A stretch of DNA of 64,000 nucleotides from Luteimonas terrae (GTDB lineage: Bacteria; Pseudomonadota; Gammaproteobacteria; Xanthomonadales; Xanthomonadaceae), in contig NZ_SMTG01000002.1 in assembly GCF_004358165.1 (NCBI RefSeq), positions 558,001-622,000 of the forward strand, in the 5' to 3' direction. How positions within the stretch are numbered: the stretch's first letter is position 1; every line of letters begins with the position of its first letter. The notes beneath the pieces are model-generated. The model worked only from the letters and a program-made list of their open reading frames with translations, ran no database searches and was not told the DNA's origin. Shown in pieces: positions 1 to 64,000 of this stretch. A program made the position numbers and the translations under genes.

Positions 1-850
1 AGCGCCTGGGCAGTTCGAGGAAGGTGCGCGAGAACTGCAGCATCGCCACCAGCGCCAGGCAGATCGAGATCGGCACCATGTGGTCGGCCATCCACGACGA
101 GCCCGGCCACAGGTATTCGAAGCCCAGGCCGTTGAGCGTGAACAGCACCAGCCCGAAGGCGGTGACGTGGCACAGGTACCAGAAATAGCTGGCATCGCGC
201 AGCGACAGCCACAGCACCAGGTTGTAGAAGAACAGCGCCAGCATGATTCCGTAGTACAGGCCGATTGCCAGCTGCGCGTCGCGCGAGACCTCGGTGAACG
301 CCTTGGGCGTGTAGAGCTGCAGTGGCACCTGCATCGAACTCTGGCTGCGCACGCGCACCAGCACGTCGACCGATTCGCCCGGCGGCAGGTCGAGGCTGAA
401 GTTCGGATGGCGGTAGCGCACGCTGCGCGAAGCGAACGGTCGATGGTCGCCGCCGGCGTGGTGGACGACGTGCCCGTCGGCGTAGCGGACGTGCACGTCG
501 ACCTCGTCGCTGAGCGGATACTCCTGCACCAGCATCCAGCGCGGCTCGCGCGGATCGCGGTTGATCACCCGCGCATGGAACCAGAACGTGCCGCGCTGGA
601 AGCCGAAGGCGTCGTTGCCGTCCGGCAACGGGCGCATGCCGCGCAGATCGACCCGCTGCCAGGCCGCGGCGAGATCGTCGCCGTCGCCGGCATCGTGGTG
701 GTAGCGCAGATAGGGCGACAGCGAGACGCTGTCGGTGCCGGGCGCGAGCTGCACGCCCGCGCGTTCGGCGGCCGTTGCGGGCAGAGCCCACAGACAGACC
801 AGCAGCAGCCAGCATCGCCACCACGGCGTCGCCCCGTCGATCCGCGTCAT
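1..850 (-). CDS. 7TM-DISM sensor protein, 3' part outside window
   Basis: Reading the minus strand from an ATG at 850 gives an uninterrupted frame of 283 codons that runs off the left edge. A signal peptide (hydrophobic run around residues 12-27, ending ATAAE) is followed by a periplasmic beta-rich sensor domain with the 7TMR-DISM extracellular-2 pattern. The membrane part begins near residue 190 (start of motif IGLYYGIMLALFFYNLVLW). Proteins of this family bind small ligands outside the membrane and signal through a C-terminal output, usually GGDEF or histidine kinase. That output lies beyond the window, so the activity is unknown. It is divergent from the phosphoesterase gene at 983. The family call is confident; the ligand and output are not known. 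Confidence 0.8.
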   Translation of the reverse strand, partial: MTRIDGATPWWRCWLLLVCLWALPATAAERAGVQLAPGTDSVSLSPYLRYHHDAGDGDDLAAAWQRVDLRGMRPLPDGNDAFGFQRGTFWFHARVINRDPREPRWMLVQEYPLSDEVDVHVRYADGHVVHHAGGDHRPFASRSVRYRHPNFSLDLPPGESVDVLVRVRSQSSMQVPLQLYTPKAFTEVSRDAQLAIGLYYGIMLALFFYNLVLWLSLRDASYFWYLCHVTAFGLVLFTLNGLGFEYLWPGSSWMADHMVPISICLALVAMLQFSRTFLELPRR

Positions 851-982
851 CCTGCCGCCCCGTATTCCATGCATCCCCGCATCGGCCTCGTCCTTGGCCT
901 GCGAACGCAGGAAGCGTAGACCAGCGGCCTGCCGAAATCATCCGGCGGCATAATCGGCCGCCCGTTCGCAACAGGATCTCCC

Positions 983-2536
983 ATGCCGTCCCAGAGTCCA
1001 CGCGCGTTCCTGCCGCTGGCAGCCGTCCTGCTGGCGCTGTCGTCCGGCGCGGCCTCGGCCTGCGAGACCGGGCGCGTCGTCGATGCGGACGGGCAGGGCC
1101 TGGCGGGCATCCGGGTGTCGGATGGCACGCGGATCGTCGTGTCCGCTGCCGACGGCCGCTTCTCGGGCCTGCGTGGTGGCGACGCGCCGGTGTTCGTGAT
1201 CCGCCCGGCGGACCGCTCGCTGCCGCGCGAGGGTGCCCATCCCGCGTTCTGGCGCGCGGCCGGCGCCAGTGGCGCGGCCTGCACGTTCACGCTGCCGGCC
1301 GGCGACCGCGCGCAGGACACCCTGCGGGTCGCGGTGTTCGCCGACCCGCAGACCGGCACGACCGAAGAAGTGGGCTATTACGATCGCGCGATCGTCGAGG
1401 CGGCGCTGGCGGGCGCGCCCTACGATCTCGGCCTGATGCTGGGCGACGTGACCAACGACGACCCCGCGCTGTATCCGCTGATCGACCGCGCGACCGCGCG
1501 TCTCGACACGCCATGGCTGCACGCGCCGGGCAACCACGATCTGGACTTCGACGCGCGCGACGATGTCGGGTCGACGGCCTCGTTCCGCGCCGCCTACGGC
1601 CCGGAGACCTATGCCTGGGAAACGGCGCAGGCGAACGTGCTCGTGCTCGACAACGTCATCTGGCAGCCGGCGCAGAAGCCGACCTATGTCGGAGGGCTGC
1701 GCGAGGACCAGTTCGCCTTCGTCGAGGCATATCTGGCATCGGCGCCACGCGACCGGTTGCTGGTCGTCGCCGCGCATATTCCGTGGTTCGACACCGCATC
1801 GTCGGGCGCGCCCGAGACGGTGCGCAGCGCCGATCGCGCGCGTCTGTTCGCGGCGTTGCAGCCGTTCCCGCACGTGTTGCTGCTGACCGGGCATCGCCAC
1901 ACCCAGCAGCACGTCCGCCACGACGCCGGCACCGGCTGGCATGGTTTGACGCCGCTGCACGAGTACAACGTCGGTGCCTCCAGCGGCGCGTTCTGGAGCG
2001 GCGCGGCGGATGCCGCCGGCATTCCGGACGCGACGATGGCCGACGGCACGCCGAACGGGTTCGCGGTGGTGCAGGTCGAGGCGGGCGGCGCGTACCGACT
2101 GTCCTGGCAGCCGGCACGCGCGCCGGCGGACAACCCGGCGACGACGCAGGCGATGTCGCTGCACGCACCGCGCGTGTTGCGCCAGGGCGCGTATCCCGCC
2201 TGGGGCGTCTATGCCAACGTCTACATGGGGCAGCCCGACACGCGCGTCGAGTTCCGCGTCGGCGACGGCGACTGGGCGCCGATGCGGCGCGTCGAGCAGC
2301 CCGACCCGCGCCTGCTGCTGGAAAACGCACGCGACGATCTCGCCGACACGCTGCGCGGCCGTGACCGCTCGCCGGAAGCCACGCCGTCGATGCATCTGTG
2401 GCGAGGCGCGTTGCCGACCCGGCGCGACGTCGGCACGCATACCGTCGAGGTCCGCGCCTTCGACGCGTGGCAGGGCGAGCAACGCGCGCGGACGACCTAT
2501 CGTCTCGACCGGTTCGACGGTGACGCTTCGCCATGA
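983..2536 (+). CDS. secreted calcineurin-like metallophosphoesterase
   Basis: A 517-residue protein with a signal peptide (about residues 1-26, cut near ASA-CET) is followed by a short carboxypeptidase-regulatory-like N-domain (VVDADGQGLAGIRVSDG). The metallophosphoesterase core has ADPQTGT (first metal ligands), GDVTNDD, APGNHDLDFD (the GNHD box) and LTGHRHTQQH (late His ligands). A C-terminal beta domain completes the usual N/core/C layout of secreted calcineurin-like phosphoesterases. It should hydrolyse phosphoester bonds in the periplasm with two metal ions; the substrate cannot be read from sequence. Its stop overlaps the start of the YdeI-like gene by four bases (ATGA), so the two are probably cotranscribed. 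Confidence 0.85.
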   Translation: MPSQSPRAFLPLAAVLLALSSGAASACETGRVVDADGQGLAGIRVSDGTRIVVSAADGRFSGLRGGDAPVFVIRPADRSLPREGAHPAFWRAAGASGAACTFTLPAGDRAQDTLRVAVFADPQTGTTEEVGYYDRAIVEAALAGAPYDLGLMLGDVTNDDPALYPLIDRATARLDTPWLHAPGNHDLDFDARDDVGSTASFRAAYGPETYAWETAQANVLVLDNVIWQPAQKPTYVGGLREDQFAFVEAYLASAPRDRLLVVAAHIPWFDTASSGAPETVRSADRARLFAALQPFPHVLLLTGHRHTQQHVRHDAGTGWHGLTPLHEYNVGASSGAFWSGAADAAGIPDATMADGTPNGFAVVQVEAGGAYRLSWQPARAPADNPATTQAMSLHAPRVLRQGAYPAWGVYANVYMGQPDTRVEFRVGDGDWAPMRRVEQPDPRLLLENARDDLADTLRGRDRSPEATPSMHLWRGALPTRRDVGTHTVEVRAFDAWQGEQRARTTYRLDRFDGDASP

Positions 2537-3126
2537 CCGGCGCTGCGCCTTCCGACGGTCTGCCGGTGCTGGCGTTCGCCGACGAGGCGGCGTGGGAGAC
2601 CTGGCTGACGGCCCATGCCAAGGGCGCGGGCGTGTGGCTGAAGATCGCCAAGCAGGGCAATGCGACGCCGTCGGTAACCTACGCGCAGGCGCTGGATGTG
2701 GCGTTGTGCCACGGCTGGATCGACGGCCAGAAGCGTGGGTTCGACGAGGAGTGGTTCCTGCAGCGGTTCACGCCGCGCCGCCCGCGCAGTCTGTGGTCCG
2801 CGCGCAATGTCGCGCATGTGACGCGGCTGCAGGCGGCGGGTCGGATCCGTGAGGCAGGCCTGCGGGAGATCGAAGCCGCGCGTGCGGACGGACGCTGGGA
2901 CGCGGCCTATGCCGGTGCGTCGACGATGGCGCCACCGCCGGAACTGGTTGCGGCACTCGGGAGGACGGCGGGCGCACAGGCCGCGTTCGACGCGCTGGAC
3001 CGGAGCAACCGCTACGCGGTGTGTTTCCGGGTGGCGACGCTGAAGACCGCCGCGGGGCGCGAACGGCGCGCGCAGGCATTGGCGGACCTGCTGGCGGCCG
3101 GTGGCCGGATCCACGACCGAGCCTGA
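2533..3126 (+). CDS. YdeI/OmpD-associated family protein
   Basis: A 197-residue cytoplasmic protein with the YdeI family pattern: an N-terminal segment LAFADEAAWETWLTAHAKG, then GVWLKIAKQG, the ALCHGWIDGQKRG block and FTPRRPRSLWSARN. The C-terminal half carries the helical FDALDRSNRYAVCFRVATLKTAAGRERR region. Family members are annotated as bacteriocin-protection or OmpD-associated proteins, but no biochemical role is firmly established. Its ATG overlaps the phosphoesterase stop, so translation is probably coupled. A hairpin just after the stop looks like the end of the transcript. Confidence 0.8.
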   Translation: MTGAAPSDGLPVLAFADEAAWETWLTAHAKGAGVWLKIAKQGNATPSVTYAQALDVALCHGWIDGQKRGFDEEWFLQRFTPRRPRSLWSARNVAHVTRLQAAGRIREAGLREIEAARADGRWDAAYAGASTMAPPPELVAALGRTAGAQAAFDALDRSNRYAVCFRVATLKTAAGRERRAQALADLLAAGGRIHDRA

Positions 3127-3139
3127 CCGTAGACGACAC

Positions 3140-3163
3140 AACGCCCGCACATGGCGGGCGTTT
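3140..3163 (+). terminator. hairpin terminator after the YdeI-like gene
   Basis: The arms CGCCCGC and GCGGGCG enclose a short ACATG loop, with AA before and TTT after, 14 bases past the stop codon. The T-tract is short, so termination may be partial. Confidence 0.6.
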
Positions 3164-3347
3164 GCGAAGGTGACCGGCTGGCGCGCGATGGCTGGCGGGC
3201 GGGTCGTGCGCGTCGCGGGCTGGCGATGGCGGGCTGGCGGCGCGCGGGCAGTCTAGCCAGCGCCCCGCATCGCTGTCGGAACGAGAATCAGTCTCGCGAG
3301 ACTACGGGTTGCCGACCGGGGGTGTGCCGGCTACGCAAGTCGGAGGT

Positions 3348-3415
3348 GGGAGCGCGCTTGCGCGTGATGCGGCTGCGGGCCTGGCAACGTCGTCGGCGTC
3401 GCGCGCAAGCGCGCC
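3348..3415. repeat. REP family 1 (GGGAGCGCGCTTGCGCG), degenerate copy
   Basis: One unit GGGAGCGCGCTTGCGCG faces an inverted unit GCGCGCAAGCGCGCC about 35 bases later. The same paired arrangement occurs at 10519-10594 and 15707-15770. It sits in the 316-base gap between convergent genes, which otherwise holds only the terminator at 3140. Confidence 0.7.
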
Positions 3416-3442
3416 TAGTCGAGAGAAGTCGCGCCGATCCGG

Positions 3443-4342
3443 TCAGGGCGCGATCGGATACGGATACACCGCCGGCGCCGGATCGGCAGGCAGCGTGGCC
3501 TGCCAGCGGGCAAGCGTCGCACCGATGCGCGCACCCTGCGCGATGCGCGGGCTGGACCGTTCGTAACCGAGCTTGCGCTCGCGCTGCTTGATCGCCCGCG
3601 CGGCCAGGCGATACGCCCCGGCGAAATCACGGTCCGCGTTGAGCCCGTCGAGCAGCCAGGCGTGTCCGAAGAAGGTGATCGTCGACTCGCTGCCGCAGCC
3701 GAACGATGGCCGATCGGCCCGCGCGGCGGTCAGCACCAGCGTGTCCGGGCCTTCGAGCGCGGGAATGAAGCCGCCCGAGAAGCACGCCGAGATCACCACG
3801 ACGCGATGCACGATGCCGGCATCGTCCAGTGCATCGCGGAGCGTCTCCGGCGCGAGACTCGCCTCGCTGCCATCGGGCAGGTGCAGGCCGAGCGCATGTT
3901 CGGGCGAGCCGTGCATCGTCAGATACAGCAGCACGATGTCGCGTTCCCGGTCCATCCGGCCGCCAAGCGCCGCCAATGCGTGACGCAGCGTCGCCTCGGT
4001 CGCCAGCGGCGTGCCGGCGCCGCGCAGGCTGTCGGCATGGTTGATCAGGGCGAGCACGTGCGCACCAGCGCCGAGTCGCGGTGCGACCGAGTCGACGAGA
4101 AACTCCACTTCGTTGCGGAACACGTCCTCGCTCGCGTCGCCGGCCACGCCGACGACATAGAGCTGTGGCGCGTCGACGCCGGTCGGCAGCATGGCCGCGA
4201 CGCGGGCATCGATCAGCGCGGCATCGCGCGCGGTCGGGCCGGCGCCATCATTCGCGTGCGCGGCGCCGGCGGCAAGCAGGCACAGCCACACGCCGGCGTG
4301 CAGCCATCGGAGACGCGGAAGCCGACCCGATGCCGGCCGCAT
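3443..4342 (-). CDS. secreted C13 (legumain-like) family peptidase
   Basis: A 299-residue protein with a signal peptide (hydrophobic residues 14-30, AHA-N). The caspase/legumain-type dyad is visible: His144 in YLTMHGSPEH and Cys187 in VVVISACFSGGF. These motifs place it in peptidase family C13, whose bacterial members are presumed exported cysteine proteases cutting after Asn or Asp. The substrate is unknown. It starts one base after the mtnC stop, which suggests translational coupling with methionine salvage. A functional link is not obvious, so this may be a transcription hitchhiker. It is convergent with the YdeI-like gene. Confidence 0.8.
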   Translation of the reverse strand: MRPASGRLPRLRWLHAGVWLCLLAAGAAHANDGAGPTARDAALIDARVAAMLPTGVDAPQLYVVGVAGDASEDVFRNEVEFLVDSVAPRLGAGAHVLALINHADSLRGAGTPLATEATLRHALAALGGRMDRERDIVLLYLTMHGSPEHALGLHLPDGSEASLAPETLRDALDDAGIVHRVVVISACFSGGFIPALEGPDTLVLTAARADRPSFGCGSESTITFFGHAWLLDGLNADRDFAGAYRLAARAIKQRERKLGYERSSPRIAQGARIGATLARWQATLPADPAPAVYPYPIAP

Positions 4343-4343
4343 G

Positions 4344-5033
4344 TCAGCGGAGCGCGTCGATCTGGTCGAACGTGGTCACGCGCGTGTGGCCGTTCGCGGC
4401 CGACGCATCGCGCGGTGTCGGATAGTCCTCGCGCCGGTCGACCAGCACCGTGCGCAGGCCGGCCTCGCGGGCGGCATCGAGTTCCTCGACGACATCGGAC
4501 AGGAACAGGATCTCGGCCGGCGCGGCATCCAGCGCATCGGCAATGCGCGCGTAGCTGTCGGCCTCGCGCTTGCCGCCGACCTCGGTGTCGAACCAGGCCG
4601 ACACCAGACCGGTCAGATCGCCGGCATCGCTGTGACCGAAGAACAGTTTCTGCGCCGGCACCGAACCCGACGAATACACCGCCAGGGTTTCGCCTGCCGC
4701 ATGCCAGCGCGGCAGCGCTTGCGCGGCGTCGGGATAGATGTGCGCGGTGAAGTCGGCATCGTGGTAGCCGGCCGACCAGATCATGCCCTGCAGCGCCTTG
4801 AGCGCGGTGTGCTTGCGGTCGGCGTCGATCCAGCCCTGCAGCGTCTCGACGATCATCGCGTCGTCGCACATGGCGCCGTGTTCGGTCGCGACGACATCCA
4901 GCCAGCGGCGGACCTCGGGATCGTCCTTGTGGGCGGCGACGAAGCCGGGCAGGGCGCGACGCGCATACGGAAACAGCACGTCCTTGACGAAGGAGATGCT
5001 GCTGGTGGTGCCTTCGATGTCGGTGAGGATCAT
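4344..5033 (-). CDS. mtnC: enolase-phosphatase E1 (methionine salvage)
   Basis: A 229-residue HAD-superfamily enzyme. The opening [21 protein letters not shown] is the MtnC signature, with Asp5 and Glu7 in the DxEGT nucleophile motif. [16 protein letters not shown] and the acidic [12 protein letters not shown] motif complete the HAD core, and the length is normal. It converts 2,3-diketo-5-methylthiopentyl-1-phosphate first to the enol and then to the acireductone, the substrate of MtnD. mtnD and mtnB lie upstream on the same strand, separated from mtnC by 233 bases containing a REP element. The ATG is the first residue of the conserved motif. Confidence 0.95.
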
Positions 5034-5125
5034 CCGCGCGTCAGCCGGTGGTGGGGCGGTGCAGTGTAAGGCGTCGAAGTGTCGGCGATCAGAGCGGACC
5101 AGCTCGGCGCAAGGCGCCCGCTACT

Positions 5126-5205
5126 GTCATCCCAGCGGACGCTGGGATCCATTTTCGCAGTGAAGCAAGATCAAGATGGGCCCCAGCTTTCGCTGGGGCG
5201 ACGGT
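5126..5205. repeat. REP family 2 (GTCATCCCAGCG...GCTGGGATCCATTTT) pair
   Basis: The first hairpin, CCCAGCG-GAC-GCTGGG, is followed by ATCCATTTT. An inverted unit follows: TCAAGATGGG, then CCCCAGC-TTTCG-GCTGGGG. It fills much of the 233-base gap between mtnD and mtnC, where it could act as an mRNA 3'-end stabiliser or attenuator. Related pairs occur at 29905, 31978, 34485 and 35832. Confidence 0.75.
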
Positions 5206-5266
5206 CGAGTGATCTTCGCTGGAGCAGCTTGAAGCGAGAGGCTAAACAGCGACACAAGGCTGACCC

Positions 5267-5821
5267 TCAGCGCAGATCCGGCTCGTACCGCGGAAACTTC
5301 TGCGCGATATCCGAACCGGTGAAGTGCCCGACCCAGCCGTCCGGCTGCTCGAAGAAGCGGATCGCCACGAAGCGTGGTTCGCTGCCCATGTCGAACCAGT
5401 GCGTGATGCCGTCGGGCACGCCGATCAGATCGTCCTTGACGCATTCGATCTCGTAGACCTTGCCCTCGACGTGCAGGGTGAACAGCCCCGAGCCGTCGAC
5501 GAAGAAGCGCACCTCGTCTTCCTTGTGGAAGTGTTCCTCGAGGAACTTGGCGCGCAGTTCGTCGCGCTTGGGGTTGTCGGGCGCGATGCTGATCACGTCG
5601 ACGGTGTTGAAGCCGCGCTCGGCGCTGATGCGGTCGATGTCGGCCTTGTAGGCGGCGATGACCTCGTCCTGCGATGCGCCGGCGGCGACCGGCTTGGCGG
5701 CCTGCCAGCGCTCGAATGTCACGCCGATGGCCTGCAGTTCGCGGGCGATCGCGTCGCCGTCGCGGCTGTCGAACAGCGGCGTCTCGGGGGCGGTGTCGTC
5801 GAAGATGCGGAGGCGGCTCAT
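5267..5821 (-). CDS. mtnD: acireductone dioxygenase
   Basis: A 184-residue cupin enzyme of normal length. The metal ligands are visible as His97, His99 and Glu103 in [16 protein letters not shown], plus His141 in [10 protein letters not shown]. With Fe2+ it converts the acireductone from MtnC to the methionine precursor 4-methylthio-2-oxobutanoate and formate; with Ni2+ the same protein makes an off-pathway product. The ATG at 5821 (MSRLRIFDD) was chosen because the open frame upstream lacks family sequence. The gene is flanked by mtnB upstream and mtnC downstream. Confidence 0.93.
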
Positions 5822-5935
5822 GGCGGTCTGGCTCGGCGCGTGGCGGGGGTCGTCCAGCCTAGCAAAGCGCCAGGCGCGCAACGTTGACCGCGGCGGAACG
5901 CCGTCGTTCCACAGCTGGCGACGCCAGGCGCTTCG

Positions 5936-6583
5936 TCAGTGCCGCGCGCGCAGGCGGCGGAGCTCGAGTTCGCAGTGCAGCAGGAACTCGAAAGCTTCGA
6001 GGTGGCGACGCGCCTCGGCCATGTCGCGGCCCCAGGCGTAGAGGCCGTGACCGTCGATCAGATAGCCCCACATCGGGCCGGCATCGAGCAGGGATTCGAC
6101 CTGCGCCGACAGCACGGTCATGTCCTGGCTGTTGGGCAGCACCGGTACGTCGACCGCCATTTCGTGCGTGCTGTTGCCGGCGAAGGCCTTCAGCAGTTCG
6201 TAGCCTTCCAGGCGGACATGACCGTCGGCGGCGAACAGCCGCGAGGCGATGGTCTGGGTCGGCGAATGCGTGTGCAGGATGCAGCCGATGTCGGGGAAAC
6301 GCCGGTAGAGCTGCGTGTGCAGCAGTGTCTCGGCGGACGGGCGGTGATCGCTGCCGACGGCCAGGCCATCGAAATCGACGACCATGATGTCGCCTTCCTT
6401 CAGCTTGCCCTTGTCGCGGCCGGAGACGGTGATCGCGGCATGGCGGTCGTCGAGGCGGCGCGAGAAGTTGCTGCTGGTGGCGGGCGTCCAGCCGGACTGG
6501 GCGAGTTCGCGGATGTTGACGATCAGCTCGCCGGCGAGCTCGCGCAGGCGGTGGACGTCGTAGGGCGGGGGCGTATCGGACAT
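5936..6583 (-). CDS. mtnB: methylthioribulose-1-phosphate dehydratase
   Basis: A 215-residue class II aldolase/adducin-fold enzyme. The motif [12 protein letters not shown] at the N-terminus, GRDKGKL, the zinc pair His104 and His106 in [10 protein letters not shown], and the late GHGLYAWG block are all characteristic of MtnB. It dehydrates methylthioribulose-1-phosphate to 2,3-diketo-5-methylthiopentyl-1-phosphate, the substrate of MtnC. It is the first gene of the run mtnB-mtnD-mtnC. mtnA and the upstream salvage genes are not in this window. Confidence 0.93.
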
Positions 6584-6612
6584 GGCGCGGATTCTAGCGC
6601 GCCCGCGTGGAC

Positions 6613-6858
6613 TCAGCGTTTGCCGCGCCAGGACGGGGCCTCACCCTTCAGGGCGCAGACCGTGATCAGCAGCGCGGTCGCCACCGCGACGCAGATGCCG
6701 AAGGCCAGCGGCGCATCGCTCGGCGGAAAGCGTGCGGCGCAACCGATCAGCGTGCCGACGTAGACCAGCAGCACCACCCAGCCCTGCCAGCGACGCGGCA
6801 AGCCCCAGCCGTAGCCGAAACGCTTGGCCGGAAACCAGTCATCGTCGCGCTCGCTCAT
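6613..6858 (-). CDS. small two-helix membrane protein
   Basis: An 81-residue protein whose ATG overlaps the stop of the permease gene upstream (ATGA at 6855-6858). The N-terminus holds the motif [14 protein letters not shown], and two hydrophobic helices follow (about residues 27-42 and 51-67). The motif reads like a conserved small membrane protein of this bacterial family, but no function can be assigned. The overlap suggests coupled translation with the permease, so it may be an accessory subunit. That idea is inference only. Confidence 0.7.
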
Positions 6859-8159
6859 CGCGCCGGCGTCGCCGTACGACGTCCGAAGCCGCGATACGCG
6901 GCCCAGGCGAGCAGGGCGATGATCGCCGCGCCCATCAGCGTATCGACCGGCGTCGACCAGACCAGCAGACCGCAGGCGACCAGCGCGCCCATGCCCAGCA
7001 GGCGTTCGCGCGTGCCGGCCGGATGCGCGGGATTGCCCAGCAGCAGGCTCAGGCCGGCGGCGGCGTAGGCCATCACCACCAGCGTCACCGCCATGTTGAT
7101 GATCGTTTCGAACTGGCTGCCCACCGAGTCCGACAGCGTGGTGAACGCGATCAACGTCATCGACGACACCACGATCAGCAGGCCGGGGCCCGCGGCGCCG
7201 TTCTTCAGCAGGCGGCCGAAGATCTTCGGCAGGAAGCCGCGCTGCGCGGCGCGCGCGCCCGATTCGCCGGTCACCAGCATCCAGCCGCCGAGCGTGCCGG
7301 TGGCCTTGAGCGCAGCGGCCGCGGCGATCACCGGAATCGCCCAGGCGCCGAACATCTGTCCCGCGACGAGTGCGAACGGCGCGCTGGAGGCAGCCAGCTG
7401 GTCGACCGGCACGATGCCCATCATCAGCACCGAGGAAATCAGGTACACGACGCCGGCGAGCAGGATGCCGCCGAGGGTCGCGATCGGCACGTTGCGCTCG
7501 GGATTGCGCACCACGCCGGCGACCATCGCGCCGGTCTCCAGGCCGATGAAGGCCCAGAACACCGTGGCCAGCGACCCGATCGCCACGGCCGCATCGGACT
7601 GGCCACTGACGTTCCAGCCGGCGCGGTAGATGTCGGGGTCGAAATAGCTCCAGCCGGCGATCAGGATCGCGGCGACCGGCAGCAGGCCGAACACCACGCA
7701 GAACGACTGGAAGCGCGCGATGTTGCGCGGACCCAGCAGGTTCAGCGCGAACATCGACCAGATCAGCAGGATCTGTCCGACCAGCTGCACGGCCGGCGCG
7801 TCGGACACCGGCAGCAGCACCACCAGGTAGCCTACGGCAGCCACGGCGATCGCGTTGTTGCCGACCCACGACGACAGCCAGTACAGCGTGGTCGCCAGGA
7901 ACCCCATGTCGCGGCCGAGGCTCGGGCGGATGTAGTCGTCGGGCGAGTTGAGATCCGGGTACTGCCGCGCGAGCCGCGCGAAGGCTGCGCCCAGTGCCAC
8001 CGCGAGCAGGGTGCCCAGCAGCCACGAGAACGCGGTCACCGCGCCCGAGCGCGCGAGCGTGGACGGCAGCAGGAAGAAGCCCGAGCCGATCATGTTGTTG
8101 GCCACCATGAAGGTCGCCAGCACCGGACCGATCTTCTTGGCCGTGGAGGTCGTGGACAT
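6855..8159 (-). CDS. APC-family amino-acid antiporter, PotE/AdiC-like
   Basis: A 434-residue integral membrane protein with about twelve hydrophobic helices. The first helix has the unwound substrate-binding motif MVANNMIGSGFFLLP. FWAFIGLETGAMVAGVVRNPERNVPIAT matches the TM6 region of basic amino-acid/polyamine antiporters. Such transporters exchange an amino acid for its decarboxylation product; which one cannot be said. The start at 8159 (MSTTSTAKK) avoids an upstream extension without family character. The gene overlaps the 81-residue membrane protein downstream and follows a second APC permease. Confidence 0.88.
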   Translation of the reverse strand: MSTTSTAKKIGPVLATFMVANNMIGSGFFLLPSTLARSGAVTAFSWLLGTLLAVALGAAFARLARQYPDLNSPDDYIRPSLGRDMGFLATTLYWLSSWVGNNAIAVAAVGYLVVLLPVSDAPAVQLVGQILLIWSMFALNLLGPRNIARFQSFCVVFGLLPVAAILIAGWSYFDPDIYRAGWNVSGQSDAAVAIGSLATVFWAFIGLETGAMVAGVVRNPERNVPIATLGGILLAGVVYLISSVLMMGIVPVDQLAASSAPFALVAGQMFGAWAIPVIAAAAALKATGTLGGWMLVTGESGARAAQRGFLPKIFGRLLKNGAAGPGLLIVVSSMTLIAFTTLSDSVGSQFETIINMAVTLVVMAYAAAGLSLLLGNPAHPAGTRERLLGMGALVACGLLVWSTPVDTLMGAAIIALLAWAAYRGFGRRTATPAR

Positions 8160-8246
8160 CGTGCAATCCGGTGTGAAGGTGCGGCCTGCGCCGCGAAGGA
8201 AGCCTGGACGGCACACGGCCCGCGCGAGGCGGGCCGTGCGGTCGGA

Positions 8247-9719
8247 TCAGGGGCTCGTGTTGAGCTTGCTGTGCCGGCGTCCGTAGCAGAAGTAGATGAT
8301 CATGCCGACGATCGTCCAGCCGACGAACAGGTGCCAGTGTTCCTTGAACGACTGCACGAACAGGAACATGCACGACAGGAAGCCGAGCGGGCAGATGATG
8401 GTTGCGAACGGCACGCGGAACGGGCGGTGCAGTTCGGGGCGCGTGCGGCGCAGCACCAACACGCCCAGGCACACCGTGGCGAACGCGATCAGCGTGCCCA
8501 TCGACACCAGCTCGCCCAGCACGCTCAGCGGCATCAGGCCGGCGAGCAGGCACGCGGCGATGCCGACCATGATGGTGCCGACGTAGGGCGTCTGGTACTT
8601 CGGGTGCACGCGACCGAAGATCTTCGGCAGCAGGCCGTCGCGCGACATCGTGTAGAAGATGCGCGGCTGCGCCATCAGCATCACCAGCACCACCGACGAC
8701 AGGCCGGCGATCGCGCCGATTTCGACCGCGGTCTTCAGCCAGGCGAGGTTCGGGTAGGCCTCCAGCGCGGTCGCGACCGGCTTGGCCGTGCCCAGCATCG
8801 TGTAGGGCACCATGCCGGTCAGCACGGCGCAGACGATGATGTAGATGATCGTGCAGATCGCCAGCGAACCGAGGATGCCGATCGGCATGTCGCGCTGCGG
8901 GTTCTTGGCTTCGCCGGCTGCGGTGGAGACCGCGTCGAAGCCGATGTAGGCGAAGAACACGATCGTCGCGGCGCGGAACACGCCGTCCATGCCGAACTGG
9001 CCCGGGCCGGTGTTCTCAGGGATGAAGGGCGTCCAGTTGGCCGGGTCGACGTAGAACATGCCGAAGCCGACGAAAGCCGCGATGACCGCGGTCTTGATCG
9101 CCACCACGATGCCGTTGATGAAGGCCGACTGGGTGATGCCGACGTAACACAGGCCGCTGACCGCGGCGACGATCAGCACCGCCGGCAGATTGAAGATGTT
9201 GGCCGTGCGCACGAAGCCGCCGTCTTCCCAGGCGATGGGTGCGCCGGCGAGCTCCGCGGGGAAGGGCAGGCCGAGCGTCGTGGTGATGAAGCTGACGAAG
9301 TAACCCGACCAGCCGACCGCGACCGTCGACGAGGCGAACAGGTACTCGAGCACCAGACACCAGCCGATGAACCAGGCGGTGAACTCGCCGAGCGTGGCGT
9401 ACGAGTACGAATACGCGCTGCCCGACACCGGCAGCAGCGCCGAGAACTCGGCGTAGCACAGGCCGGCGAACGCGCAGGCCAGGCCGGCCAGCACGAAGCT
9501 GAGCATGATCGCCGGACCGGCGTGATTCGCGGCGGCCTGGCCGGTCAGCACGAAGATGCCGGCGCCGATGACCGCGCCCATGCCGAGCAGGACCAGGTGA
9601 CGGGCGGTGAGGGTGCGCTTGAGCGAACCTTCGCCCTGGAGGCTGCCCTCGACGGGCTCGCCGGCATCGACGTGCGGCGCGGGTGCCACGGGCTTCACCC
9701 GGAACAGAGACTTCAACAT
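8247..9719 (-). CDS. APC-family cationic amino-acid permease, CAT type
   Basis: A 490-residue transporter with a hydrophilic N-terminus and about twelve to thirteen transmembrane helices. GMGAVIGAGIFVLTGQAA is the helix-1 binding loop, and FFAYIGFDAVSTAAGEAKNPQRDMPIGI is the helix-6 signature of the cationic amino-acid transporter (YhdG-like) subfamily. MSRDGLLPKIFGRVHPKYQTP is also family-typical. It probably imports amino acids with the proton gradient. The ATG at 9719 (MLKSLFRVK) is the natural start; the upstream frame is unrelated to the family. It is divergent from the NUDIX gene. Confidence 0.9.
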   Translation of the reverse strand: MLKSLFRVKPVAPAPHVDAGEPVEGSLQGEGSLKRTLTARHLVLLGMGAVIGAGIFVLTGQAAANHAGPAIMLSFVLAGLACAFAGLCYAEFSALLPVSGSAYSYSYATLGEFTAWFIGWCLVLEYLFASSTVAVGWSGYFVSFITTTLGLPFPAELAGAPIAWEDGGFVRTANIFNLPAVLIVAAVSGLCYVGITQSAFINGIVVAIKTAVIAAFVGFGMFYVDPANWTPFIPENTGPGQFGMDGVFRAATIVFFAYIGFDAVSTAAGEAKNPQRDMPIGILGSLAICTIIYIIVCAVLTGMVPYTMLGTAKPVATALEAYPNLAWLKTAVEIGAIAGLSSVVLVMLMAQPRIFYTMSRDGLLPKIFGRVHPKYQTPYVGTIMVGIAACLLAGLMPLSVLGELVSMGTLIAFATVCLGVLVLRRTRPELHRPFRVPFATIICPLGFLSCMFLFVQSFKEHWHLFVGWTIVGMIIYFCYGRRHSKLNTSP

Positions 9720-9916
9720 GAGGTGATCCCCTACTGGTCGTGCGGCCGCTTGCGCGGGTGCTGGAACGCGCGGTGGGGCGCGCGGTAATCGCCGTACCAT
9801 GCCAAACGCGGCCTTCGGGCACAAGCAACCGGAACGTCCGGAAAGGGCGGCTTGTGCGCGTCCCCGCGAACGCCGATCCTGCCGTTCCCGTCACGCCGCA
9901 ACGCAGCAAAACGCCG

Positions 9917-10513
9917 ATGTCGAATCCCGCCGTCCCTCCGTTCGCGCCTGTCGCCGACCCGCCCGCCACCGTCGATCCACTGGCGCGCGCCTTCACCGAT
10001 TTCGGCGTGCTGCATCCGGGGCAGCAGGCTGTCGCGGACGCGTTCATTGCACTGCTCGGCGATGCGGACGATCCGTTCGAACGCGCCCGTCTGGCGGGAC
10101 ATTTCACCGCGTCGGCGCTGGTGGTCAGCGGCGACGGGCAGCGCACGCTGCTGACCCATCACCGCAAGCTCGGTCTGTGGCTGCAGCCCGGTGGTCATGC
10201 CGACGGCGACCGCGACCTGGCGCGCGTCGCCTTGCGCGAAACCGAGGAGGAAACCGCGCTGGTCGGCGTGACCGTGCAGCCGGGCGTCTTCGATCTGGAC
10301 CGGCACTGGATTCCCGAACACAAGGGCATTCCGGGGCACTGGCACTACGACGTGCGCTATGTGGTGCGCGCAGGCGCGAACGAGACCTTCGCGGTCAGCG
10401 AGGAGTCGCACGCGCTGGCGTGGCGTGCGATCGAGGAGGTGGCCGAGGGCGATGCCTATGATGCGTCGCTGCGGCGCATGGCGCGCCGCTGGCTGGAAGT
10501 CCCGTCGGGCTGA
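9917..10513 (+). CDS. NUDIX hydrolase with a variant Nudix box
   Basis: A 198-residue protein. The Nudix box lies around GGHADGDRDLARVALRETEE, with the core REXXEE intact (RETEEE). The first Glu of the usual GX5E is Asp, and the Gly after EE is replaced (ETAL). The family removes nucleoside diphosphates linked to another moiety; the substrate here is open. The N-terminal 65 residues (DFGVLHPGQQAVADAFIALL) are typical of a NUDIX subgroup of this length. The ATG at 9917 is preferred because earlier in-frame codons encode a low-complexity Arg/Ala-rich stretch. A REP pair follows the stop. Confidence 0.85.
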   Translation: MSNPAVPPFAPVADPPATVDPLARAFTDFGVLHPGQQAVADAFIALLGDADDPFERARLAGHFTASALVVSGDGQRTLLTHHRKLGLWLQPGGHADGDRDLARVALRETEEETALVGVTVQPGVFDLDRHWIPEHKGIPGHWHYDVRYVVRAGANETFAVSEESHALAWRAIEEVAEGDAYDASLRRMARRWLEVPSG

Positions 10514-10518
10514 CTCTT

Positions 10519-10594
10519 TGGGAGCGCGCTTGCGCGCGATCCAGGTATCGCATCCGCCCAAGCAGTTCCGGAATCGCGCGCAAGCGCGCTCCCA
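10519..10594. repeat. REP family 1 pair
   Basis: GGGAGCGCGCTTGCGCGCGA is followed after about 35 bases by its inverse, CGCGCAAGCGCGCTCCC. This is the best preserved of the three copies (also at 3348 and 15707). It lies between the convergent NUDIX and serA genes. Confidence 0.8.
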
Positions 10595-10685
10595 CGACAA
10601 TCAGCGGATGCAGTCCTGGCGCGCAGAGATGCAGCCGCAGCATGGGTAGCGCGCAGCGAGACCCATCGCTGCGCGCAGTACGACG

Positions 10686-11918
10686 TCAGTACAGAACCCG
10701 CGTCCGCAGTGTGCCGTCGATCTTCGACAACTCGCTGCGCAGATGCGCCGCTTGGTCCTCGCTCGCGGCCACGTCGATGACCACGTAGCCGACATTGGCG
10801 TTCGTGCGCAGGTACTGGCCGTCGATATTGATCGCCTCGCGCGAAAACACTTCGTTGATCTTCGACAGCACGCCGGGCACGTTGCGATGCAGGTGCAGGA
10901 TGCGATGGCTGCCGATGTGTTCGGGCAGGGTGACCTCGGGGAAGTTCACCGCCGACAGCGTGCTGCCGTTGTCGCTGTAGCGCACCAGCTTGGCCGCGAC
11001 TTCGACACCGATGTTGTCCTGGGCTTCGAGCGTGCTGCCGCCCACGTGCGGCGTCAGCAGCACGTTGTCGTGGTCCAGCAGGGGCGACTCGAACGCGTCG
11101 TCGTTGCCCTGCGGCTCGACCGGAAACACGTCCACGGCGGCGCCGCCGACATGGCCGCTGCGCAACGCGGCATCGAGCGCGTCGATGTCGACCACATTGC
11201 CGCGCGAGGCGTTGATCAGGTGCGCACCGGGGCGCATCGCCGCGATCTCGGGCTGGCCGAACATCGACTTCGTCGCCGGCGTCTCCGGCACGTGGAGGGT
11301 GACCACGTCGCTGCGCGCCAGCAGATCCTCCAGGCTCGCGGCGGCGCGCGCGTTACCCAGCGAAAGCTTGGTTTCAATGTCGTGGAAGAGCACCTGCATG
11401 CCCAGTGCCTCGGCGAGCACGCCGACCTGGGTGCCGATGTGGCCGTAGCCCACGATGCCCAGCGTCTTGCCGCGCGCCTCGTGGCTGCCCAGCGCCGACT
11501 TGCTCCAGCCGCCGCGATGGCATTGCGCGTTCTTCTGCGGGATGCCCCGCAGCAGCATGATCGCCTCGGCGACGACCAGCTCGGCGACCGAACGCGTGTT
11601 CGAGTAGGGCGCGTTGAATACCGGAATGCCGGCCAACTCGGCGGCATCCAGATCGACCTGGTTGGTGCCGATGCAGAAGCAGCCGATCGCCATCAGCCGG
11701 CGCGCCTCGCCCAGCACATCGGCGCTCAGGTGCGTACGCGAGCGGATGCCGATGATATGGGCGTCGGCGATCTTGGCCCGCAGCTGCTCGTCCGGCAGCG
11801 ACTTGGGGTGCACCTCGACCTGGGTGTAGCCGGCGGCGTGGAAGGTGTCGACAGCGCTCTGGCTGACGCCTTCGAGCAGCAGGACGCGGATGTCCTGCTT
11901 CGGAAACGAGGTCTTCAT
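10686..11918 (-). CDS. serA: D-3-phosphoglycerate dehydrogenase
   Basis: A 410-residue protein of the E. coli SerA type. The nucleotide-binding Rossmann motif GIVGYGHIGTQVGVLAEALG, the substrate-site block LINASRGNVVDIDAL and TPHVGGSTLEAQDNIG are followed by a C-terminal ACT domain (HRNVPGVLSKINEVFSREAI). It oxidises 3-phosphoglycerate in the first step of serine synthesis, and the ACT domain normally gives serine feedback inhibition. The gene is divergent from the D-2-hydroxyglutarate dehydrogenase gene, with only 130 bases between starts. That partnership makes metabolic sense because SerA also reduces 2-oxoglutarate to D-2-hydroxyglutarate. Confidence 0.96.
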   Translation of the reverse strand: MKTSFPKQDIRVLLLEGVSQSAVDTFHAAGYTQVEVHPKSLPDEQLRAKIADAHIIGIRSRTHLSADVLGEARRLMAIGCFCIGTNQVDLDAAELAGIPVFNAPYSNTRSVAELVVAEAIMLLRGIPQKNAQCHRGGWSKSALGSHEARGKTLGIVGYGHIGTQVGVLAEALGMQVLFHDIETKLSLGNARAAASLEDLLARSDVVTLHVPETPATKSMFGQPEIAAMRPGAHLINASRGNVVDIDALDAALRSGHVGGAAVDVFPVEPQGNDDAFESPLLDHDNVLLTPHVGGSTLEAQDNIGVEVAAKLVRYSDNGSTLSAVNFPEVTLPEHIGSHRILHLHRNVPGVLSKINEVFSREAINIDGQYLRTNANVGYVVIDVAASEDQAAHLRSELSKIDGTLRTRVLY

Positions 11919-12048
11919 CGGTGGCTTCGCGTGTGGGGACAGCGCCGGTCATGGTGCCAGAACGGCCGGCGGCGTGTTGCGCCGCAGCGCTGGACGCGTC
12001 CGGGGCGCGCTGGCACGCTGGCGGCCCGCTTCCGATGCCTCTTCGACC

Positions 12049-13434
12049 ATGTCCGACGCCCGAGTCGCCAGTCTCCAGTCCGCCGTGCCGACGCTGCGGG
12101 TGCTGAACGATCCTGCGGATCTGGCGCACTACGGTGGGGACTGGACCCGGCGCTGGACGCCCGCGCCGCTGGCGATCGCGCTGCCGGCCAGCATCGAAGA
12201 GGTGCAGGCGACGATGCGCTGGGCATACGCGCAAGGCGTCGCGGTCGTGCCTTCGGGCGGACGCACCGGCCTGTCGGGTGGCGCGGTCGCCGCGAACGGT
12301 GAGCTGGTGCTGAGCCTCCAGCGCATGAACCGCGTGCTGGGCTTCACCGCCGCCGACCGCCTGCTGACCGTGGAGGCCGGTATTGCGCTCGAAGCAGTGC
12401 ACGAGGCTGCTCGCGAACACGGCCTGCAGTATCCGGTGGACTTCGCCGCGCGCGGCTCGTGTTCGATCGGCGGCAACATCGCGACCAATGCCGGCGGCAT
12501 CCGCGTGGTGCGCTATGGCAACACGCGCGAGTGGGTCGCCGGCGTCAAGCTGGTCACCGCGACCGGCGAGCTGCTCGACCTCAATCGCGGTCTGGTCAAG
12601 AATTCCAGCGGCTACGACCTGCGGCATCTGGTGGTGGCCTCGGAAGGCACGCTGGGCGTCATCGTCGAGGCCACGTTGCGCCTGACCGATCCGCCGCCGG
12701 ACACGCGCGTCATGCTGCTGGCGCTGCCGTCGTTCGACGTGCTGATGGAAGTCTTCCAGGCCCTGCGCGCGCGCCTGCCGCTGGAAGCCTTCGAGTTCTT
12801 CACCGATCGCGCTTTGCACCACACCGTCGCCCACGGCGCGCAAGCGCCTTTCGAGAGCGTGTATCTGTATTACGTGGTCGCCGAGTTCGCCAGCGCAGGC
12901 GAAGCCGGTGAAGTCGCGCTGCTGTCGGCGTTCGAGTACTGCATGGAGCAGGGCTGGGTCGAGGATGGCGTGATCAGCCACGGCGACGCGCAGGCGGCGG
13001 CACTGTGGCGGCTGCGCGAGGGCATCACCGAGAGCCTCGCGCCGCATGTGCCTTACAAGAACGACGTGTCGGTCCGGGTGTCGGAGATGCCGGCTTTCCT
13101 CGCGCACACGCAGGCCCTGCTGGCGGCCGAGTATCCGCAGTTCGACGTGGTCTGGTTCGGCCACATCGGCGACGGCAACCTGCACATCAACGTGCTCAAG
13201 CCGTCCGACATGGCCAATGCGGATTTCGTGATCGAGTGCGAGCGCGTGACCAAGCTGCTGGCCGCGGCGCTGGCCGAACACGGCGGCAGCATTTCGGCCG
13301 AGCACGGCATCGGCCTGGTCAAGAAGCCGTATCTGGGTTCGACCCGCAGTGCGGAGGAGATCGCGGTGATGCGCGGCATCCGGCGCGCGCTGGATCCGGC
13401 CGGCATCCTCAATCCAGGCAAGCTGTTCGATTGA
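12049..13434 (+). CDS. FAD-linked D-2-hydroxyglutarate dehydrogenase
   Basis: A 461-residue flavoprotein of the VAO/GlcD family. The FAD-binding segment contains VVPSGGRTGLSGGAVAANGE, SIGGNIATNAGG and LVKNSSGYDLRHLVVASEGTLG. The C-terminal cap contains WFGHIGDGNLHINVLKP (metal-binding histidines) and ends in the usual LDPAGILNPGKLFD. It matches D-2-hydroxyglutarate/lactate dehydrogenases. Divergent placement next to serA favours D-2-hydroxyglutarate, returning the SerA side product to 2-oxoglutarate and passing electrons to a flavoprotein or quinone. The start at 12049 (MSDARVASLQ) is the first ATG with family sequence. Confidence 0.88.
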   Translation: MSDARVASLQSAVPTLRVLNDPADLAHYGGDWTRRWTPAPLAIALPASIEEVQATMRWAYAQGVAVVPSGGRTGLSGGAVAANGELVLSLQRMNRVLGFTAADRLLTVEAGIALEAVHEAAREHGLQYPVDFAARGSCSIGGNIATNAGGIRVVRYGNTREWVAGVKLVTATGELLDLNRGLVKNSSGYDLRHLVVASEGTLGVIVEATLRLTDPPPDTRVMLLALPSFDVLMEVFQALRARLPLEAFEFFTDRALHHTVAHGAQAPFESVYLYYVVAEFASAGEAGEVALLSAFEYCMEQGWVEDGVISHGDAQAAALWRLREGITESLAPHVPYKNDVSVRVSEMPAFLAHTQALLAAEYPQFDVVWFGHIGDGNLHINVLKPSDMANADFVIECERVTKLLAAALAEHGGSISAEHGIGLVKKPYLGSTRSAEEIAVMRGIRRALDPAGILNPGKLFD

Positions 13435-13508
13435 GCCGGCGGTTCAGGCCGCCGCAGCCGACCGACGCTAGAGTGTCGGCTGCCGTTCCCGTCCCGGAGA
13501 TCCCCCGC

Positions 13509-13811
13509 ATGATGGTCCGCACCGCACTCGTCCTTCTGCTGAGCGGCCTGTCCGCGTCGGCATTCGCTGGCAGTTTCGCCGGCACCAGCGCGGGCGCCTC
13601 GTCCGCCGGATCCTCGGGGTCGTCGGGCAGTACCTCCGGCGACGACAAGGTGGTGCTGCAGGCGCGCGAAGACGCGGCCGGTTTCGTTGCCAGCGATGGC
13701 CGCATCCGCGGCGCGCGCCTCGAGGCGGCGCTGCGCCATCTGCGCGAATCGAACGCGGCCGCGCGCGACGCGTCCGATCTCGAGATCGCCCAGGCAATCC
13801 TGGCGCGCTGA
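13509..13811 (+). CDS. DUF2388 family secreted small protein
   Basis: A 100-residue protein with a signal peptide (residues 1-20, AFA-G), a Ser/Gly-rich linker and a conserved tail DDKVVLQAREDAAGFVASDG, RGARLEAALRHLR, EIAQAIL. This is the DUF2388 pattern known mainly from pseudomonads, where the function is undefined. A GGAG lies shortly upstream of the start, which has two adjacent ATG codons. The gene ends 14 bases before the DUF4105 gene, so the two are likely one operon, as in related bacteria. Confidence 0.82.
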   Translation: MMVRTALVLLLSGLSASAFAGSFAGTSAGASSAGSSGSSGSTSGDDKVVLQAREDAAGFVASDGRIRGARLEAALRHLRESNAAARDASDLEIAQAILAR

Positions 13812-13825
13812 CCGGCACGACACGG

Positions 13826-15631
13826 GTGCCGCTGCGCATCTTCCGGCGCGCGGCGCCTGCCGTTCTGACGTGCCTGCTCGCGACACCGGCGGCGGCGTCG
13901 GGCTGGTCGGTCACGCAGACCGCACAGGGCGCGCCACTTGACGCGACAGAGTCGGCGGCCGCGCGCGAGGCCGTCGAGGCCGTGCGCGAACGCCTGCCGC
14001 TCCGCTGGCGCGAGGCGGATGGTCTCGACGTCGCGATCGACTGGCGCAACGATCTGCCCGACGCCGTGCACGGCCGCACCTTCGGGCCGCATCTGCGACT
14101 GCGGCGCGCGCTGCTGACGGCAGGCGATGCGCACGCGCTGACGTCGGCGCTGCTGCACGAACTCGCGCACCGCTACGACCGCTCGACGCACGGCGGCCTG
14201 TCGCGCGACCCGCGCCTGCGCGATCTGGCCGGCTGGCCAGAACGTCCGTTGCGCTTCGGCACGCGCGTGCGCGAGAACGCGATGCGCGACCGCAGCCCGG
14301 ACGCCTACGAGCTGACGTCGCCGGCGGAATTCGTCGCGGTGAATCTCGAACACTTCCTCACCGATCCGGATTACGCCTGTCGGCGTCCGGCGCTGCACGC
14401 GTACTTTGCTGCGCACTTCGACTGGGCGCCCACCGCCGCCGCATGCGTCCCGTCGCTGCCGTTCGTCGAGGCCGAGGCCAGCGGACGCGAGTCGCCGCTG
14501 CTGCCGCTTGACCCGGCGCGCGTCTACGCGGTCGACTATCTGCTGGCCGAAGGCAACGCGCGGCCGATGAGCGCTTGGGGCCACAGCATGCTGCGGCTGG
14601 TGATCTGCGCGCCCGGACGGCCGCCCGGTCCGGACTGCCGGCTCGATCTGCAGCATCACCGCGTGCTGTCGTTCCGCGCCTTCGTCGACGACGTGCAGAT
14701 CTCCAACCTGCGCGGGCTGACCGGGCGCTATCCCTCGCGGCTGTTCGTGCTGCCGCTCGACCAGGTCATCGACGAATACACGCGTGTCGAACTGCGCGGC
14801 CTGCAGTCGCTGCCGCTGCGACTGTCGCCTCACGAGATCGCCTCGCTGCTGGAACGCGCGGCGACGCTGCATTGGAGCTACGACGGGCGTTATTGGTTCG
14901 TCGGTAACAACTGTGCGGTGGAAACCTGGAAGCTGCTGCACACCGGCGTGCCGCGGCTTGCCGATGCGCGCCTGCGCAGCGTCACGCCGAACGGCCTGCT
15001 GCGGAAGCTCGCGCGCAGCGGCAATGCCGACATGTCCGTGCTCGAGCGCGAGGACGCGGTGCGCGCAGGCTTCTACTTCCCGTCCGCGGACGCCGAGTAC
15101 CAGGCGCTGTTCGACATCGCCCGCGCAGCCCGGGCGTTGCCGGGAACGACGGTCGAAGACTGGTTGGCGTCCGCGCCGGACAGCCGTGCGCCCTGGCTCG
15201 CGATCGCGGGGCAGCGCGACGGCGCGGCCCTGCTGGTGCTCGAACACGCGGCGCGACGTCGCAACGAACTGGAGCTGCGCGACGCGCTCAAGCGCCGGCT
15301 GCTCGATCCGCGGCAGGCGGCGAGCGTGGCGCCTGCCGTGGCCACGCTGCGCGCGCTGCTCGCGGCCGGCGACGGACTCAGCCGCCCCGCGCAGTTGATC
15401 GACGGTGGCTACGGGCTGCCGCAGGCTGCCGAGCAGGCGCTGCTGCGCAACGGCGTGGATGCGCGGGTCCTGCACTTGCGCGGCCTGCGCAGCCAGCTGG
15501 AAGGCGAAGCGCATGCGGCGATGACAGCCGGGGAACAGGCGCGGGTCGCGGCGCTGGATCGCAACGTCGAGATGCTCGGCGCACGGCTGCGGGCGCTGCA
15601 TCTTGAGGCGGGCGGGTTGCAGCTCGATTGA
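13826..15631 (+). CDS. DUF4105 periplasmic protein with HExxH zinc motif
   Basis: A 601-residue exported protein (signal peptide about residues 1-25) starting at GTG 13826. Two parts are visible. Residues about 50-205 carry LLHELAHRYD (His111, Glu112, His115), followed downstream by AEFVAVNLEHFL, as in zincin metallopeptidases. Residues about 235-375 form the Lnb-N/DUF4105 domain, with WGHSMLR (His253) and GNNCAVETWK (Cys363), which resembles a permuted NlpC/P60-type His/Cys active site. The rest is helical. It may be a cell-envelope hydrolase. The tight link to the DUF2388 gene suggests joint function. The combination of domains is clear; the activity is inferred. Confidence 0.8.
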   Translation: MPLRIFRRAAPAVLTCLLATPAAASGWSVTQTAQGAPLDATESAAAREAVEAVRERLPLRWREADGLDVAIDWRNDLPDAVHGRTFGPHLRLRRALLTAGDAHALTSALLHELAHRYDRSTHGGLSRDPRLRDLAGWPERPLRFGTRVRENAMRDRSPDAYELTSPAEFVAVNLEHFLTDPDYACRRPALHAYFAAHFDWAPTAAACVPSLPFVEAEASGRESPLLPLDPARVYAVDYLLAEGNARPMSAWGHSMLRLVICAPGRPPGPDCRLDLQHHRVLSFRAFVDDVQISNLRGLTGRYPSRLFVLPLDQVIDEYTRVELRGLQSLPLRLSPHEIASLLERAATLHWSYDGRYWFVGNNCAVETWKLLHTGVPRLADARLRSVTPNGLLRKLARSGNADMSVLEREDAVRAGFYFPSADAEYQALFDIARAARALPGTTVEDWLASAPDSRAPWLAIAGQRDGAALLVLEHAARRRNELELRDALKRRLLDPRQAASVAPAVATLRALLAAGDGLSRPAQLIDGGYGLPQAAEQALLRNGVDARVLHLRGLRSQLEGEAHAAMTAGEQARVAALDRNVEMLGARLRALHLEAGGLQLD

Positions 15632-15706
15632 TGCGAAGCGACGGGCTTTGCTAGGCGCGAGCCCTCCCGCGTTGAGCGGGATTCGACATCGCGCGACATG
15701 ACGCCG

Positions 15707-15770
15707 TGGGAGCGCGCTTGCGCGCGAGAGGCCTTCCCGGCAAAGCCCCTCGCGCGCAAGCGCGCTCCCA
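15707..15770. repeat. REP family 1 pair
   Basis: GGGAGCGCGCTTGCGCGCGA faces CGCGCGCAAGCGCGCTCCCA with about 24 bases between, immediately after the efpL stop. It lies between the convergent DUF4105 and efpL genes and may mark both transcript ends. Confidence 0.8.
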
Positions 15771-15778
15771 GGCTGCAC

Positions 15779-16345
15779 TCAGTCCGCGCGACCGCCGAAC
15801 TCGCCGGTGGTCGTGTTGACCCACACGCGCTCGCCGTTGGTGATGTACTCGGGCACCTGGATCTCGATGCCGGTGTTGAGCACGGCCGGCTTCGGGCGCT
15901 TGGTCGCAGTGCCGCCCTTCAGTTCCGGCGGAGTGTCGACGACTTCCAGCACCACGCTCTGCGGCAGCTGCAGGCCGACCGGCGCATCGTCGATGACCTG
16001 CACGAAGCAGCCGCTCAGGCCGTCGGTGATGTAGCCGGCGCCGTCGCCGACGACGTTCGCGTCCAGCGTGTACTGGGTGAAATCCTCGTCGTCCATGAAG
16101 ACGAAGGCCTCGCCGTCCTTGTACGAGAAGCTGGCCTGGCGGCGGGCCAAGTCGACCTCGCGCAGCTCGTCGTCGCCGTCGAAGCTGGCGTCGGTCTTGT
16201 TGCCGCCCGGCACGCTGTACATGGTGAAGCGGAAGCGCACGTTGCCGCCGCGACCCTGCGGCGAACTGCGCTCGATGTCGCGCACCTGGTACACGCCGTT
16301 GTTGTGCTCGACCACGTTTCCTTTCTTGACGTCGTAGGCTTTCAT
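15779..16345 (-). CDS. efpL: EF-P-like translation factor EfpL (YeiP)
   Basis: A 188-residue three-domain EF-P paralogue of normal length, with YVDGNEYVFMD-like [31 protein letters not shown] and the terminal GGRAD typical of YeiP. The domain I tip reads SSPQGRGGN, so the modified lysine of EF-P is replaced by arginine at residue 32, as known for the YeiP/EfpL subfamily. It binds the ribosome and relieves stalling at proline-containing and related motifs. The start codon overlaps the stop of the retropepsin gene upstream by the ATGA arrangement, so the two genes are probably cotranslated. Confidence 0.93.
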
Positions 16346-16917
16346 CGTTGTTCGCTGCTGTTGGATGGAGACGCCACGGCACCGCCGTCGGCATCGGGGT
16401 TGCGGAGATAGAGCCGCAGATTGGGGTAGTCGATCACCGCGCCGCCGCGTTCGAGCACGTCGGCGCCGAGCACACCGGCCACCGGCGCCTCGCCGCGATT
16501 GGCGAAGGCCGCATTGACGTGGTCGAGCGCGAGGAAGTGCGCAGTGAACGCATCGTCCCGGTAGTCGCCGATCGCGAGCCGGTTGCCGGGCAGGGCGGCG
16601 ATCGCGAGGCCACCGCTGCCGGCGCCCGTCGCCCGTCCGGCGGCAACCGTGGCCCGTCCCTCATCGAAGCGCGACTGTGCCGCGCGATCGATGACGGTCC
16701 GGCCGGCGCCGGTGTCGAGGATGAAGGTGCCGGCGACGCCGTTGATACGGGCTTCGACTGTCAGATGCGCATCGCCGTGGCGGGTCATCGGGATGGCCGA
16801 GTAGCCCGCAGCTTCGAGTGTGGAGGCGAGACGAGTCGGGACGGCGTTCTGCGCGGCCGCGGGCAGAAGCGCCGAAATGCACAGCAGCGCAGTCGCAAGA
16901 AAGCGGAATGCTCGCAG
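16342..16917 (-). CDS. exported retropepsin-like aspartic protease, start unclear
   Basis: About 190 residues. A hydrophobic export signal ([18 protein letters not shown]) is followed by a single-domain retropepsin fold: [15 protein letters not shown] has the DTGA catalytic motif, and [17 protein letters not shown] is the second conserved block. Such proteins work as dimers. No ATG, GTG or TTG lies between the BIME repeat and the signal peptide. The coordinate given uses a CTG at 16917; a TTG at 17010 would make the repeat part of the protein. The natural 5' end may have been damaged or replaced by the repeat. The stop overlaps the efpL start. Confidence 0.65.
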
Positions 16918-16926
16918 TGAGCCGAA

Positions 16927-17086
16927 GCCCTCCCCCGCAGGGCGGGGGAGGGTTGGGTGGGGGCGAACGGTCAGATCAAAGTCGAACGTGGGTGCACGCT
17001 CACGATCCAATGCGCGCGTCTGTTGCTTCCGCGACGGAAACGTTCGCCCCCATCCAAGCCTTCCCCCGCAATGCGGGGGAAGGGGC
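16927..17086. repeat. BIME family 3 pair (CCCTCCCCCGC / CCTTCCCCCGC)
   Basis: The left hairpin GCCCTCCCCCGC...GCGGGGGAGGGTTGGGTGGGGGCGAA is separated by about 70 bases from an inverted right hairpin. That one begins CGTTCGCCCCCATCCAAGCC, then TTCCCCCGC...GCGGGGGAAGG. It lies immediately upstream of the retropepsin gene and downstream of the SDR gene. Same family: 30066, 55314 and 60743, plus a single unit inside icmF at 39641. Confidence 0.8.
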
Positions 17087-17130
17087 AGAGCGGGCGGAGT
17101 CCGCGTATTGGGCGCCAATACCCCCATCGC

Positions 17131-17901
17131 TTACTTCGGCGCCAGCCGCACGCCACCATCCAGACGGATGGTTTCGCCGTTGAGATAACGGTTGCCGAGG
17201 ATGTAGGCGACGAGGTCGGCAAACTCCTCCGGGCGACCCAGGCGCGACGGGAACGGGATCGAGGCCGACAGCGACTGCTGCACCTCGTCGGGCATGCCGT
17301 CGACCATCGGCGTCCAGAAGATGCCCGGCGCGATGGTGTTGACGCGGATGCCGAAGCGGGCGAGTTCGCGCGCCATCGGCAGGGTCATGCCGACCACGCC
17401 GCCCTTCGAGGCCGAGTACGCGGCCTGGCCGATCTGGCCCTCATAGGCCGCGACCGATGCGGTGTTGACGATCACGCCGCGCTCGCCGTCCTCGCCCGCG
17501 TCGTTGCCCTGCATCACGGCCGCCGCGGCCTTGGCGACATTGAAGCTGCCGACCAGGTTGACCATGACCGTGCGGCTGAAGGTCTCCAGCGGCATGGGTG
17601 CTTCGCGGCCCAGCACGCGGCCGGCACCGAGAATGCCGGCGCAGTTGATCGCCGCATTGAGGCCGCCGAGGAATTCGCGCGCGGCGGCGACGTTCGCGAC
17701 CACGCCGGCCTCGTCGGTGACGTCGGTGCGCAGATAACGCGCATTGGCCGCGCCAAGTGCGTCGACCGCCTCGGCGCCCTTGTCGTCGTTGACGTCGAAC
17801 AGCACGACCTTGCCGCCACCGGCGACGAGGTGGCGGGCCACGGCCAGGCCGAGGCCGGAGACGCCGCCGGTGATGAGGGCGCGGACGGAATCGGGCGTCA
17901 T
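17131..17901 (-). CDS. SDR, type II 3-hydroxyacyl-CoA dehydrogenase-like
   Basis: A 256-residue short-chain dehydrogenase. The cofactor motif is ALITGGVSGLGLAVA with Asp in LFDVND, which favours NAD. The catalytic residues are Ser in NTASVAAYEGQIGQ and the YSASK motif. NTIAPGIFWTPMVDGMPDEVQQ and the end GGVRLAPK match the HSD17B10-like 3-hydroxyacyl-CoA dehydrogenases that act in fatty-acid and branched-chain acyl-CoA oxidation. A branched-chain role would fit the leucine dehydrogenase and thiolase elsewhere in the window, but they are not adjacent. Confidence 0.87.
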   Translation of the reverse strand: MTPDSVRALITGGVSGLGLAVARHLVAGGGKVVLFDVNDDKGAEAVDALGAANARYLRTDVTDEAGVVANVAAAREFLGGLNAAINCAGILGAGRVLGREAPMPLETFSRTVMVNLVGSFNVAKAAAAVMQGNDAGEDGERGVIVNTASVAAYEGQIGQAAYSASKGGVVGMTLPMARELARFGIRVNTIAPGIFWTPMVDGMPDEVQQSLSASIPFPSRLGRPEEFADLVAYILGNRYLNGETIRLDGGVRLAPK

Positions 17902-17980
17902 AAGCGGGTCCTTGGACGGAAAACCCGCAGTTTAAACCGGCGCGTGTCCCGCGCCGACCGGCGTGTTCAGTCCGGGCGGT

Positions 17981-20557
17981 TCACAGGCCCTGGTCGCGGC
18001 CTTCGCGCAGGCGGCGCGCGAAGTCGTCGGGCGCCAGCCCCGGCGCGAACAGGAAGCCCTGGCCCACCGGCACGCCGAGATCGATCAGGAACCGGCGCTG
18101 CGCTTCGGACTCGATGCCTTCGGCCACCAGGCCCAGCCCCAGACTGCGGGCGATGCCGGCGACCGCCTGGCACACGGCGACGTCGGAGCGGTCGTCGGGC
18201 ACGCCGCCGACGAACAACTGGCTGAGCTTGAGGCCGTGGATCGGCAGTCGCCGCAGATAGTTCAGGCCGCTGTAGCCCTCGCCGAAATCGTCGATGCTCA
18301 GTTGCACGCCCATGTCGCGCAGCGCGGCGAAGGTACGCAGCGTGTCGGGCGCGTCCTCGATCAGCACGCGCTCGGTGAATTCAAGTTCCAGTGCCGAGCC
18401 CGGCAGCGCGAATTCGGCGAGCACGCCGCGCACGTGCGCGGCGAGATCGTCGCCGAGGAACTGCCGGTAGGACACGTTGACCGCCACGCGCACCAGCCCC
18501 AGGCCCTCGTCGCGCCAGGCGGCGGCCTGGCGGCAGGCCTCGCGCAGCACCCATGCACCGATGCGCACGATATCGCCGGTGCTCTCGGCGTGGTCGATGA
18601 AGTGGTCGGGCCGCATTTCGCCCAGCTGCCGGTTGTGCCAGCGGATCAGCGCCTCGGCGGCGATCACCCGGCGACTGCGCAGATCCACCTGCGGCTGATA
18701 GACGAGGTGGAACTCGGCGTTGTCGATCGCCCGGCGCAGGTGAGTTTCCACGCGCAGCCGGTCCTGCTGGCTCTGCGCCAGTTCCGGCGTGAACAGCAGC
18801 CAGCCGTTGCGGATGCGGCGCTTGCTCTCGTACATCGCCGCGTCGGCATTCTGGATCAGCGTCTGCGGGCGATCGCCGTCGTCGGGCGCGCGCGCGATGC
18901 CGATGCTCGCGGTGATCGAGAATTCCTCGGCATCGAACCGGAAGCCGTCGCCGAACGCATCGAGGATCGTGTTGGCAACCTTTTCCGCGTGACTCGCGCG
19001 CACGCCCGCGTCGCAGACGACGAGGAACTCGTCGCCGCCGAAGCGCGCGATGCTGCCCGCGCAGCCGACCGCCATGCGGATGCGGTGCGCGGCGGCGATC
19101 AGCAGCTCGTCGCCGGCGGCGTGGCCCAGCGCGTCGTTGACGAACTTGAAGCGGTCCAGATCGATGTACAGCACGGCGACGCCCGCGCGTGCCGGGTCGC
19201 GCATGCGGGCGTCGAGCTCTTCGAGGATCGCGTCGCGGTTGAGCAGGCCGGTGAGCGGGTCGGTCCGCGCCTGCGCGCGCAGGATCGCCTCGTCGTGCTT
19301 GTCGCGGGCGATGTCCTGCAGCGTGCCGTTGAGGCGCGAGATCGCCGGGTCGCCTTGGCGCGGGCCGCCGATCGCGCGCACCCAGAAATCGCCGCCCGTT
19401 TCGCGCGTGCCCTGCAGTTCGAGATCGAAGCCGCGGGCCTCGAGCATCGCCGCGCCCAGCGCCTCGCGCAGCCGGCCGCGATCGAGCGGCAGCAGCAGTT
19501 CGATCAGCGCTTCCATCGTCTGCGGCGCTCCGGCCGGGCCGAGGATATGTGCCGCCTCGGCGGTGAGGTACAGCCGGTCGGTACCGCAGTCGAGTTCCCA
19601 GCCACCGATGTGCGCCAGCGCCTGCACGCGGTCGAACATGGCGCTGTCGCGCTTGAGCGCGCTGACGTCGGAGAACAGCGACAGGACCTGATGCGGACGG
19701 TCGCCTCCCGGCGGGTACTGCGGTACGGCCGTCACCATCAGCCAGTACAGCTCGCGGCGCATGCGATGGTAGAGGCCGACCAGGGTGCTCTCGACGATGC
19801 GGCCCTCGCGCAGCGCACGCACGGGCGGCAGCGCGTCCCACGGCATCTCCTCGCCATCGGGCGCGATGGCGACCCAGTCGCCGAGGTTGGACGTGTCGCC
19901 GAGCGACGTGCCCTGGCGGATGCCCAGCAGCCGCAGCGCCGCCGGGTTGCCGTAGACGAAGCGCCCGTCGACATCGTGGATGGCGATGCCACGGTCCATG
20001 ACGTCCATCAGTTCGCGATAGCGCACCTCGGCCTCGCGACGCTCGCTCAGATCGCGCGCGACCGCGACCAGACATGGCCGCCCCTCATGCTCGAAGCCGG
20101 CGGTGTGCACTTCCACCGGAAAGCGCGACCCGTCACCGCGCATGTTGGTGACTTCGATGACGTAGGTGCGCCCGCGATGCACGGCGTCCCACACCGGCAC
20201 GAGGTGGTCGCGCGGCAGGTCCGGATTCAGGACCTCGATCGGCTGGCCGACGATGTCCTCGCGCGGACGGCCGTAGGCGCGGGCGCCGGCATGGTTGAGG
20301 TCGAGCACGATGCCGTCGGTATCGAGGATGCTGACCGGGTCGGGCACCGCATCGAACAGCGCCTGGTAGCGCAGATGGGCGGCGTCGGCCTCGGTGCGCA
20401 AAGCGAACAGTGCCTCGCGTGAGCGGAGGAGCAGGGCGCGGAGGTCTCCGGGCAGGTCGGGGTCGTCGGCGGCGCGCTGCAGTGCATCGGGCAACGATGC
20501 GGCGTCCGCCCCGGGTTCCAGGAGTCCGGCGTCAGCGCTGCCCGTCGGTCGGCTCAT
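17981..20557 (-). CDS. PAS-PAS-PAS-GGDEF-EAL c-di-GMP protein
   Basis: An 858-residue cytoplasmic protein without membrane helices. Three PAS-type sensor regions span about residues 60-170, 178-300 and 305-420. The GGDEF domain has an intact FGGDEF motif at 507-511 and an intact TDPLTGLLNR entry motif. The EAL domain begins near 605, with AEALIRWH (EAL at 635-637), FTERVLIED and the DDFGEGYSGLNYL loop. Both catalytic motifs look active, so it may make or break c-di-GMP depending on the PAS input. The start at 20557 (MSRPTGSADAG) is the first ATG leading to the conserved region. Confidence 0.9.
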   Translation of the reverse strand: MSRPTGSADAGLLEPGADAASLPDALQRAADDPDLPGDLRALLLRSREALFALRTEADAAHLRYQALFDAVPDPVSILDTDGIVLDLNHAGARAYGRPREDIVGQPIEVLNPDLPRDHLVPVWDAVHRGRTYVIEVTNMRGDGSRFPVEVHTAGFEHEGRPCLVAVARDLSERREAEVRYRELMDVMDRGIAIHDVDGRFVYGNPAALRLLGIRQGTSLGDTSNLGDWVAIAPDGEEMPWDALPPVRALREGRIVESTLVGLYHRMRRELYWLMVTAVPQYPPGGDRPHQVLSLFSDVSALKRDSAMFDRVQALAHIGGWELDCGTDRLYLTAEAAHILGPAGAPQTMEALIELLLPLDRGRLREALGAAMLEARGFDLELQGTRETGGDFWVRAIGGPRQGDPAISRLNGTLQDIARDKHDEAILRAQARTDPLTGLLNRDAILEELDARMRDPARAGVAVLYIDLDRFKFVNDALGHAAGDELLIAAAHRIRMAVGCAGSIARFGGDEFLVVCDAGVRASHAEKVANTILDAFGDGFRFDAEEFSITASIGIARAPDDGDRPQTLIQNADAAMYESKRRIRNGWLLFTPELAQSQQDRLRVETHLRRAIDNAEFHLVYQPQVDLRSRRVIAAEALIRWHNRQLGEMRPDHFIDHAESTGDIVRIGAWVLREACRQAAAWRDEGLGLVRVAVNVSYRQFLGDDLAAHVRGVLAEFALPGSALELEFTERVLIEDAPDTLRTFAALRDMGVQLSIDDFGEGYSGLNYLRRLPIHGLKLSQLFVGGVPDDRSDVAVCQAVAGIARSLGLGLVAEGIESEAQRRFLIDLGVPVGQGFLFAPGLAPDDFARRLREGRDQGL

Positions 20558-20842
20558 GCGTGCCTGGCCGATGCCTGTCCGCAGCGGACGCAGTCGTCGC
20601 TGGCCGCAAGGCCCATGGGCATCACAACACCCGCGCACGCGGGAAGGCGCCCGCCGGTGCCGAGGCTGTGACCGCGCGAGTGTCCGGATCGGGCCATGTA
20701 CCGGGAAGAACGTGTGATGCTGGACGATTCGGCCACGGACGTGCACGCCATCCACGCACCTCCAGCAAACGTTCCGCGACGACGGTAGCCGCATGGAACG
20801 GGGCGAAACGCGCCGCTCCACACGCGTGCGACAGGAAGGCCG

Positions 20843-21247
20843 TCAGTGCCGCCCGCGGCTCAGGGGCGAACGCGTCGGCCTGCGCATGTCGCTGGTCGGT
20901 GTGACCTCCACCGACAGGCTGAAGGTGCGCTCGTCGCCGACCAGCAACGCGCCCACGCCGACGACCTGCCGGTTGATCTCCTTGCCGTCCTCGTCGCGGA
21001 TCACCAGCACCACCGAATACTCCCAGGCGCCGCCCTCCGACGGGTGCCGGATGCGGCCCTCGACCTGCAGCGCCGTCGTCGCTTCTTCGCGCTGCACGGT
21101 GTTGCGCGCGACGATCGGCGAGCCGGGCGCGTTGTCGACCTTGAGGGACTGCTGGCACGCCGGACAGCGCGAGGCGCTCTCCAGGATCGTGGTCTTGCAG
21201 TGCGGGCAGGTGCGCGTGGCACCTGCCGCGCCCGGGCGGCTGCTCAC
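20843..21247 (-). CDS. zinc-ribbon protein coupled to bactofilin
   Basis: A 134-residue protein starting at a GTG two bases past the bactofilin stop. A zinc ribbon, CPHCKTTIL-x6-CPAC, sits near the N-terminus, followed by a beta-sheet domain (WEYSVVLVIRDEDGKEINRQVVGVGALL) that is probably immunoglobulin-like. No known name fits. Tight spacing after the bactofilin gene suggests a partner in the same structure or its assembly; this is inference. Confidence 0.7.
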   Translation of the reverse strand: MSSRPGAAGATRTCPHCKTTILESASRCPACQQSLKVDNAPGSPIVARNTVQREEATTALQVEGRIRHPSEGGAWEYSVVLVIRDEDGKEINRQVVGVGALLVGDERTFSLSVEVTPTSDMRRPTRSPLSRGRH

Positions 21248-21249
21248 GG

Positions 21250-21834
21250 TCAGTCGCTGGATTTGTCGTTGGCGGCCTTGTCCTTGCCGTTGCCGGCAGC
21301 CGGTGCCTTGACGTCGCCCCAGCCGCACTCGATGTGCCCGCGGATCTTGGACCCGGCGGCCACGGTCAGCGAGCCGGCCTTGAGATCGCCGATCAGCACG
21401 GCCGAATCGCGCAGCTCCACCAGCGAGGCGGACTCGATATTGCCTTCCAGCTCGCCCGAGACCAGCACCTGCTTGGCACGTACGCCACCGTTGAGCTTGG
21501 CGCCCTGTTCGATGGTGAGGTTGCCCTGGACATTGACGTCGCCCTTGAAGCGGCCGGCGATCCGGACATCGCCCGAGCCTTCGATCTTGCCCTCGATGGT
21601 GAGATCGGCGGCGATGATCGATTCCTTGACCGTCGGCGTCGCGGCGCGCGGCGCAGCCTGCGGCGGCGCAACGGTCTGCGGCGGTGTGGACGGCTGCGCG
21701 ACGGGCGGCGTCGCCGGTGCGAAGTCCGCAGCCGCAGGCGGCGGCGTCTCACGGGCCGGTGCGGGCGGCGGCGCGTCGGAGCCGAAAGCGGGGGAATCCT
21801 TCTTGGCGGTGCCGGACTGCTGGAAAATGGCCAT
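21250..21834 (-). CDS. bactofilin (polymer-forming cytoskeletal protein)
   Basis: A 194-residue protein with a disordered Pro/Ala-rich N-terminal arm (residues about 20-68). The right-handed beta-helix follows at about residues 70-165 with the repeating bactofilin pattern: IIAADLTIEGKIEGSGDVRIAGRF, GNLTIEQGAKLNGGV, LVELRDSAVLIGDLKAG and SKIRGHIECGW. Bactofilins polymerise without nucleotide at the membrane and position cell-wall or motility proteins. The downstream zinc-ribbon gene starts immediately after it. The long Pro-rich N-terminus may tether a partner or the membrane. Confidence 0.9.
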   Translation of the reverse strand: MAIFQQSGTAKKDSPAFGSDAPPPAPARETPPPAAADFAPATPPVAQPSTPPQTVAPPQAAPRAATPTVKESIIAADLTIEGKIEGSGDVRIAGRFKGDVNVQGNLTIEQGAKLNGGVRAKQVLVSGELEGNIESASLVELRDSAVLIGDLKAGSLTVAAGSKIRGHIECGWGDVKAPAAGNGKDKAANDKSSD

Positions 21835-22256
21835 GTCGCGCGTTACCTCGGAAATGGACAGGGGAGCGGAATCGACCGCTCGGAACGGGGGAATCCACGC
21901 CGCCGCGGTCGGCAGGCGCGGAGGTCGAGACTAGCACGCACGCGCGACATGCCAACTGTGACCCGCCCTGCGGAATCGAGAACGGGCAAGGACTTGCCGC
22001 ATGTTCAAGAAGCGTTACGCGAGGTGCGTCAGGTGCCCGCTCCCGGGGAGGCGTGCAGCGCTGCCCCGGCGTTTCGCTGGCGCTTCTTCATCACGATGAC
22101 TTAAGCGTCGCCGGCACAGGCCGCGGAGCCCCGGCGTCGCGTCGACCGGGTCTCCCGCGTGGCAAGCGTGCGCGTTTCGAAACCACGCTGCAGAGAGCAG
22201 CGTGAGATGCGCTCGAAATAAACCGGGCGCCGTTGCCAACCGTCCACAAGCGGCCA
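21835..22256. other. gap upstream of bactofilin without recognised gene
   Basis: About 420 bases between the terminator of the alanine-rich lipoprotein gene and the bactofilin start. No plausible coding frame, tRNA or repeat was recognised. The bactofilin promoter must lie here, but no clear consensus was seen. Confidence 0.4.
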
Positions 22257-22287
22257 TAAAAAAAGCCCGCCTTGCGGCGGGCTTATC
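22257..22287 (-). terminator. terminator of the first alanine-rich lipoprotein gene
   Basis: Read on the minus strand, AAGCCCGCC-GCAA-GGCGGGCTT is followed by a run of T residues. It is a strong intrinsic terminator 22 bases after the stop codon. Confidence 0.85.
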
Positions 22288-22308
22288 TGGATCAATGAGA
22301 AAACGCGA

Positions 22309-22668
22309 TCAGTTGTCCGCGCGCTCTTCGACGCGCTCGCCCGCGTTCTCGATCGCCTGACCGGCTTCCTGCGTCGCCTGACCCGCAGCGCGGGCGGCGT
22401 CGTCGGCTGCAGCGTCGGCGCGACGCGCGGCATCCTGCGCGGCGACTTCGGCTTCCTGCGCGGCTGCGCGGGTGTGGTCGGCCGCGGCATCGGCGGTGGC
22501 GCGTGCGGCGTCGGCGGTCGCGGACGCGGCGTTGGAGATCGCCTCGCCGGCGTTCTCGGTCGCGGCAGCGGCTTCGGCGCGCTCGCGCTCGGCTTCATTC
22601 GAGTTGCTGCAGGCAGCCAGGCCCAACAGCAGCGCGGCGGCGATCACGGTCATCGGCTTGGAATGCAT
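22309..22668 (-). CDS. alanine-rich helical lipoprotein
   Basis: A 119-residue protein starting at 22668, with AGGAGA a few bases upstream. Signal peptide with lipobox LAAC (Cys about 20), then SNSNEAERERAEAAAATENAGEAI and a long Ala-rich amphipathic helix with spaced Asp/Arg/Glu (TADAARATADAAADHTRAAAQEAE). It resembles small coiled-coil outer-membrane lipoproteins, but no named family could be assigned. It has its own terminator. The next gene upstream encodes a similar protein, so the two look like diverged duplicates. Confidence 0.75.
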   Translation of the reverse strand: MHSKPMTVIAAALLLGLAACSNSNEAERERAEAAAATENAGEAISNAASATADAARATADAAADHTRAAAQEAEVAAQDAARRADAAADDAARAAGQATQEAGQAIENAGERVEERADN

Positions 22669-22825
22669 GGCAGGTCTCCTGTGGTGTCGAATGGACGGCG
22701 CGCAGCATGAATGCGGCGATGTGATCGGCGTGCAAAGGCGCGAGCGCAGAACCGACGCGTCGCTGAACGTGCAGTCGGCGGGCATACGTGTATCGCGTAT
22801 GCGATTGGCGAAGGGCGCAGACACG

Positions 22826-22858
22826 AAAAAGGCCGCCGGGTTGCCCCGGCGGCCTTCG
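22826..22858 (-). terminator. terminator of the second alanine-rich lipoprotein gene
   Basis: On the minus strand, AAGGCCGCCGGGG-CAA-CCCGGCGGCCTT runs into TTTT. It is a strong intrinsic terminator about 35 bases after the stop at 22894. Confidence 0.85.
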
Positions 22859-22893
22859 CATTCGCTCTGGATGGCATCAAGCCATCGAGGGAA

Positions 22894-23229
22894 TTACGGC
22901 TTGACTTCTTCCGCAGCGTCCTTGGCGTCTTCCGCCGCGGTCTCAGCGTGGTCGGCAGCGTCGGCAGCCTGCTCGGCAGCGGCGTCGGTGCCGGCAGCCG
23001 AAGCGTCGGCAGCGGCGTCGGCAGCGGCGTCAGCGGCAGCAGCGGCGTCGTTCGCAGCGGTCTGCGCGGTTTCGGCAACGGCCGGATCGGTCGTCTCGTT
23101 GGCGGCAGCCTGTGCGTCGGCAGCAGCCTCGGCAGCGCCTTCAGCCGAGCTGTTGGCCTGCTCGGCGTTGCTGCATGCGGCCAGCGCAACACCCAGAGCC
23201 AGGGCAAGCAGAGCCTTGTTGATCGTCAT
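22894..23229 (-). CDS. alanine-rich acidic lipoprotein
   Basis: A 111-residue protein starting at 23229, with AGGAAG upstream. Signal peptide with lipobox LAAC, then SNAEQANSSAEGAAEAAAD and a long helix made almost wholly of Ala with Asp, Glu and Thr, ending EDAKDAAEEVKP. Composition is extreme, and Arg is absent from the mature part, in contrast to its neighbour. No domain is recognised. An acidic helical outer-membrane or periplasmic spacer is plausible. Confidence 0.72.
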   Translation of the reverse strand: MTINKALLALALGVALAACSNAEQANSSAEGAAEAAADAQAAANETTDPAVAETAQTAANDAAAAADAAADAAADASAAGTDAAAEQAADAADHAETAAEDAKDAAEEVKP

Positions 23230-23355
23230 TGTGTCTTCCTCGTCTGAAAGTTTGGGCAACGCGCTTAATGCGCGCCGCCGACATGATGACAAGCCGTTTA
23301 CGGCTGTCAAGCGGGACGCGCGTGGTGATTTCGTAAAAATCACGTTATCCGAAGT

Positions 23356-24531
23356 TCACGCCATTTCGACTGCAATTGCGGTCGCTTCTCCGCCCCCGAT
23401 ACAAAGCGAGGCAACTCCGCGACTTAGGCCACGCGCCTTGAGTGCGTGAACCAGCGTGACGATGAGCCGCGCGCCGCTGGCGCCGATCGGATGGCCGAGC
23501 GCCAGTGCGCCTCCATTCACATTGAGGCGGTCATGCGGGATGCCCAGATCCTTCATCGGCGCCATCGCGACGTTCGCGAACGCCTCGTTGACCTCGAACA
23601 GGTCGACATCCTCGACCTTCCATCCGGCCTTGTCGAGCACGTTGCGGATCGCGGTGACCGGGGCGGTGGTGAACCATTCGGGTTCGTGCGAATGGCGCGC
23701 GTGCGCCACGATCCTCGCGAGCGGCTTGAGCCCCTTCGCGGTCGCCTCGTCGGCCGAGGTCAGCACCAGCGCGGCCGCACCGTCGGAGATGCTCGACGAA
23801 CTGGCGGCAGTCAGCAGGCCTTCCTTGCCGAACGCGGCGCGCAGGGTGGGAATCTTGTCGGTCTGGATGCGGCCGGGCTGCTCGTCGGTGTCGAAGGACA
23901 CGTCGCCCTTGCGCGAGGCGACGGTCACCGGAACGATCTCGTCCTTGAACGCGCCCGACTCGATGGCCTGCTTGGCGCGCGTGGCGCTTTCGACCGCGTA
24001 GGCGTCGAGGTCTTCGCGGCTGAAACCGTACTTCTGGCTGGCGATGTCGCCGAACACGCCCATCGACTTGCCGTCGTAGGGGTTGGTCAGGCCGTCCCAC
24101 GCCATGTGGTCGAGCATCTCGGTGCTGCCGTAGCGGATGCCGGTGCGCGACCCGTTGAGCAGGTGCGGTGCATTGGTCATCGACTCCATGCCGCCGGCGA
24201 CGACGTACTTGGCGGTGCCGGCCTTGATGAGATCGGCGCCGAACATCACCGCCTGCATGCCCGAGCCACAGACCTTGTTGATGGTCACGCAGCCGGCGCT
24301 GTCGGGAATGCCCGCCGCGCGCGAGGCCTGGCGGGCCGGCGCCTGGCCGAGGCCGGCCGGCAGCACGCAGCCGATGATGGCCTCGTCGATCACATCCGCG
24401 GACACGCCGGCATGGTCGAGTGCGGCCTTGATGGCGGTCGCGCCGAGGGTGGTGGTGGGTACGCCGGTGAACTGGCCGAGCATGGAACCGATGGCGGTGC
24501 GCTTGGCACCGAGGATGACGATGTCAGTCAT
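23356..24531 (-). CDS. acetyl-CoA C-acyltransferase (thiolase)
   Basis: A 391-residue thiolase of normal length. The nucleophile Cys is in NKVCGSGMQAVMFGADLI, the His in VNGGALALGHPIGASGARL, and the second Cys in VASLCIGGGEATAIAVE. It condenses or cleaves acyl-CoA (acetoacetyl-CoA formation or beta-oxidation). The conserved MESMTNAPHLL block fits the biosynthetic acetyl-CoA acetyltransferase subgroup. No beta-oxidation partner is adjacent. The gene is divergent from the autotransporter. Confidence 0.92.
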   Translation of the reverse strand: MTDIVILGAKRTAIGSMLGQFTGVPTTTLGATAIKAALDHAGVSADVIDEAIIGCVLPAGLGQAPARQASRAAGIPDSAGCVTINKVCGSGMQAVMFGADLIKAGTAKYVVAGGMESMTNAPHLLNGSRTGIRYGSTEMLDHMAWDGLTNPYDGKSMGVFGDIASQKYGFSREDLDAYAVESATRAKQAIESGAFKDEIVPVTVASRKGDVSFDTDEQPGRIQTDKIPTLRAAFGKEGLLTAASSSSISDGAAALVLTSADEATAKGLKPLARIVAHARHSHEPEWFTTAPVTAIRNVLDKAGWKVEDVDLFEVNEAFANVAMAPMKDLGIPHDRLNVNGGALALGHPIGASGARLIVTLVHALKARGLSRGVASLCIGGGEATAIAVEMA

Positions 24532-24717
24532 GGGGGAGGTGACTCCGGAAAGTGAACTGCACAGTCCGTCGAGTATCGCATCCGCGCCCGGTCACGTCGC
24601 GATTTGTACGTGCTTTCCCGAATGGCGAAGTGCGCCGATTGCGCGTATAGATGGGCCTACAGGGGTATCGAACGCTGGACATGGAGTCCGGCCTGCACGG
24701 ATCGGGAGAGGGCAACG

Positions 24718-27549
24718 ATGTCGAACGGAATGAAGACGCGCGGCGGCACGCGAGTCGCGAACCGCACGCTGCTGGCGTGTGCGCTGGGAACCGCGCTGGC
24801 CGCGTGCGGCGGAGGCTCGGGCGGCGGGCTGGTGGTGCCCACACCGCCGCCCCCGGTCGCGCCGCCGCCGACGACGCCGCAGCCGCCGGTCGTCGGCACG
24901 CCGAACCCCGAATACAGCCGGCATCTCGCCGACACCAACACGTATGCGGCGCAGCAGGCCGGCTTCACCGGGCAGGGCGTACGCATCGGGTTTCTCGACA
25001 GCGGCGTCAACCGCAGGCACCCGGCGCTGCAGGGACGCGTCACGGCGAACCTGACCTACATCAGTTCGACAGGCAACAACCTGTCGGTCGACGACGTGGT
25101 CGGCCACGGCACCGCGGTCGCGCAAACGGCGGCAGGACGTCCGTTCGGCGCCTGGCCGGGCGGGGTCGCCCAGAATGCGGAGATCATCTCGGCGCGCATC
25201 ATCAGCGACAAGCCGCCGGAGGACGACGGCACGGGCGGCGGCAACGAGATCGACGGTCCGCTCGGGCTCACGCCGATCCATCGTGATCTCATCGATCGCG
25301 GCGTCAAGGTCATGAACAACTCGTGGGGTGGTCTGTACTGGACCGATCTCAGCCTGACCAACCGGATCGCCGACGAGTACCGGCCGTTCGTCAATTCGCA
25401 TCGCGGCCTGGTCGTCTTCGCGTCGGGCAACTCGGGCTTTTCGAATCCGTCCGACACGGCCGCGCTTCCGAGCAAGCCGGGACCCAACGGGACCACACCG
25501 GCTGCGGATCTCGAACGTGGCTGGCTGACCGTGTCCGCGCTGGCGGAAGGCAGCACCACGCAGCTCGCGAGTTACTCCAATGCCTGCGGCGTGGCCATGC
25601 GCTATTGCCTGGTGGCGCCCGGTACCGTGATCGTCACCGGCACCAACGACGCCTACAACAGGCCCGAGTACTGGAAGTACAGCGGGACGTCGCTGGCCGC
25701 ACCGCTGGTGTCGGGCGCCGCGGCGCTGGTCTGGGAAGCCTTTCCGTATTTCGACAACGATCTGGTACGCCAGACCATTCTCGGCACCGCGACCGATATC
25801 GGCGCGCCGGGCGTGGACCCGGTCTTCGGCTACGGCGTGCTCAATGTCGGCAAGGCCGTGCGGGGGCCGGCGAAGTTCGACTGGGGCAATGTCACCGCGA
25901 ACTTCAATAACGGCACCTCGACCTGGGGCAACGACATCACGGGCGCCGGCGGACTGGTCAAGAGTGGCAGCGGCACGCTGCGCCTGACCGGCACTGCCGG
26001 CTACGGCGGCAGCACCGCCGCGCAGGGCGGCACGCTCGCGTTCGTCGAGTCGTCGATTCCCGGCTCGGCGAGCGTGGCGCAGGGTGCGACGTTGCAGCTG
26101 GGTGGCGCGCGCGTGGGCGGCAATCTGGTCAACAACGGCACGTTCGCCGTGACCGGCAACACGCGTGCACGCACGATTGCCGGCAACTTCCAGCAGGCGT
26201 CGAATGCGCGGCTTGCCTGGCAGATCGGTGCCCCGCTGCAGGTCAGTGGCAGCGCCACGCTGGGCGGCGAACTGCACGTGACCGGTATCGTCAGCGAATA
26301 CACCCACCAGCGCCGCGAGAACGTGGTCGAAGCGGCGGGCGGCATCAGTGGCACGTTCGCCAGCCTGACGACGCCGTCGAACGTGTTTCTCGAGGGCAAT
26401 CTGCGCTACGACACCAATCTGGCGTGGATCGACGTCATCCGCCTCAACGTCACCGCCGCGGCTGCCTCGTTCAGCGGCATCACCGCGCAGTCGCTCGGGT
26501 CGGCGGAGCGCGTCGAAGGCGCATTCGCGCAGATCGACGGCCAATCCAGCGTCGTCGTGCCCGACGACTTCTTCCGGACCGCGGGCGCCTTCCAGAGCAT
26601 CCAGGGCGAGTCCGCGGCGTTGGCCGCCCTCGACAGCATGTCCGGTGCGCAGCACGCCGCCGCGCTGACGGCGACCTTCGACAATGTCGACATGGGGCGG
26701 CGTTCGGTGGCGTCGCGCGTGGGCGCGCTCGCCTCGGCCGATGCGCAGGTCGGCGTGTGGAAGGAAGCGCTGGGGCAGGGCGGCAACGGCGGCTTCGCGC
26801 GTGACGGCTTCAGCGTCGAAGGCTGGAGCATCGGCCGCGACCATCAGCTGGGCAACGGGCTGGTGGCGGGCTTCGCGTTCGGCGAACTGCGCGGCGATGG
26901 CATCGCGCAGGCGCGCGGCGACCGCAACCGCGACCGGCAGACGCAGGCGCAGGCCTATCTCGCGCAGACCTTCGGCGACACCTACGTCATGGCGCAGATC
27001 GGCAGCGGTCGCTTCGATCGCGACATGCAGCGGCAGCTGTTCGCGGGTGCCGACTGGCAGGGCGTGTCCACGCGCTATGCCGGCAGCTACACGCAGGCGG
27101 CGGTCGAGGCGGGGCACCAGTGGCGTCTCGGTTCGACCGCATTCGGGCCGTACGTGGGCGCCGAGCAGGTGCGACTGCGCAGCGACGGTTTCGACGAGCT
27201 CGGCGGCAACGGCTTCGGGCTGCGCAGCAGCGGCTGGGACGTCGAGCGCAGCCAGGCCATCGCGGGCATACGCGCGCGCTGGGACGCGCCGGGCTTCTCG
27301 CTGCACGGTTACGGTGAGTGGCAGCAGACCCTGTCGGCGAGCGGGTTCGATCTGCAGGCCAGCTTCACCGGCATTGAAGCCTGGGCGCCGATCGCAGGTC
27401 TCGAGCCGGCACGTTCGGGCGGCCTGTTCGGCGTAGGCATGACCTCGTGGCTGACGCCGCGCTCGCAGCTGATGCTGGGACTCGACCAGCGCTTCGGGCC
27501 GCGTGGTCACGATCGCATGGCCTCGCTGCGGTTCGCCTACGGGTTCTGA
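24718..27549 (+). CDS. lipoprotein-anchored S8 subtilase autotransporter
   Basis: A 943-residue surface protease. The signal peptide has a lipobox (ALAAC, Cys30), followed by a Gly tract and a Pro-rich linker (residues 40-62). The subtilase domain has Asp94 (GFLDSGVN), His130 (VVGHGTAV) and Ser325 (YSGTSLAAP). A beta-helix passenger with autotransporter-associated repeats follows (GAGGLVKSGSGTLRLTG). The C-terminal beta-barrel (about 700-943) ends in Phe, as autotransporters do. The layout is that of NalP/SphB1-type proteases, whose lipid anchor delays release and which trim other surface proteins. The ATG at 24718 is preferred; Met5 is an alternative. Confidence 0.92.
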   Translation: MSNGMKTRGGTRVANRTLLACALGTALAACGGGSGGGLVVPTPPPPVAPPPTTPQPPVVGTPNPEYSRHLADTNTYAAQQAGFTGQGVRIGFLDSGVNRRHPALQGRVTANLTYISSTGNNLSVDDVVGHGTAVAQTAAGRPFGAWPGGVAQNAEIISARIISDKPPEDDGTGGGNEIDGPLGLTPIHRDLIDRGVKVMNNSWGGLYWTDLSLTNRIADEYRPFVNSHRGLVVFASGNSGFSNPSDTAALPSKPGPNGTTPAADLERGWLTVSALAEGSTTQLASYSNACGVAMRYCLVAPGTVIVTGTNDAYNRPEYWKYSGTSLAAPLVSGAAALVWEAFPYFDNDLVRQTILGTATDIGAPGVDPVFGYGVLNVGKAVRGPAKFDWGNVTANFNNGTSTWGNDITGAGGLVKSGSGTLRLTGTAGYGGSTAAQGGTLAFVESSIPGSASVAQGATLQLGGARVGGNLVNNGTFAVTGNTRARTIAGNFQQASNARLAWQIGAPLQVSGSATLGGELHVTGIVSEYTHQRRENVVEAAGGISGTFASLTTPSNVFLEGNLRYDTNLAWIDVIRLNVTAAAASFSGITAQSLGSAERVEGAFAQIDGQSSVVVPDDFFRTAGAFQSIQGESAALAALDSMSGAQHAAALTATFDNVDMGRRSVASRVGALASADAQVGVWKEALGQGGNGGFARDGFSVEGWSIGRDHQLGNGLVAGFAFGELRGDGIAQARGDRNRDRQTQAQAYLAQTFGDTYVMAQIGSGRFDRDMQRQLFAGADWQGVSTRYAGSYTQAAVEAGHQWRLGSTAFGPYVGAEQVRLRSDGFDELGGNGFGLRSSGWDVERSQAIAGIRARWDAPGFSLHGYGEWQQTLSASGFDLQASFTGIEAWAPIAGLEPARSGGLFGVGMTSWLTPRSQLMLGLDQRFGPRGHDRMASLRFAYGF

Positions 27550-27570
27550 TCGCGTCGATGCCGGAGTGCA

Positions 27571-27598
27571 GAAAGGCCGCCCGAGGGCGGCCTTTCTG
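27571..27598 (+). terminator. terminator after the autotransporter
   Basis: GAAAGGCCGCCC-GA-GGGCGGCCTTTC is a perfect 12-bp stem beginning about 21 bases after the stop. It lies between convergent genes and may serve both strands. Confidence 0.75.
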
Positions 27599-27668
27599 TC
27601 TGGTGGAACGCGCAAGCTTTGGTCGACGCTCAGGCCACCCCGGATCGTCCAGGACGGTCGCCGCAATC

Positions 27669-28385
27669 TCAGTGCGCGGCGAAATGGATCAGCGCCCGGT
27701 CGTTGAGCGGCTGCACCTTGCGATTGTTGTGGCTGTAGCGTGCGTTGAAGCCGGCGATCTGCGCCGAAGACAGCGTCACCGGCGTATCAAGCACATACCA
27801 CTCCACGTTCTCGGTCAGCGGCGGCGTCGTCAGCGAGCCGAGGTAGTGGTGATAGCTCTTGTCGCGCGGCAGCATCATCGCGATGTCCTCGCGTTCGATC
27901 TCGCCTTCGCTCGCATCGCCCAGCGCCTCGAGCACCTCGCCGGCCAGCCGGTTCGAATCGCCCTCGCGGTACATCACGCCCACCACGGCCAGACGCCCGT
28001 CCTTGGCCTTGAACACGAAGTGGCCCTCGAGCGGGAACGACTCGCCGTCGATGGTGTGCTCGCTGGCGGCGTGGAAGTGGAACTGCATCAGTTCGAAATG
28101 ACGGCCGCGGATCAGCGCGTCCGGGCCGTGGGCCTCGACCTCCACCGCGTGGCCGTTGTCGACGATGCGCAGCGTGGCGATGGTGTCGCGCAGTTCGATC
28201 GACTGGGCCTCCTCGAGATCGCCGTCCACGGCGACGCTGCGCTGGATGTCGATCGGCGACTGCGCGAGCGCGGCCGGAAATTCCCAGCGTTCCTGGTGGT
28301 CGTAGTCGAGTTTCTGGGCGGCGGCGGTCGTCGCGACGGCGGCGAGCGCGAAGCAGAGCACGGAACGGCGGAACGTGCGGATCAT
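27669..28385 (-). CDS. periplasmic alpha-carbonic anhydrase
   Basis: A 238-residue protein with a signal peptide (residues 1-23, AAA-Q). The zinc ligands of the alpha class are in MQFHFHAASEH (His103, His105) and GHFVFK (His122). SPIDIQRS, NGHAVEVEA, SLTTPPLTENVEWYVL and the final NNRKVQPLNDR are the other hallmark blocks. It hydrates CO2 in the periplasm. The start at 28385 was chosen because the signal peptide begins there. The gene stands alone between the autotransporter (convergent) and leucine dehydrogenase. Confidence 0.93.
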   Translation of the reverse strand: MIRTFRRSVLCFALAAVATTAAAQKLDYDHQERWEFPAALAQSPIDIQRSVAVDGDLEEAQSIELRDTIATLRIVDNGHAVEVEAHGPDALIRGRHFELMQFHFHAASEHTIDGESFPLEGHFVFKAKDGRLAVVGVMYREGDSNRLAGEVLEALGDASEGEIEREDIAMMLPRDKSYHHYLGSLTTPPLTENVEWYVLDTPVTLSSAQIAGFNARYSHNNRKVQPLNDRALIHFAAH

Positions 28386-28490
28386 GCGGGGCTCCGAGAA
28401 GGGTCGTGCCCCGACGTCCGGGGCAGCCATACGCTACGCCTGTCCCGGGGTGGCCGCTGTGCGGATCCCGGCGGAATGTCCGCCCGCAAC

Positions 28491-28520
28491 GCAGAACGCC
28501 ACCCGGAGGTGGCGTTCTGC
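28491..28520 (-). terminator. perfect hairpin after leucine dehydrogenase
   Basis: GCAGAACGCCACC-CGGA-GGTGGCGTTCTGC is a perfect 13-bp stem, 24 bases beyond the stop at 28544 on the minus strand. It lacks a long T-run, so it may also protect mRNA ends. Confidence 0.65.
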
Positions 28521-28543
28521 GTGTCACGGCGTGTTGCGGACGA

Positions 28544-29644
28544 TCAGCCGCCGCGCACGCGGCCCTGGAATCGCGGCTGCGCACGGCCCAGCGGCAGCTT
28601 GAGCTTGCCGATGGTCTCGATGCGTTCTTCGGCGAGGCGATCGGCGGCCATGTACGTCGGCACGCCGTCGCGCTCGGAGATCTCGAAGATGCGCGTGAGG
28701 TTGTGGTAGATCGTGCGCATCATGCGCATCGCACGCTCGCGGTTGTAGCCGTCGATCTCCAGCGAGATGTTCATCACGCCGCCGGCGTTGACCGCGTAGT
28801 CGGGCGCGTAAAGGATGCCGCGCTTCTCGACTTCGTCGCCGATCGCGTTGTTGGCCAGCTGGTTGTTCGCCGCGCCGCAGATGATCTTCGCCTTCAGGCG
28901 CGGCAGCGTCTTCTCGTTGACCGTGCCGCCGAGCGCGCACGGCGAATAGACGTCGACGTCCACGTCGTAGATCTCGTCCAGGCCGACGGCCTCGGCGCCG
29001 AACTCGTCGACGGCGCGGGCCACACGGTCCTTGTTGATGTCGGTCACGTAGACCTTCGCGCCGCGCTCCTTGAGCAGCTTCACGAACTCGATGCCGACAT
29101 GGCCCAAGCCCTGCACGGCATAGCTGTAGTTGCCCACGTCCTCGTTGCCGAACTTGCGGTTCAGCGACGCCAGCAGGCCCTGCATGGTGCCGTAGGCGGT
29201 GAACGGCGAGGGGTCGCCCGAACCGCCGTGGACCTGGTGCACGCCGGTCACGAACTGGGTCTCGCGGTAGACGAACTCCATGTCGTTGACGTCGATGCCG
29301 ACGTCTTCGGCGGTGATGTAGCGGCCGCCCAGCGACTCGACGAACTGGCCGAACGCGCGGAACAGGCCCTCGGACTTGTCCGTCGCCGGGTCACCGATGA
29401 TCACCGCCTTGCCGCCGCCAAGATTCAGACCGGCGACCGCGTTCTTGTAGGTCATGCCGCGCGACAGGCGCAGCACGTCGTTGAGCGCTTCCTGCTCCGA
29501 TGCGTACGGCCACATGCGGGTGCCGCCCAGCGCCGGGCCCAGGACGGTGTTGTGGATCGCGATGATCGCCTTCAGACCCACGTCCTTGTTGTGGCAGAAC
29601 ACGACCTGCTCGTGGCCGTAGGTATCGAGGTGCTCGAAAATCAT
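28544..29644 (-). CDS. leucine dehydrogenase (Glu/Leu/Phe/Val dehydrogenase)
   Basis: A 366-residue enzyme. The conserved substrate and catalytic region runs LGGTRMWPYASEQEALNDVL, GMTYKNAVAGLNLGGGKAVI and ITAEDVGIDVNDM. The NAD fold has YAVQGLGHVGIEFVKLLKERGAKV, and the C-terminal lobe has CGAANNQLAN and APDYAVNAGGVMN. It deaminates branched-chain amino acids to 2-oxo acids with NAD. Length and motifs fit leucine dehydrogenase better than Phe or Glu dehydrogenase. It would supply precursors for iso-branched fatty acids, typical of this bacterial group. The C-terminus has an Arg/Gly-rich tail. Confidence 0.9.
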   Translation of the reverse strand: MIFEHLDTYGHEQVVFCHNKDVGLKAIIAIHNTVLGPALGGTRMWPYASEQEALNDVLRLSRGMTYKNAVAGLNLGGGKAVIIGDPATDKSEGLFRAFGQFVESLGGRYITAEDVGIDVNDMEFVYRETQFVTGVHQVHGGSGDPSPFTAYGTMQGLLASLNRKFGNEDVGNYSYAVQGLGHVGIEFVKLLKERGAKVYVTDINKDRVARAVDEFGAEAVGLDEIYDVDVDVYSPCALGGTVNEKTLPRLKAKIICGAANNQLANNAIGDEVEKRGILYAPDYAVNAGGVMNISLEIDGYNRERAMRMMRTIYHNLTRIFEISERDGVPTYMAADRLAEERIETIGKLKLPLGRAQPRFQGRVRGG

Positions 29645-29904
29645 TCAAAACTCCGTCACGGGCGGGAGGCCCGACGTCAGGTGGCAGAAGGCGGCGAGGG
29701 GGCTGTGCGGGTCGGTCTTGGCGACCGGTTCGATCCGGCAGGGCCGCAGGTGTCGGGTGAGCGGGGCATTTTACGCCCGTCGATTGACGAAAGGTTGAAG
29801 GTGCAACTGACCGGCGGGTAGGGCTTCAGGATCAAGGGTTTGGGGGTGGCTTTCACGTGGGGAGGCCTTGCTTGGCCCGCTGGCGCCTCTCGACTTCCAC
29901 GGCC

Positions 29905-30010
29905 GTCATCCCGGCGAAAGCCGGGATCCATCCTGATGTTCCCTGGAGGCCTCGCACCGCTCGCGGAGCCCGAAGTCAGAATGGACCCCGGCGTGTGCCG
30001 GGATGACGGA
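29905..30010. repeat. REP family 2 pair
   Basis: GTCATCCCGGCG-AAA-GCCGGGATCCATCCTGA pairs at a distance with TCAGAATGGACCCCGGCGTGTGCCGGGATGAC. Together with the BIME at 30066 it fills most of the 597-base gap between leucine dehydrogenase and the PLD gene. The first 260 bases of that gap show nothing recognisable beyond promoter space. Confidence 0.75.
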
Positions 30011-30065
30011 AGCCGGAGTCGAACTGTCTGACCAGGCACAGATCCGGCGGCCTGGCCGCTTCACG

Positions 30066-30213
30066 CCTTCCCCCGCGCGGCGGGGGAAGGCCGGGATGGG
30101 GGCGAAGGGTCCGGTCGCGGTGAAAGCCGCTTCAAGCGATACCTGATTTCAGGCTCTCCTGCGAGCTGATGGCTTGCCCCCACCCAACCCTCCCCCGCGC
30201 GCGGGGGAGGGCT
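30066..30213. repeat. BIME family 3 pair
   Basis: The left unit CCTTCCCCCGC...GCGGGGGAAGGCCGGGATGGGGGCGAA and the right unit GCCCCCACCCAACCC, then TCCCCCGC...GCGGGGGAGGGC, are separated by about 65 bases. It lies immediately downstream of the PLD gene on the minus strand. Confidence 0.8.
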
Positions 30214-30241
30214 TCAAAAAGCAGGGGAGGACTTGAATCGG

Positions 30242-31804
30242 TTACAACTGCGACTCCACCGGCAGCCACCGCACGACATTCGCGACCACGCGCTGCATGC
30301 GCGTGCTGTCGGGTTCCACTTTCAGCGCCTCCGGCGGATCGGTGTCGCGGTCCACCCAGCGCACGTCGCCGTCGTCGTTGAGATACACCCAGTAGCTCAG
30401 GCCCGGCGCGGTGAGGTGGCGGTATTCCTTGAACAGCGCCGCGCCCAGTTCCGGGTCGTCGAACAGCACGCCCATCTCCGTATTGAGATTGGCCGAGCGC
30501 GGGTCGAGGTTGAACGAGCCCACGAAGCCGCGCCGCCCGTCGATCAGCACCGCCTTGGTGTGGAGGCTGGCGCCGCTGCTGCCGAAGAGGCTGCTGCCAG
30601 CCTTGACGTCCGACTGGCTGCGCGTCTCGAACAGGCGCACGCCGCCCTCGAGCAGCGTCTTGCGATAACGCACGTAGCCGCCGTGCACCGCGACTACGTC
30701 GTTGGCCGCCAGCGAATTGGTCACCACTGCCACGTGCACGCCGCGTTGCGACAGGCCGACCAGGCGTTCGGTGCCGTCCACGCCGGGCACGAAGTAGGGC
30801 GAGATCAGCAGCGCGGCGCGTTCGGCCTGGGCGATGTCGCCAACCAGATGTTCGACCAGCCAGTTCTCCCGCTCGTCGCCGCGCCACTTGATCGGGGGGT
30901 CGGACAGGATGCGCACGCCCTCGCTCCAGATCGGCGTGAGCGACTGCGAGAAATAGCCGCGCACGCTCGGCGACGTGTCCATGCGGTCGAGGAAGCGTCG
31001 GGCTTCCTCGCTCTTGGCTTCTTCCTGGATCTGCGCCAGCACCGCGCGGATCGTCGACTGGGGCTTGCGGTTCAGCGCCTCGATCGGAATCGCCGCCTCG
31101 CTGTTCCAGAAGTCGTCGAAGATCTTGCTGGCATCGGCCACCGCGGGGCCGAACAGCACCATGTCGAGGTCGTGGAAATTGAACTCCTCGGCCGCGCTGA
31201 AATACTCCACGCCCACGTTGCGCCCGCCCACCACCGCCACGCGGCCGTCGGCGATCCATGCCTTGTTGTGCATGCGGTGGTTTACGCCCCAAGCGCGCTG
31301 CACCATTTCCAGCAGCCGCATCAGTCCCGTGCGGTTGCGGAACGGGTTGTAGACGCGCAGCTCGATGTTGGGGTGCGAGTCCATCGCCAGCAGCGTGGCG
31401 TCCATCTTCCCGATGCCCATGTCGTCGAGCAGGATGCGCACGCGCACGCCGCGCTCGGCGGCCATCCAGGCCTCGTTGGCGAGCATCCGTCCGGTCAGGT
31501 CGTCGTGCCAGATGTAGTACTGCAGGTCCAGGCTGCGCCCGGCCTGGCGCGCGGAAATCGCGCGCGCGGCGTAGGCGTCGATCCCGTCAGGCAGCATGAT
31601 CGCGCCGGTCTGGCCCTCGTGCCGCGCGAGCAGCGGGGCCAGCTCGCGGTCCAGCGCGGTGTCGCTGTCCGACAGCGGCAGGGCGTGGCTGGGACGGCCC
31701 GTCGCCGGCGGCAGCAGGTGATCGGCGACGAAAATGCTGCTGACCGCCATGACCAGCAGGGTGAACAGGCCCCAGCCGATGATTCTCTTGACGCGTTTCT
31801 TCAT
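30242..31804 (-). CDS. phospholipase D family protein, cardiolipin synthase ClsC-like
   Basis: A 520-residue protein with one N-terminal membrane anchor (about residues 8-28) and two HKD motifs. The first is HNKAWIADGRVAVVGGRN (His179, Lys181, Asp186), and the second is HTKAVLIDGRRGFVGSFN (His415, Lys417, Asp422). The spacing and the ARQAGRSLDLQYYIWHDDLTG and DDMGIGKMDATLLAMDSHPNI blocks fit the ClsC/YmdC group, which joins phosphatidylglycerol with phosphatidylethanolamine to make cardiolipin. Some relatives need a partner like YmdB; none is seen here. The start at 31804 begins the membrane segment. Confidence 0.87.
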   Translation of the reverse strand: MKKRVKRIIGWGLFTLLVMAVSSIFVADHLLPPATGRPSHALPLSDSDTALDRELAPLLARHEGQTGAIMLPDGIDAYAARAISARQAGRSLDLQYYIWHDDLTGRMLANEAWMAAERGVRVRILLDDMGIGKMDATLLAMDSHPNIELRVYNPFRNRTGLMRLLEMVQRAWGVNHRMHNKAWIADGRVAVVGGRNVGVEYFSAAEEFNFHDLDMVLFGPAVADASKIFDDFWNSEAAIPIEALNRKPQSTIRAVLAQIQEEAKSEEARRFLDRMDTSPSVRGYFSQSLTPIWSEGVRILSDPPIKWRGDERENWLVEHLVGDIAQAERAALLISPYFVPGVDGTERLVGLSQRGVHVAVVTNSLAANDVVAVHGGYVRYRKTLLEGGVRLFETRSQSDVKAGSSLFGSSGASLHTKAVLIDGRRGFVGSFNLDPRSANLNTEMGVLFDDPELGAALFKEYRHLTAPGLSYWVYLNDDGDVRWVDRDTDPPEALKVEPDSTRMQRVVANVVRWLPVESQL

Positions 31805-31867
31805 GGGCGGTCGCCGGTGGTCATCCGCACAAGCATCGCAGAAGGCGCGTGCGGGCGTCATCGCGGC

Positions 31868-31938
31868 GCGTCAGTTGGCGGGGGCGTCAGTGGTGAGGCG
31901 TCAGTGTGCAAAGGCGTCAGTGCCTGAGAGCGTCAGTG
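31868..31938. repeat. five tandem GCGTCAGT(G/T) motifs
   Basis: GCGTCAGT recurs at 31868, 31884, 31898, 31914 and 31930, a period of 14 to 16 bases, with unrelated spacers. It lies upstream of the PLD gene and 305 bases before the papain-hydrolase gene. It could be a protein-binding direct-repeat array or a decayed microsatellite. Confidence 0.6.
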
Positions 31939-31977
31939 GGCAACAGATATGGTCTGTCGTCCGCCAACCTTCAGGCC

Positions 31978-32064
31978 GTCATTCCCGCGAAAGCGGGAGT
32001 CCAGCGTCTTCACGCTTTCGGAAAGAGCCAAGGCACTGGATTCCCGCCTGCGCGGGAATGACGG
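31978..32064. repeat. REP family 2 pair (ATTCCCGCGAAAGCGGGA variant)
   Basis: GTCATTCCCGCG-AAA-GCGGGAGTCCA is followed about 45 bases later by TGGATTCCCGC-CT-GCGCGGGAATGAC. This is the variant widespread in proteobacteria. It sits with the GCGTCAGT array in the 438-base gap between divergent genes. Confidence 0.75.
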
Positions 32065-32242
32065 GTTCATCAGCGGAAATGACGGAGTGGACGAGTCGCG
32101 TCCACTGCGACACCCGCGCAGCACCCTGACTGCATCACGACAGTCACCCATCCGTAGCACACTGCGCCTGGGGGAGATCCGTCGCATCACTGTCCGGCCG
32201 GCAGGCCCGGGCGCGTTCGATATCTGCGATCACGGAGGCTCC

Positions 32243-34321
32243 ATGGCGACGAAGAAGACCGGCGCACGACGCGCCCGCGCAACGGCGACGACGCAGCGAC
32301 TGCTCGACGCCCGACCTGATACCGCGGATTTCCGCGACCGCATGTTCGAACCCACCCTCGTCGACGTGCCCAGCGAGATGCCACTTGCGCGCTTCACGAA
32401 ACTTGGCGTGCCCGTGCTCGACCAGGGCGAGGAGGGCGCCTGCACCGCCTACGGCCTGGCGACCGTCGCGCACACGCTGCTGCGCCGCCGCCAGCCCGAT
32501 GCCGTCACCGGACGCGTCAGCACGCGGATGCTCTACGACATGGCGCGCCGCTACGACGAGTGGGAAGGCGAGGACTACGACGGCTCCAGCTGCCGCGGTG
32601 CGATGAAGGGCTGGCACCGGCACGGCGTGTGCGCCGAGGAATGCTGGCCCGACACGCCCGGCCGGCCGCTGCACGAGGTCTACACCGAAGAACGCGCCCG
32701 CGCCGCGCAGGAACATCCGCTCGGCGCCTACTACCGGGTCAACCACAAGGATCTCGTGGCCATGCACGCCGCGTTCGCCGAAGTCGGCGTGCTCTACGCA
32801 TCTGCGGCGGTGCATGCCGACTGGCTGGCGCCGCCGTCGAACGGCGTCATCGAATGGTCCGAGCAGCCCGTCGCCGGCTACCACGCCTTCGCGATCGTCG
32901 GCTACGACCGCGACGGCTTCTGGATCCAGAATTCCTGGGGCACGCGTTGGGGCAAGCGCGGCTACGGTTGGATCAGCTACGACGAGTGGCTGCAGCGCGG
33001 GACCGACGTCTGGGTGGCGCGGCTCGCGGTGCCCGTGCGCCTGCAGCGTGTCGAAGCGGTGTCGACCAGCAACTCCTTCCTCGCGCGTCAGGCCAACAGT
33101 TACTCGCAGGCCGATCTGCGCCCGCACATCGTCAGTCTCGGCAACGACGGCCGCCTGCGCACGACCGGGCGCTTCGGCACCGGCCAGGACGACGTGCGCA
33201 ACCTGATCCGCCAGGACCTGCCGCGCATCACGCGCGACTGGCCGAAGAAGCGGGTCATGCTCTACGCGCATGGCGGCCTCGTGCCGGAGCAGGCGGCGAT
33301 CCAGCGCGTCGCCGACCTGCGCGAACTCATGCTGCCGCGGCAGGTCTACCCGCTGTGCTTCGTCTGGAAGACCGACTTCTGGAGCACGCTCGGCAACGTG
33401 CTGCGCGATGCCGTGCGCCCACGCAGCGAGGGCCTGATGGACAAAGCCAAGGGCGTGCTGCTGGACCGCGTCGACGACACCATCGAGCCGCTCGCACGCG
33501 CACTCGGCGGCAAGGCCATGTGGGACGAGATGAAGGAGAACGCACTGCTCGCGACGACCGCCGTCGTCCGCAACGGCGACCAACTCACAGAAGCCGGCGG
33601 CGCTGCGCAGGTCGCGCGCCTGCTGGGCGAATGGATGCTGGCCGATCCGGATGTCGAATTGCATCTGGTCGGGCACAGCGCCGGTTCCATCCTGCTCGCA
33701 CCGCTGGCGCAACTGCTGACGGCCGATGGCCTTGTGTCATCCGGCCCGGCCGCCAGCATGCAGGGGATCGGCCAGCGCATCGCCAGCCTCAACCTGTGGG
33801 CGCCGGCGATGACGATGGCGCTGTTCGAACAGAGCTACGCGCCCGCGCTCGCGAGCAGGAAGATCGACCGCGCCGCGTTGTTCACCCTGACCGATCGCGC
33901 CGAGCAGGACGACCACTGCGCCCGCGTCTACAACAAGTCGTTGCTGTATCTCGTCGCGCATGCCTTCGAGGCACGTGCGCGCAGCTGGGTGCGGCGCGAA
34001 CACCGCAACGGCACGCCGCTGCTGGGCATGGCGCGCTTCATCGAATCGAACGGCGCCATCCGGGACCTGCTGGCGATTGGCAAGCTCGACTGGATCCAGG
34101 CGCCGGTCCAGGGCGAGCCGGCGAATGCGGCCGACGGCAGCGCCGCAACGACCCACGGCGGCTTCGACGACGATGCCGCGACGCTGCAGGCGACGCTGTG
34201 CCGGATTCTCGGCGAGCGGAGCACGGCGGTGCCGGTGCGCATTCATCGGTCGGAGTCAGGTCTGGATGACTGCAGGGCGCGCTTGAGTGAAGCGTTGGCG
34301 CCGGTGGGTGGGCGGGGGTAA
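32243..34321 (+). CDS. papain-like C1 peptidase fused to an alpha/beta-hydrolase-like domain
   Basis: A 692-residue protein without a signal peptide; GGAGG lies five bases before the ATG. The N-terminal third is a C1A papain fold: Gln61 and Cys67 (VLDQGEEGACTAYG, the exact six-residue spacing of papain), His214 (AGYHAFAIVGYD) and Asn230 (WIQNSWGTRWGKRGYGWI). From about residue 335 it changes to an alpha/beta-hydrolase-like region, with VMLYAHGGLVPE and the nucleophile elbow LVGHSAGS (Ser479). The C-terminus is helical. The fusion is unusual; both active sites look complete. The target is unknown. The gene stands alone between repeat-rich gaps. Confidence 0.82.
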   Translation: MATKKTGARRARATATTQRLLDARPDTADFRDRMFEPTLVDVPSEMPLARFTKLGVPVLDQGEEGACTAYGLATVAHTLLRRRQPDAVTGRVSTRMLYDMARRYDEWEGEDYDGSSCRGAMKGWHRHGVCAEECWPDTPGRPLHEVYTEERARAAQEHPLGAYYRVNHKDLVAMHAAFAEVGVLYASAAVHADWLAPPSNGVIEWSEQPVAGYHAFAIVGYDRDGFWIQNSWGTRWGKRGYGWISYDEWLQRGTDVWVARLAVPVRLQRVEAVSTSNSFLARQANSYSQADLRPHIVSLGNDGRLRTTGRFGTGQDDVRNLIRQDLPRITRDWPKKRVMLYAHGGLVPEQAAIQRVADLRELMLPRQVYPLCFVWKTDFWSTLGNVLRDAVRPRSEGLMDKAKGVLLDRVDDTIEPLARALGGKAMWDEMKENALLATTAVVRNGDQLTEAGGAAQVARLLGEWMLADPDVELHLVGHSAGSILLAPLAQLLTADGLVSSGPAASMQGIGQRIASLNLWAPAMTMALFEQSYAPALASRKIDRAALFTLTDRAEQDDHCARVYNKSLLYLVAHAFEARARSWVRREHRNGTPLLGMARFIESNGAIRDLLAIGKLDWIQAPVQGEPANAADGSAATTHGGFDDDAATLQATLCRILGERSTAVPVRIHRSESGLDDCRARLSEALAPVGGRG

Positions 34322-34484
34322 TCGAAGGTGATCGGGTCGGGCGGGGGCTGTAGCGGGTCGCCCGGGCCGGGCGACGCGAAAGGCATTTGGCGCCGGCTTG
34401 ATCGGACATATGTCTGTCGAGCGCCGCCGGGGTAGCAGCGTTTGCGGCTGCGTCTCAAGTGGCATGTCTTGACGCATCTTCAAG

Positions 34485-34591
34485 ATCAAAATGGGCTCCA
34501 GCTTTCGCTGGAACGACGGTGCCCCGGGGGCGATCCGATCGTTGCCAGACCCACTACCGTCGTCCCAGCGCACGCTGGGACCCATTTTGAT
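34485..34591. repeat. REP family 2 pair
   Basis: ATCAAAATGGGCTCCAGC-TTTC-GCTGGAACGACGG is followed by an inverse, CGTCCCAGCG-CAC-GCTGGGACCCATTTTGAT. It lies in the 475-base gap before the DUF488 gene. The same gap carries a degenerate block around 34411-34440 (GACATATGTCTG...GCGCCGCCGG) that resembles one at 35731-35760. Confidence 0.75.
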
Positions 34592-34796
34592 GTCGCACCC
34601 AGAGGCTGAGACCCGTACGATAGGTCATCGTTTGCCGAGCCGTCGCCGCAGCGGCTTCCAATAAGCGCAGGTCTGGTCACGCTGGACCCGTCTTGATCGT
34701 GCGCCAGCACCCGCGCTGATCGCATTCGAGCGGTCACGCCAGTCCAGCGCGCCGGCCTCCATCGATCTCTCGAACGCGACGTCTGCCAGACACCCA

Positions 34797-35387
34797 ATGC
34801 ATTGGAATGCCGGCACGCCCGTACCGGTTTGCACCGTGCACGACACCACCGCCGTCCCCACGCTCTGGACCATCGGCCATTCCACCCGCGAGTGGGACGA
34901 ATTCCTGACCCTGCTCGAAGGCGAGCACATCGAAGCCATCGTCGACGTGCGCCGCTTCCCCGGTTCGCGTCGCTATCCGTGGTTCGCCAGCGAGGCCATG
35001 GCCGCGCACCTGCCCGAGGCCGGCATCGACTACCGCTGGCTGCCACAACTCGGCGGCCGGCGCCGCGCGCAACCCGGATCGCCGAACGGTGCGTGGCGCA
35101 GCGCCGCCTTCCAGGGCTACGCCGATCACATGACCAGCGCCGAGTTCGCCGAAGGGCTGGACGCCGCGCTCGCACTGGCCGCGTCCCGGCGCACCGCGCT
35201 GATGTGCGCCGAAGCCGTGTGGTGGCGTTGTCATCGCCGCTTGATCTCGGACCTGCTCACCGTTCGCGGCACGCAGGTCTGCCACATCCTCGCGCCGGGC
35301 AAGGTGCAGCCGCACGTGCTGCACCCGGATGCGCAGCGCTCGGGCGATCACGTCATCTATCCGCCGGCGCAGACCGACCTGTTCTGA
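34797..35387 (+). CDS. DUF488 domain protein
   Basis: A 196-residue protein with the DUF488 layout: LWTIGHSTREWDEFLTLL at the N-terminus, IVDVRRFPGSRRYPWF, YRWLPQLGGRR, and CAEAVWWRCHRRLISDLL with two cysteines near a basic patch, ending HILAPGKVQPHVLHPDAQ. The family is widespread, sometimes linked to DNA repair or defence genes, but has no settled activity. Two starts are possible: ATG at 34797 or GTG at 34836, which is nearer the conserved block. Neither has a good ribosome-binding site. Confidence 0.8.
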   Translation: MHWNAGTPVPVCTVHDTTAVPTLWTIGHSTREWDEFLTLLEGEHIEAIVDVRRFPGSRRYPWFASEAMAAHLPEAGIDYRWLPQLGGRRRAQPGSPNGAWRSAAFQGYADHMTSAEFAEGLDAALALAASRRTALMCAEAVWWRCHRRLISDLLTVRGTQVCHILAPGKVQPHVLHPDAQRSGDHVIYPPAQTDLF

Positions 35388-35390
35388 AGC

Positions 35391-35585
35391 TCAGCGCGTC
35401 TCCAGCGACGCCTGCAGCGCGGTCGCCAGCGCCGCGTCGCCACTGACCAGATCGGTCCAGCGCAGTTCCAGTCCCTTGCGCTTGCCCTTGGGCACGAGTT
35501 TCAGACCGGTGGGATCGATCGTGAGCACGTAGGGCGCTTCGTCGATCCGGACTTCGCGTTTGAGGGATTTGTCGAGGGGCGTCAT
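35391..35585 (-). CDS. conserved-looking 64-residue protein
   Basis: A 64-residue soluble protein (MTPLDKSLKREVRIDEAPYVLTI..., positions 1-23 shown in part) with the segment YVLTIDPTGLKLVPKGKRKG and an acidic C-terminus. Codon use matches the neighbours. It is convergent with the DUF488 gene, only three bases between stops. The YVLTIDPTGLKLV pattern looks like a small beta domain of a kind often annotated as hypothetical in this bacterial family. No function can be assigned. Confidence 0.65.
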   Translation of the reverse strand: MTPLDKSLKREVRIDEAPYVLTIDPTGLKLVPKGKRKGLELRWTDLVSGDAALATALQASLETR

Positions 35586-35831
35586 GGCGGGCGGGGGCAG
35601 TGGGGAGATGCGGCGGATGCTGCGTTGGCGGATGTCAAGGGCGTGAAATGGGAGCGCGAGCGGTGCGGGAACAGCAGGCGGACGACGCGATTTGCGCGAC
35701 TTGGCGGAAGTCGCTGGGCCCCGGCGTGACCAGACATGCGTCTGTTGAACGCCGCCGGAGCGACGGCGTCGGGATCGGTCACAGCGCGCAACCCGTGGTG
35801 ATTCGGCGAGACCTGTTGATGACGCGCAAGA

Positions 35832-35936
35832 ATCAAAATGGCCCCCAGCTTTCGCTGGGGCGACGATGGTGGGGGGAGTGACGACCTGATCGCCCTCGGC
35901 CCCGTCATCCCAGCGAAGGCTGGGATCCATTTTGAC
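35832..35936. repeat. REP family 2 pair
   Basis: ATCAAAATGGCCCCCAGC-TTTC-GCTGGGGCGACG is followed by CGTCATCCCAGCG-AAG-GCTGGGATCCATTTTGA. It lies in the 620-base gap upstream of icmF. The remainder of that gap holds no recognised gene; the icmF promoter is presumed to lie in the last 150 bases. Confidence 0.75.
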
Positions 35937-36205
35937 TTTGCGCGCAAAGCATCAGATGCCGGCGAAGAATGACTAGCAGAACTTCCGTCGTCCCGACGAA
36001 CGCAGGGTCCCAGTGCTTCTGCGTTTTACTCGGATCTCGCTGGATCTGACGAGCTGGAACGTCGCACGAAACCAGACCTCTACCGTCTGAAAACACCAAC
36101 GCGCGGCCACTGCATTTGCCGCACCGCAGCATAATTCCAACTGAAATTGTCAAGGCCCTCACCGCTACAATCGGCGCATCTTTTCCAGCACCACAGGAGC
36201 GCGCG

Positions 36206-39200
36206 ATGAGCACGCCAGCCAACCAGATGCCCGAGCGCGATACCGACACCGCGCCGCTGCGTTTCGTCACCGCCGCCAGCCTGTTCGACGGGCACGACGC
36301 CGCCATCAACATCATGCGCAGGCTCATCCAGTCGCAGGGCGCCGAAGTGGTGCATCTGGGCCACAACCGCAGCGTCGAAGACGTGGTGCGCGCGGCGCTG
36401 CAGGAAGACGCCGACGGCATCGCGCTGTCGAGCTACCAGGGCGGGCACGTCGAGTACTTCAAGTACATGGTCGACATGCTGAAAGAGCGCGGCGCCGGCC
36501 ATATCCGCGTGTTCGGCGGCGGTGGCGGCACGATCACGCCCGAGGAAATCCGCGAGCTGCAGGGTTACGGCGTCGAGCGCATCTATCACCCCAACGACGG
36601 CATGAAGATGGGCCTCGTCGAGATGATCGAGGACGTCGTCCAGCGCGCCCGCAACGGTCGCGACGCCGCCAACCGCGACGCCGCCGGCACCACGCCCGGC
36701 ATCGACGACGAGATCGGCATTGGCCGCGTGCTGTCGCAGATCGAAGCCGGCGATCTCAACGAAGCCGAACTCTCCAGGCTGCGCAAGACCTGGCAGCTCG
36801 CCGGTGGCCGCACGCCGGTCATCGGCATCACCGGCACCGGCGGCGCGGGCAAGTCCTCGGTCACCGACGAACTGCTCAACCGCTTCCTCGCCAGCTTCCC
36901 CGAGATGCGCATCGCGGTGATCTCCGTCGATCCCACGCGTCGCCGCACCGGTGGCGCGCTGCTGGGCGACCGCATCCGCATGAACTCGCTGCGCAGCCAC
37001 CGCGTCTACATGCGCTCGATGGCCACGCGCCGCCAGAACGTCGCCACCAATGCGGTGCTCAAGGACTGCATCGGCTTCCTCAAGGGTCTGGCCTTCGATC
37101 TGGTGATCGTGGAAACCGCTGGCATCGGCCAGTCGGACTCGGAAATCGTCGACCTCGTCGACTTCCCCGTGTACGTCATGACCAGCGACTACGGCGCGGC
37201 CAGCCAGCTCGAGAAGATCGACATGATCGACTACGCCGAGCTGATCGTGCTCAACAAGTACGACCGCCGCGGCGCCGAGGACGCATTGCGCGACATCCGC
37301 AAGCAGTGGAAGCGCAACCGCGTCGCGTTCCAGACCGCCGACGCCGACGTGCCGGTGTATCCCACCATCGCCAGCCAGTTCAACGATCCCGGCGTGAGCT
37401 GGATGTTCGAGAACCTGTGCCGCCTGCTGCGCGAGAAGACCGGCGCCGGCAGCAGCGAGCGCTGCGACTTCACCCCGCGCATCGACACCACCCTCAAGGA
37501 ACCGCGCGCCACGGTGCTGATCCCCGGCAGCCGCGTGCGCTATCTGGCGGAAATCGCCGAGCAGGGGCGCCGCATCAACACCGACATCGGCCGCCAGGCC
37601 GAAGCCGCCGACCGCGCGCAAGCGATGTGGCAGGCCCTGAACGAACTCGCCGATCCCCAGCTTCCGAAGGCCTTGGACCTCTACAGCGCCGACCATCTGC
37701 TTGGCACCTCTCCCCCTGCGGGAGAGGTCGGCGCGCACAGCGCGCCGGGAGAGGGGGCAGCGGCCGTCGTCGACAGCCCGTCCCCGGCCGTCCCCGCAGA
37801 ACCCGTCCAGGCTGGCACCGCGCCCGCCGCCGACCGTTCGCTGCTCACCCTGCGCCAGCGCTACAACGACGCCATCCAGTCCCTCAGCAGCGAATCGCTC
37901 AAGCTCCTGCGCGACTGGCCCCAGCGCCTGAAATCCATCACCGACGAATTCACCGAGTACCAGGTGCGCAGCAAGTCGATCAAGGTCGACAACTACCGCG
38001 ACTCGCTGAGCCACCAGAAGATCCCCAAGATCGCCGCGCCCACCTACAAGAGCTGGGGCGAGCTGCTGACCTTCCTCGGCAAGGAGAACCTGCCGGGCAG
38101 CTATCCCTACACCGGCGGCGTGTACCCATATCGCCGCACCGGCGAAGACCCCATCCGCATGTTCGCGGGCGAGGGCACGCCCGAGCGCACCAACCGCCGC
38201 TTCCATTACCTGTCCGTCGGCCAGCCGGCCGCGCGCCTGTCCACCGCCTTCGACAGCGTCACGCTGTACGGCGAAGACCCGGCGCCGCGCCCGGACATCT
38301 ACGGCAAGATCGGCAACTCGGGCGTCAACATCCCCACGCTCGACGACATGAAGAAGCTCTATTCCGGCTTCGACCTGTGCGCGCCCACCACCAGCGTCTC
38401 GATGACCATCAACGGCCCGGCGCCGATGATTCTGGCGATGTTCATGAACTGCGCCGTCGACCAGCAGGTGGAGAAATACCTCAAGGCCGACGACGCCCGC
38501 TGGGCCGAGGCGCAGAAGGCGATGGACGCCTTCTTCGAAGGTCGCGAGCGTCCGCGCTACCACGGCGAACTGCCGCCCACGAACGACGGCCTCGGCCTCG
38601 GCCTGCTGGGCGTCTCCGGCGACCAGCTCGTCGATGCCGAGACCTACGCCCGCATCAAGGCCGAGACCCTCGCCACCGTGCGCGGCACCGTGCAGGCCGA
38701 CATCCTGAAAGAGGACCAGGCCCAGAACACCTGCATCTTCAGCACCGAGTTCGCGCTGCGGATGATGGGCGACATCCAGCAGTACTTCGTGGACCAGAAG
38801 GTCCGCAACTTCTACTCGGTCTCCATCTCCGGCTATCACATCGCCGAAGCCGGCGCGAACCCGATCAGCCAGCTCGCCTTCACCCTGAGCAACGGCTTCA
38901 CCATCGTCGAGTACTACCTCGCGCGCGGCATGAAGGTGGACGACTTCGCGCCCAACCTGTCGTTCTTCTTCTCCAACGGCATGGACCCCGAGTACACCGT
39001 CATCGGCCGCGTCGCCCGCCGCATCTGGGCCCGCGCCATGCGCGAGCGCTACGGCGCCAACGAACGCAGCCAGATGATGAAGTACCACATCCAGACCAGC
39101 GGCCGGTCCCTACACGCGCAGGAGATCCAGTTCAACGACATCCGCACCACTCTGCAGGCGCTCTACGCCCTGTTCGACAACTGCAACAGCCTGCACACCA

Positions 39201-39859
39201 ACGCCTACGACGAAGCCATCACCACGCCGACCGAAGAAAGCGTGCGCCGCGCCGTTGCCATCCAGATGATCATCAACAAGGAAATGGGGCTCAACTTCAT
39301 CGAGAACCCCTGGCAGGGCAGCTTCGCCGTCGACTACCTCACCGACATCGTCGAAGAGGCCGTCTACAAGGAGTTCGAAGCCATCAGCGAGCGCGGCGGC
39401 GTGCTGGGCGCCATGGACACCATGTACCAGCGCGGCAAGATCCAGGAAGAGTCCATGTACTACGAGCACAAGAAGCACGACGGCTCGTTGCCCCTGGTGG
39501 GCGTGAACATGTTCCTGCCCAAGGAAGGCGGCGGCGAAGTCGCCACCGAAATCGAACTGATCCGCAGCACCGAGGAGGAGAAAGGGCAGCAGATCGCCAA
39601 CGTGCAGGCTTGGCAGACCACCCGCAATGCCGTTGTTCTGCCCCTTCCCCCGCAAGCGGGGGAAGGCCGGGATGGGGGCGCCCTTGGCGCAGACTCAAGC
39701 GACGTGTCAGAGACCGAGCACCTGTCGTATCTTCAGCGCACCGCCCGCGAGCGCAAGAATGTGTTCGCGGCGCTGATGGAAGCGGTCAAGACGCACAGTC
39801 TGGGGCAGATCAGTCATGCGTTGTATGACGTGGGTGGAGAATATCGGCGAAATATGTAG
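36206..39859 (+). CDS. icmF: IcmF, isobutyryl-CoA mutase fused to its G-protein chaperone
   Basis: A 1217-residue protein. Residues about 15-140 form the B12-binding domain with the [12 protein letters not shown] cobalamin motif. A MeaI-type G-protein domain follows, with Walker [10 protein letters not shown] (Lys216), [12 protein letters not shown] and NKYD. The large radical mutase domain runs from about 560 to the end ([50 protein letters not shown]). It rearranges isobutyryl- and n-butyryl-CoA, with GTPase-guided cofactor loading. It is longer than the roughly 1,090 residues usual for the family because two repeat-derived segments, near residues 501-519 and 1146-1159, are read in frame. 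AGGAG at 36195 supports the start. Confidence 0.93.
37707..37756. repeat. REP-like repeat inside icmF, linker position
   Basis: CCTCTCCC-CCTGC-GGGAGAGG is followed by GGCGCGC-ACA-GCGCGCC and GGGAGAGGGG, a palindromic repeat of the intergenic type. It is translated in frame as about residues 501-517 ([17 protein letters not shown]) between the G-protein and mutase domains, then a Pro/Ala-rich stretch. Confidence 0.75.
39641..39680. repeat. BIME family 3 unit inside icmF, near the 3' end
   Basis: CCCCTTCCCCCGC-AA-GCGGGGGAAGG followed by CCGGGATGGGGGCG is identical in type to the intergenic units at 30066 and 55314. It is read in frame as [13 protein letters not shown] within the C-terminal part of IcmF, before the conserved helix ending [16 protein letters not shown]. 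Confidence 0.8.
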
Positions 39860-39942
39860 GTTGTCGCATAAAGTTTAGCTGATTTCAATTTTAGACTGCG
39901 TCTAGTTAACACTAAAGTCGAGCCCAAGCTCAGGGAGGAAGA

Positions 39943-42927
39943 GTGGCGGTCAATGGATTGCAGGGCGTGAGTCTCGGAGATCTGTATAAGGCTTATCGAA
40001 AATCAAAGGCTGATGCTTACTATGACCGAGGGCACTTTCATTCACTTGCTTATGCCGAGTATGAGATCAACCTTGAAGCCAATCTAAAGTCGCTTCTGGC
40101 ATCGCTAAAGAAGGACTTCTCTTGGGCACAGTCCAAGTCGTTCTTAGGAGTCTTCTCTTACCAGCCCAAAAGCGTCGATGTCCCCGCTTCTAATTCAGCT
40201 CAAGAGATACATTTTGCCACTCTCGATCCTGTCAGGGACTGGATAAATTCGAATAAAGGGAGGAAGTTGCTATCCGCGAATTTTAGAGTCGTCATTGTTG
40301 CTTCGATAAATTATCAGGTCGTATGCGCACTATGGATAATTAAAGTCGGCCATAAGTTCGACGATAGAATTGATCGGAAGTTGGCTTTTGCGCACGCTTT
40401 GAAGCGCGTCGGTCGCCGAGGGAGGCTTAACGAGGATTCTCATCAGCTTTTCGCGCCTTACTTTTCGGGCTACAGGGCTTGGCGGTCAAAAGCTTTAGAG
40501 GCCATGAGAAGCTCACTGAACGATGGCCGCTCCATCGTAGCAATTACGATGGACATAAAATCCTTTTACCACCAGGTGTCCCCTAATTTTTTGGTAAAGA
40601 GCGCATTCTTTAAAAAGCTTGAGATAGAGCTTGACCCAGATGAGCTTGCTTTCAGTAAGGCTATTGTCGAAAGCATGCAGACGTGGCACCGAAGCACCCC
40701 TGAGGCTAAAGATCGACCGGAAGGCTCACTCCCCGTCGGCTTGTCGATATCAAAGTTAGTATCCAACGTGCTTCTCGCCGATTTCGACAAGGCAGTCAGC
40801 TCTTTACCATCGACAATCCATTACGGACGCTATGCTGACGACATTATTCTCGTTACAGAAGATCCCGGTATTTCTACTGGCCAAGACTACATCAAGTGGT
40901 TGCGATGGTCCTTGGATGAGTACTTGGTGCTAGACCAGACTTCGAATCCGGCTGGACTTAAGCTAAAGCTAAACTATTCGACAGATAGTGAGATAATATT
41001 TTCAGCGAAAAAGCAGAAAATATTCTTTCTGAGTGGTGAGCACGGTTTGGATTTGGTAGGGCAGGTAGAAGAGCAGATAAGAAAGCAATCAAGTGAGTAT
41101 AGGTTGCTTCCAGAGTTGCCAGATAATGATTCCGAGATGCTTGCGTCTGCGCTGCTGGCTACTCCAGATGCGAGATTGGAAGCGGATGCTTTAAGAAAAG
41201 CGGAAGCTGTTTCCTTGAGGCGTCTTGGCTTTTCAATGCTGCTTAGCGATTTTGAAGCTTACGCTCGTGATCTGGACTATAAAGATCCGAAGTGGACACT
41301 TGCGAGGAAAAAGTTCTATGCAGTTGTGGGCAGGTATTTGGTCACTCCTGTCGGTTTTTTTGACTACTATACTTATATAGTTAGGGTTTTTGGATTGATG
41401 GTTGCGTGCCGTGATTTCGCAGATGCTCGATTAATCCTCGGGCAGCTTGAAAGAATTGGGGAGGTTCTGCAGTCTACGACCACCGCCGGAACTAGAAATT
41501 TGTCAAAGTACTTCCATGCTAGGCGGAATTACTATCGTGGCTTTGTGCAGGCGGCTTTGGAGAGCTCCACCGTCGCCGCCTTTGAGTTTAATTCAAAATT
41601 TACTAATTTTTTGAAAGGGCTTGCTGCAGAAGCCGATGTCGAGGTTGTTGACGGAAAGCATATTAAGGAGATTTCCAAGAGACTCTTGCTCTCTGACCTA
41701 GGTAGGCGCTGCTACCAAGATTATTGGTACGCAGAGTCTCCTAAGGAAGTGCAGCCTCCGCTTCCAGCAAGTATTTCCGTTAAAAAGGCGCTGGCTCGCA
41801 TTAGGAGCTACCGGAATAAGGCTAAAAAGTCTCTGAGTGCGCCTTATTGGCCCGCAATCGCCTTCCCAACAAGGCCTCCAGCGCTTTGGCAACTGTCTTT
41901 GAGTGTGCCAAAAGCTCTTGAAGAGTCGGGCGGCCTTGAGAGCTTGTTGTGGGCCGTTAGGGGTGGCTACGTCAGATCAGATTATAGGAACTACCGTTTC
42001 CTTTCTGAAGATGAAGCTGGAGAGCGAGTTTGGAATGTTCCAAGTGAGCAAGGGCTGCAAGCGAAGATTGCTGTGCCAAGTATCAAAGTCACAGACGATC
42101 AATGGGCTTCCGCAGTTAAAGGGATGCCGGATCACTCGCTTGATAGGTATCTTGCAACGCGAAAAATTGTTAACGACATGATTCGCGGCTCTTTGGATTT
42201 GAACTACATTGTTTTTCCGGAGCTGTCGATTCCTTATTGGTGGGCTTTGGATATCGCAGCCAAGCTCTCAAGAGCAGGAATCTCATTCGTAGCAGGTGTG
42301 GAGACTCGTGGCAACGGTGATGAGTATAGAAATGATGTGCTTGTCTCTCTCGCAACAGATTTCTACGGACGTAGAGGAAATGTTTGCTTTCTACAGCCAA
42401 AGATTGATCTTTCCCATGAAGAGTCTGCAAATGTAAAGCATTTAGGAAAGAAGTATTTATTAGCTGGCGATGCCGGGTCTAGGCGGCCAGTTTACTGTCA
42501 TGGCGAGTTTGCCATGGGCGTTCTTATCTGTAGCGATCTGACAACAATTCAGAATAGGTCCAGATTTCAAGGTTGCGTAGACGCGTTATTCGTCATTGAG
42601 TGGAATAAAGACATCGAAACATTTGATTTTTTGGTGGAATCAGCAGCTCATGATTTGCATGCCGCTGTGGTCCAAGTGAACAATCGGAGATTCGGAGACA
42701 GCAGAGTTAGAATGCCTTTCGCTGAAGGTTTTAAGCGTGATGTGGTTAAGGTGAAAGGTGGTGATAGCGATTTCTTCGTCCACTGCTCAATTGATGTGGC
42801 GGAGCTGCGGCGTTTTCAGAGGAGGAAGAGCGTCGTCAAGCGAGAAAAGTCCAAGAAGGATGATAAGCCTAAGTTTAAACCGGTTCCTATTGGATATAGA
42901 ATGTCAGACAGGCGAAAAGGAGGCTGA
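39943..42927 (+). CDS. reverse transcriptase-nitrilase fusion (class 1 UG/DRT1-like defence RT)
   Basis: A 994-residue protein starting at GTG 39943 after GGGAGG. The reverse transcriptase part (about residues 150-360) has motif A VAITMDIKSFYHQV (Asp204), a motif B-like block VGLSISKLVSNVLLADF and the catalytic YADD at 297-300. After a helical middle region, the C-terminal part is a carbon-nitrogen hydrolase (nitrilase) domain with the full Glu-Lys-Cys set: Glu760 (VFPELS), Lys820 (LQPKID) and Cys863 (GVLICSDL). This is the architecture of anti-phage DRT type 1 and related class 1 UG enzymes. The gene is far more A+T-rich than its surroundings (21 G/C in the 60 bases from 41341), so it was probably acquired. 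Confidence 0.9.
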   Translation: MAVNGLQGVSLGDLYKAYRKSKADAYYDRGHFHSLAYAEYEINLEANLKSLLASLKKDFSWAQSKSFLGVFSYQPKSVDVPASNSAQEIHFATLDPVRDWINSNKGRKLLSANFRVVIVASINYQVVCALWIIKVGHKFDDRIDRKLAFAHALKRVGRRGRLNEDSHQLFAPYFSGYRAWRSKALEAMRSSLNDGRSIVAITMDIKSFYHQVSPNFLVKSAFFKKLEIELDPDELAFSKAIVESMQTWHRSTPEAKDRPEGSLPVGLSISKLVSNVLLADFDKAVSSLPSTIHYGRYADDIILVTEDPGISTGQDYIKWLRWSLDEYLVLDQTSNPAGLKLKLNYSTDSEIIFSAKKQKIFFLSGEHGLDLVGQVEEQIRKQSSEYRLLPELPDNDSEMLASALLATPDARLEADALRKAEAVSLRRLGFSMLLSDFEAYARDLDYKDPKWTLARKKFYAVVGRYLVTPVGFFDYYTYIVRVFGLMVACRDFADARLILGQLERIGEVLQSTTTAGTRNLSKYFHARRNYYRGFVQAALESSTVAAFEFNSKFTNFLKGLAAEADVEVVDGKHIKEISKRLLLSDLGRRCYQDYWYAESPKEVQPPLPASISVKKALARIRSYRNKAKKSLSAPYWPAIAFPTRPPALWQLSLSVPKALEESGGLESLLWAVRGGYVRSDYRNYRFLSEDEAGERVWNVPSEQGLQAKIAVPSIKVTDDQWASAVKGMPDHSLDRYLATRKIVNDMIRGSLDLNYIVFPELSIPYWWALDIAAKLSRAGISFVAGVETRGNGDEYRNDVLVSLATDFYGRRGNVCFLQPKIDLSHEESANVKHLGKKYLLAGDAGSRRPVYCHGEFAMGVLICSDLTTIQNRSRFQGCVDALFVIEWNKDIETFDFLVESAAHDLHAAVVQVNNRRFGDSRVRMPFAEGFKRDVVKVKGGDSDFFVHCSIDVAELRRFQRRKSVVKREKSKKDDKPKFKPVPIGYRMSDRRKGG

Positions 42928-42948
42928 GTTCTGCGCGTAGAAACTCAC

Positions 42949-43059
42949 GGGGTCAGGTTTACTTATCCAGGGTGACGCCGCGTGAATGGTGACTTAGGCC
43001 AGTCAGGGGGGCGGCATGCGATAGGGATTGAAGCGGGTGGCGCATCGTTACGACGATGC
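42949..43059. repeat. 111-bp island repeat, copy A
   Basis: Starts GGGTCAGGTTTACTTATCC and runs through GGCCAGTCAGGGGGGCGGCA and TTGAAGCGGGTGGCGCATCG to a hairpin, GCATCGT-TACG-ACGATGC. It aligns end to end with copy B at 43838-43953. It begins 22 bases after the reverse transcriptase stop, in the 252-base gap before the 199-residue gene. Confidence 0.85.
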
Positions 43060-43179
43060 AAAAAAAGGCTCAGATAAAATTTAACTTGAAATGAAGCAGG
43101 AAAAGGTGGGCAGAGATTATTTCCGGGCGCAATTTTTCCTTTTGGATTTCATGAGTGTTTTTGATATTTAGGGGGCGAG

Positions 43180-43779
43180 ATGGAGGTGGTTTCCGGAAAA
43201 GCGCTAGTTACCGGTGCATTGCGGGCTCTCGCCAGTTTTCATAAGGAAACGCGGGCTCGGAAGCGGCTGACATTTGAGAATCACGTTGCGCCTGTTTATG
43301 CGTGGGTCGAGGTGGCGCACACGGATTACATTGCTGGATTCCGTGCTACTAGAGAAAAGATCATTACTTCAGACAAGCCTGATGACGTCTTGAAGTTCTT
43401 AAAAGATATCCGGCGTGGAGCGCTGATGAGTCGAGGGCAAGCGCTAGTTGCTCTTGATAATTTGCTTGACGAGAGCGAGGCGTCAACTAGTGGCCTTCCT
43501 GCTGGATGGTCGTCGGTGAGGCCATTTTACGAGTCTTGTAAGGACTACTTGTATGGTGCTACTGCACCTGCAGCAACCTCGTGGTACACCGAGTACATCA
43601 ATTTTGTTGAAGTGAGCTCAAAGTACATGCCAGGCGATTGTTGGGTGCAAGATGTTTTTGGCAACGACGCTCGCGGAGACCTCCTTTTCGCTATAGAACG
43701 CACCTTGGATCGGCTTGAGCTGAAGTTCCGTGCTGTGACGCAGCAGTACGTGCTTGCTCAACGCAATCTGATTCGATGA
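43180..43779 (+). CDS. unrecognised 199-residue protein between island repeats
   Basis: A soluble, mostly helical protein (ALVTGALRALASFHKETRAR at the start; KSYLYG-like aromatic-rich segments in the middle; FAIERTLDRLELKFRAVTQQ at the end), with no signal peptide or membrane segment. No known domain is recognised. Base composition is intermediate (29 G/C in the 60 bases from 43561), below the chromosome and near the reverse transcriptase gene. Repeat copies A and B lie on its two sides in direct orientation. It may be an accessory or independent defence gene, or cargo of the element. The same strand and position after the reverse transcriptase are suggestive only. Confidence 0.7.
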   Translation: MEVVSGKALVTGALRALASFHKETRARKRLTFENHVAPVYAWVEVAHTDYIAGFRATREKIITSDKPDDVLKFLKDIRRGALMSRGQALVALDNLLDESEASTSGLPAGWSSVRPFYESCKDYLYGATAPAATSWYTEYINFVEVSSKYMPGDCWVQDVFGNDARGDLLFAIERTLDRLELKFRAVTQQYVLAQRNLIR

Positions 43780-43786
43780 TCGTAGC

Positions 43787-43821
43787 TAACGGTGCTAGAT
43801 TCACTTATCTGGGGTGACGAC
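43787..43821. repeat. partial island repeat, 5' end only
   Basis: TAACGGTGCTAGATTCACTT followed by ATCTGGGGTGACGAC matches the first 35 bases of copy B, then breaks off. Another nine bases, TAACGGTGC, occur at 43822 before the complete copy. Stacked partial starts suggest repeated insertion or slippage at one site. Confidence 0.75.
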
Positions 43822-43837
43822 TAACGGTGCGGCAAGC

Positions 43838-43953
43838 TAACGGTGCCAGGTTCACTTATCTAGGATGACGCCGCGCGAGCGGCGACGTAGGCCAGTCAGG
43901 GGGACGGCATGCGACAAGGATTGAAGCGGGTGGCGCATCGTCGGGGACGATGC
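43838..43953. repeat. 111-bp island repeat, copy B
   Basis: TAAC then GGTGCCAGGTTCACTTATCT, an internal hairpin CGCCGC-GCGA-GCGGCG, GGCCAGTCAGGGGGACGGCA, TTGAAGCGGGTGGCGCATCG and a terminal hairpin GCATCGTC-GGG-GACGATGC. The terminal stem differs from copy A but is still paired, so structure is kept. The nuclease-domain gene starts eleven bases after it. Confidence 0.85.
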
Positions 43954-43963
43954 GCTGACAGCG

Positions 43964-44809
43964 GTGCGGTGGGACCGGCTGGAGCATCTGCTCGCCGCGT
44001 ATTACCGGGATGCGGGGTATCAGGTCACACACGTGGGGACGGGCGCGACGGCCGGTCGATTCGACGGCGGTGTCGATCTGGAGCTGCGGCGCGACGGACG
44101 GCTGGTGCTGGTGCAGGTCAAGCACTGGAACGCGTGCCAAGTGCCGCACAACGACGTGCATCAACTGATCGGCGTGATGGTCAATGCCAGGGCCGATGGC
44201 GCGATCGTCGTGACCAGCGGCGAGTTCACCCGCGCAGCCATCGAAGCCGCCGCCAGGAACGCTCAGGTCCAACTGATCGACGGCGACGAGCTCCGCGCCA
44301 TGCTCGGCCCGCTGCCGGACGCGCCGCCCGTCGCAACGCGCACCGCCGACACACTGGCCGCCCAGGTCGGCGAACACCAGTTGAACGCCGCGATCAGTCG
44401 CGCCGTGCCTGCCGGGCGCAAGGCCGCGAAGTCGTATGCCAAGGCGACCGCAACAGCGCTGCTGCTGAAGGCGTTCGCCTTCGTTGCAATCATGCTGATT
44501 GGCTATCAGGTCATCCAGGCCAGCTTCCGCAATCTGGGCGAAAGCCTGAAGGACATCGGCAAGCCGACCGTCTCTGCGTCGCAGCGCTCGACACCGACCA
44601 CTCAATTGGCGCCTTCACGCGCGGTCGTTTCGGCAACTCCGGCGGTCCACAACTTCTGTATCGAACGCGATCCGCGTACGGGCATGAGCGTCGATCGCTG
44701 CGTCGAGCACGCCACACGCCCCAAGCCGACGATCGCCGAAGTCCGCGAGTCCCAGCGCAAGGCAGATGCCGCGATGGAGGTGCTGCGGCATTCCACACCC
44801 GAGATGTGA
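43964..44809 (+). CDS. Mrr-type restriction endonuclease domain protein with membrane segment
   Basis: A 281-residue protein starting at GTG 43964. The Mrr catalytic fold is at the extreme N-terminus: GRFDGGVDLELRRDGRLVLVQVKHW has Asp38 and the Gln51-Val-Lys53 pair. IVVTSGEFTRAAIEAAARN and LIDGDEL follow. A transmembrane helix spans about 165-184, and the C-terminal tail has Cys-containing motifs. In better known relatives, membrane helices usually precede the nuclease domain. Here the frame is closed by a stop 42 bases upstream, inside repeat B, so the N-terminus may have been lost. It probably cuts DNA, but targets and control are unknown. Confidence 0.78.
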   Translation: MRWDRLEHLLAAYYRDAGYQVTHVGTGATAGRFDGGVDLELRRDGRLVLVQVKHWNACQVPHNDVHQLIGVMVNARADGAIVVTSGEFTRAAIEAAARNAQVQLIDGDELRAMLGPLPDAPPVATRTADTLAAQVGEHQLNAAISRAVPAGRKAAKSYAKATATALLLKAFAFVAIMLIGYQVIQASFRNLGESLKDIGKPTVSASQRSTPTTQLAPSRAVVSATPAVHNFCIERDPRTGMSVDRCVEHATRPKPTIAEVRESQRKADAAMEVLRHSTPEM

Positions 44810-44869
44810 GCGAGCGCTACGCGCGCCGTCGAAGCGGCGCACCACGGAAATCCACTCAGGAAAAAATGA

Positions 44870-45196
44870 ATGAACGCACACGTTGATCAAGGCGCCATCG
44901 CGAACACGCCAGTGGCGGGCGGTCAGAGCGTAATCGGAAGGTTTTTTGACACTCTGTTCGGCACGGTCTTCCTCGTGCTGCTGGCGGCCGGGCTTATCGC
45001 ACTGACCGTGACATGGCAGTCGACCACGCTTGAATTCGACGGCACCAACCGATTGACGGTCAAGCAAGACCGGTGGTGGGGATTGCAGCCCAAGACTACG
45101 GTGCTGGAGGCCTCCCCGGTCGACGGATGGACGATTATCGATGAAGACGGTGGTCGACGGCCTCTTCGAGCGCAGTCGTTGCGGTTGCCCCGATGA
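44870..45196 (+). CDS. small membrane protein downstream of the Mrr-like gene
   Basis: A 108-residue protein with one strong transmembrane helix (about residues 24-48, LFGTVFLVLLAAGLIALTV) and a C-terminal soluble region WWGLQPKTTVLEASPVDGWTI. AGGAAAAAATGA lies directly before the ATG at 44870. It follows the nuclease-domain gene by 60 bases on the same strand and may be its membrane partner. No family is recognised. Confidence 0.68.
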   Translation: MNAHVDQGAIANTPVAGGQSVIGRFFDTLFGTVFLVLLAAGLIALTVTWQSTTLEFDGTNRLTVKQDRWWGLQPKTTVLEASPVDGWTIIDEDGGRRPLRAQSLRLPR

Positions 45197-45248
45197 GCGA
45201 GTAACGGGAGTAACCGGAGGTCTTGTTTGGTCGATGAGCAGGAGGGAT

Positions 45249-45342
45249 AACGGTGCCAGGATTAACGGTGCCAGGTTCACTTACTCAGGCTGACGCTGCG
45301 GAAGTCGCGACGTCGGCCAGTCAAGGGGGCGGGATGCGACAT
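45249..45342. repeat. island repeat copy C with duplicated 5' motif
   Basis: TAACGGTGCCAGGAT (45249) is followed at once by TAACGGTGCCAGGTTCACTT (45264), CTGACGCTGC, GGCCAGTCAAGGGGGCGGGA and GCGACA, a shortened, diverged copy lacking the terminal hairpin. A further fragment, CTAACCGGGTCAGGCTCACTT, follows at 45347. It occupies the 336-base gap before the RraB-like gene, which otherwise holds no gene. Confidence 0.75.
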
Positions 45343-45532
45343 GCGGCTAACCGGGTCAGGCTCACTTGTCCGGTCGGTTGTGAGTCACCCCTGCTTCCCG
45401 GGCTCAAGGGACGGTGGAGCCCCAGCCGGTTACGACAATGTCACCCGTGACGCCCTCGGTAGGCAGGCATCAGCTGATGTCCGATACTCGCCCTGCGCCA
45501 GATCCAGGCGCCAACACGGCGTGCCCGGTTTC

Positions 45533-45880
45533 ATGATGACACTGGAAATGATGCAGGCGTTCTTCTCCGATACGCGGCAGAAGAACATCGAGGCGGGCAA
45601 GGACTGGAGCATCGACGAGGTCTGTCGCTGGTCGTTTTTCTTCGTCGACGAGGATGGCAGTGCGCTGCTTCCGGTGGCGCGGCACATGGAGTCGCTGGGC
45701 TATACGGTGGTCGGCGTGACCGAGCCGGATGGCGACGAGGATCCGTTCTTCTACCTGCAGGTGGACAAGCTGGAGCAGCACACTCCGGAATCGCTGCAGG
45801 CGAGGGTGGAAGCGCTCTATGCGATCGCCGAGCAGTTCGAGATCGCCGACTACGATGGCATGAACGTGGTCGCTGCCTGA
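45533..45880 (+). CDS. RraB-like ribonuclease E inhibitor family protein
   Basis: A 115-residue acidic protein. The fold pattern of RraB is visible: RHMESLGYTVVGVTEPDGDEDPFFYLQVDKLE, followed by the C-terminal LQARVEALYAIAEQFEIADYDGMNV, which parallels the E. coli RraB block LMTLAEKFDVEYDGW. RraB binds RNase E and changes which mRNAs are degraded. Several Met codons lie near the start (45533, 45536, 45548); the first is taken. It sits after copy C of the island repeat but has chromosome-like composition. Confidence 0.75.
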   Translation: MMTLEMMQAFFSDTRQKNIEAGKDWSIDEVCRWSFFFVDEDGSALLPVARHMESLGYTVVGVTEPDGDEDPFFYLQVDKLEQHTPESLQARVEALYAIAEQFEIADYDGMNVVAA

Positions 45881-46083
45881 GAGCACCTGCTGGTCGCGTG
45901 AGCGTCCGTGATGTGCGGCTGTTGTTTCCGGCTATAGAAGAAGCGCTTGGGCTTAACGTCCGGACTCCGAAGGTGAAGCGAGCAGATCCGCGAGGCGGCA
46001 TTGCGGACAAGAATGCAGCGTCATTTGCCCCGGGTGCACGATGCCTCGCTCTAAACGCTTGCGCTGATTGCCTGATGAAAGAC

Positions 46084-46120
46084 AACGGTGCCAGGAAAAA
46101 AAGGTGGATCTGGCACCGTT
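46084..46120. repeat. hairpin built from the island motif
   Basis: AACGGTGCCAG (46084-46094) and its exact inverse CTGGCACCGTT (46110-46120) flank 15 bases. The left arm is the leading motif of the island repeats. It lies in the 290-base gap between the RraB-like and AhpD-like genes and could terminate transcription or be a remnant of an element with inverted ends. Confidence 0.8.
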
Positions 46121-46170
46121 CTGTACTTCCGGCTTTCCGGCAATCCGGCTGTGCGAGATGAAACTGCAGC

Positions 46171-46626
46171 TCAGAAGTCGGGCTTCGCGTGTGGCTTCAT
46201 ACGGAAGGTCGCTCCCATACGATTGAGCGCGTTCATCGTCGCGATCGTAAGTGTGAGTTCAACCAGTTCCTTTTCAGAGAAGACCGCGGATGCTGCGGCA
46301 TACGCTTCGTCCGACGCATGTGTATCGCCGATCCTCGTGATCTCTTCACTCCACGCAAGGGCCGCGCGCTCTCGTTCAGTGAACAAGTACTGCGCCTCAT
46401 GCCAGACCGGGATCAGCACGGCTGTCTCTACGGACATGCCCGTCTTGAGCAGGTCGCGGGTGTGAACGTCGATGCAGTGCGCGCAGCCGTTGATCTGCGA
46501 CACCCGCAGGAACACCAGGTGGATCAGCTTTTCCGGCAGTGACGTGCCGTTTGTAATGAAGTGGTGCAGCGAGGCGACAGCCTTGGCACCTTCGGGAGAG
46601 GCTGCGAACCAGTTAGCACGCTTCAT
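46171..46626 (-). CDS. carboxymuconolactone decarboxylase/AhpD-family protein
   Basis: A 151-residue helical protein. The redox pair Cys48-Ala-His-Cys51 with His55 (SQINGCAHCIDVHTRDLLK) is the AhpD-type active site. WHEAQYLFTERERAALAWSEEIT and MNALNRMGATFRM are also family-typical. It is likely a peroxidase-like or disulfide-active protein. It is divergent from the ECF41-type sigma gene, and a promoter with the ECF41 pattern precedes it (46688-46714). Known ECF41 sigma factors are linked to such genes, so it is the presumed main target. Confidence 0.9.
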   Translation of the reverse strand: MKRANWFAASPEGAKAVASLHHFITNGTSLPEKLIHLVFLRVSQINGCAHCIDVHTRDLLKTGMSVETAVLIPVWHEAQYLFTERERAALAWSEEITRIGDTHASDEAYAAASAVFSEKELVELTLTIATMNALNRMGATFRMKPHAKPDF

Positions 46627-46687
46627 AAGATAAAACTCCTGCTTGTTGTTGTAAGAGGCATGCGGAGTGCGTGCCTTTCATCGAGAA

Positions 46688-46714
46688 GACGCGCGAGGGT
46701 TCCATTCCGTGACA
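46688..46714 (-). promoter_or_regulatory. ECF41-type promoter for the AhpD-like gene
   Basis: On the minus strand, TGTCACG (46714-46708), 16 bases, then CGTC (46691-46688). It matches the published ECF41 pattern TGTCACA-N16-CGTC with one change and lies about 60 bases before the start codon. The same pattern stands in front of the sigma gene. Confidence 0.8.
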
Positions 46715-46818
46715 GGCCATATGACTGCCCTGATGGCTTCGGGAGCGGAATGTTCTGCAGCTGTTGCCGACCGCCCAACCGGCCTCGATGATCAGCATCC
46801 ACGTGCGGGTTGGGGCGC

Positions 46819-46845
46819 TGTCACGTTGTGGCATGGATCTGCGTC
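46819..46845 (+). promoter_or_regulatory. ECF41-type promoter for the sigma factor gene
   Basis: TGTCACG (46819-46825), a 16-base spacer, then CGTC (46842-46845), 23 bases before the ATG at 46869. It has identical box sequences and spacing to the divergent promoter at 46688, implying autoregulation by the sigma factor. Confidence 0.8.
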
Positions 46846-46868
46846 CTTGCTGGATACAGGAGAGCCGG

Positions 46869-47765
46869 ATGGACACGACCACCACCACCTTTCAACATCA
46901 CCGTGAGCGTCTCTTCGGCATCGCGTACCGGATGCTGGGGGCCCACGCAGACGCCGAAGACGTGATCCACGACACGTGGATCCGGCTTGCGTCCCAAGAT
47001 CCGGGAGCCATCGAGGATCCGGAGGCGTGGCTGGTGACGGTGACGACACGGCTGTCGCTCGACCGCCTGCGTCGTGCGAAGGCCGAACGGGCGCAGTACG
47101 TCGGTCCCTGGTTGCCCGAGCCCCTGGCTTCCGAGGCTGATCAGCCCGACCTGGCTCAGGAGCGCGACGAGTCACTCAGGCTGTCCTTCCTTTTGCTTCT
47201 GGAGCGTCTGAGTCCCGAGGAGCGCGCAGCGTTCCTGTTGCATGACGTTTTCGATTACAGCCACAGGGAGGCAGCGGACATCCTGGGCATCGCCGAAGAC
47301 GCATGCAGACAGCGTGCGCATCGCGCCAAGACCCGCATGCGCGAAGGCCGTCCGCGCTTCGACGTGGCGCCAGGTGCACACGTGCGAATGCTCGATCGCT
47401 TCATGGAGGCGATGGCGCAGCCCACGCTCGAACGTCTTCGGGCCCTGTTCTCGGAGGACGCCGTCCACATCAGTGACGGCGGAGGCGTGGTGCGCGCATC
47501 GCTGCGCCCATTTGTAGGCGCTGATCGCCTGGCACGTCTTTATCTGCAGATCGCTCAGCAACTGCCCGCCACTACCAGGTACGAGCCTGGAACACTCAAC
47601 GGGATGCCGGCTCTGCTCTGGAGAGAGGGTGATGCGCTCGCGGGCGCCTTGTGGATCGATACCGACGGGTCCCACATCACCGGCATCTACGCGATCCGTC
47701 ATCCAGCGAAGCTCGCACGGCTGTCGGCGCAGGCCTTCGGATCCAGCAACACGCTCGCGCCATAG
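46869..47765 (+). CDS. ECF41-type sigma factor with SnoaL-like C-terminus
   Basis: A 298-residue RNA polymerase sigma factor. Region 2 is FGIAYRMLGAHADAEDVIHDTWIRL. The linker YVGPWLPEPL is typical of the group, and region 4 is LSPEERAAFLLHDVFDYSHREAADILGIAEDACRQRAHRAK. An NTF2/SnoaL domain follows (about 175-298), carrying DGGG (203-206) and HPAKL (278-282), equivalent to the conserved DGGGK and NPDKL motifs of ECF41. In that family the C-terminal domain both activates and restrains the sigma, replacing an anti-sigma factor. The gene is divergent from the AhpD-like gene, with an ECF41 promoter on each side. Confidence 0.92.
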   Translation: MDTTTTTFQHHRERLFGIAYRMLGAHADAEDVIHDTWIRLASQDPGAIEDPEAWLVTVTTRLSLDRLRRAKAERAQYVGPWLPEPLASEADQPDLAQERDESLRLSFLLLLERLSPEERAAFLLHDVFDYSHREAADILGIAEDACRQRAHRAKTRMREGRPRFDVAPGAHVRMLDRFMEAMAQPTLERLRALFSEDAVHISDGGGVVRASLRPFVGADRLARLYLQIAQQLPATTRYEPGTLNGMPALLWREGDALAGALWIDTDGSHITGIYAIRHPAKLARLSAQAFGSSNTLAP

Positions 47766-48092
47766 CGATCAGCAAGGGCCACGACGGTGCGAACGTACTG
47801 TGTTCACCTGGCGTCACCTCAAGGGTGCGGTGCAGGGTGTGTGTCGGGCGAGCCGGCCCATGTCCAATTGCACCGTTGCGACAGGCCCGCTACGGTCCAA
47901 ACACGGATTCAAATTAGCCACACCTAGGGCGCGCCCCAGTTGTTTTTTCCTGTTCGCCGAAATGATGGAAAGCAGCTGGATTCCACGCGCTTTCACGCGC
48001 CGTGCACGTACTCCAATTCCGCCTGAAGGCGCACAATTCAGTTCGTGAAAACGCCGCTATATTCCGGTCTCCCCCGAAGCAGGAGAACCGCA
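47766..48092. other. gap before the Lpp-like gene
   Basis: 327 bases of lower G+C content than the neighbours, without a credible coding frame or repeat. A TATATT at about 48057-48062 could be the -10 box of the Lpp-like gene, but no convincing -35 box was seen. A small RNA cannot be excluded. Confidence 0.35.
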
Positions 48093-48362
48093 ATGTCGCT
48101 GACACACATGCAGAAGAAGACGGCACAGATGATCGGCTTGGCACTCGTCGCCGCCGTGGGCCTCGGTGGCTGCGCCACCTACAAGGAAGACTTCGCACGC
48201 ATCGATTCGCGCCTGGATTCGCTTGACTCGCGCGTGCAGGGCGCCGCGCAGAGTGCCGAAGCCGCCAACCAGTCCGCGACGCAGGCCAACCAGCGCCTGG
48301 ATCAGATGGAACGTCGCGTCCAGCAGCTCGAAACGGCGCCGCGTCGCACGCCGCGCGGTTGA
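48093..48362 (+). CDS. Lpp/OprI-like outer-membrane lipoprotein
   Basis: An 89-residue lipoprotein. Signal peptide with lipobox LGGC, then ATYKEDFARIDSRLDSLDSRV and a heptad-repeat coiled coil (AEAANQSATQANQRLDQMERRVQQLE). AGGAGA lies seven bases before the ATG. It should form a trimeric helix linking outer membrane and periplasm, as OprI and Lpp do. A terminal Lys for peptidoglycan attachment is absent (it ends RTPRG), so covalent linkage is doubtful. It has its own likely terminator. Confidence 0.82.
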   Translation: MSLTHMQKKTAQMIGLALVAAVGLGGCATYKEDFARIDSRLDSLDSRVQGAAQSAEAANQSATQANQRLDQMERRVQQLETAPRRTPRG

Positions 48363-48371
48363 TCTGATCGA

Positions 48372-48409
48372 ACCGGGACCCGTCGGCATCCCTGGCCGCG
48401 GGTCCCGGT
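48372..48409 (+). terminator. hairpin after the Lpp-like gene
   Basis: ACCGGGACCCG and CGGGTCCCGGT form a perfect 11-bp stem with a 16-base loop, ten bases after the stop. No T-run follows. Confidence 0.6.
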
Positions 48410-48463
48410 GTTCCACCCGTCTTGATGAGGAGTTGTCCCATCGCCACGTCCACACACCCTGCG

Positions 48464-49144
48464 ATGCGGGTCTTCCACACCGCTCTGCTGCTCGCGTTCT
48501 CGTCCGCCAGCGTCGGCACGGCCATGGCCGACGACGCCGTGGCGCAACCGGTCGGCGCGTCGGCCAATCAGCTGCCGCCCGGCCAGGATGTCTCCGACAC
48601 GGTGATCGAGCTGGCCGGCTGGGTCATCGCCGCCGATGACAACCACGGCTACCCCTTCATGGTGATGGACAAGGCCGCTGCGCAGGTGCTGGTGTTCGGC
48701 GGCGACGGCAAACTGCGTGGCGCCGCGCCGGGACTGTTCGGCTCGGCGGTCGGCGACCATGCGGCGCCCGGCATCGCCGGACTTGCGCTGCGCGAGATTC
48801 CGGGACGGGACCGCACCACGCCGGCCGGTCGTTTCGTGGGCGGCTACGGCCCGTCGATCGACGCCGGGCGCGTGCTCTGGGTGGACTACGACTCCGCGGT
48901 CTCGCTGCACCCCACGGCAAGCGGGACGCCGGCCGAGCGTCGCGCGGAGCGTCTGGCATCCCCCACGCCCGACGACAACCGTGTCACCCACGGCTGCATC
49001 AACGTCGACACCGGCTTCTACGAGCTGGTCGTCCAGCCCACCTTCGCGAAGGGCGGCGTGTTCTACATCCTGCCGGACAAGGATTCGCTCGAGGACACCT
49101 TCCCCGAGTTCGCGGCAAGCCGCGCGGCGAAGGGCGGGGACTGA
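48464..49144 (+). CDS. exported L,D-transpeptidase-like protein
   Basis: A 226-residue protein with a signal peptide (MRVFHTALLLAFSSASVGTA, residues 1-20). The catalytic motif THGCINV (His176, Cys178) near the C-terminus, preceded by RTTPAGRFVGGYGP, fits the YkuD-type L,D-transpeptidase fold, in a divergent form. Such enzymes cross-link peptidoglycan or attach lipoproteins to it. The usual SHGC is THGC here. It lies just downstream of the Lpp-like gene, a natural though unproven substrate. The start at 48464 fits the signal peptide; ATG 48425 is an alternative. Confidence 0.82.
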   Translation: MRVFHTALLLAFSSASVGTAMADDAVAQPVGASANQLPPGQDVSDTVIELAGWVIAADDNHGYPFMVMDKAAAQVLVFGGDGKLRGAAPGLFGSAVGDHAAPGIAGLALREIPGRDRTTPAGRFVGGYGPSIDAGRVLWVDYDSAVSLHPTASGTPAERRAERLASPTPDDNRVTHGCINVDTGFYELVVQPTFAKGGVFYILPDKDSLEDTFPEFAASRAAKGGD

Positions 49145-49197
49145 TCGATTTGCGGTGCCACGTGCGTTGGCCGGTACCGCTCAACCAATCGGACCGA

Positions 49198-49548
49198 TCA
49201 CGTCCGCTCGATGACGAAGGCATGCAACTCGGCGAGCTTGCCGTCGCGCAGACGCCAGGCGTCGCTGTAGTCCGATGTGGTGCGCGTGCCGTCGGCAGCG
49301 ATGAAGGTGATCGTGCCGATCGCGACCAGATGTTCGCCATCGGCGATCAGCCGGTCCACCACCACCTCCGGCGGATTGACGTAGGTCTCGTCCATGAAGC
49401 GCCGGATCGCCTCCTTGCCGGTGATCGTGCGATCGCCGACGAAATGCCAGACCACGTCGTCGGTGCAATGGGCGAGGAAGCCGGCATGGTCGCCGCGCGA
49501 CACGGCAGCATTGGCTTCGAGCAGAACGTTTGCGGCATCACTCGACAT
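49198..49548 (-). CDS. SnoaL/NTF2-like protein
   Basis: A 116-residue protein with the NTF2 cone fold pattern of the nuclear-transport-factor/ketosteroid-isomerase superfamily: ANAAVSRGDHAGFLAHCTDDVVWHFVGDRTITGKEAIRRFM, then VVDRLIADGEHLVAIGTITF and YSDAWRLRDGKLAELHAFV. Members bind small hydrophobic ligands or isomerise them; nothing specific can be said here. The start at 49548 is the first Met of the fold. It is convergent with the transpeptidase-like gene. Confidence 0.82.
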   Translation of the reverse strand: MSSDAANVLLEANAAVSRGDHAGFLAHCTDDVVWHFVGDRTITGKEAIRRFMDETYVNPPEVVVDRLIADGEHLVAIGTITFIAADGTRTTSDYSDAWRLRDGKLAELHAFVIERT

Positions 49549-49651
49549 GGCGCGTCTCCGGTCAGATGCCCGCAACGGTAGCGCCTGGGGCTGTCGACTC
49601 GCGTGAGTCTCGCGCGCCTTGGAAGTTCGATGACGGTGCGTGCCAAAGAAG

Positions 49652-49681
49652 AACCTGCAGCGCGGCGACGCGCTGCAGGTT
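49652..49681. repeat. perfect inverted repeat with GCGA loop
   Basis: AACCTGCAGCGCG-GCGA-CGCGCTGCAGGTT is a perfect 13-bp stem with a four-base loop. It lies 75 bases past the 28-residue membrane peptide gene and about 100 bases before the SnoaL gene on the same strand. It may be a terminator without a T-run or an operator. Confidence 0.7.
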
Positions 49682-49755
49682 GGTTCCTTGGATCGATGCG
49701 CGCTAAAGCGGCGTGCTGCACCAACCTGTGCAGCCGCGCCGCGCCACACGCGACG

Positions 49756-49842
49756 TCAGAAGATCAGCATCAACAGACCGATCACGACGATCAGACCGAT
49801 GAGGAAGATGACGCCAGCGGTGGAGGCGAGAAACTTGAGCAT
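49756..49842 (-). CDS. 28-residue hydrophobic membrane peptide
   Basis: A frame of 28 codons from ATG 49842 to TGA 49756. After MLKFLASTAG the rest is one uninterrupted hydrophobic helix of Ile, Leu, Val and Gly ending in LMLIF. AGGT lies about eight bases upstream. Small single-helix proteins of this kind are common in this bacterial family and often stress-related; no function is known for this one. It is too short for standard gene calls, but the composition is far from random. Confidence 0.6.
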   Translation of the reverse strand: MLKFLASTAGVIFLIGLIVVIGLLMLIF

Positions 49843-50062
49843 GGGGATGACCTAGTGCGTGAGGAAGTGACCTCACGTTAGGTGCGCAACCGCCCAGGCG
49901 CCGTGAAGCGGATGCGCGCCGGGCACCGCATTGCACATGGCGGGTGACCTTCGCCGTCAGGCATCGAGCCCGCGCCATCAGGCGAATGACGTGTCGGGTG
50001 GAGCCACCGCGATCAGCTGCTGCGTCACGCGCGACGGTCTGACGCCGTCACGCGTCACGCCC

Positions 50063-51496
50063 TCAGCCGTACATCCGGTCGAGGATCTCGAACCGCTCCG
50101 GCATCAATGCGCGCATCTGCGCTTCGTCCGGTGTGCCCTTGACCAGGTGGTAGATCATGTAGGTCTCGGCGAAGTCCTCGCCCGGATCGACGGCCAGCGA
50201 AGGATCGATGGTGGACCCGCCCGAGGTCACGTAGCGATCGTCGGCGTAGTGGGTCGAAAAAACGCTGTCGCGCTGCACGGCCAGGTTCCATTCGATGGCA
50301 AGACCGGCGACCTGCCACGGCTGGTCGACCAGGTGCGCGGTCTCGTGCAGGAAGGTGAAGTCGAAATCGCGCTGCTCGCGCGGATTGCTCGTGTCGTGCG
50401 GATTGATGCCGATGGTGCCGCCGCCGGCGTACATGTCGGCGCCGGAGTCGACCACGTTGCCGTTGGCGTCCGTTTCCTGCGGTGTCGCGGGGTTGACCAC
50501 CACACGGTCGGTGGCCTCGAGCGATGCCGAGGGCTGCGCAGCCAGACCCTTGGCGATCTGCTCGACGGTCGGGTACGAATACGTGCCCGTGTCGAGTTCA
50601 CGCGGCACGATCACTTCGATCGACTGGCCATCCACTTCCACCGTGTAGCGCAGCGCCGGCAGGCGCTCGGTCGTGTTCGGCTGGGTGCCCGACGGGAAGT
50701 CGTATTCGATCGTCTCCGGGCCGCCGACCGTGTAGTCCATGCGCTGCGCATCGGGCACGCCGGACGTCGGCATCGCATCGCGCCACTTGTCCACCGGTCG
50801 GGCTTCGGTCAGCAGATAGCGTTCCAGCGAGGCGGCGCTGTTGAGATCGATGCCACCGGTGATCAGATCGAGGCGTGCGGCGGCCGAGACCGCATTGGTG
50901 CCGCCGAACAGGGCCAGCACCTGCGCCTGGCGCGATTCGTCGAGATTCTGGAAGGCCTGCGAACCGGTGAGCGTGGTCAGCTGCTCGGTCGCCAGAGGAT
51001 CGTCCGCGTGGTTGCGCAGGGCGAAGACGGTGCGCAGCTGGGTCTGCAGCGGAAGGTCCGGCGGCAGCTGCTGCAATGCGTCCTTGAGCGATTGCGGAAT
51101 GCCGGGATCCGTCTGAGCCGCCTGCAGGTCGATGCCGCCGACATAGCCGTCGGCACCGCCGCGCCCGGCTGCGGTATCCAGCAACGCTTGCTCCAGGCCG
51201 CCTGCCTCGATGGTGACCAGGGCGCCGTCGATGTCCGCTCGGCTGATCGTGCCATCGACGTCGCCCTTGCCCGCGCCGACATCCAGGAAGCTGCGCGCCG
51301 CAGTGCTGGACAGCAGGAACTGCGCCGCCTCGACGACCTCGGCGGGGAACTGGCCTTGGCTGTTCTCGGCCACCGCGCGCAGATCGTCCATGCTGATCTT
51401 CGTGTCCGGCAGCAGGCCGTTGTCGTTCGAGGCCTGGGTGAAGAGAGCGTAGTGCTCGCTCAGGATGTTGGTGGCCCGCGTGGCGTCAATGGTCAT
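50063..51496 (-). CDS. putative secreted zinc metallopeptidase with HrpF/NolX-like N-terminus
   Basis: A 477-residue protein with no Sec signal. The N-terminus has two related blocks: FPAEVVEAAQFLLSSTAARSFLDVG followed by GDVDGTISRADIDGAL, an EF-hand-like motif seen in HrpF/NolX/HrpK-type translocator proteins. A second, looser set lies at 103-230. The C-terminal part is a zincin: His384, Glu385 and His388 in FTFLHETAHLVDQPW, then Glu444 in DPGEDFAETYMIY as likely third ligand. This looks like an effector or other non-classically secreted protease. The gene stands alone, with no secretion apparatus in the window. Activity and export are inferred. Confidence 0.75.
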   Translation of the reverse strand: MTIDATRATNILSEHYALFTQASNDNGLLPDTKISMDDLRAVAENSQGQFPAEVVEAAQFLLSSTAARSFLDVGAGKGDVDGTISRADIDGALVTIEAGGLEQALLDTAAGRGGADGYVGGIDLQAAQTDPGIPQSLKDALQQLPPDLPLQTQLRTVFALRNHADDPLATEQLTTLTGSQAFQNLDESRQAQVLALFGGTNAVSAAARLDLITGGIDLNSAASLERYLLTEARPVDKWRDAMPTSGVPDAQRMDYTVGGPETIEYDFPSGTQPNTTERLPALRYTVEVDGQSIEVIVPRELDTGTYSYPTVEQIAKGLAAQPSASLEATDRVVVNPATPQETDANGNVVDSGADMYAGGGTIGINPHDTSNPREQRDFDFTFLHETAHLVDQPWQVAGLAIEWNLAVQRDSVFSTHYADDRYVTSGGSTIDPSLAVDPGEDFAETYMIYHLVKGTPDEAQMRALMPERFEILDRMYG

Positions 51497-51732
51497 CGCA
51501 ATTCCCGGTGATCCGCGTGGCGCGGAGCTTCGTGCGCGAGGCTAGGGGCTGCCGTGTGAGCGCACTACTGGGGTGCGCCCGAGGCGATGCGCTTGGGCCG
51601 ACGCTTGGCGAGCTGCCGTTCATCGCCGCGGCCGGAACAGCCAGTCTGTTGCTCCCACACGTGGCATGTCTCCGCGCTCTGGGGGCACCCACGATCCGGC
51701 CTCAAATCGGCGCGCGGCCTTAGACTGCGGCG

Positions 51733-52104
51733 ATGACCATCCCGGACCCGACCAGACTCGACCGCATCGTCGCCGACGCGCGGCGCGCGGCCGAGCAGCG
51801 CAACAGCGGCTATCGCGAGCGGGCCTTGCAGATGTATCCGTGGATCTGCGGCCGCTGCGCGCGCGAGTTCACGCGGGCCAATCTGCGCGAGCTGACGGTG
51901 CACCACCGTAACCACAATCACGACGACAACCCGGCCGACGGCAGCAACTGGGAATTGCTGTGCGTGTACTGCCACGACAACGAGCATTCCCGCCAGCTCG
52001 ACCACACCGGCGTCAGTGCGCGCGATGCCGAGGACCGGCCGGCCGCGGCCACGTCCAACCCGTTCGCGGATCTGAAGGCGCGGCTGCAGAAGGCTCGCGA
52101 CTGA
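51733..52104 (+). CDS. yajD: YajD-family HNH nuclease
   Basis: A 123-residue protein with a zinc-bound HNH site: CGRCAREF and CVYC provide the cysteine ligands, and LTVHHRNHNHDDNPADGSNWELLC is the HHRNHNHD catalytic segment. MYPWICGRC and the downstream CHDNEHSR match YajD of E. coli. The length is normal. It is a DNA nuclease by fold, physiological role unknown. Confidence 0.88.
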   Translation: MTIPDPTRLDRIVADARRAAEQRNSGYRERALQMYPWICGRCAREFTRANLRELTVHHRNHNHDDNPADGSNWELLCVYCHDNEHSRQLDHTGVSARDAEDRPAAATSNPFADLKARLQKARD

Positions 52105-52222
52105 CCTGTTTGCGGGCCGCGCTGCGCACGTCATCGCGCGGATTCCGGAATGTGCGCGGACGCGCAGTTTTTGCGACGGCGCGCCGGCTAGTCTTCCGAG
52201 CTTCCGGATTTGGGTTTGCACC

Positions 52223-52501
52223 ATGAGAACCACCGTCGTCGGCCTCGTGACGCCGCACCTGCTGCGCGTCGTCGATCTCGCCCACGAAGCGCAGAAGGGC
52301 GTCAACGTGCGGTTCCACCTGCAGGACGCGGTGACGCGTTCGATGGCCGAACTGGCCGACCAGTTCAACGCGTCCACGCTGGCCGCGGCCTATGTCGAAG
52401 GACTGGAAAACGCCGCAGACCGGGCGCCACGCGCACAGACGGACTACGTCGGCGTGCTGCAGACGGCGGCCGAAACGGCGCGTCGGCTCGGGCGCGTCTG
52501 A
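52223..52501 (+). CDS. 92-residue protein of unknown function
   Basis: A small soluble protein (TVVGLVTPHLLRVVDLAHEAQKG, then FHLQDAVTRSMAELADQFNAS and a helical end). No domain or known relative is recognised, but codon use and the compact helical pattern look like a real gene. It is placed between yajD and the DUF5694 gene on the same strand, without tight spacing. Confidence 0.55.
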   Translation: MRTTVVGLVTPHLLRVVDLAHEAQKGVNVRFHLQDAVTRSMAELADQFNASTLAAAYVEGLENAADRAPRAQTDYVGVLQTAAETARRLGRV

Positions 52502-52670
52502 GGTCTTGACGCGCGCGGGAGTCCACCGGCGGCGTCGGACTGCAACGCGTCCGGTGAGAAGTCGGCCCCACTTCCGGCACGTGCCGCTGCGTGGCCGGCC
52601 CATCTAACGTCGCTTCCGCCGAGCCTGCGGCACTGCGTCGCGGGCCGCGTTGCCAAGGGGCCCCGTTGCC

Positions 52671-53480
52671 ATGAAGTCCACTCGAATCGCCTCCGCGTTG
52701 CTGCTGTTGTGCCTCGCAGCGCAGGCCATGGCGGCCGAGCCCGCGCCGCCGGCGCAGGTGATGCTGCTGGGCACCTTCCACTTCGCCAACCCGGGACTGG
52801 ACGTGGTGAAGTCGGACGTGGCCGATGTCACGACGCCCGCCAACCAGGCCTACCTCGAAGGGCTTGCATCGCGGCTCGCCGCGTTCGCGCCCACGCACGT
52901 GCTGGTGGAGTGCACGCCCGCGATGCAGGCGCGCTACGACGGCGCCTTCCAGGCCTGGCGCGCCGGTCGCGCGCCGCTGGACGTCAACGAGACCCAGCAG
53001 ATCGGATTCCGCGTGGCCAAGGCCGCCGGTCTGTCGCAGGTCACCTGTTTCGACGAGGGCGAGGTGCAGTGGAACTCGGAACCGATGTTCGCGTACCTCG
53101 GCACGCATGCGCCCGAGCGCAAGCGCGCGCTCGATGCGACCTTCGCCGGCCTGACGACGCGCGAGAACCGCGAGCAGGCGACGCTGTCGCTGGGCGAACT
53201 GCTGCAGCTGACGAACGATCCGTCGCGCGACCGCGAAAACCGCGACCTCTATCTCGTCACCAACGATCTGGACGCCGGCGGCAGCTTCGCCGGCGCCGAT
53301 GCCGCGGCGAGCTGGTGGCACCGCAACTTCCGCATGTATGCCAACGTGCAACGCGTCGCGACGCCCGGAAAGCGGGTGCTGGTCCTAGCCGGGCAGGGGC
53401 ACACGGCCATCCTCAAGGAACTGCTGGCCACCGATCGGCAGCGTCAAGCGCAGGACGTCGGTCCGTACCTGATGCCCTGA
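52671..53480 (+). CDS. exported DUF5694 protein (TraB/Tiki-like)
   Basis: A 269-residue protein with a signal peptide (ending AMA-AEPA). The motif QVMLLGTFHFANPGLDVV at the mature N-terminus and RVLVLAGQGHTAILKELL at the C-terminus are the paired GxxH blocks of the DUF5694/TraB-like fold, which includes metal-dependent proteases of the Tiki type. The middle is helical (FRVAKAAGLSQVTCFDEGEV). Protease activity is possible but unproven. The ATG at 52671 begins the signal peptide. Confidence 0.8.
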   Translation: MKSTRIASALLLLCLAAQAMAAEPAPPAQVMLLGTFHFANPGLDVVKSDVADVTTPANQAYLEGLASRLAAFAPTHVLVECTPAMQARYDGAFQAWRAGRAPLDVNETQQIGFRVAKAAGLSQVTCFDEGEVQWNSEPMFAYLGTHAPERKRALDATFAGLTTRENREQATLSLGELLQLTNDPSRDRENRDLYLVTNDLDAGGSFAGADAAASWWHRNFRMYANVQRVATPGKRVLVLAGQGHTAILKELLATDRQRQAQDVGPYLMP

Positions 53481-53601
53481 GGTGCTCGATACGTTTGGCG
53501 AGATCACCGCGTAGCGCGCGGATCGTCCCGGCGCGGTCCGTCGACGCCGCGCGTTCCCCGTGCTGGCCGGGCGCGCGCGCTTGCGCGACCATATCGCCCC
53601 C

Positions 53602-55224
53602 ATGCCCGCCCATCCCACGCCATCGGCACACCTGCTGCAGTTGCTGCCGGACGCGGTGGTGCAGACGGACGCGCTGTGGACGGTCACGTATCTCAATCCC
53701 GCGTGGCAGAGGCTGACCGGCCACGCCGTCGACGACGCGCTGGGCCGGTCGCTGCTGGACTTCGTGCATCCCGACGACAACCCGACATTGCGCTCGGGCA
53801 TGCCGGTGTTCCGCTTGCGGTTCGCCGATGGCGACTACCGCTGGATGCGCCTGCAGCTGCAGCCCGAGACCGACGCGGCCGATCGCGTGCTCAGCCGTCA
53901 GGGTGTGCTGCTGGAAGTGGCCGATGTCACCGAACAGGTGCTGGTGGAAGTGCGCCAGCGCTTCCTGCGGCTGCTGGAGACCATCGACGGCGTGGTCTGG
54001 GAAGCCGAACGCGGCGTGGGCAACACCTTCCTCAGTCCGCAGGTCGAGCGCCTGTTCGGTTTCACCGTGGAGGAATGGCGCGCCGATCCGGGCTTCTGGC
54101 GCTCGCGCGTGCATCCGGACGATCTGCAGGCCGCGCTGGTCATCGACGATGCGGCGTACAACGCGACGCACAGCTACGCCTACGAGATGAGCTATCGGTT
54201 GATCGCGCGTTCCGGCGACGTGGTCTGGGTGCGCGACCTGTGCCGCACGGTGGTCGAGCCGGGACGGCCCAACCGCATGATCGGCCTGATGATCGACGTG
54301 ACCCGGCAGAAGGCCGCCGAACTCGAGCTGCTGCGTTCCGACGAGCGCTACGCGCTGGCCACGCGCGGCTCCAACGACGGCATCTGGGATTGGGATCTGC
54401 GCACCGGTGTGCTGCACGTGTCGGCGCGCTTCTACGCAATCCTCGGACTGGCCGGGACCGGCGATGTGCATGCGGACGGCTGGCAGTTCCTGCAGCAGCT
54501 GATCGACCCGGACGACCATGCGCGCGTGCAATCGGCGTACCGCCGGCACCTGTCGGGCGAAAGCCCGAATTTTTCGGTCGATTTCCGCGCCTGGCACGGG
54601 TCGGGACGACTGGTGTGGGTGAACTGGCGCGGCGTCGCGCAGTTCGAGGATGGCATCGCGGTGCGCATGGCGGGCTCGCTGAGCGACCTCGCCGAGCGCG
54701 GCAGTTCCTATGACGCGCTGACCAATCTGCCGGGCCGGCCGCTGTTCCGCGACCGCCTGGAACACGCCATCGCGCTGCATCGCAAAGCGGGGGAGGGCGC
54801 ATCGGTCGCAGGCGATCCCACGATGTTCGCCGTGCTGATGCTGGACCTCGACGGTTTCAAGCTGGTCAACGACACCTGGGGTCACCACGTCGGCGACCAG
54901 TTGCTGCAGCAGGTCGCACGGAGGCTCGAAAGCAGCGTGCGTGCGGTCGATCTGGTCGCGCGCATGAGCGGCGACGAGTTCAATGTGCTCTTGGAATCGG
55001 TGGGCCCCGTCGACGCGGCCGAACGCGCCCGGCAGATTGCCGCCGCGTTGTCGGCGCCGTACCGCATCGGCACGCACACCGTGCTCACCGGCGCGAGCAT
55101 CGGCCTGGTGAGCAGTCATCCGCAGCTGAGAACAAGCGACGACTACCTGCGCGCCGCGGATGCGGCGATGTACGAGGCGAAGAGTCTGCCGTCGGGGTTG
55201 AGTGTGTTCGCGGTGGAGGCGTAG
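53602..55224 (+). CDS. triple-PAS GGDEF protein with SGDEF motif
   Basis: A 540-residue cytoplasmic protein. Three PAS-type segments (residues about 8-115, 120-240 and 245-360; WRSRVHPDDLQAAL and DWRTGVL-type blocks) precede a GGDEF domain. Its signature reads SGDEF (456-460), and the opening YDALTNLPGRPLFRDRL is intact. SGDEF and AGDEF variants are known to be active in some diguanylate cyclases, so the protein may still make c-di-GMP. There is no EAL domain. It should respond to a cytoplasmic small-molecule, light or redox signal through PAS. Confidence 0.88.
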   Translation: MPAHPTPSAHLLQLLPDAVVQTDALWTVTYLNPAWQRLTGHAVDDALGRSLLDFVHPDDNPTLRSGMPVFRLRFADGDYRWMRLQLQPETDAADRVLSRQGVLLEVADVTEQVLVEVRQRFLRLLETIDGVVWEAERGVGNTFLSPQVERLFGFTVEEWRADPGFWRSRVHPDDLQAALVIDDAAYNATHSYAYEMSYRLIARSGDVVWVRDLCRTVVEPGRPNRMIGLMIDVTRQKAAELELLRSDERYALATRGSNDGIWDWDLRTGVLHVSARFYAILGLAGTGDVHADGWQFLQQLIDPDDHARVQSAYRRHLSGESPNFSVDFRAWHGSGRLVWVNWRGVAQFEDGIAVRMAGSLSDLAERGSSYDALTNLPGRPLFRDRLEHAIALHRKAGEGASVAGDPTMFAVLMLDLDGFKLVNDTWGHHVGDQLLQQVARRLESSVRAVDLVARMSGDEFNVLLESVGPVDAAERARQIAAALSAPYRIGTHTVLTGASIGLVSSHPQLRTSDDYLRAADAAMYEAKSLPSGLSVFAVEA

Positions 55225-55313
55225 CCGGGCGCACTGCTCGTTTCCCGCATGTCGGGAGGGCTTCAAGCGCGCGCGTGTGGTGATTGAGACCCGGCGCTTT
55301 GCTCCTTCCCCTG

Positions 55314-55460
55314 CTTGCGGGGGAAGGCCGGGATGGGGGCAGACGGTCAGTTCGCAGCGGGAACGAGCTGCCGCAAGAGTTGGGAGTGTCGGAGCGCGAA
55401 CCAAGCCGCGATCGGACCCTTTGCCCCCACCCAACCCTCCCCCGCACTCGGGGGAGGGCT
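55314..55460. repeat. BIME family 3 pair
   Basis: CCTTCCCCTGC...GCGGGGGAAGG, then CCGGGATGGGGGCAGACGG. About 70 bases later GCCCCCACCCAACCC and TCCCCCGCACTCGGGGGAGGGC. It sits in the 379-base gap between the PAS-GGDEF gene and the amidohydrolase gene; the rest of the gap holds nothing recognisable. Confidence 0.8.
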
Positions 55461-55603
55461 CAGACAAGCATGTGCATCGACCTTCGCGACCGGTGAGGGC
55501 AGTGCGAGTCGAATGCCCGTTCCATAAGCGCGGGGCCTAACCACGTCCACCGCCAATTCATGGCACCCTGCCATGACCCGGCCGCCTGCCACCGAGACTC
55601 CAC

Positions 55604-56446
55604 ATGCTGCGCACACTCGCCCTGACGCTCTGTCTGCTTGCCGCGTCGCCGGTCTGGTCGGCCGGTCCCGTGTTCGACGTCCACGTGCACCTGCGCGAAG
55701 GCGAGACGTCGTTGCAGCAGTACCGCGACGATGTGCGCGCCGCGGGGCTGCAGCTGTCGGGCGTGGGTGCGATGTGGTTCGGCGGTCCGCATCAGGCGCG
55801 CGTCGGGCAGCTGGCAGAGGTGCGCGCCGGCAATGACCGGATCATCGCGCTGGCGGCCGCGCATGCCGATGTGGTGCCGATCGCGACGGTCCATCCCTAC
55901 GAGGGCGACGCCGCGATGGCCGAACTGGCGCGGGTGGCCGCGGCCGGTGTGCGCGTGCTCAAGCTGCACGCGCACACGCAGGGCTTCGACGTGTCCGATT
56001 CCCGCGTCGAGGCGCTGGTGCGTCGTGCCGGCGAACTCGACATGACGGTGCTGCTCGACAACGCGAACATCCTGCCGGGCGACAGCGAAAAGCTGTTCAA
56101 CCTGGTCGTGCGCGTGCCAAAGACGCGTTTCATCCTCGCCCACATCGGCGGGCTGAACTTCCGCTTCTGGAACGTGCTGGCGCTGGCGCGCACGGCCGAT
56201 GGCTTCGGCTTCGAGAATCTGTACTTCGACATCTCGGCGACGGTGCTCGTCGTGGCCGGCTCGCCGATGGAAGCGGAATTCCTGTGGACCCTGCGCAATG
56301 TCGGTATCGATCACGTGCTGCTGGGATCGGACTATCCGCAGATCGGCCTTGGCGCCACGGTCGAGGCGCTGGAACGGTTGGCGCTGACGGACGAGGAGAA
56401 GGCGAAGATCCGCAGCGCCAACGCGCTGCGTCTGTTCGGACGATGA
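55604..56446 (+). CDS. periplasmic amidohydrolase (amidohydrolase 2 type)
   Basis: A 280-residue TIM-barrel protein with a signal peptide (residues 1-19, VWS-A). Metal ligands: FDVHVHLRE (HxH at the first strand), LKLHAHTQGFD, LAHIGGLNFRFW and LLGSDYPQIG (Asp on the last strand). This fits the amidohydrolase-2 family, which hydrolyses or decarboxylates small ring or carboxylate substrates. The periplasmic location is unusual but not rare. The substrate is open. It is followed by the methyltransferase gene after an 83-base gap. Confidence 0.83.
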   Translation: MLRTLALTLCLLAASPVWSAGPVFDVHVHLREGETSLQQYRDDVRAAGLQLSGVGAMWFGGPHQARVGQLAEVRAGNDRIIALAAAHADVVPIATVHPYEGDAAMAELARVAAAGVRVLKLHAHTQGFDVSDSRVEALVRRAGELDMTVLLDNANILPGDSEKLFNLVVRVPKTRFILAHIGGLNFRFWNVLALARTADGFGFENLYFDISATVLVVAGSPMEAEFLWTLRNVGIDHVLLGSDYPQIGLGATVEALERLALTDEEKAKIRSANALRLFGR

Positions 56447-56529
56447 ACGCGGCGGCCGTCACCGCCTGCTGGCGCCGGGCCACTTAGCGTGGACAGGCCG
56501 CGCTTTCTGCGGTCGATGCGGAGCCGGTC

Positions 56530-57288
56530 ATGCGCCAGATGCTGTCACTCGCCGTTCTCGGACTGTTGCTGACCACGGGCGCCGCGTGCTCCGCGCCGCC
56601 GTCGTCGGTCGCGGCGGCACCTGCGGCCGAGCAGGTGTCGGCCGACGCGTCGGTCTACACGACCGTCCGGCGCAGCGCAGACGGCATCGGCAAGGTCTAC
56701 CAGGGCCGCGAGATCTCCGCGGTCATGGGCTGGCAGGGCGCGGCGTGGCTGGAGCGCGAGGAACGCGAGCGCGAAGAGCGCGGCAGCGTGTTGCTGGAGG
56801 AGCTCGGTCTGCAGCCGGGCATGGCCGTCGCCGACGTCGGCGCGGGCACCGGCTACTACGCACGGCGCATGGCGCCGCTGGTCGCGCCAGGCGGCAAGGT
56901 CTATGCGGTGGATGTGCAGCCGCAGATGGTCGCGATGCTGCGGGAGCTGGCTGCGCAACCCGGACTGGCGGGCATCGTGCCGGTGCAGGCGCAGGTCGCC
57001 GATCCGAAGCTGGCGCCCGAATCGGTGGACCTGGCCCTGATGGTCGACGTCTACCACGAGCTGGAATATCCGCACGAGGTGCTGCAGGCGCTGGTCCGCG
57101 CGTTGAAGCCGGGTGGGCGGCTGGTGTTCGTCGAGTACCGGGCGGAAGACGAGACGGTCCCGATCAAGCCGCTGCACAAGATGAGCGAGGCGCAGATCCG
57201 CAAGGAGGCGGCGCTGCATCCGCTGGTCTGGGAACGCACGGCGGCCAGCCTGCCTTGGCAGCACGTGGTGGTGTTCCGCAAGCGTTGA
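56530..57288 (+). CDS. exported SAM-dependent methyltransferase-like lipoprotein
   Basis: A 252-residue protein. The signal peptide ends in a lipobox-like TGAAC (Cys20). A class I methyltransferase core begins near residue 95 (motif I AVADVGAGTGYYARRMAPLV, motif II VYAVDVQPQMV, motif IV LALMVDVYHELEYP). A helical region rich in Glu/Arg (EREEREREERG) precedes it. An exported methyltransferase is puzzling because S-adenosylmethionine is cytoplasmic; the family occurs in this form in several proteobacteria. Either it moonlights or SAM is not the ligand. Confidence 0.8.
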   Translation: MRQMLSLAVLGLLLTTGAACSAPPSSVAAAPAAEQVSADASVYTTVRRSADGIGKVYQGREISAVMGWQGAAWLEREEREREERGSVLLEELGLQPGMAVADVGAGTGYYARRMAPLVAPGGKVYAVDVQPQMVAMLRELAAQPGLAGIVPVQAQVADPKLAPESVDLALMVDVYHELEYPHEVLQALVRALKPGGRLVFVEYRAEDETVPIKPLHKMSEAQIRKEAALHPLVWERTAASLPWQHVVVFRKR

Positions 57289-57521
57289 GGGGGCTGGGCC
57301 CGCGAAGCGCGCTGCGCACTTATCTGTGACCGTCGTCTCGCACGCGATGCCGTCCGTCGGGCGGCGCGGCAGGTGAAGCGGCCATCACGGCGCTTCTCTG
57401 TAGTATCCCGGCGCGCTGCCGTTATCGTGATCGAGAGCGGCAACAGGGGGCGCCGGAGGTGGGACGCAGCGGAGCTGCGCCGCGCGGTCCGGCCGGCAGA
57501 ACACCAACAGGGGAACATCCG

Positions 57522-57965
57522 ATGTCCAAGATTCTGGCGCTGCTCGCAGCCGTCTGGCTGGCGTGCTGCGCGTGGCCGGCGGCCGCGACGGAGTCGCACG
57601 TGGGACTGGTGAAGGGCGTCTCGGGCACCGTGAGCATCGTGCAGGCCTCGGCCACGCGCACGGCCGAGGCGGGCACGCAGTTGCAGGTCGCCGATCGCAT
57701 CGTGACCGCACCCGGTGCCACCGCATCGATCGTGTTCCGCGACGGCACCATGCTCACGCTGGGCGGCAGTGCGGACGTGCGCGTGCGCGACTACGTGTTC
57801 GAACCGAAGGCCAACCGCTACGCGTTCTCGATGTACATGGACAAGGGCTCGGCGATCTACGAGTCCGGCAAGATCGGCCGGCTCGCACCGGAATCGGTCA
57901 AGGTCGAGACGCCGCAGGCCACGGTCGGCGTGCGCGGCACGCGCTTCCTGATCGAGGCCGACTGA
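57522..57965 (+). CDS. secreted FecR-domain protein
   Basis: A 147-residue protein with a signal peptide (AAA-TE). The FecR fold is clear: VGLVKGVSGTVSIVQA, GTQLQVADRIVTAPGATASIVFRDGTMLTLGGSADVRV and the end VETPQATVGVRGTRFLIEA. AGGGGAA lies before the ATG at 57522. Despite the name, this group is not iron regulation; it pairs with OmpA and CHASE2 sensor genes. It stops one base before the OmpA-family ATG, so the two are cotranslated. Confidence 0.88.
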   Translation: MSKILALLAAVWLACCAWPAAATESHVGLVKGVSGTVSIVQASATRTAEAGTQLQVADRIVTAPGATASIVFRDGTMLTLGGSADVRVRDYVFEPKANRYAFSMYMDKGSAIYESGKIGRLAPESVKVETPQATVGVRGTRFLIEAD

Positions 57966-57966
57966 C

Positions 57967-58572
57967 ATGACGACGGTGTCCTGGCGCGCGGTCGCGCTGG
58001 TGCTCGCGGCAGCGTTGCTGTCGGCCTGTTCGGCCGCGCCGACGCGCGTGACGCTGCTGCCCGATCACGACGGCAAGGTGGGCGCGGTGGTCGTGCACAA
58101 CGCCCACGGCGAGCAGCGGCTCGACCAGGCCTACGGCCGGGTGGATGCCGGGACCTCGGGCGCACCGGCGCAGGCCACGCGCGCGGAAACGCGCGATGCG
58201 TTCGAAGCGCGGCACCGCACTCTGCTGGACGCGCAACCCAAGCCGCCGCTGAGCTTCGTGCTGAACTTCCTGTTCGACAGCATGGAACTCACCCCCGAAT
58301 CGCGGCGCAAGCTGCCCGAGGTGCTGGCCGCGGTGCGCGAGCGTCTGCCGACCGAAGTGACGGTGTTCGGCTACGCCGATTCCGCGGGCGCGCCGGCCTA
58401 CAACCTGCAGCTGTCGGCCGAGCGGGCCCGCGCGGTCGCGGCGATGCTGCGCAAGATCGACCCGGACCTGCCGATGCAGCTGGACTGGTTCGGCGACAAG
58501 TCGCCGCTGGTGCCCACGCCGCCCGGCAAACCCGAGCCGCGCAACCGACGCGCGGAGATCCAGATCCTGTGA
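57967..58572 (+). CDS. OmpA-family lipoprotein
   Basis: A 201-residue protein. Signal peptide with lipobox LSAC (Cys21). A linker precedes a C-terminal OmpA domain (VLNFLFDSMELTPESRRKLPEV, then VFGYADSAGAPAYNLQLSAERARAVAAML and RNRRAEIQI), the peptidoglycan-binding fold. It anchors the outer membrane to the wall. It lies in tight order between the FecR gene (one base apart) and the CHASE2/HD-GYP gene, suggesting a shared envelope-stress or surface-sensing module. Confidence 0.88.
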   Translation: MTTVSWRAVALVLAAALLSACSAAPTRVTLLPDHDGKVGAVVVHNAHGEQRLDQAYGRVDAGTSGAPAQATRAETRDAFEARHRTLLDAQPKPPLSFVLNFLFDSMELTPESRRKLPEVLAAVRERLPTEVTVFGYADSAGAPAYNLQLSAERARAVAAMLRKIDPDLPMQLDWFGDKSPLVPTPPGKPEPRNRRAEIQIL

Positions 58573-58615
58573 GGCCCGCCGCCGCGCGGCTCTCGACAGA
58601 CGCGGAGTGCGATGC

Positions 58616-60718
58616 ATGCCGCGCGTAGACGCACGCGCGCAGCCACCGGGACTGGCGGCCGGACAGAGCCGCCGGCAGGACCTGCTGGTGTTGGCGATCG
58701 GGCTGGTGCTGGCGGTGGTGATCGGCATCGCGGGCCTGCTGCGTGTCGCGCCGATCGAGCGACTCGACAACGCCGTGCTCGACGGCCTGATGCGTGCGAC
58801 CGCCGGCGACGTGCCGGCGCCGGCGACCTTGGTCGTCGACATCGACGACGTCAGTCTGGCGGCCGTCGGCCAGTGGCCGTGGCCGCGCTACCGGCTGGCC
58901 GGACTGATCGAGCGCATCGCGGCGGGGCAGCCGAAGGCCATCGCGCTGGACGTACTGCTGCCCGAGGCGGACCGCGTGTCGCTGGCCGACATCCAGAAGA
59001 CCTTCCAGCGCGATTTCGGCCTCGATGTCGCCATCACCGGTGTGCCCGAGGGGCTGCTCGACAACGACGGCTACCTGGGCCACGCGATGGCGCAGGCCGG
59101 GGTGGTGGGCGCGCGTTATTTCTATTTCGATCACGCCACCGCTGAAGCCGCGCCCACGCGTCCCGGCGTCGGCTTCGAGGGCGCGCTCGAGGCGCTGCAG
59201 CTCGACAGCGCGCACGGCGTGCTGGAGAACGTCGGCCCGATCGGCGAACAGACCCGTGCCAGTGGCTTCGTCAACATGCGCGTCGACGACGACGGCATGC
59301 TGCGGCGTCTGCCGCTGCTGGTCGAGTACCGCGGCGTGCTGCAACCGAGTCTCGCCCTGGCCACGACGATGCGTGCGCTGGGCGTGCCCGCGGGCGAGAT
59401 CCGGGCCGATCGTGACGGCGCCTCGCTGGTGATCGGGCCCCATACCGTGCCGCTCGATCGCAAGGGCCGCGCACTGCTGCGCTTCGACGGCGCGCCCGAG
59501 CGTTACCCCAGCATCCCGGCGGTCGACGTGCTGGCGGGCCGGCACGCCGCGCAGGATCTGCAGGGGCGCATCGTTGTCATCGGCTCGTCGGCGGTGGGTC
59601 TCGGCGACCGGCACGCGACTGCGCTCGGTCGTGCGTTCTCGGGCTCGAAAGTGCAGTCGGCGCTGATGCAGAACATCCTCGACAACCGCACGCTGCGCGC
59701 ACCCGAATGGGGCACCGCGGCGGCGCTGATGCTGGGACTGCTGCTCGCGCTGGTACAGGGTGGCCTGCTGATCGCCGGTCGCAGTCTGTTGACCCTGGCG
59801 CTCACGACACTGGGCGTGGTGCTGGGTCTGGGCCTGCTGGCGTACGCCGCGTTCGTCCACAGCGGTCTGGTGCTGCCGGTCGCCGCGCCGGCCCTGGTGG
59901 TCTCGGCCGTGTTCGTCGCCGCGTTCGCGGTGCGCTTCGCGATGCAGCAGCGTCATGCGCGCCGCTGGCGGCGGCAGCTGGAAAACGCGCGACAGGTGAC
60001 CATCGAATCGATGTCGGCGGTCGCCGAAACGCGCGACCCGGAAACCGGCGCCCACATCAAGCGCACCCAGCACTACGTGCGCGCGATCGCGCGCCGTCTG
60101 CGCGACAGCGGCCAGTACGCCGACGTGCTCACCGATGCCTACATCGACCTGCTGTTCCTGTCCGCGCCGCTGCACGACATCGGCAAAGTCGGCGTGCCGG
60201 ACCACATCCTGCTCAAGCCCGGCCCGCTGACCGAAGACGAGTGGGTGCAGATGCGCCGGCATGCCGAGTTCGGCCGGACCATCATCCTCAGCACCTCGCG
60301 CCACATTGACGGCGACAACTTCCTTTCGGTGGCCGCGGAGATCGCTGCGACCCATCACGAGAAGTGGGACGGCAGCGGGTATCCGGCCGGGCTGAAGGGC
60401 CACGCGATTCCGCTGTCGGGCCGCATCATGGCCGTGGCCGACGTCTACGACGCGCTCATCAACCGGCGCTGCTACAAGCCTGCGTTCCCGCATGCACAGG
60501 CGATGGCGATGATGCGCGACCTGCGCGGCATCAACTTCGACCCGACGGTGCTCGACGCGTTCTTCGCGATCGAGGACGAGATCGTGCGCATCGTCGGCGA
60601 GTTCCGCGACGAGGAAGCCGCGTCTTCAGGCAGTGCGCACGACCTCGACGACTCGGTCTACGGCCCCGCCAACCTCGGCCCGCGTTTCGCGGCGCCGGTG
60701 GTGGTGCAACCGTCCTGA
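58616..60718 (+). CDS. CHASE2 sensor with HD-GYP phosphodiesterase domain
   Basis: A 700-residue membrane protein. One N-terminal helix (about 22-42), a periplasmic CHASE2 sensor (about 45-350), then three helices (about 362-440) and a cytoplasmic HD-GYP domain. The HD pair is His520-Asp521 in PLHDIGKVGVPDHILLKPGPLT, with the GYP box HHEKWDGSGYPAGLKG intact. It should degrade c-di-GMP in response to an envelope signal. It is the third gene of the FecR-OmpA-CHASE2 set. The ATG at 58616 has GGAG eight bases upstream; a GTG at 58607 is possible but has no useful site. Confidence 0.9.
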   Translation: MPRVDARAQPPGLAAGQSRRQDLLVLAIGLVLAVVIGIAGLLRVAPIERLDNAVLDGLMRATAGDVPAPATLVVDIDDVSLAAVGQWPWPRYRLAGLIERIAAGQPKAIALDVLLPEADRVSLADIQKTFQRDFGLDVAITGVPEGLLDNDGYLGHAMAQAGVVGARYFYFDHATAEAAPTRPGVGFEGALEALQLDSAHGVLENVGPIGEQTRASGFVNMRVDDDGMLRRLPLLVEYRGVLQPSLALATTMRALGVPAGEIRADRDGASLVIGPHTVPLDRKGRALLRFDGAPERYPSIPAVDVLAGRHAAQDLQGRIVVIGSSAVGLGDRHATALGRAFSGSKVQSALMQNILDNRTLRAPEWGTAAALMLGLLLALVQGGLLIAGRSLLTLALTTLGVVLGLGLLAYAAFVHSGLVLPVAAPALVVSAVFVAAFAVRFAMQQRHARRWRRQLENARQVTIESMSAVAETRDPETGAHIKRTQHYVRAIARRLRDSGQYADVLTDAYIDLLFLSAPLHDIGKVGVPDHILLKPGPLTEDEWVQMRRHAEFGRTIILSTSRHIDGDNFLSVAAEIAATHHEKWDGSGYPAGLKGHAIPLSGRIMAVADVYDALINRRCYKPAFPHAQAMAMMRDLRGINFDPTVLDAFFAIEDEIVRIVGEFRDEEAASSGSAHDLDDSVYGPANLGPRFAAPVVVQPS

Positions 60719-60742
60719 AGGTCTGATCGGCGTCCAGATTTG

Positions 60743-60900
60743 CGCCTTCCCCCGCGCGCGGGGGGAGGCGGGGATGGGGGCGAACGATCCGACTGAAGTG
60801 GAATAGGGCGGCGTTTGACGCAGGCAAGCCTGGATTCGAGCTGTTGCTTGCGCCTGACTCTTTGCCCCCACCCAACCCTCCCCCGCAAGCGGGGGAGGGC
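60743..60900. repeat. BIME family 3 pair
   Basis: CCTTCCCCCGC...GGGGGGAGGCGGGGATGGGGGCGAA, then about 75 bases later GCCCCCACCCAACCC and TCCCCCGC-AA-GCGGGGGAGGGC. It lies between the CHASE2/HD-GYP gene and the hydrolase gene. Confidence 0.8.
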
Positions 60901-60954
60901 CTCAAGCTCGAAAGCCGAGCTTCGGATCGTGTCGCGCGGTTATCCTCAGCATCA

Positions 60955-61869
60955 ATGACGGACACCGCACGCTGGCTCAGGGAACGCCTCGGACTCGCCA
61001 CACCAGCGCCGGTGGCGTTCGACCGGCACGAGATCCACAGCGCCGATGGCTACGACCGGACGCGCATCGGTTACACGGGCCTCGAAGGCGACGACATTCC
61101 CGCGTTCCTGTTCACGCCGCAGGGTCGCGAGCCGAGCGGCGGGGTCGTGGTCTTCCACCAGCACAACGGGCAGTTCCACTTCGGCAAGAGCGAGGTGGCA
61201 GGCCTGGTCGGCGACCCGTTCCAGGCCTTCGGGCCGGCGCTCGCGCGGCGCGGTCTGGCCGTGCTGGCACCGGATGCGATCACGTTCGAGGACCGGCGCG
61301 CGGCGGTCAGCGGCGTCGAGCCGGATCACTACGACTGGCTGCAGCACTACAGCGCGATGAGCTGGCGCCTGCTCGATGGCGACACGCTGATGCGCAAATG
61401 CCTCGACGACGCGCAGCGTGCGCTGAGCGTGCTGCTGCAGGCCACCGGACTCGACCCGCAGCGCGTGGGCGTGGCCGGCCACTCGTACGGCGGCTACACC
61501 GCGCTGTACCACGCCGCGGTGGATGCGCGCTGCCGCTTCGCGTGCATCAGCGGGTCGGTCTGCAGCTTCGAGACCCGGCGCCGGGCGCAGACCGGCATCG
61601 TGCTGTTCGAGGCCGTGCCCGGACTTGCGCAGCATCTGGAAACGCACGACGTGCTGGCGGCGATCTGTCCGCGCCCGACGCTCGTGGTGTCGGGCAGCGA
61701 AGACAAATACGCGCGCGATGCCGATGCGGTCGTGGCGCGTGTCGGAGGCGATTTCATCACCAGCCTGCGCGTCGCGCGCGGACACGCGCTGGACCGGGAG
61801 CGCTTCGACGCGATCGTCGACTGGCTGGTGGACCGCGCCAGTGCAGACACCGGCGCGGCCATCGCGTAG
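60955..61869 (+). CDS. alpha/beta hydrolase, dienelactone-hydrolase type
   Basis: A 304-residue cytoplasmic hydrolase. GVVVFHQHNGQFHFGKSEVAGL is the oxyanion region and VGVAGHSYGGYTALYHAAV is the nucleophile elbow. The acid and His lie in the C-terminal part (VVSGSEDKYARD and RVARGHALDRERF). The overall layout resembles dienelactone-hydrolase-like enzymes that act on esters or lactones. The substrate is unknown. The start at 60955 is the only Met close to the conserved region. The frame is convergent with the protease gene. Confidence 0.82.
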   Translation: MTDTARWLRERLGLATPAPVAFDRHEIHSADGYDRTRIGYTGLEGDDIPAFLFTPQGREPSGGVVVFHQHNGQFHFGKSEVAGLVGDPFQAFGPALARRGLAVLAPDAITFEDRRAAVSGVEPDHYDWLQHYSAMSWRLLDGDTLMRKCLDDAQRALSVLLQATGLDPQRVGVAGHSYGGYTALYHAAVDARCRFACISGSVCSFETRRRAQTGIVLFEAVPGLAQHLETHDVLAAICPRPTLVVSGSEDKYARDADAVVARVGGDFITSLRVARGHALDRERFDAIVDWLVDRASADTGAAIA

Positions 61870-61932
61870 CACGCAGACGCACGCGCCATCCCGGCGAACC
61901 GGGACGGCGCGCACGCGTGGACGCCGCTCCGG

Positions 61933-63108
61933 TCAGTTGGTGACCAGGTTGACGCCGTAGCTGCTGAGCATCGGGGTGAGACGCTGGTACCACGTGCGAC
62001 GCTGGCTCTGGGCGACGCCGCAGTTGGTGCCGTCGGTGCCGATCGCGCCACCGGACGTGACGCCCTGGCCGTGGCCGGCGGTGGAGATCCAGGCGCCACC
62101 CGAGTCGCCCTGGCCGGCGCACGCGTTCGATTCGCGCAGGCCGTTCACCGAACCGTCGCCGTAGTTCACGCTGACATTGGTGCGCGTGATCGTGCCGCAG
62201 CGCCAGCCGGTGCGGTAACCCGAGCGGCAGATCGCGGAGCCAACGGCGGTTTCCGTGCTGCCGACGACGGGCGTGGTGGTGCTGCCGCTGTGCTGCCACA
62301 CGCGTCCGATCAGCGTGTCCTGCGAGCGCACCGTGGCCCATGCGGCATCGGAACCCGGGTAGTTGCTGGCTTGGAAAGAACCGACCGTCGTGCCGCCGAT
62401 CCGCACGGTGGTGCCGGCGCCACCGCAGTGACCGGCCGTGACGAAGCCCTTGGTCGCGCCGCGCGTCACCGGGAAGCCGATCGAGCAGGTGTTGTACTGG
62501 ATGCCGCCGTAGATGTTGATCAACGGCGTCGGCACGAGATCGGATTCCTCGAAATGCAGCAGGCCGGTGTCGACATCGCTGCGTGCCAGGAATTCGAGCA
62601 CCGCCTCGGCACGGCCTGCGCCGGGCGAAAGGGTGATCACGACACGGTTGTTGGGCAGGTCGACGCCCCAAGACTGCACACCGTCGAGGCGACGCGCGAT
62701 CCTCGAATTCGACGACAGATCGAGTGCCTGCACGGCCTGATCGAGCTGGTACAGACTGTAGGTCACCTGGCGTGTCTGCGCGCCATCGACGGCGGACAGT
62801 TGCTTGAGTCCGCGCGCGCTTGTGGCGACGAGCACGCGTGCGTTGCCGGCCGCGTCGTGCTCGATCCATGTCCCGGCATAGCTGTCGCCATAGATCCGCT
62901 TCGCGGACGTTTCGACGTCGGGCAACTGGCGCTCGGCGTCCACGCTCGCGAGGTACTGCGCCTGCGTCATGCCCAGATCGCGTTCCAGAGCGGTGACCAT
63001 GCCGGCATCCAGCTTCGGAACCGGGGTGTCGCTCGCGAATGCGTGACCGCCGATGGCGACAGCGGAGAGGACGGCGACAGCGAGCGTACGGCGTGCTGCA
63101 TGCATCAT
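61933..63108 (-). CDS. secreted alpha-lytic-type serine protease (S1E) with pro-region
   Basis: A 391-residue precursor. Signal peptide about 1-25, a pro-region with the alpha-lytic inhibitor-type fold (residues 26-198), and a chymotrypsin-like protease starting near Ile199 (INIYGGIQYNTCSIGFPV). The triad is His227 (GFVTAGHCG), Asp254 (PGSDAAWATV) and Ser336 (GQGDSGGAW). Six cysteines fit the three disulfides of the family. AGGAG lies seven bases before ATG 63108. Lysobacter uses such enzymes to lyse other microbes. The pro-region folds and then must be removed. Confidence 0.93.
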   Translation of the reverse strand: MMHAARRTLAVAVLSAVAIGGHAFASDTPVPKLDAGMVTALERDLGMTQAQYLASVDAERQLPDVETSAKRIYGDSYAGTWIEHDAAGNARVLVATSARGLKQLSAVDGAQTRQVTYSLYQLDQAVQALDLSSNSRIARRLDGVQSWGVDLPNNRVVITLSPGAGRAEAVLEFLARSDVDTGLLHFEESDLVPTPLINIYGGIQYNTCSIGFPVTRGATKGFVTAGHCGGAGTTVRIGGTTVGSFQASNYPGSDAAWATVRSQDTLIGRVWQHSGSTTTPVVGSTETAVGSAICRSGYRTGWRCGTITRTNVSVNYGDGSVNGLRESNACAGQGDSGGAWISTAGHGQGVTSGGAIGTDGTNCGVAQSQRRTWYQRLTPMLSSYGVNLVTN

Positions 63109-63649
63109 CAGAGAGCTCCTTGTGCAGTTCGGAAGTGGCCACGGCGGACCGGTTCGGCGTGAAGCGACCGATGTCGATGCGCATGCGACGCGCATGACGG
63201 AAATGCGCCGGTGCGCCCGCGTCGAACGACAACGCGAAGGTCCGCGGAACGTGGCAAGCGTTGTGCCCCGCAACTGCCGTCCGGTTCGCGAGGACATGCG
63301 GTGCGATGCGCTGCAGACGGGTGGACCGGAATGACCAGGTTGCTCGGCAGCGCGCTTCGACCTTAGGTGCGCCATCTCGTCACGGTCAACTGCGCGAACG
63401 CGACTTAAACGCCAACCAGCGCTCTTTTTGCGACATCCGATTGCGCGCGGGACGCATGGGATTGCGGAAATGTGCGGTGTGTCAGGCCGCCTGAGTGACA
63501 TGGCGCCAGCGGTTTTCGCCGATGTGCGTGATGCCTGCTGCGAAATGTACGCCGCGCAGACCGCGGTGGAATACATCCGTGGCGACGGGTCGCCTCCCCG
63601 TCCGACAGGGGTGCCATCGCACGACGCGCGACGGCTCAAGCCAGTGCGT
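63109..63649. other. gap upstream of the S1 protease
   Basis: 541 bases between the protease start and the FKBP stop. No plausible gene, tRNA or repeat was recognised; it should contain the protease promoter and regulation. Confidence 0.4.
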
Positions 63650-64000
63650 TCAGTTCTCGACCTTCAGCAGCTCCACTTCGAACACCAGCGACGCGCCCGG
63701 CGGAATCACGCCGCCCGCGCCGCGGTCGCCGTAACCGAGCCAGGCCGGGATGCGCAGTTCGCGCGTGCCTCCCGGCTGCATGCCGGCGACGCCTTCGTCC
63801 CAGCCGCGGATGACGTGACCGGCACCGAGTTCGAACACGAACGGCTGACCGCGATCGTGCGAACTGTCGAACTGCACGCCGCGGCTGTCGGGTGCAGCCT
63901 GGTCGTAGAGCCAGCCGGTGTAATGCACGGTCACGGTGTCCCCGGTGTTTGCAGCCGTGCCCGTGCCGGTCGTGACGTCGATGCGCTGCAGATCGGCGAC
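63650..64000 (-). CDS. FKBP-type peptidyl-prolyl isomerase, 5' part outside window
   Basis: 117 codons are open from the right edge to the stop. The complete FKBP core is seen: [64 protein letters not shown], then [19 protein letters not shown]. It catalyses cis-trans isomerisation of prolyl bonds. The N-terminus (perhaps a signal peptide) lies beyond the window, so the location in the cell cannot be told. All key active-site aromatic residues are present. Confidence 0.9.

Follow-up and report, generated by a model that had tools for sequence, protein, structure and literature searches.

In the scheme of PMC13275509, class 3 of the UG/Abi reverse transcriptases (RTs) comprises RTs fused to a nitrilase or a phosphohydrolase. 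The paper describes that DRT1 (UG1) synthesizes DNA without a template, primed on Ser402, and forms tetramers and filaments that depend on DNA; at the C-terminus, a lid lies over the nitrilase site of a neighboring subunit, K1219 and A1223 are essential, both active sites are needed, and the outcome is abortive infection. What it reports for DRT5S and DRT5L is limited to in vitro synthesis of DNA, covalent and template-free, which proceeds without added template and in the presence of RNase A, and it states that the other class 3 DRTs have not kept Ser402 of DRT1. We read DRT5S and DRT5L as the small and large forms of UG5, because they belong to class 3 and are named S and L; the term UG5 itself is not printed in PMC13275509.

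The gene described here occupies positions 39943–42927 (+ strand) of a 64,000-nt stretch of the Luteimonas terrae genome, which we call the window. It starts with GTG, encodes 994 amino acids without interruption of its 994 codons and is single-copy in the assembly. An initial annotation had pointed to an RT palm and a nitrilase joined in one protein and to an A+T-rich gene in G+C-rich surroundings, and both observations hold: the gene has a GC content of 0.470 (GC3 0.482), most of the window's 1-kb blocks one of 0.65–0.73, and the order of parts is RT, helical part, nitrilase. The RT palm (40423–40866, +; residues 161–308) matches Pfam RVT_1 with 35.3 bits (cut-off 29.6) and has its catalytic aspartates, D204 (40552–40554) and D299 and D300 within the YADD block (residues 297–300; 40831–40842). 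The C-terminal nitrilase-superfamily domain (42049–42900, +; residues 703–986 in the structure model) carries the Glu-Lys-Cys residues, with E760 at 42220, K820 at 42400, E827 at 42421 and C863 at 42529. Pfam CN_hydrolase scored this part at 14.3 bits, below the cut-off of 23.2; the predicted structure of the protein contains an RT fold and also the nitrilase fold on which the initial annotation depended.

Profile searches and an RT tree, proposed as checks in that annotation, were run and assign the protein to a subfamily other than the type 1 DRTs named there. The PADLOC profile RT_UG5-nitrilase (PDLC03780) matched residues 5–992 of 994 with 854.7 bits, covering profile positions 17–897 of 907, and the next-best RT family in PADLOC reached 134.7 bits. 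The Drt1a model gave 86.9 bits in two stretches, the best at residues 738–972; in a whole-genome search with this model the gene appeared as two pieces of 50.7 and 40.2 bits, and two true DRT1 loci (Stenotrophomonas/Rhodanobacteraceae-type) scored 1413 and 1233 bits. The tree was built from 54 RT cores, with the UG17 row from one congener locus (L234) missing after it failed the motif filter, and with no row known as a group II RT. In this tree the window protein clusters with 35 other UG5-nitrilase rows (support 87/89), inside a subclade of 11 rows (100/99), and seven DRT1 rows form a group of their own (99/97). A lone UG5-small row is long-branched and joins weakly, and three retron rows and five unlabelled rows (otherRT) lie apart, the deep splits being weak (61/34). 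On the basis of the profile scores and the tree, therefore, the window RT is UG5 and not UG1, and represents no new subgroup; its membership in UG5-nitrilase we regard as practically certain.

That it might nevertheless be a true DRT1 enzyme is suggested by the identical architecture, by DRT1 9yfd being its best solved relative by sequence (E 5.4e-7), and by a profile comparison between UG5 and DRT1 with a probability of 98.1 over the RT part; against the two profile scores, the separate tree groups and the length of DRT1 proteins (about 1,270 aa), this reading is scarcely credible, and we rejected it. A retron RT and a group II intron RT were likewise rejected, the former with 46.1 bits for model NF038233 (cut-off 235) and with the three retron rows standing apart in the tree, at a weakly supported deep split, the latter with 35 bits for TIGR04416 (cut-off 300). 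The supposed class 1 architecture was given up as well, since nitrilase-bearing UG RTs are class 3 in PMC13275509; UG5-nitrilase, by our own placement in that scheme, would accordingly be filed under class 3. The motif B block, once thought unusual enough for a new subgroup, is ordinary, because residues 263–271 read LPVGLSISK in the window protein and LPVGLSASK, LPVGLPASA, IPVGLSASK, LPVGLSASR and similar in its relatives, and the tree shows no separate subgroup. The nearest protein (P0001, from a metagenome) is 96% identical, and the next ones 63, 60 and 59%. The window protein is thus ordinary in kind, a good member of UG5-nitrilase with nothing separating it from the family.

Among the known systems, UG5-nitrilase, which by our reading is DRT5L, shares with the window protein the full-length match, the order of parts, the catalytic residues and the length class. 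In the older numbering, the name DRT5 presumably denotes another RT (UG16). Remarks that the mechanism of DRT5 is not established, found in PMC13213688 and PMC13314766, therefore may not concern the UG5 family. DRT1 (UG1, PDB 9YFD) has the same single chain of RT and nitrilase, an invariant serine about 27–29 residues after the motif-D lysine and a K-x-x-P-x-G tail; the window protein is about 280 residues shorter and belongs to another subfamily by profile and tree, and any filaments, lid or trigger in it are putative. UG5-small with a separate nitrilase (PADLOC PDLC03781; genome G308, locus L171) has a related RT and nitrilase and keeps the serine and a K-P-x-P tail, but uses two genes instead of one, and the tail in L171 is without the motif glycine. 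In Foldseek searches, the RT and helical part matched structures of the AbiK group, which have no nitrilase and belong to class 1, for AbiK according to PMC13275509. 9YFD was absent among the 50 matches listed by each of two structure searches (library to 2026-04-08), which is uninformative on the fold.

Conservation was examined in an alignment of 203 full-length rows, namely the window protein, 116 proteins from a database search and 86 open reading frames (ORFs) from fetched loci; six shorter ORFs were left out, and 199 rows are distinct, the other four each repeating a genome already present, with the window's own genome among these. None of the 203 rows, and none of the 191 representatives below 95% identity, departs from D204, Y297, D299, D300, E760, K820, E827 or C863, where the count for YxDD is partly built in because the search patterns for some fetched loci included it; position 298 is the exception to the invariance of YADD. 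Ser384 (codon at 41092–41094, +) is the sole serine, threonine or tyrosine between residues 301 and 700 that is identical in 203/203 rows, and in every one of them the motif-D Lys357 precedes it by 27 residues. Across 31 DRT1 rows the distance from the motif-D lysine to an invariant serine is likewise 27 residues, except for a single row with 28; in the solved DRT1 9YFD the spacing is 29 by our reading, and when the DRT1 alignment was enlarged to 35 rows, a near relative of 9YFD from Photobacterium showed the same kind of shift in its serine. The context of the serine is Q-S-S-E-Y-R-L-L-P in the window protein and N-G-S-D-F-R-L-L-P in the UG5-small RT. Profile alignments of UG5 with DRT1 did not pair the two serines, setting L-S-G at residues 363–365 against the DRT1 serine with low weight, and the pairing therefore rests on spacing and invariance; in the structure model Ser384 lies in a block with pLDDT of about 67. 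The chance that Ser384 is a protein primer appears about even.

At the C-terminus, the motif K979-P-x-P982-x-G984 (42877–42894, +) is kept in most of the family (K in 200, P982 in 201 and G in 197 of the 203 rows), and the DRT1 tail shows the same K-x-x-P-x-G spacing (K 31/31, P 31/31, G 30/31). This tail is a candidate active-site lid, and a DRT1-like role for it seems somewhat more likely than not. As we read them, the invariant serine and the tail may be shared parts of one UG1/UG5 mechanism.

The gene is located directly downstream of icmF, encoding a fused isobutyryl-CoA mutase (36206–39859, +; NF045497, 1634 bits), and fills a variable cargo slot of GC 0.469, without a strand of its own, from the icmF stop to a repeat, R1 (39860–42940). 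The UG5 gene was found in none of 36 other congeners, and in 1 of 61 relatives overall, that one being the window's own. DNA downstream of icmF was taken from 44 of 51 other congeners, and as first cargo we used the + strand ORF with 120 aa or more that starts at most 450 nt from icmF, which was available in 38 of the 44 loci; in L275 and L287 the ORF after a small first ORF was used instead, and six loci were dropped (L269, L271, L277, L284 and L288 with no such ORF, and L303 at a contig end). The 38 first-cargo proteins form 33 clusters, and their genes have a median GC of 0.506, with 35/38 below 0.60. The 3' end of icmF is thus a hypervariable slot for AT-rich genes in this genus.

Fourteen of the 38 first-cargo genes matched PADLOC at E ≤ 1e-20: MzaC, NsnB/PDC-M55A, RT_UG17, PDC-M01A/PtuA, retron RT I-B, PDC-S28, PtuA, NsnA, HEC-01A/AbiLi, two methyltransferases, a further PtuA, SIR2 and dGTPase. 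The methyltransferase and dGTPase matches need not be defence, and a subset of eight first-cargo proteins gave no PADLOC match at this threshold. The window also supplied 36 control genes, which are biased to housekeeping functions because they were chosen for high GC3, and no more than 3 of them matched PADLOC (Fisher p 0.005 against the cargo). The gene was acquired, as the initial annotation had supposed, and recently so, in a slot where defence-like genes abound; with an intact fused enzyme in such a place, it keeps its standing as an anti-phage candidate. Our literature search, in which broader matches were judged by the listed titles and abstract openings, did not find icmF or isobutyryl-CoA mutase described as a defence hotspot.

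Repeat R1 (42941–43048, +) begins 13 nt after the stop of the UG5 gene and forms the right border of the slot. It is 86% identical to R2 (43834–43941, +), which is the leader directly upstream of an mrr-like gene (43964–44809, +) with a restriction-endonuclease-like Mrr_cat domain, the right neighbor; when a 132-base stretch containing R1 was compared with the genome at E ≤ 0.001, R2 was its single other copy. The 108-nt repeat is seen in three copies, at 42941–43048 (100%), 43834–43941 (86%) and 45259–45366 (68%). In six congener loci (L231, L233, L265, L268, L272 and L302) the leader element ends 2–9 nt before the mrr-like gene. An R-like stretch lies downstream of the slot in 12 congener loci and the window, seven of these 12 matching over at least 70 nt, and the slot has a GC of 0.47–0.55 in all 13. 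Of the 44 congener loci, 11 retain the mrr-like gene; L265 and L231 have it as two tandem copies. A second, partial 3' piece of icmF is found downstream of the cargo in L269, L297 and L301, and such pieces fit, we infer, exchange by recombination through icmF; along the right edge of the window's slot, no icmF 3' remnant was found beyond short dispersed repeats. The icmF frame itself contains a short dispersed repeat, at about 39640–39680, which has many copies in this genome and in congeners. Between R1 and R2, a gene at 43180–43779 (GC 0.51) encodes a 199-aa protein predicted to be a helical bundle (pLDDT 75.9). It has eight other database relatives, 117–199 aa long, and a search of 397 further genomes from the order found none.

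Relatives of the UG5 protein are found elsewhere. A scan of genome contigs with the single protein gave 12 pattern matches, none of which was confirmed, and a scan with an alignment gave 390 confirmed relatives. We fetched 84 UG5-type loci, consisting of the best 80 of the 390 from named genomes and four from viral contigs, and 82 of these matched the window protein in tblastn at E ≤ 1e-20. Viral contigs held 110 confirmed relatives, and among the best 80 of these, which were kept, only L082–L085 align with the protein over a long part of it (L082 and L083 with 40–42% identity), the rest being RT pieces. Plasmids gave 10 records, five of them nearly full-length at 29–32% identity. Three UG5-type loci have icmF in the fetched flank, and in 3/3 the UG5 gene abuts its 3' end: in Thermomonas haemolytica and Lysobacter prati on the same strand as icmF and within about 120 nt, and in Rhodanobacter panaciterrae convergent with it and within about 30 nt. 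They are three of the five loci assigned to Lysobacterales, 12 of the 80 loci having no assigned order. Because the UG5 identities are 41% between the window and Rhodanobacter, 33% between the window and Thermomonas and 74% between Thermomonas and Lysobacter, at least three lineages have reached the icmF slot.

Other explanations for the gene were weighed. Its patchiness and AT-richness would suit an RT that stems from a mobile element and serves no defence, whether domesticated or decaying, but the reading frame and catalytic residues are intact, the genes in the same slot of congeners are varied and defence-like, and a search of 50,697 phage records found no match to the window protein, so that we consider such an origin unlikely. 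A noncoding RNA template, as used by class 2 DRTs or retrons, might be expected from the profile similarity of the RT palm to Drt3a and retron RTs. Just 83 nt, however, separate icmF from the start codon, Rfam gave no match apart from a chance hit within the gene that stayed under the threshold, the window flanks match none of the other UG5 loci compared, and the aforementioned DRT5S/L synthesis needs neither an added template nor the absence of RNase A (PMC13275509); we think such a template very unlikely. The 199-aa protein could be a required partner in a two-gene system, like drt1b beside some drt1 genes, and its gene is next downstream on the same strand and likewise low in GC (0.514). 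R1, however, separates the two genes, and no relative of the 199-aa protein stands beside the other UG5 loci compared, its sole match there being in the window's own genome; with just nine relatives, the window's included, and with the window's own genome as the single one among 398 from the order to have it, a partner role is highly improbable.

The explanation that we favor is a single-protein system of UG5-nitrilase type, which would act against phages, and a defence function of the gene is very probable. By analogy with DRT1 and DRT5S/L, its RT would, without an RNA template, add dNTPs onto a serine of its own, most likely Ser384, giving short, covalently attached single-stranded DNA, and protein-primed, template-free synthesis of this kind is probable. 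The DNA adduct would drive the nitrilase domains into oligomers and keep the resulting assembly dormant, the K-x-x-P-x-G tail of one subunit shutting the active site of its neighbor. Phage infection would free this lid, the Cys863 nitrilase would attack some essential metabolite, and the cell would be halted ahead of phage release. The chain as a whole, up to a protein-primed mechanism with a nitrilase effector, we take to be reasonably probable. A broader proposal is that all class 3 RT-nitrilases (UG1 and UG5) share one mechanism, with an invariant serine primer and a swapped K-x-x-P-x-G lid, against the printed statement on Ser402, and that the icmF 3' end is an order-wide slot in Lysobacterales for repeatedly swapped single-gene defences; this we put forward tentatively, at somewhat below an even chance.

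Since the protein belongs to a named family, the gain from this locus lies in two testable points, one being the serine together with the tail and the other the slot beside icmF. Behind this metabolic gene, the AT-rich gene differs from one close species to the next; the 24 of 38 first-cargo genes that have no PADLOC match at E ≤ 1e-20 could be defence genes of new kinds, and the unlabelled cargo genes make up a short candidate list for new defence systems. For the family, the invariant serine and the tail offer a candidate primer and a candidate lid as targets for mutation in the UG5 branch, which would show how general the DNA adduct of DRT1 is as a safety catch.
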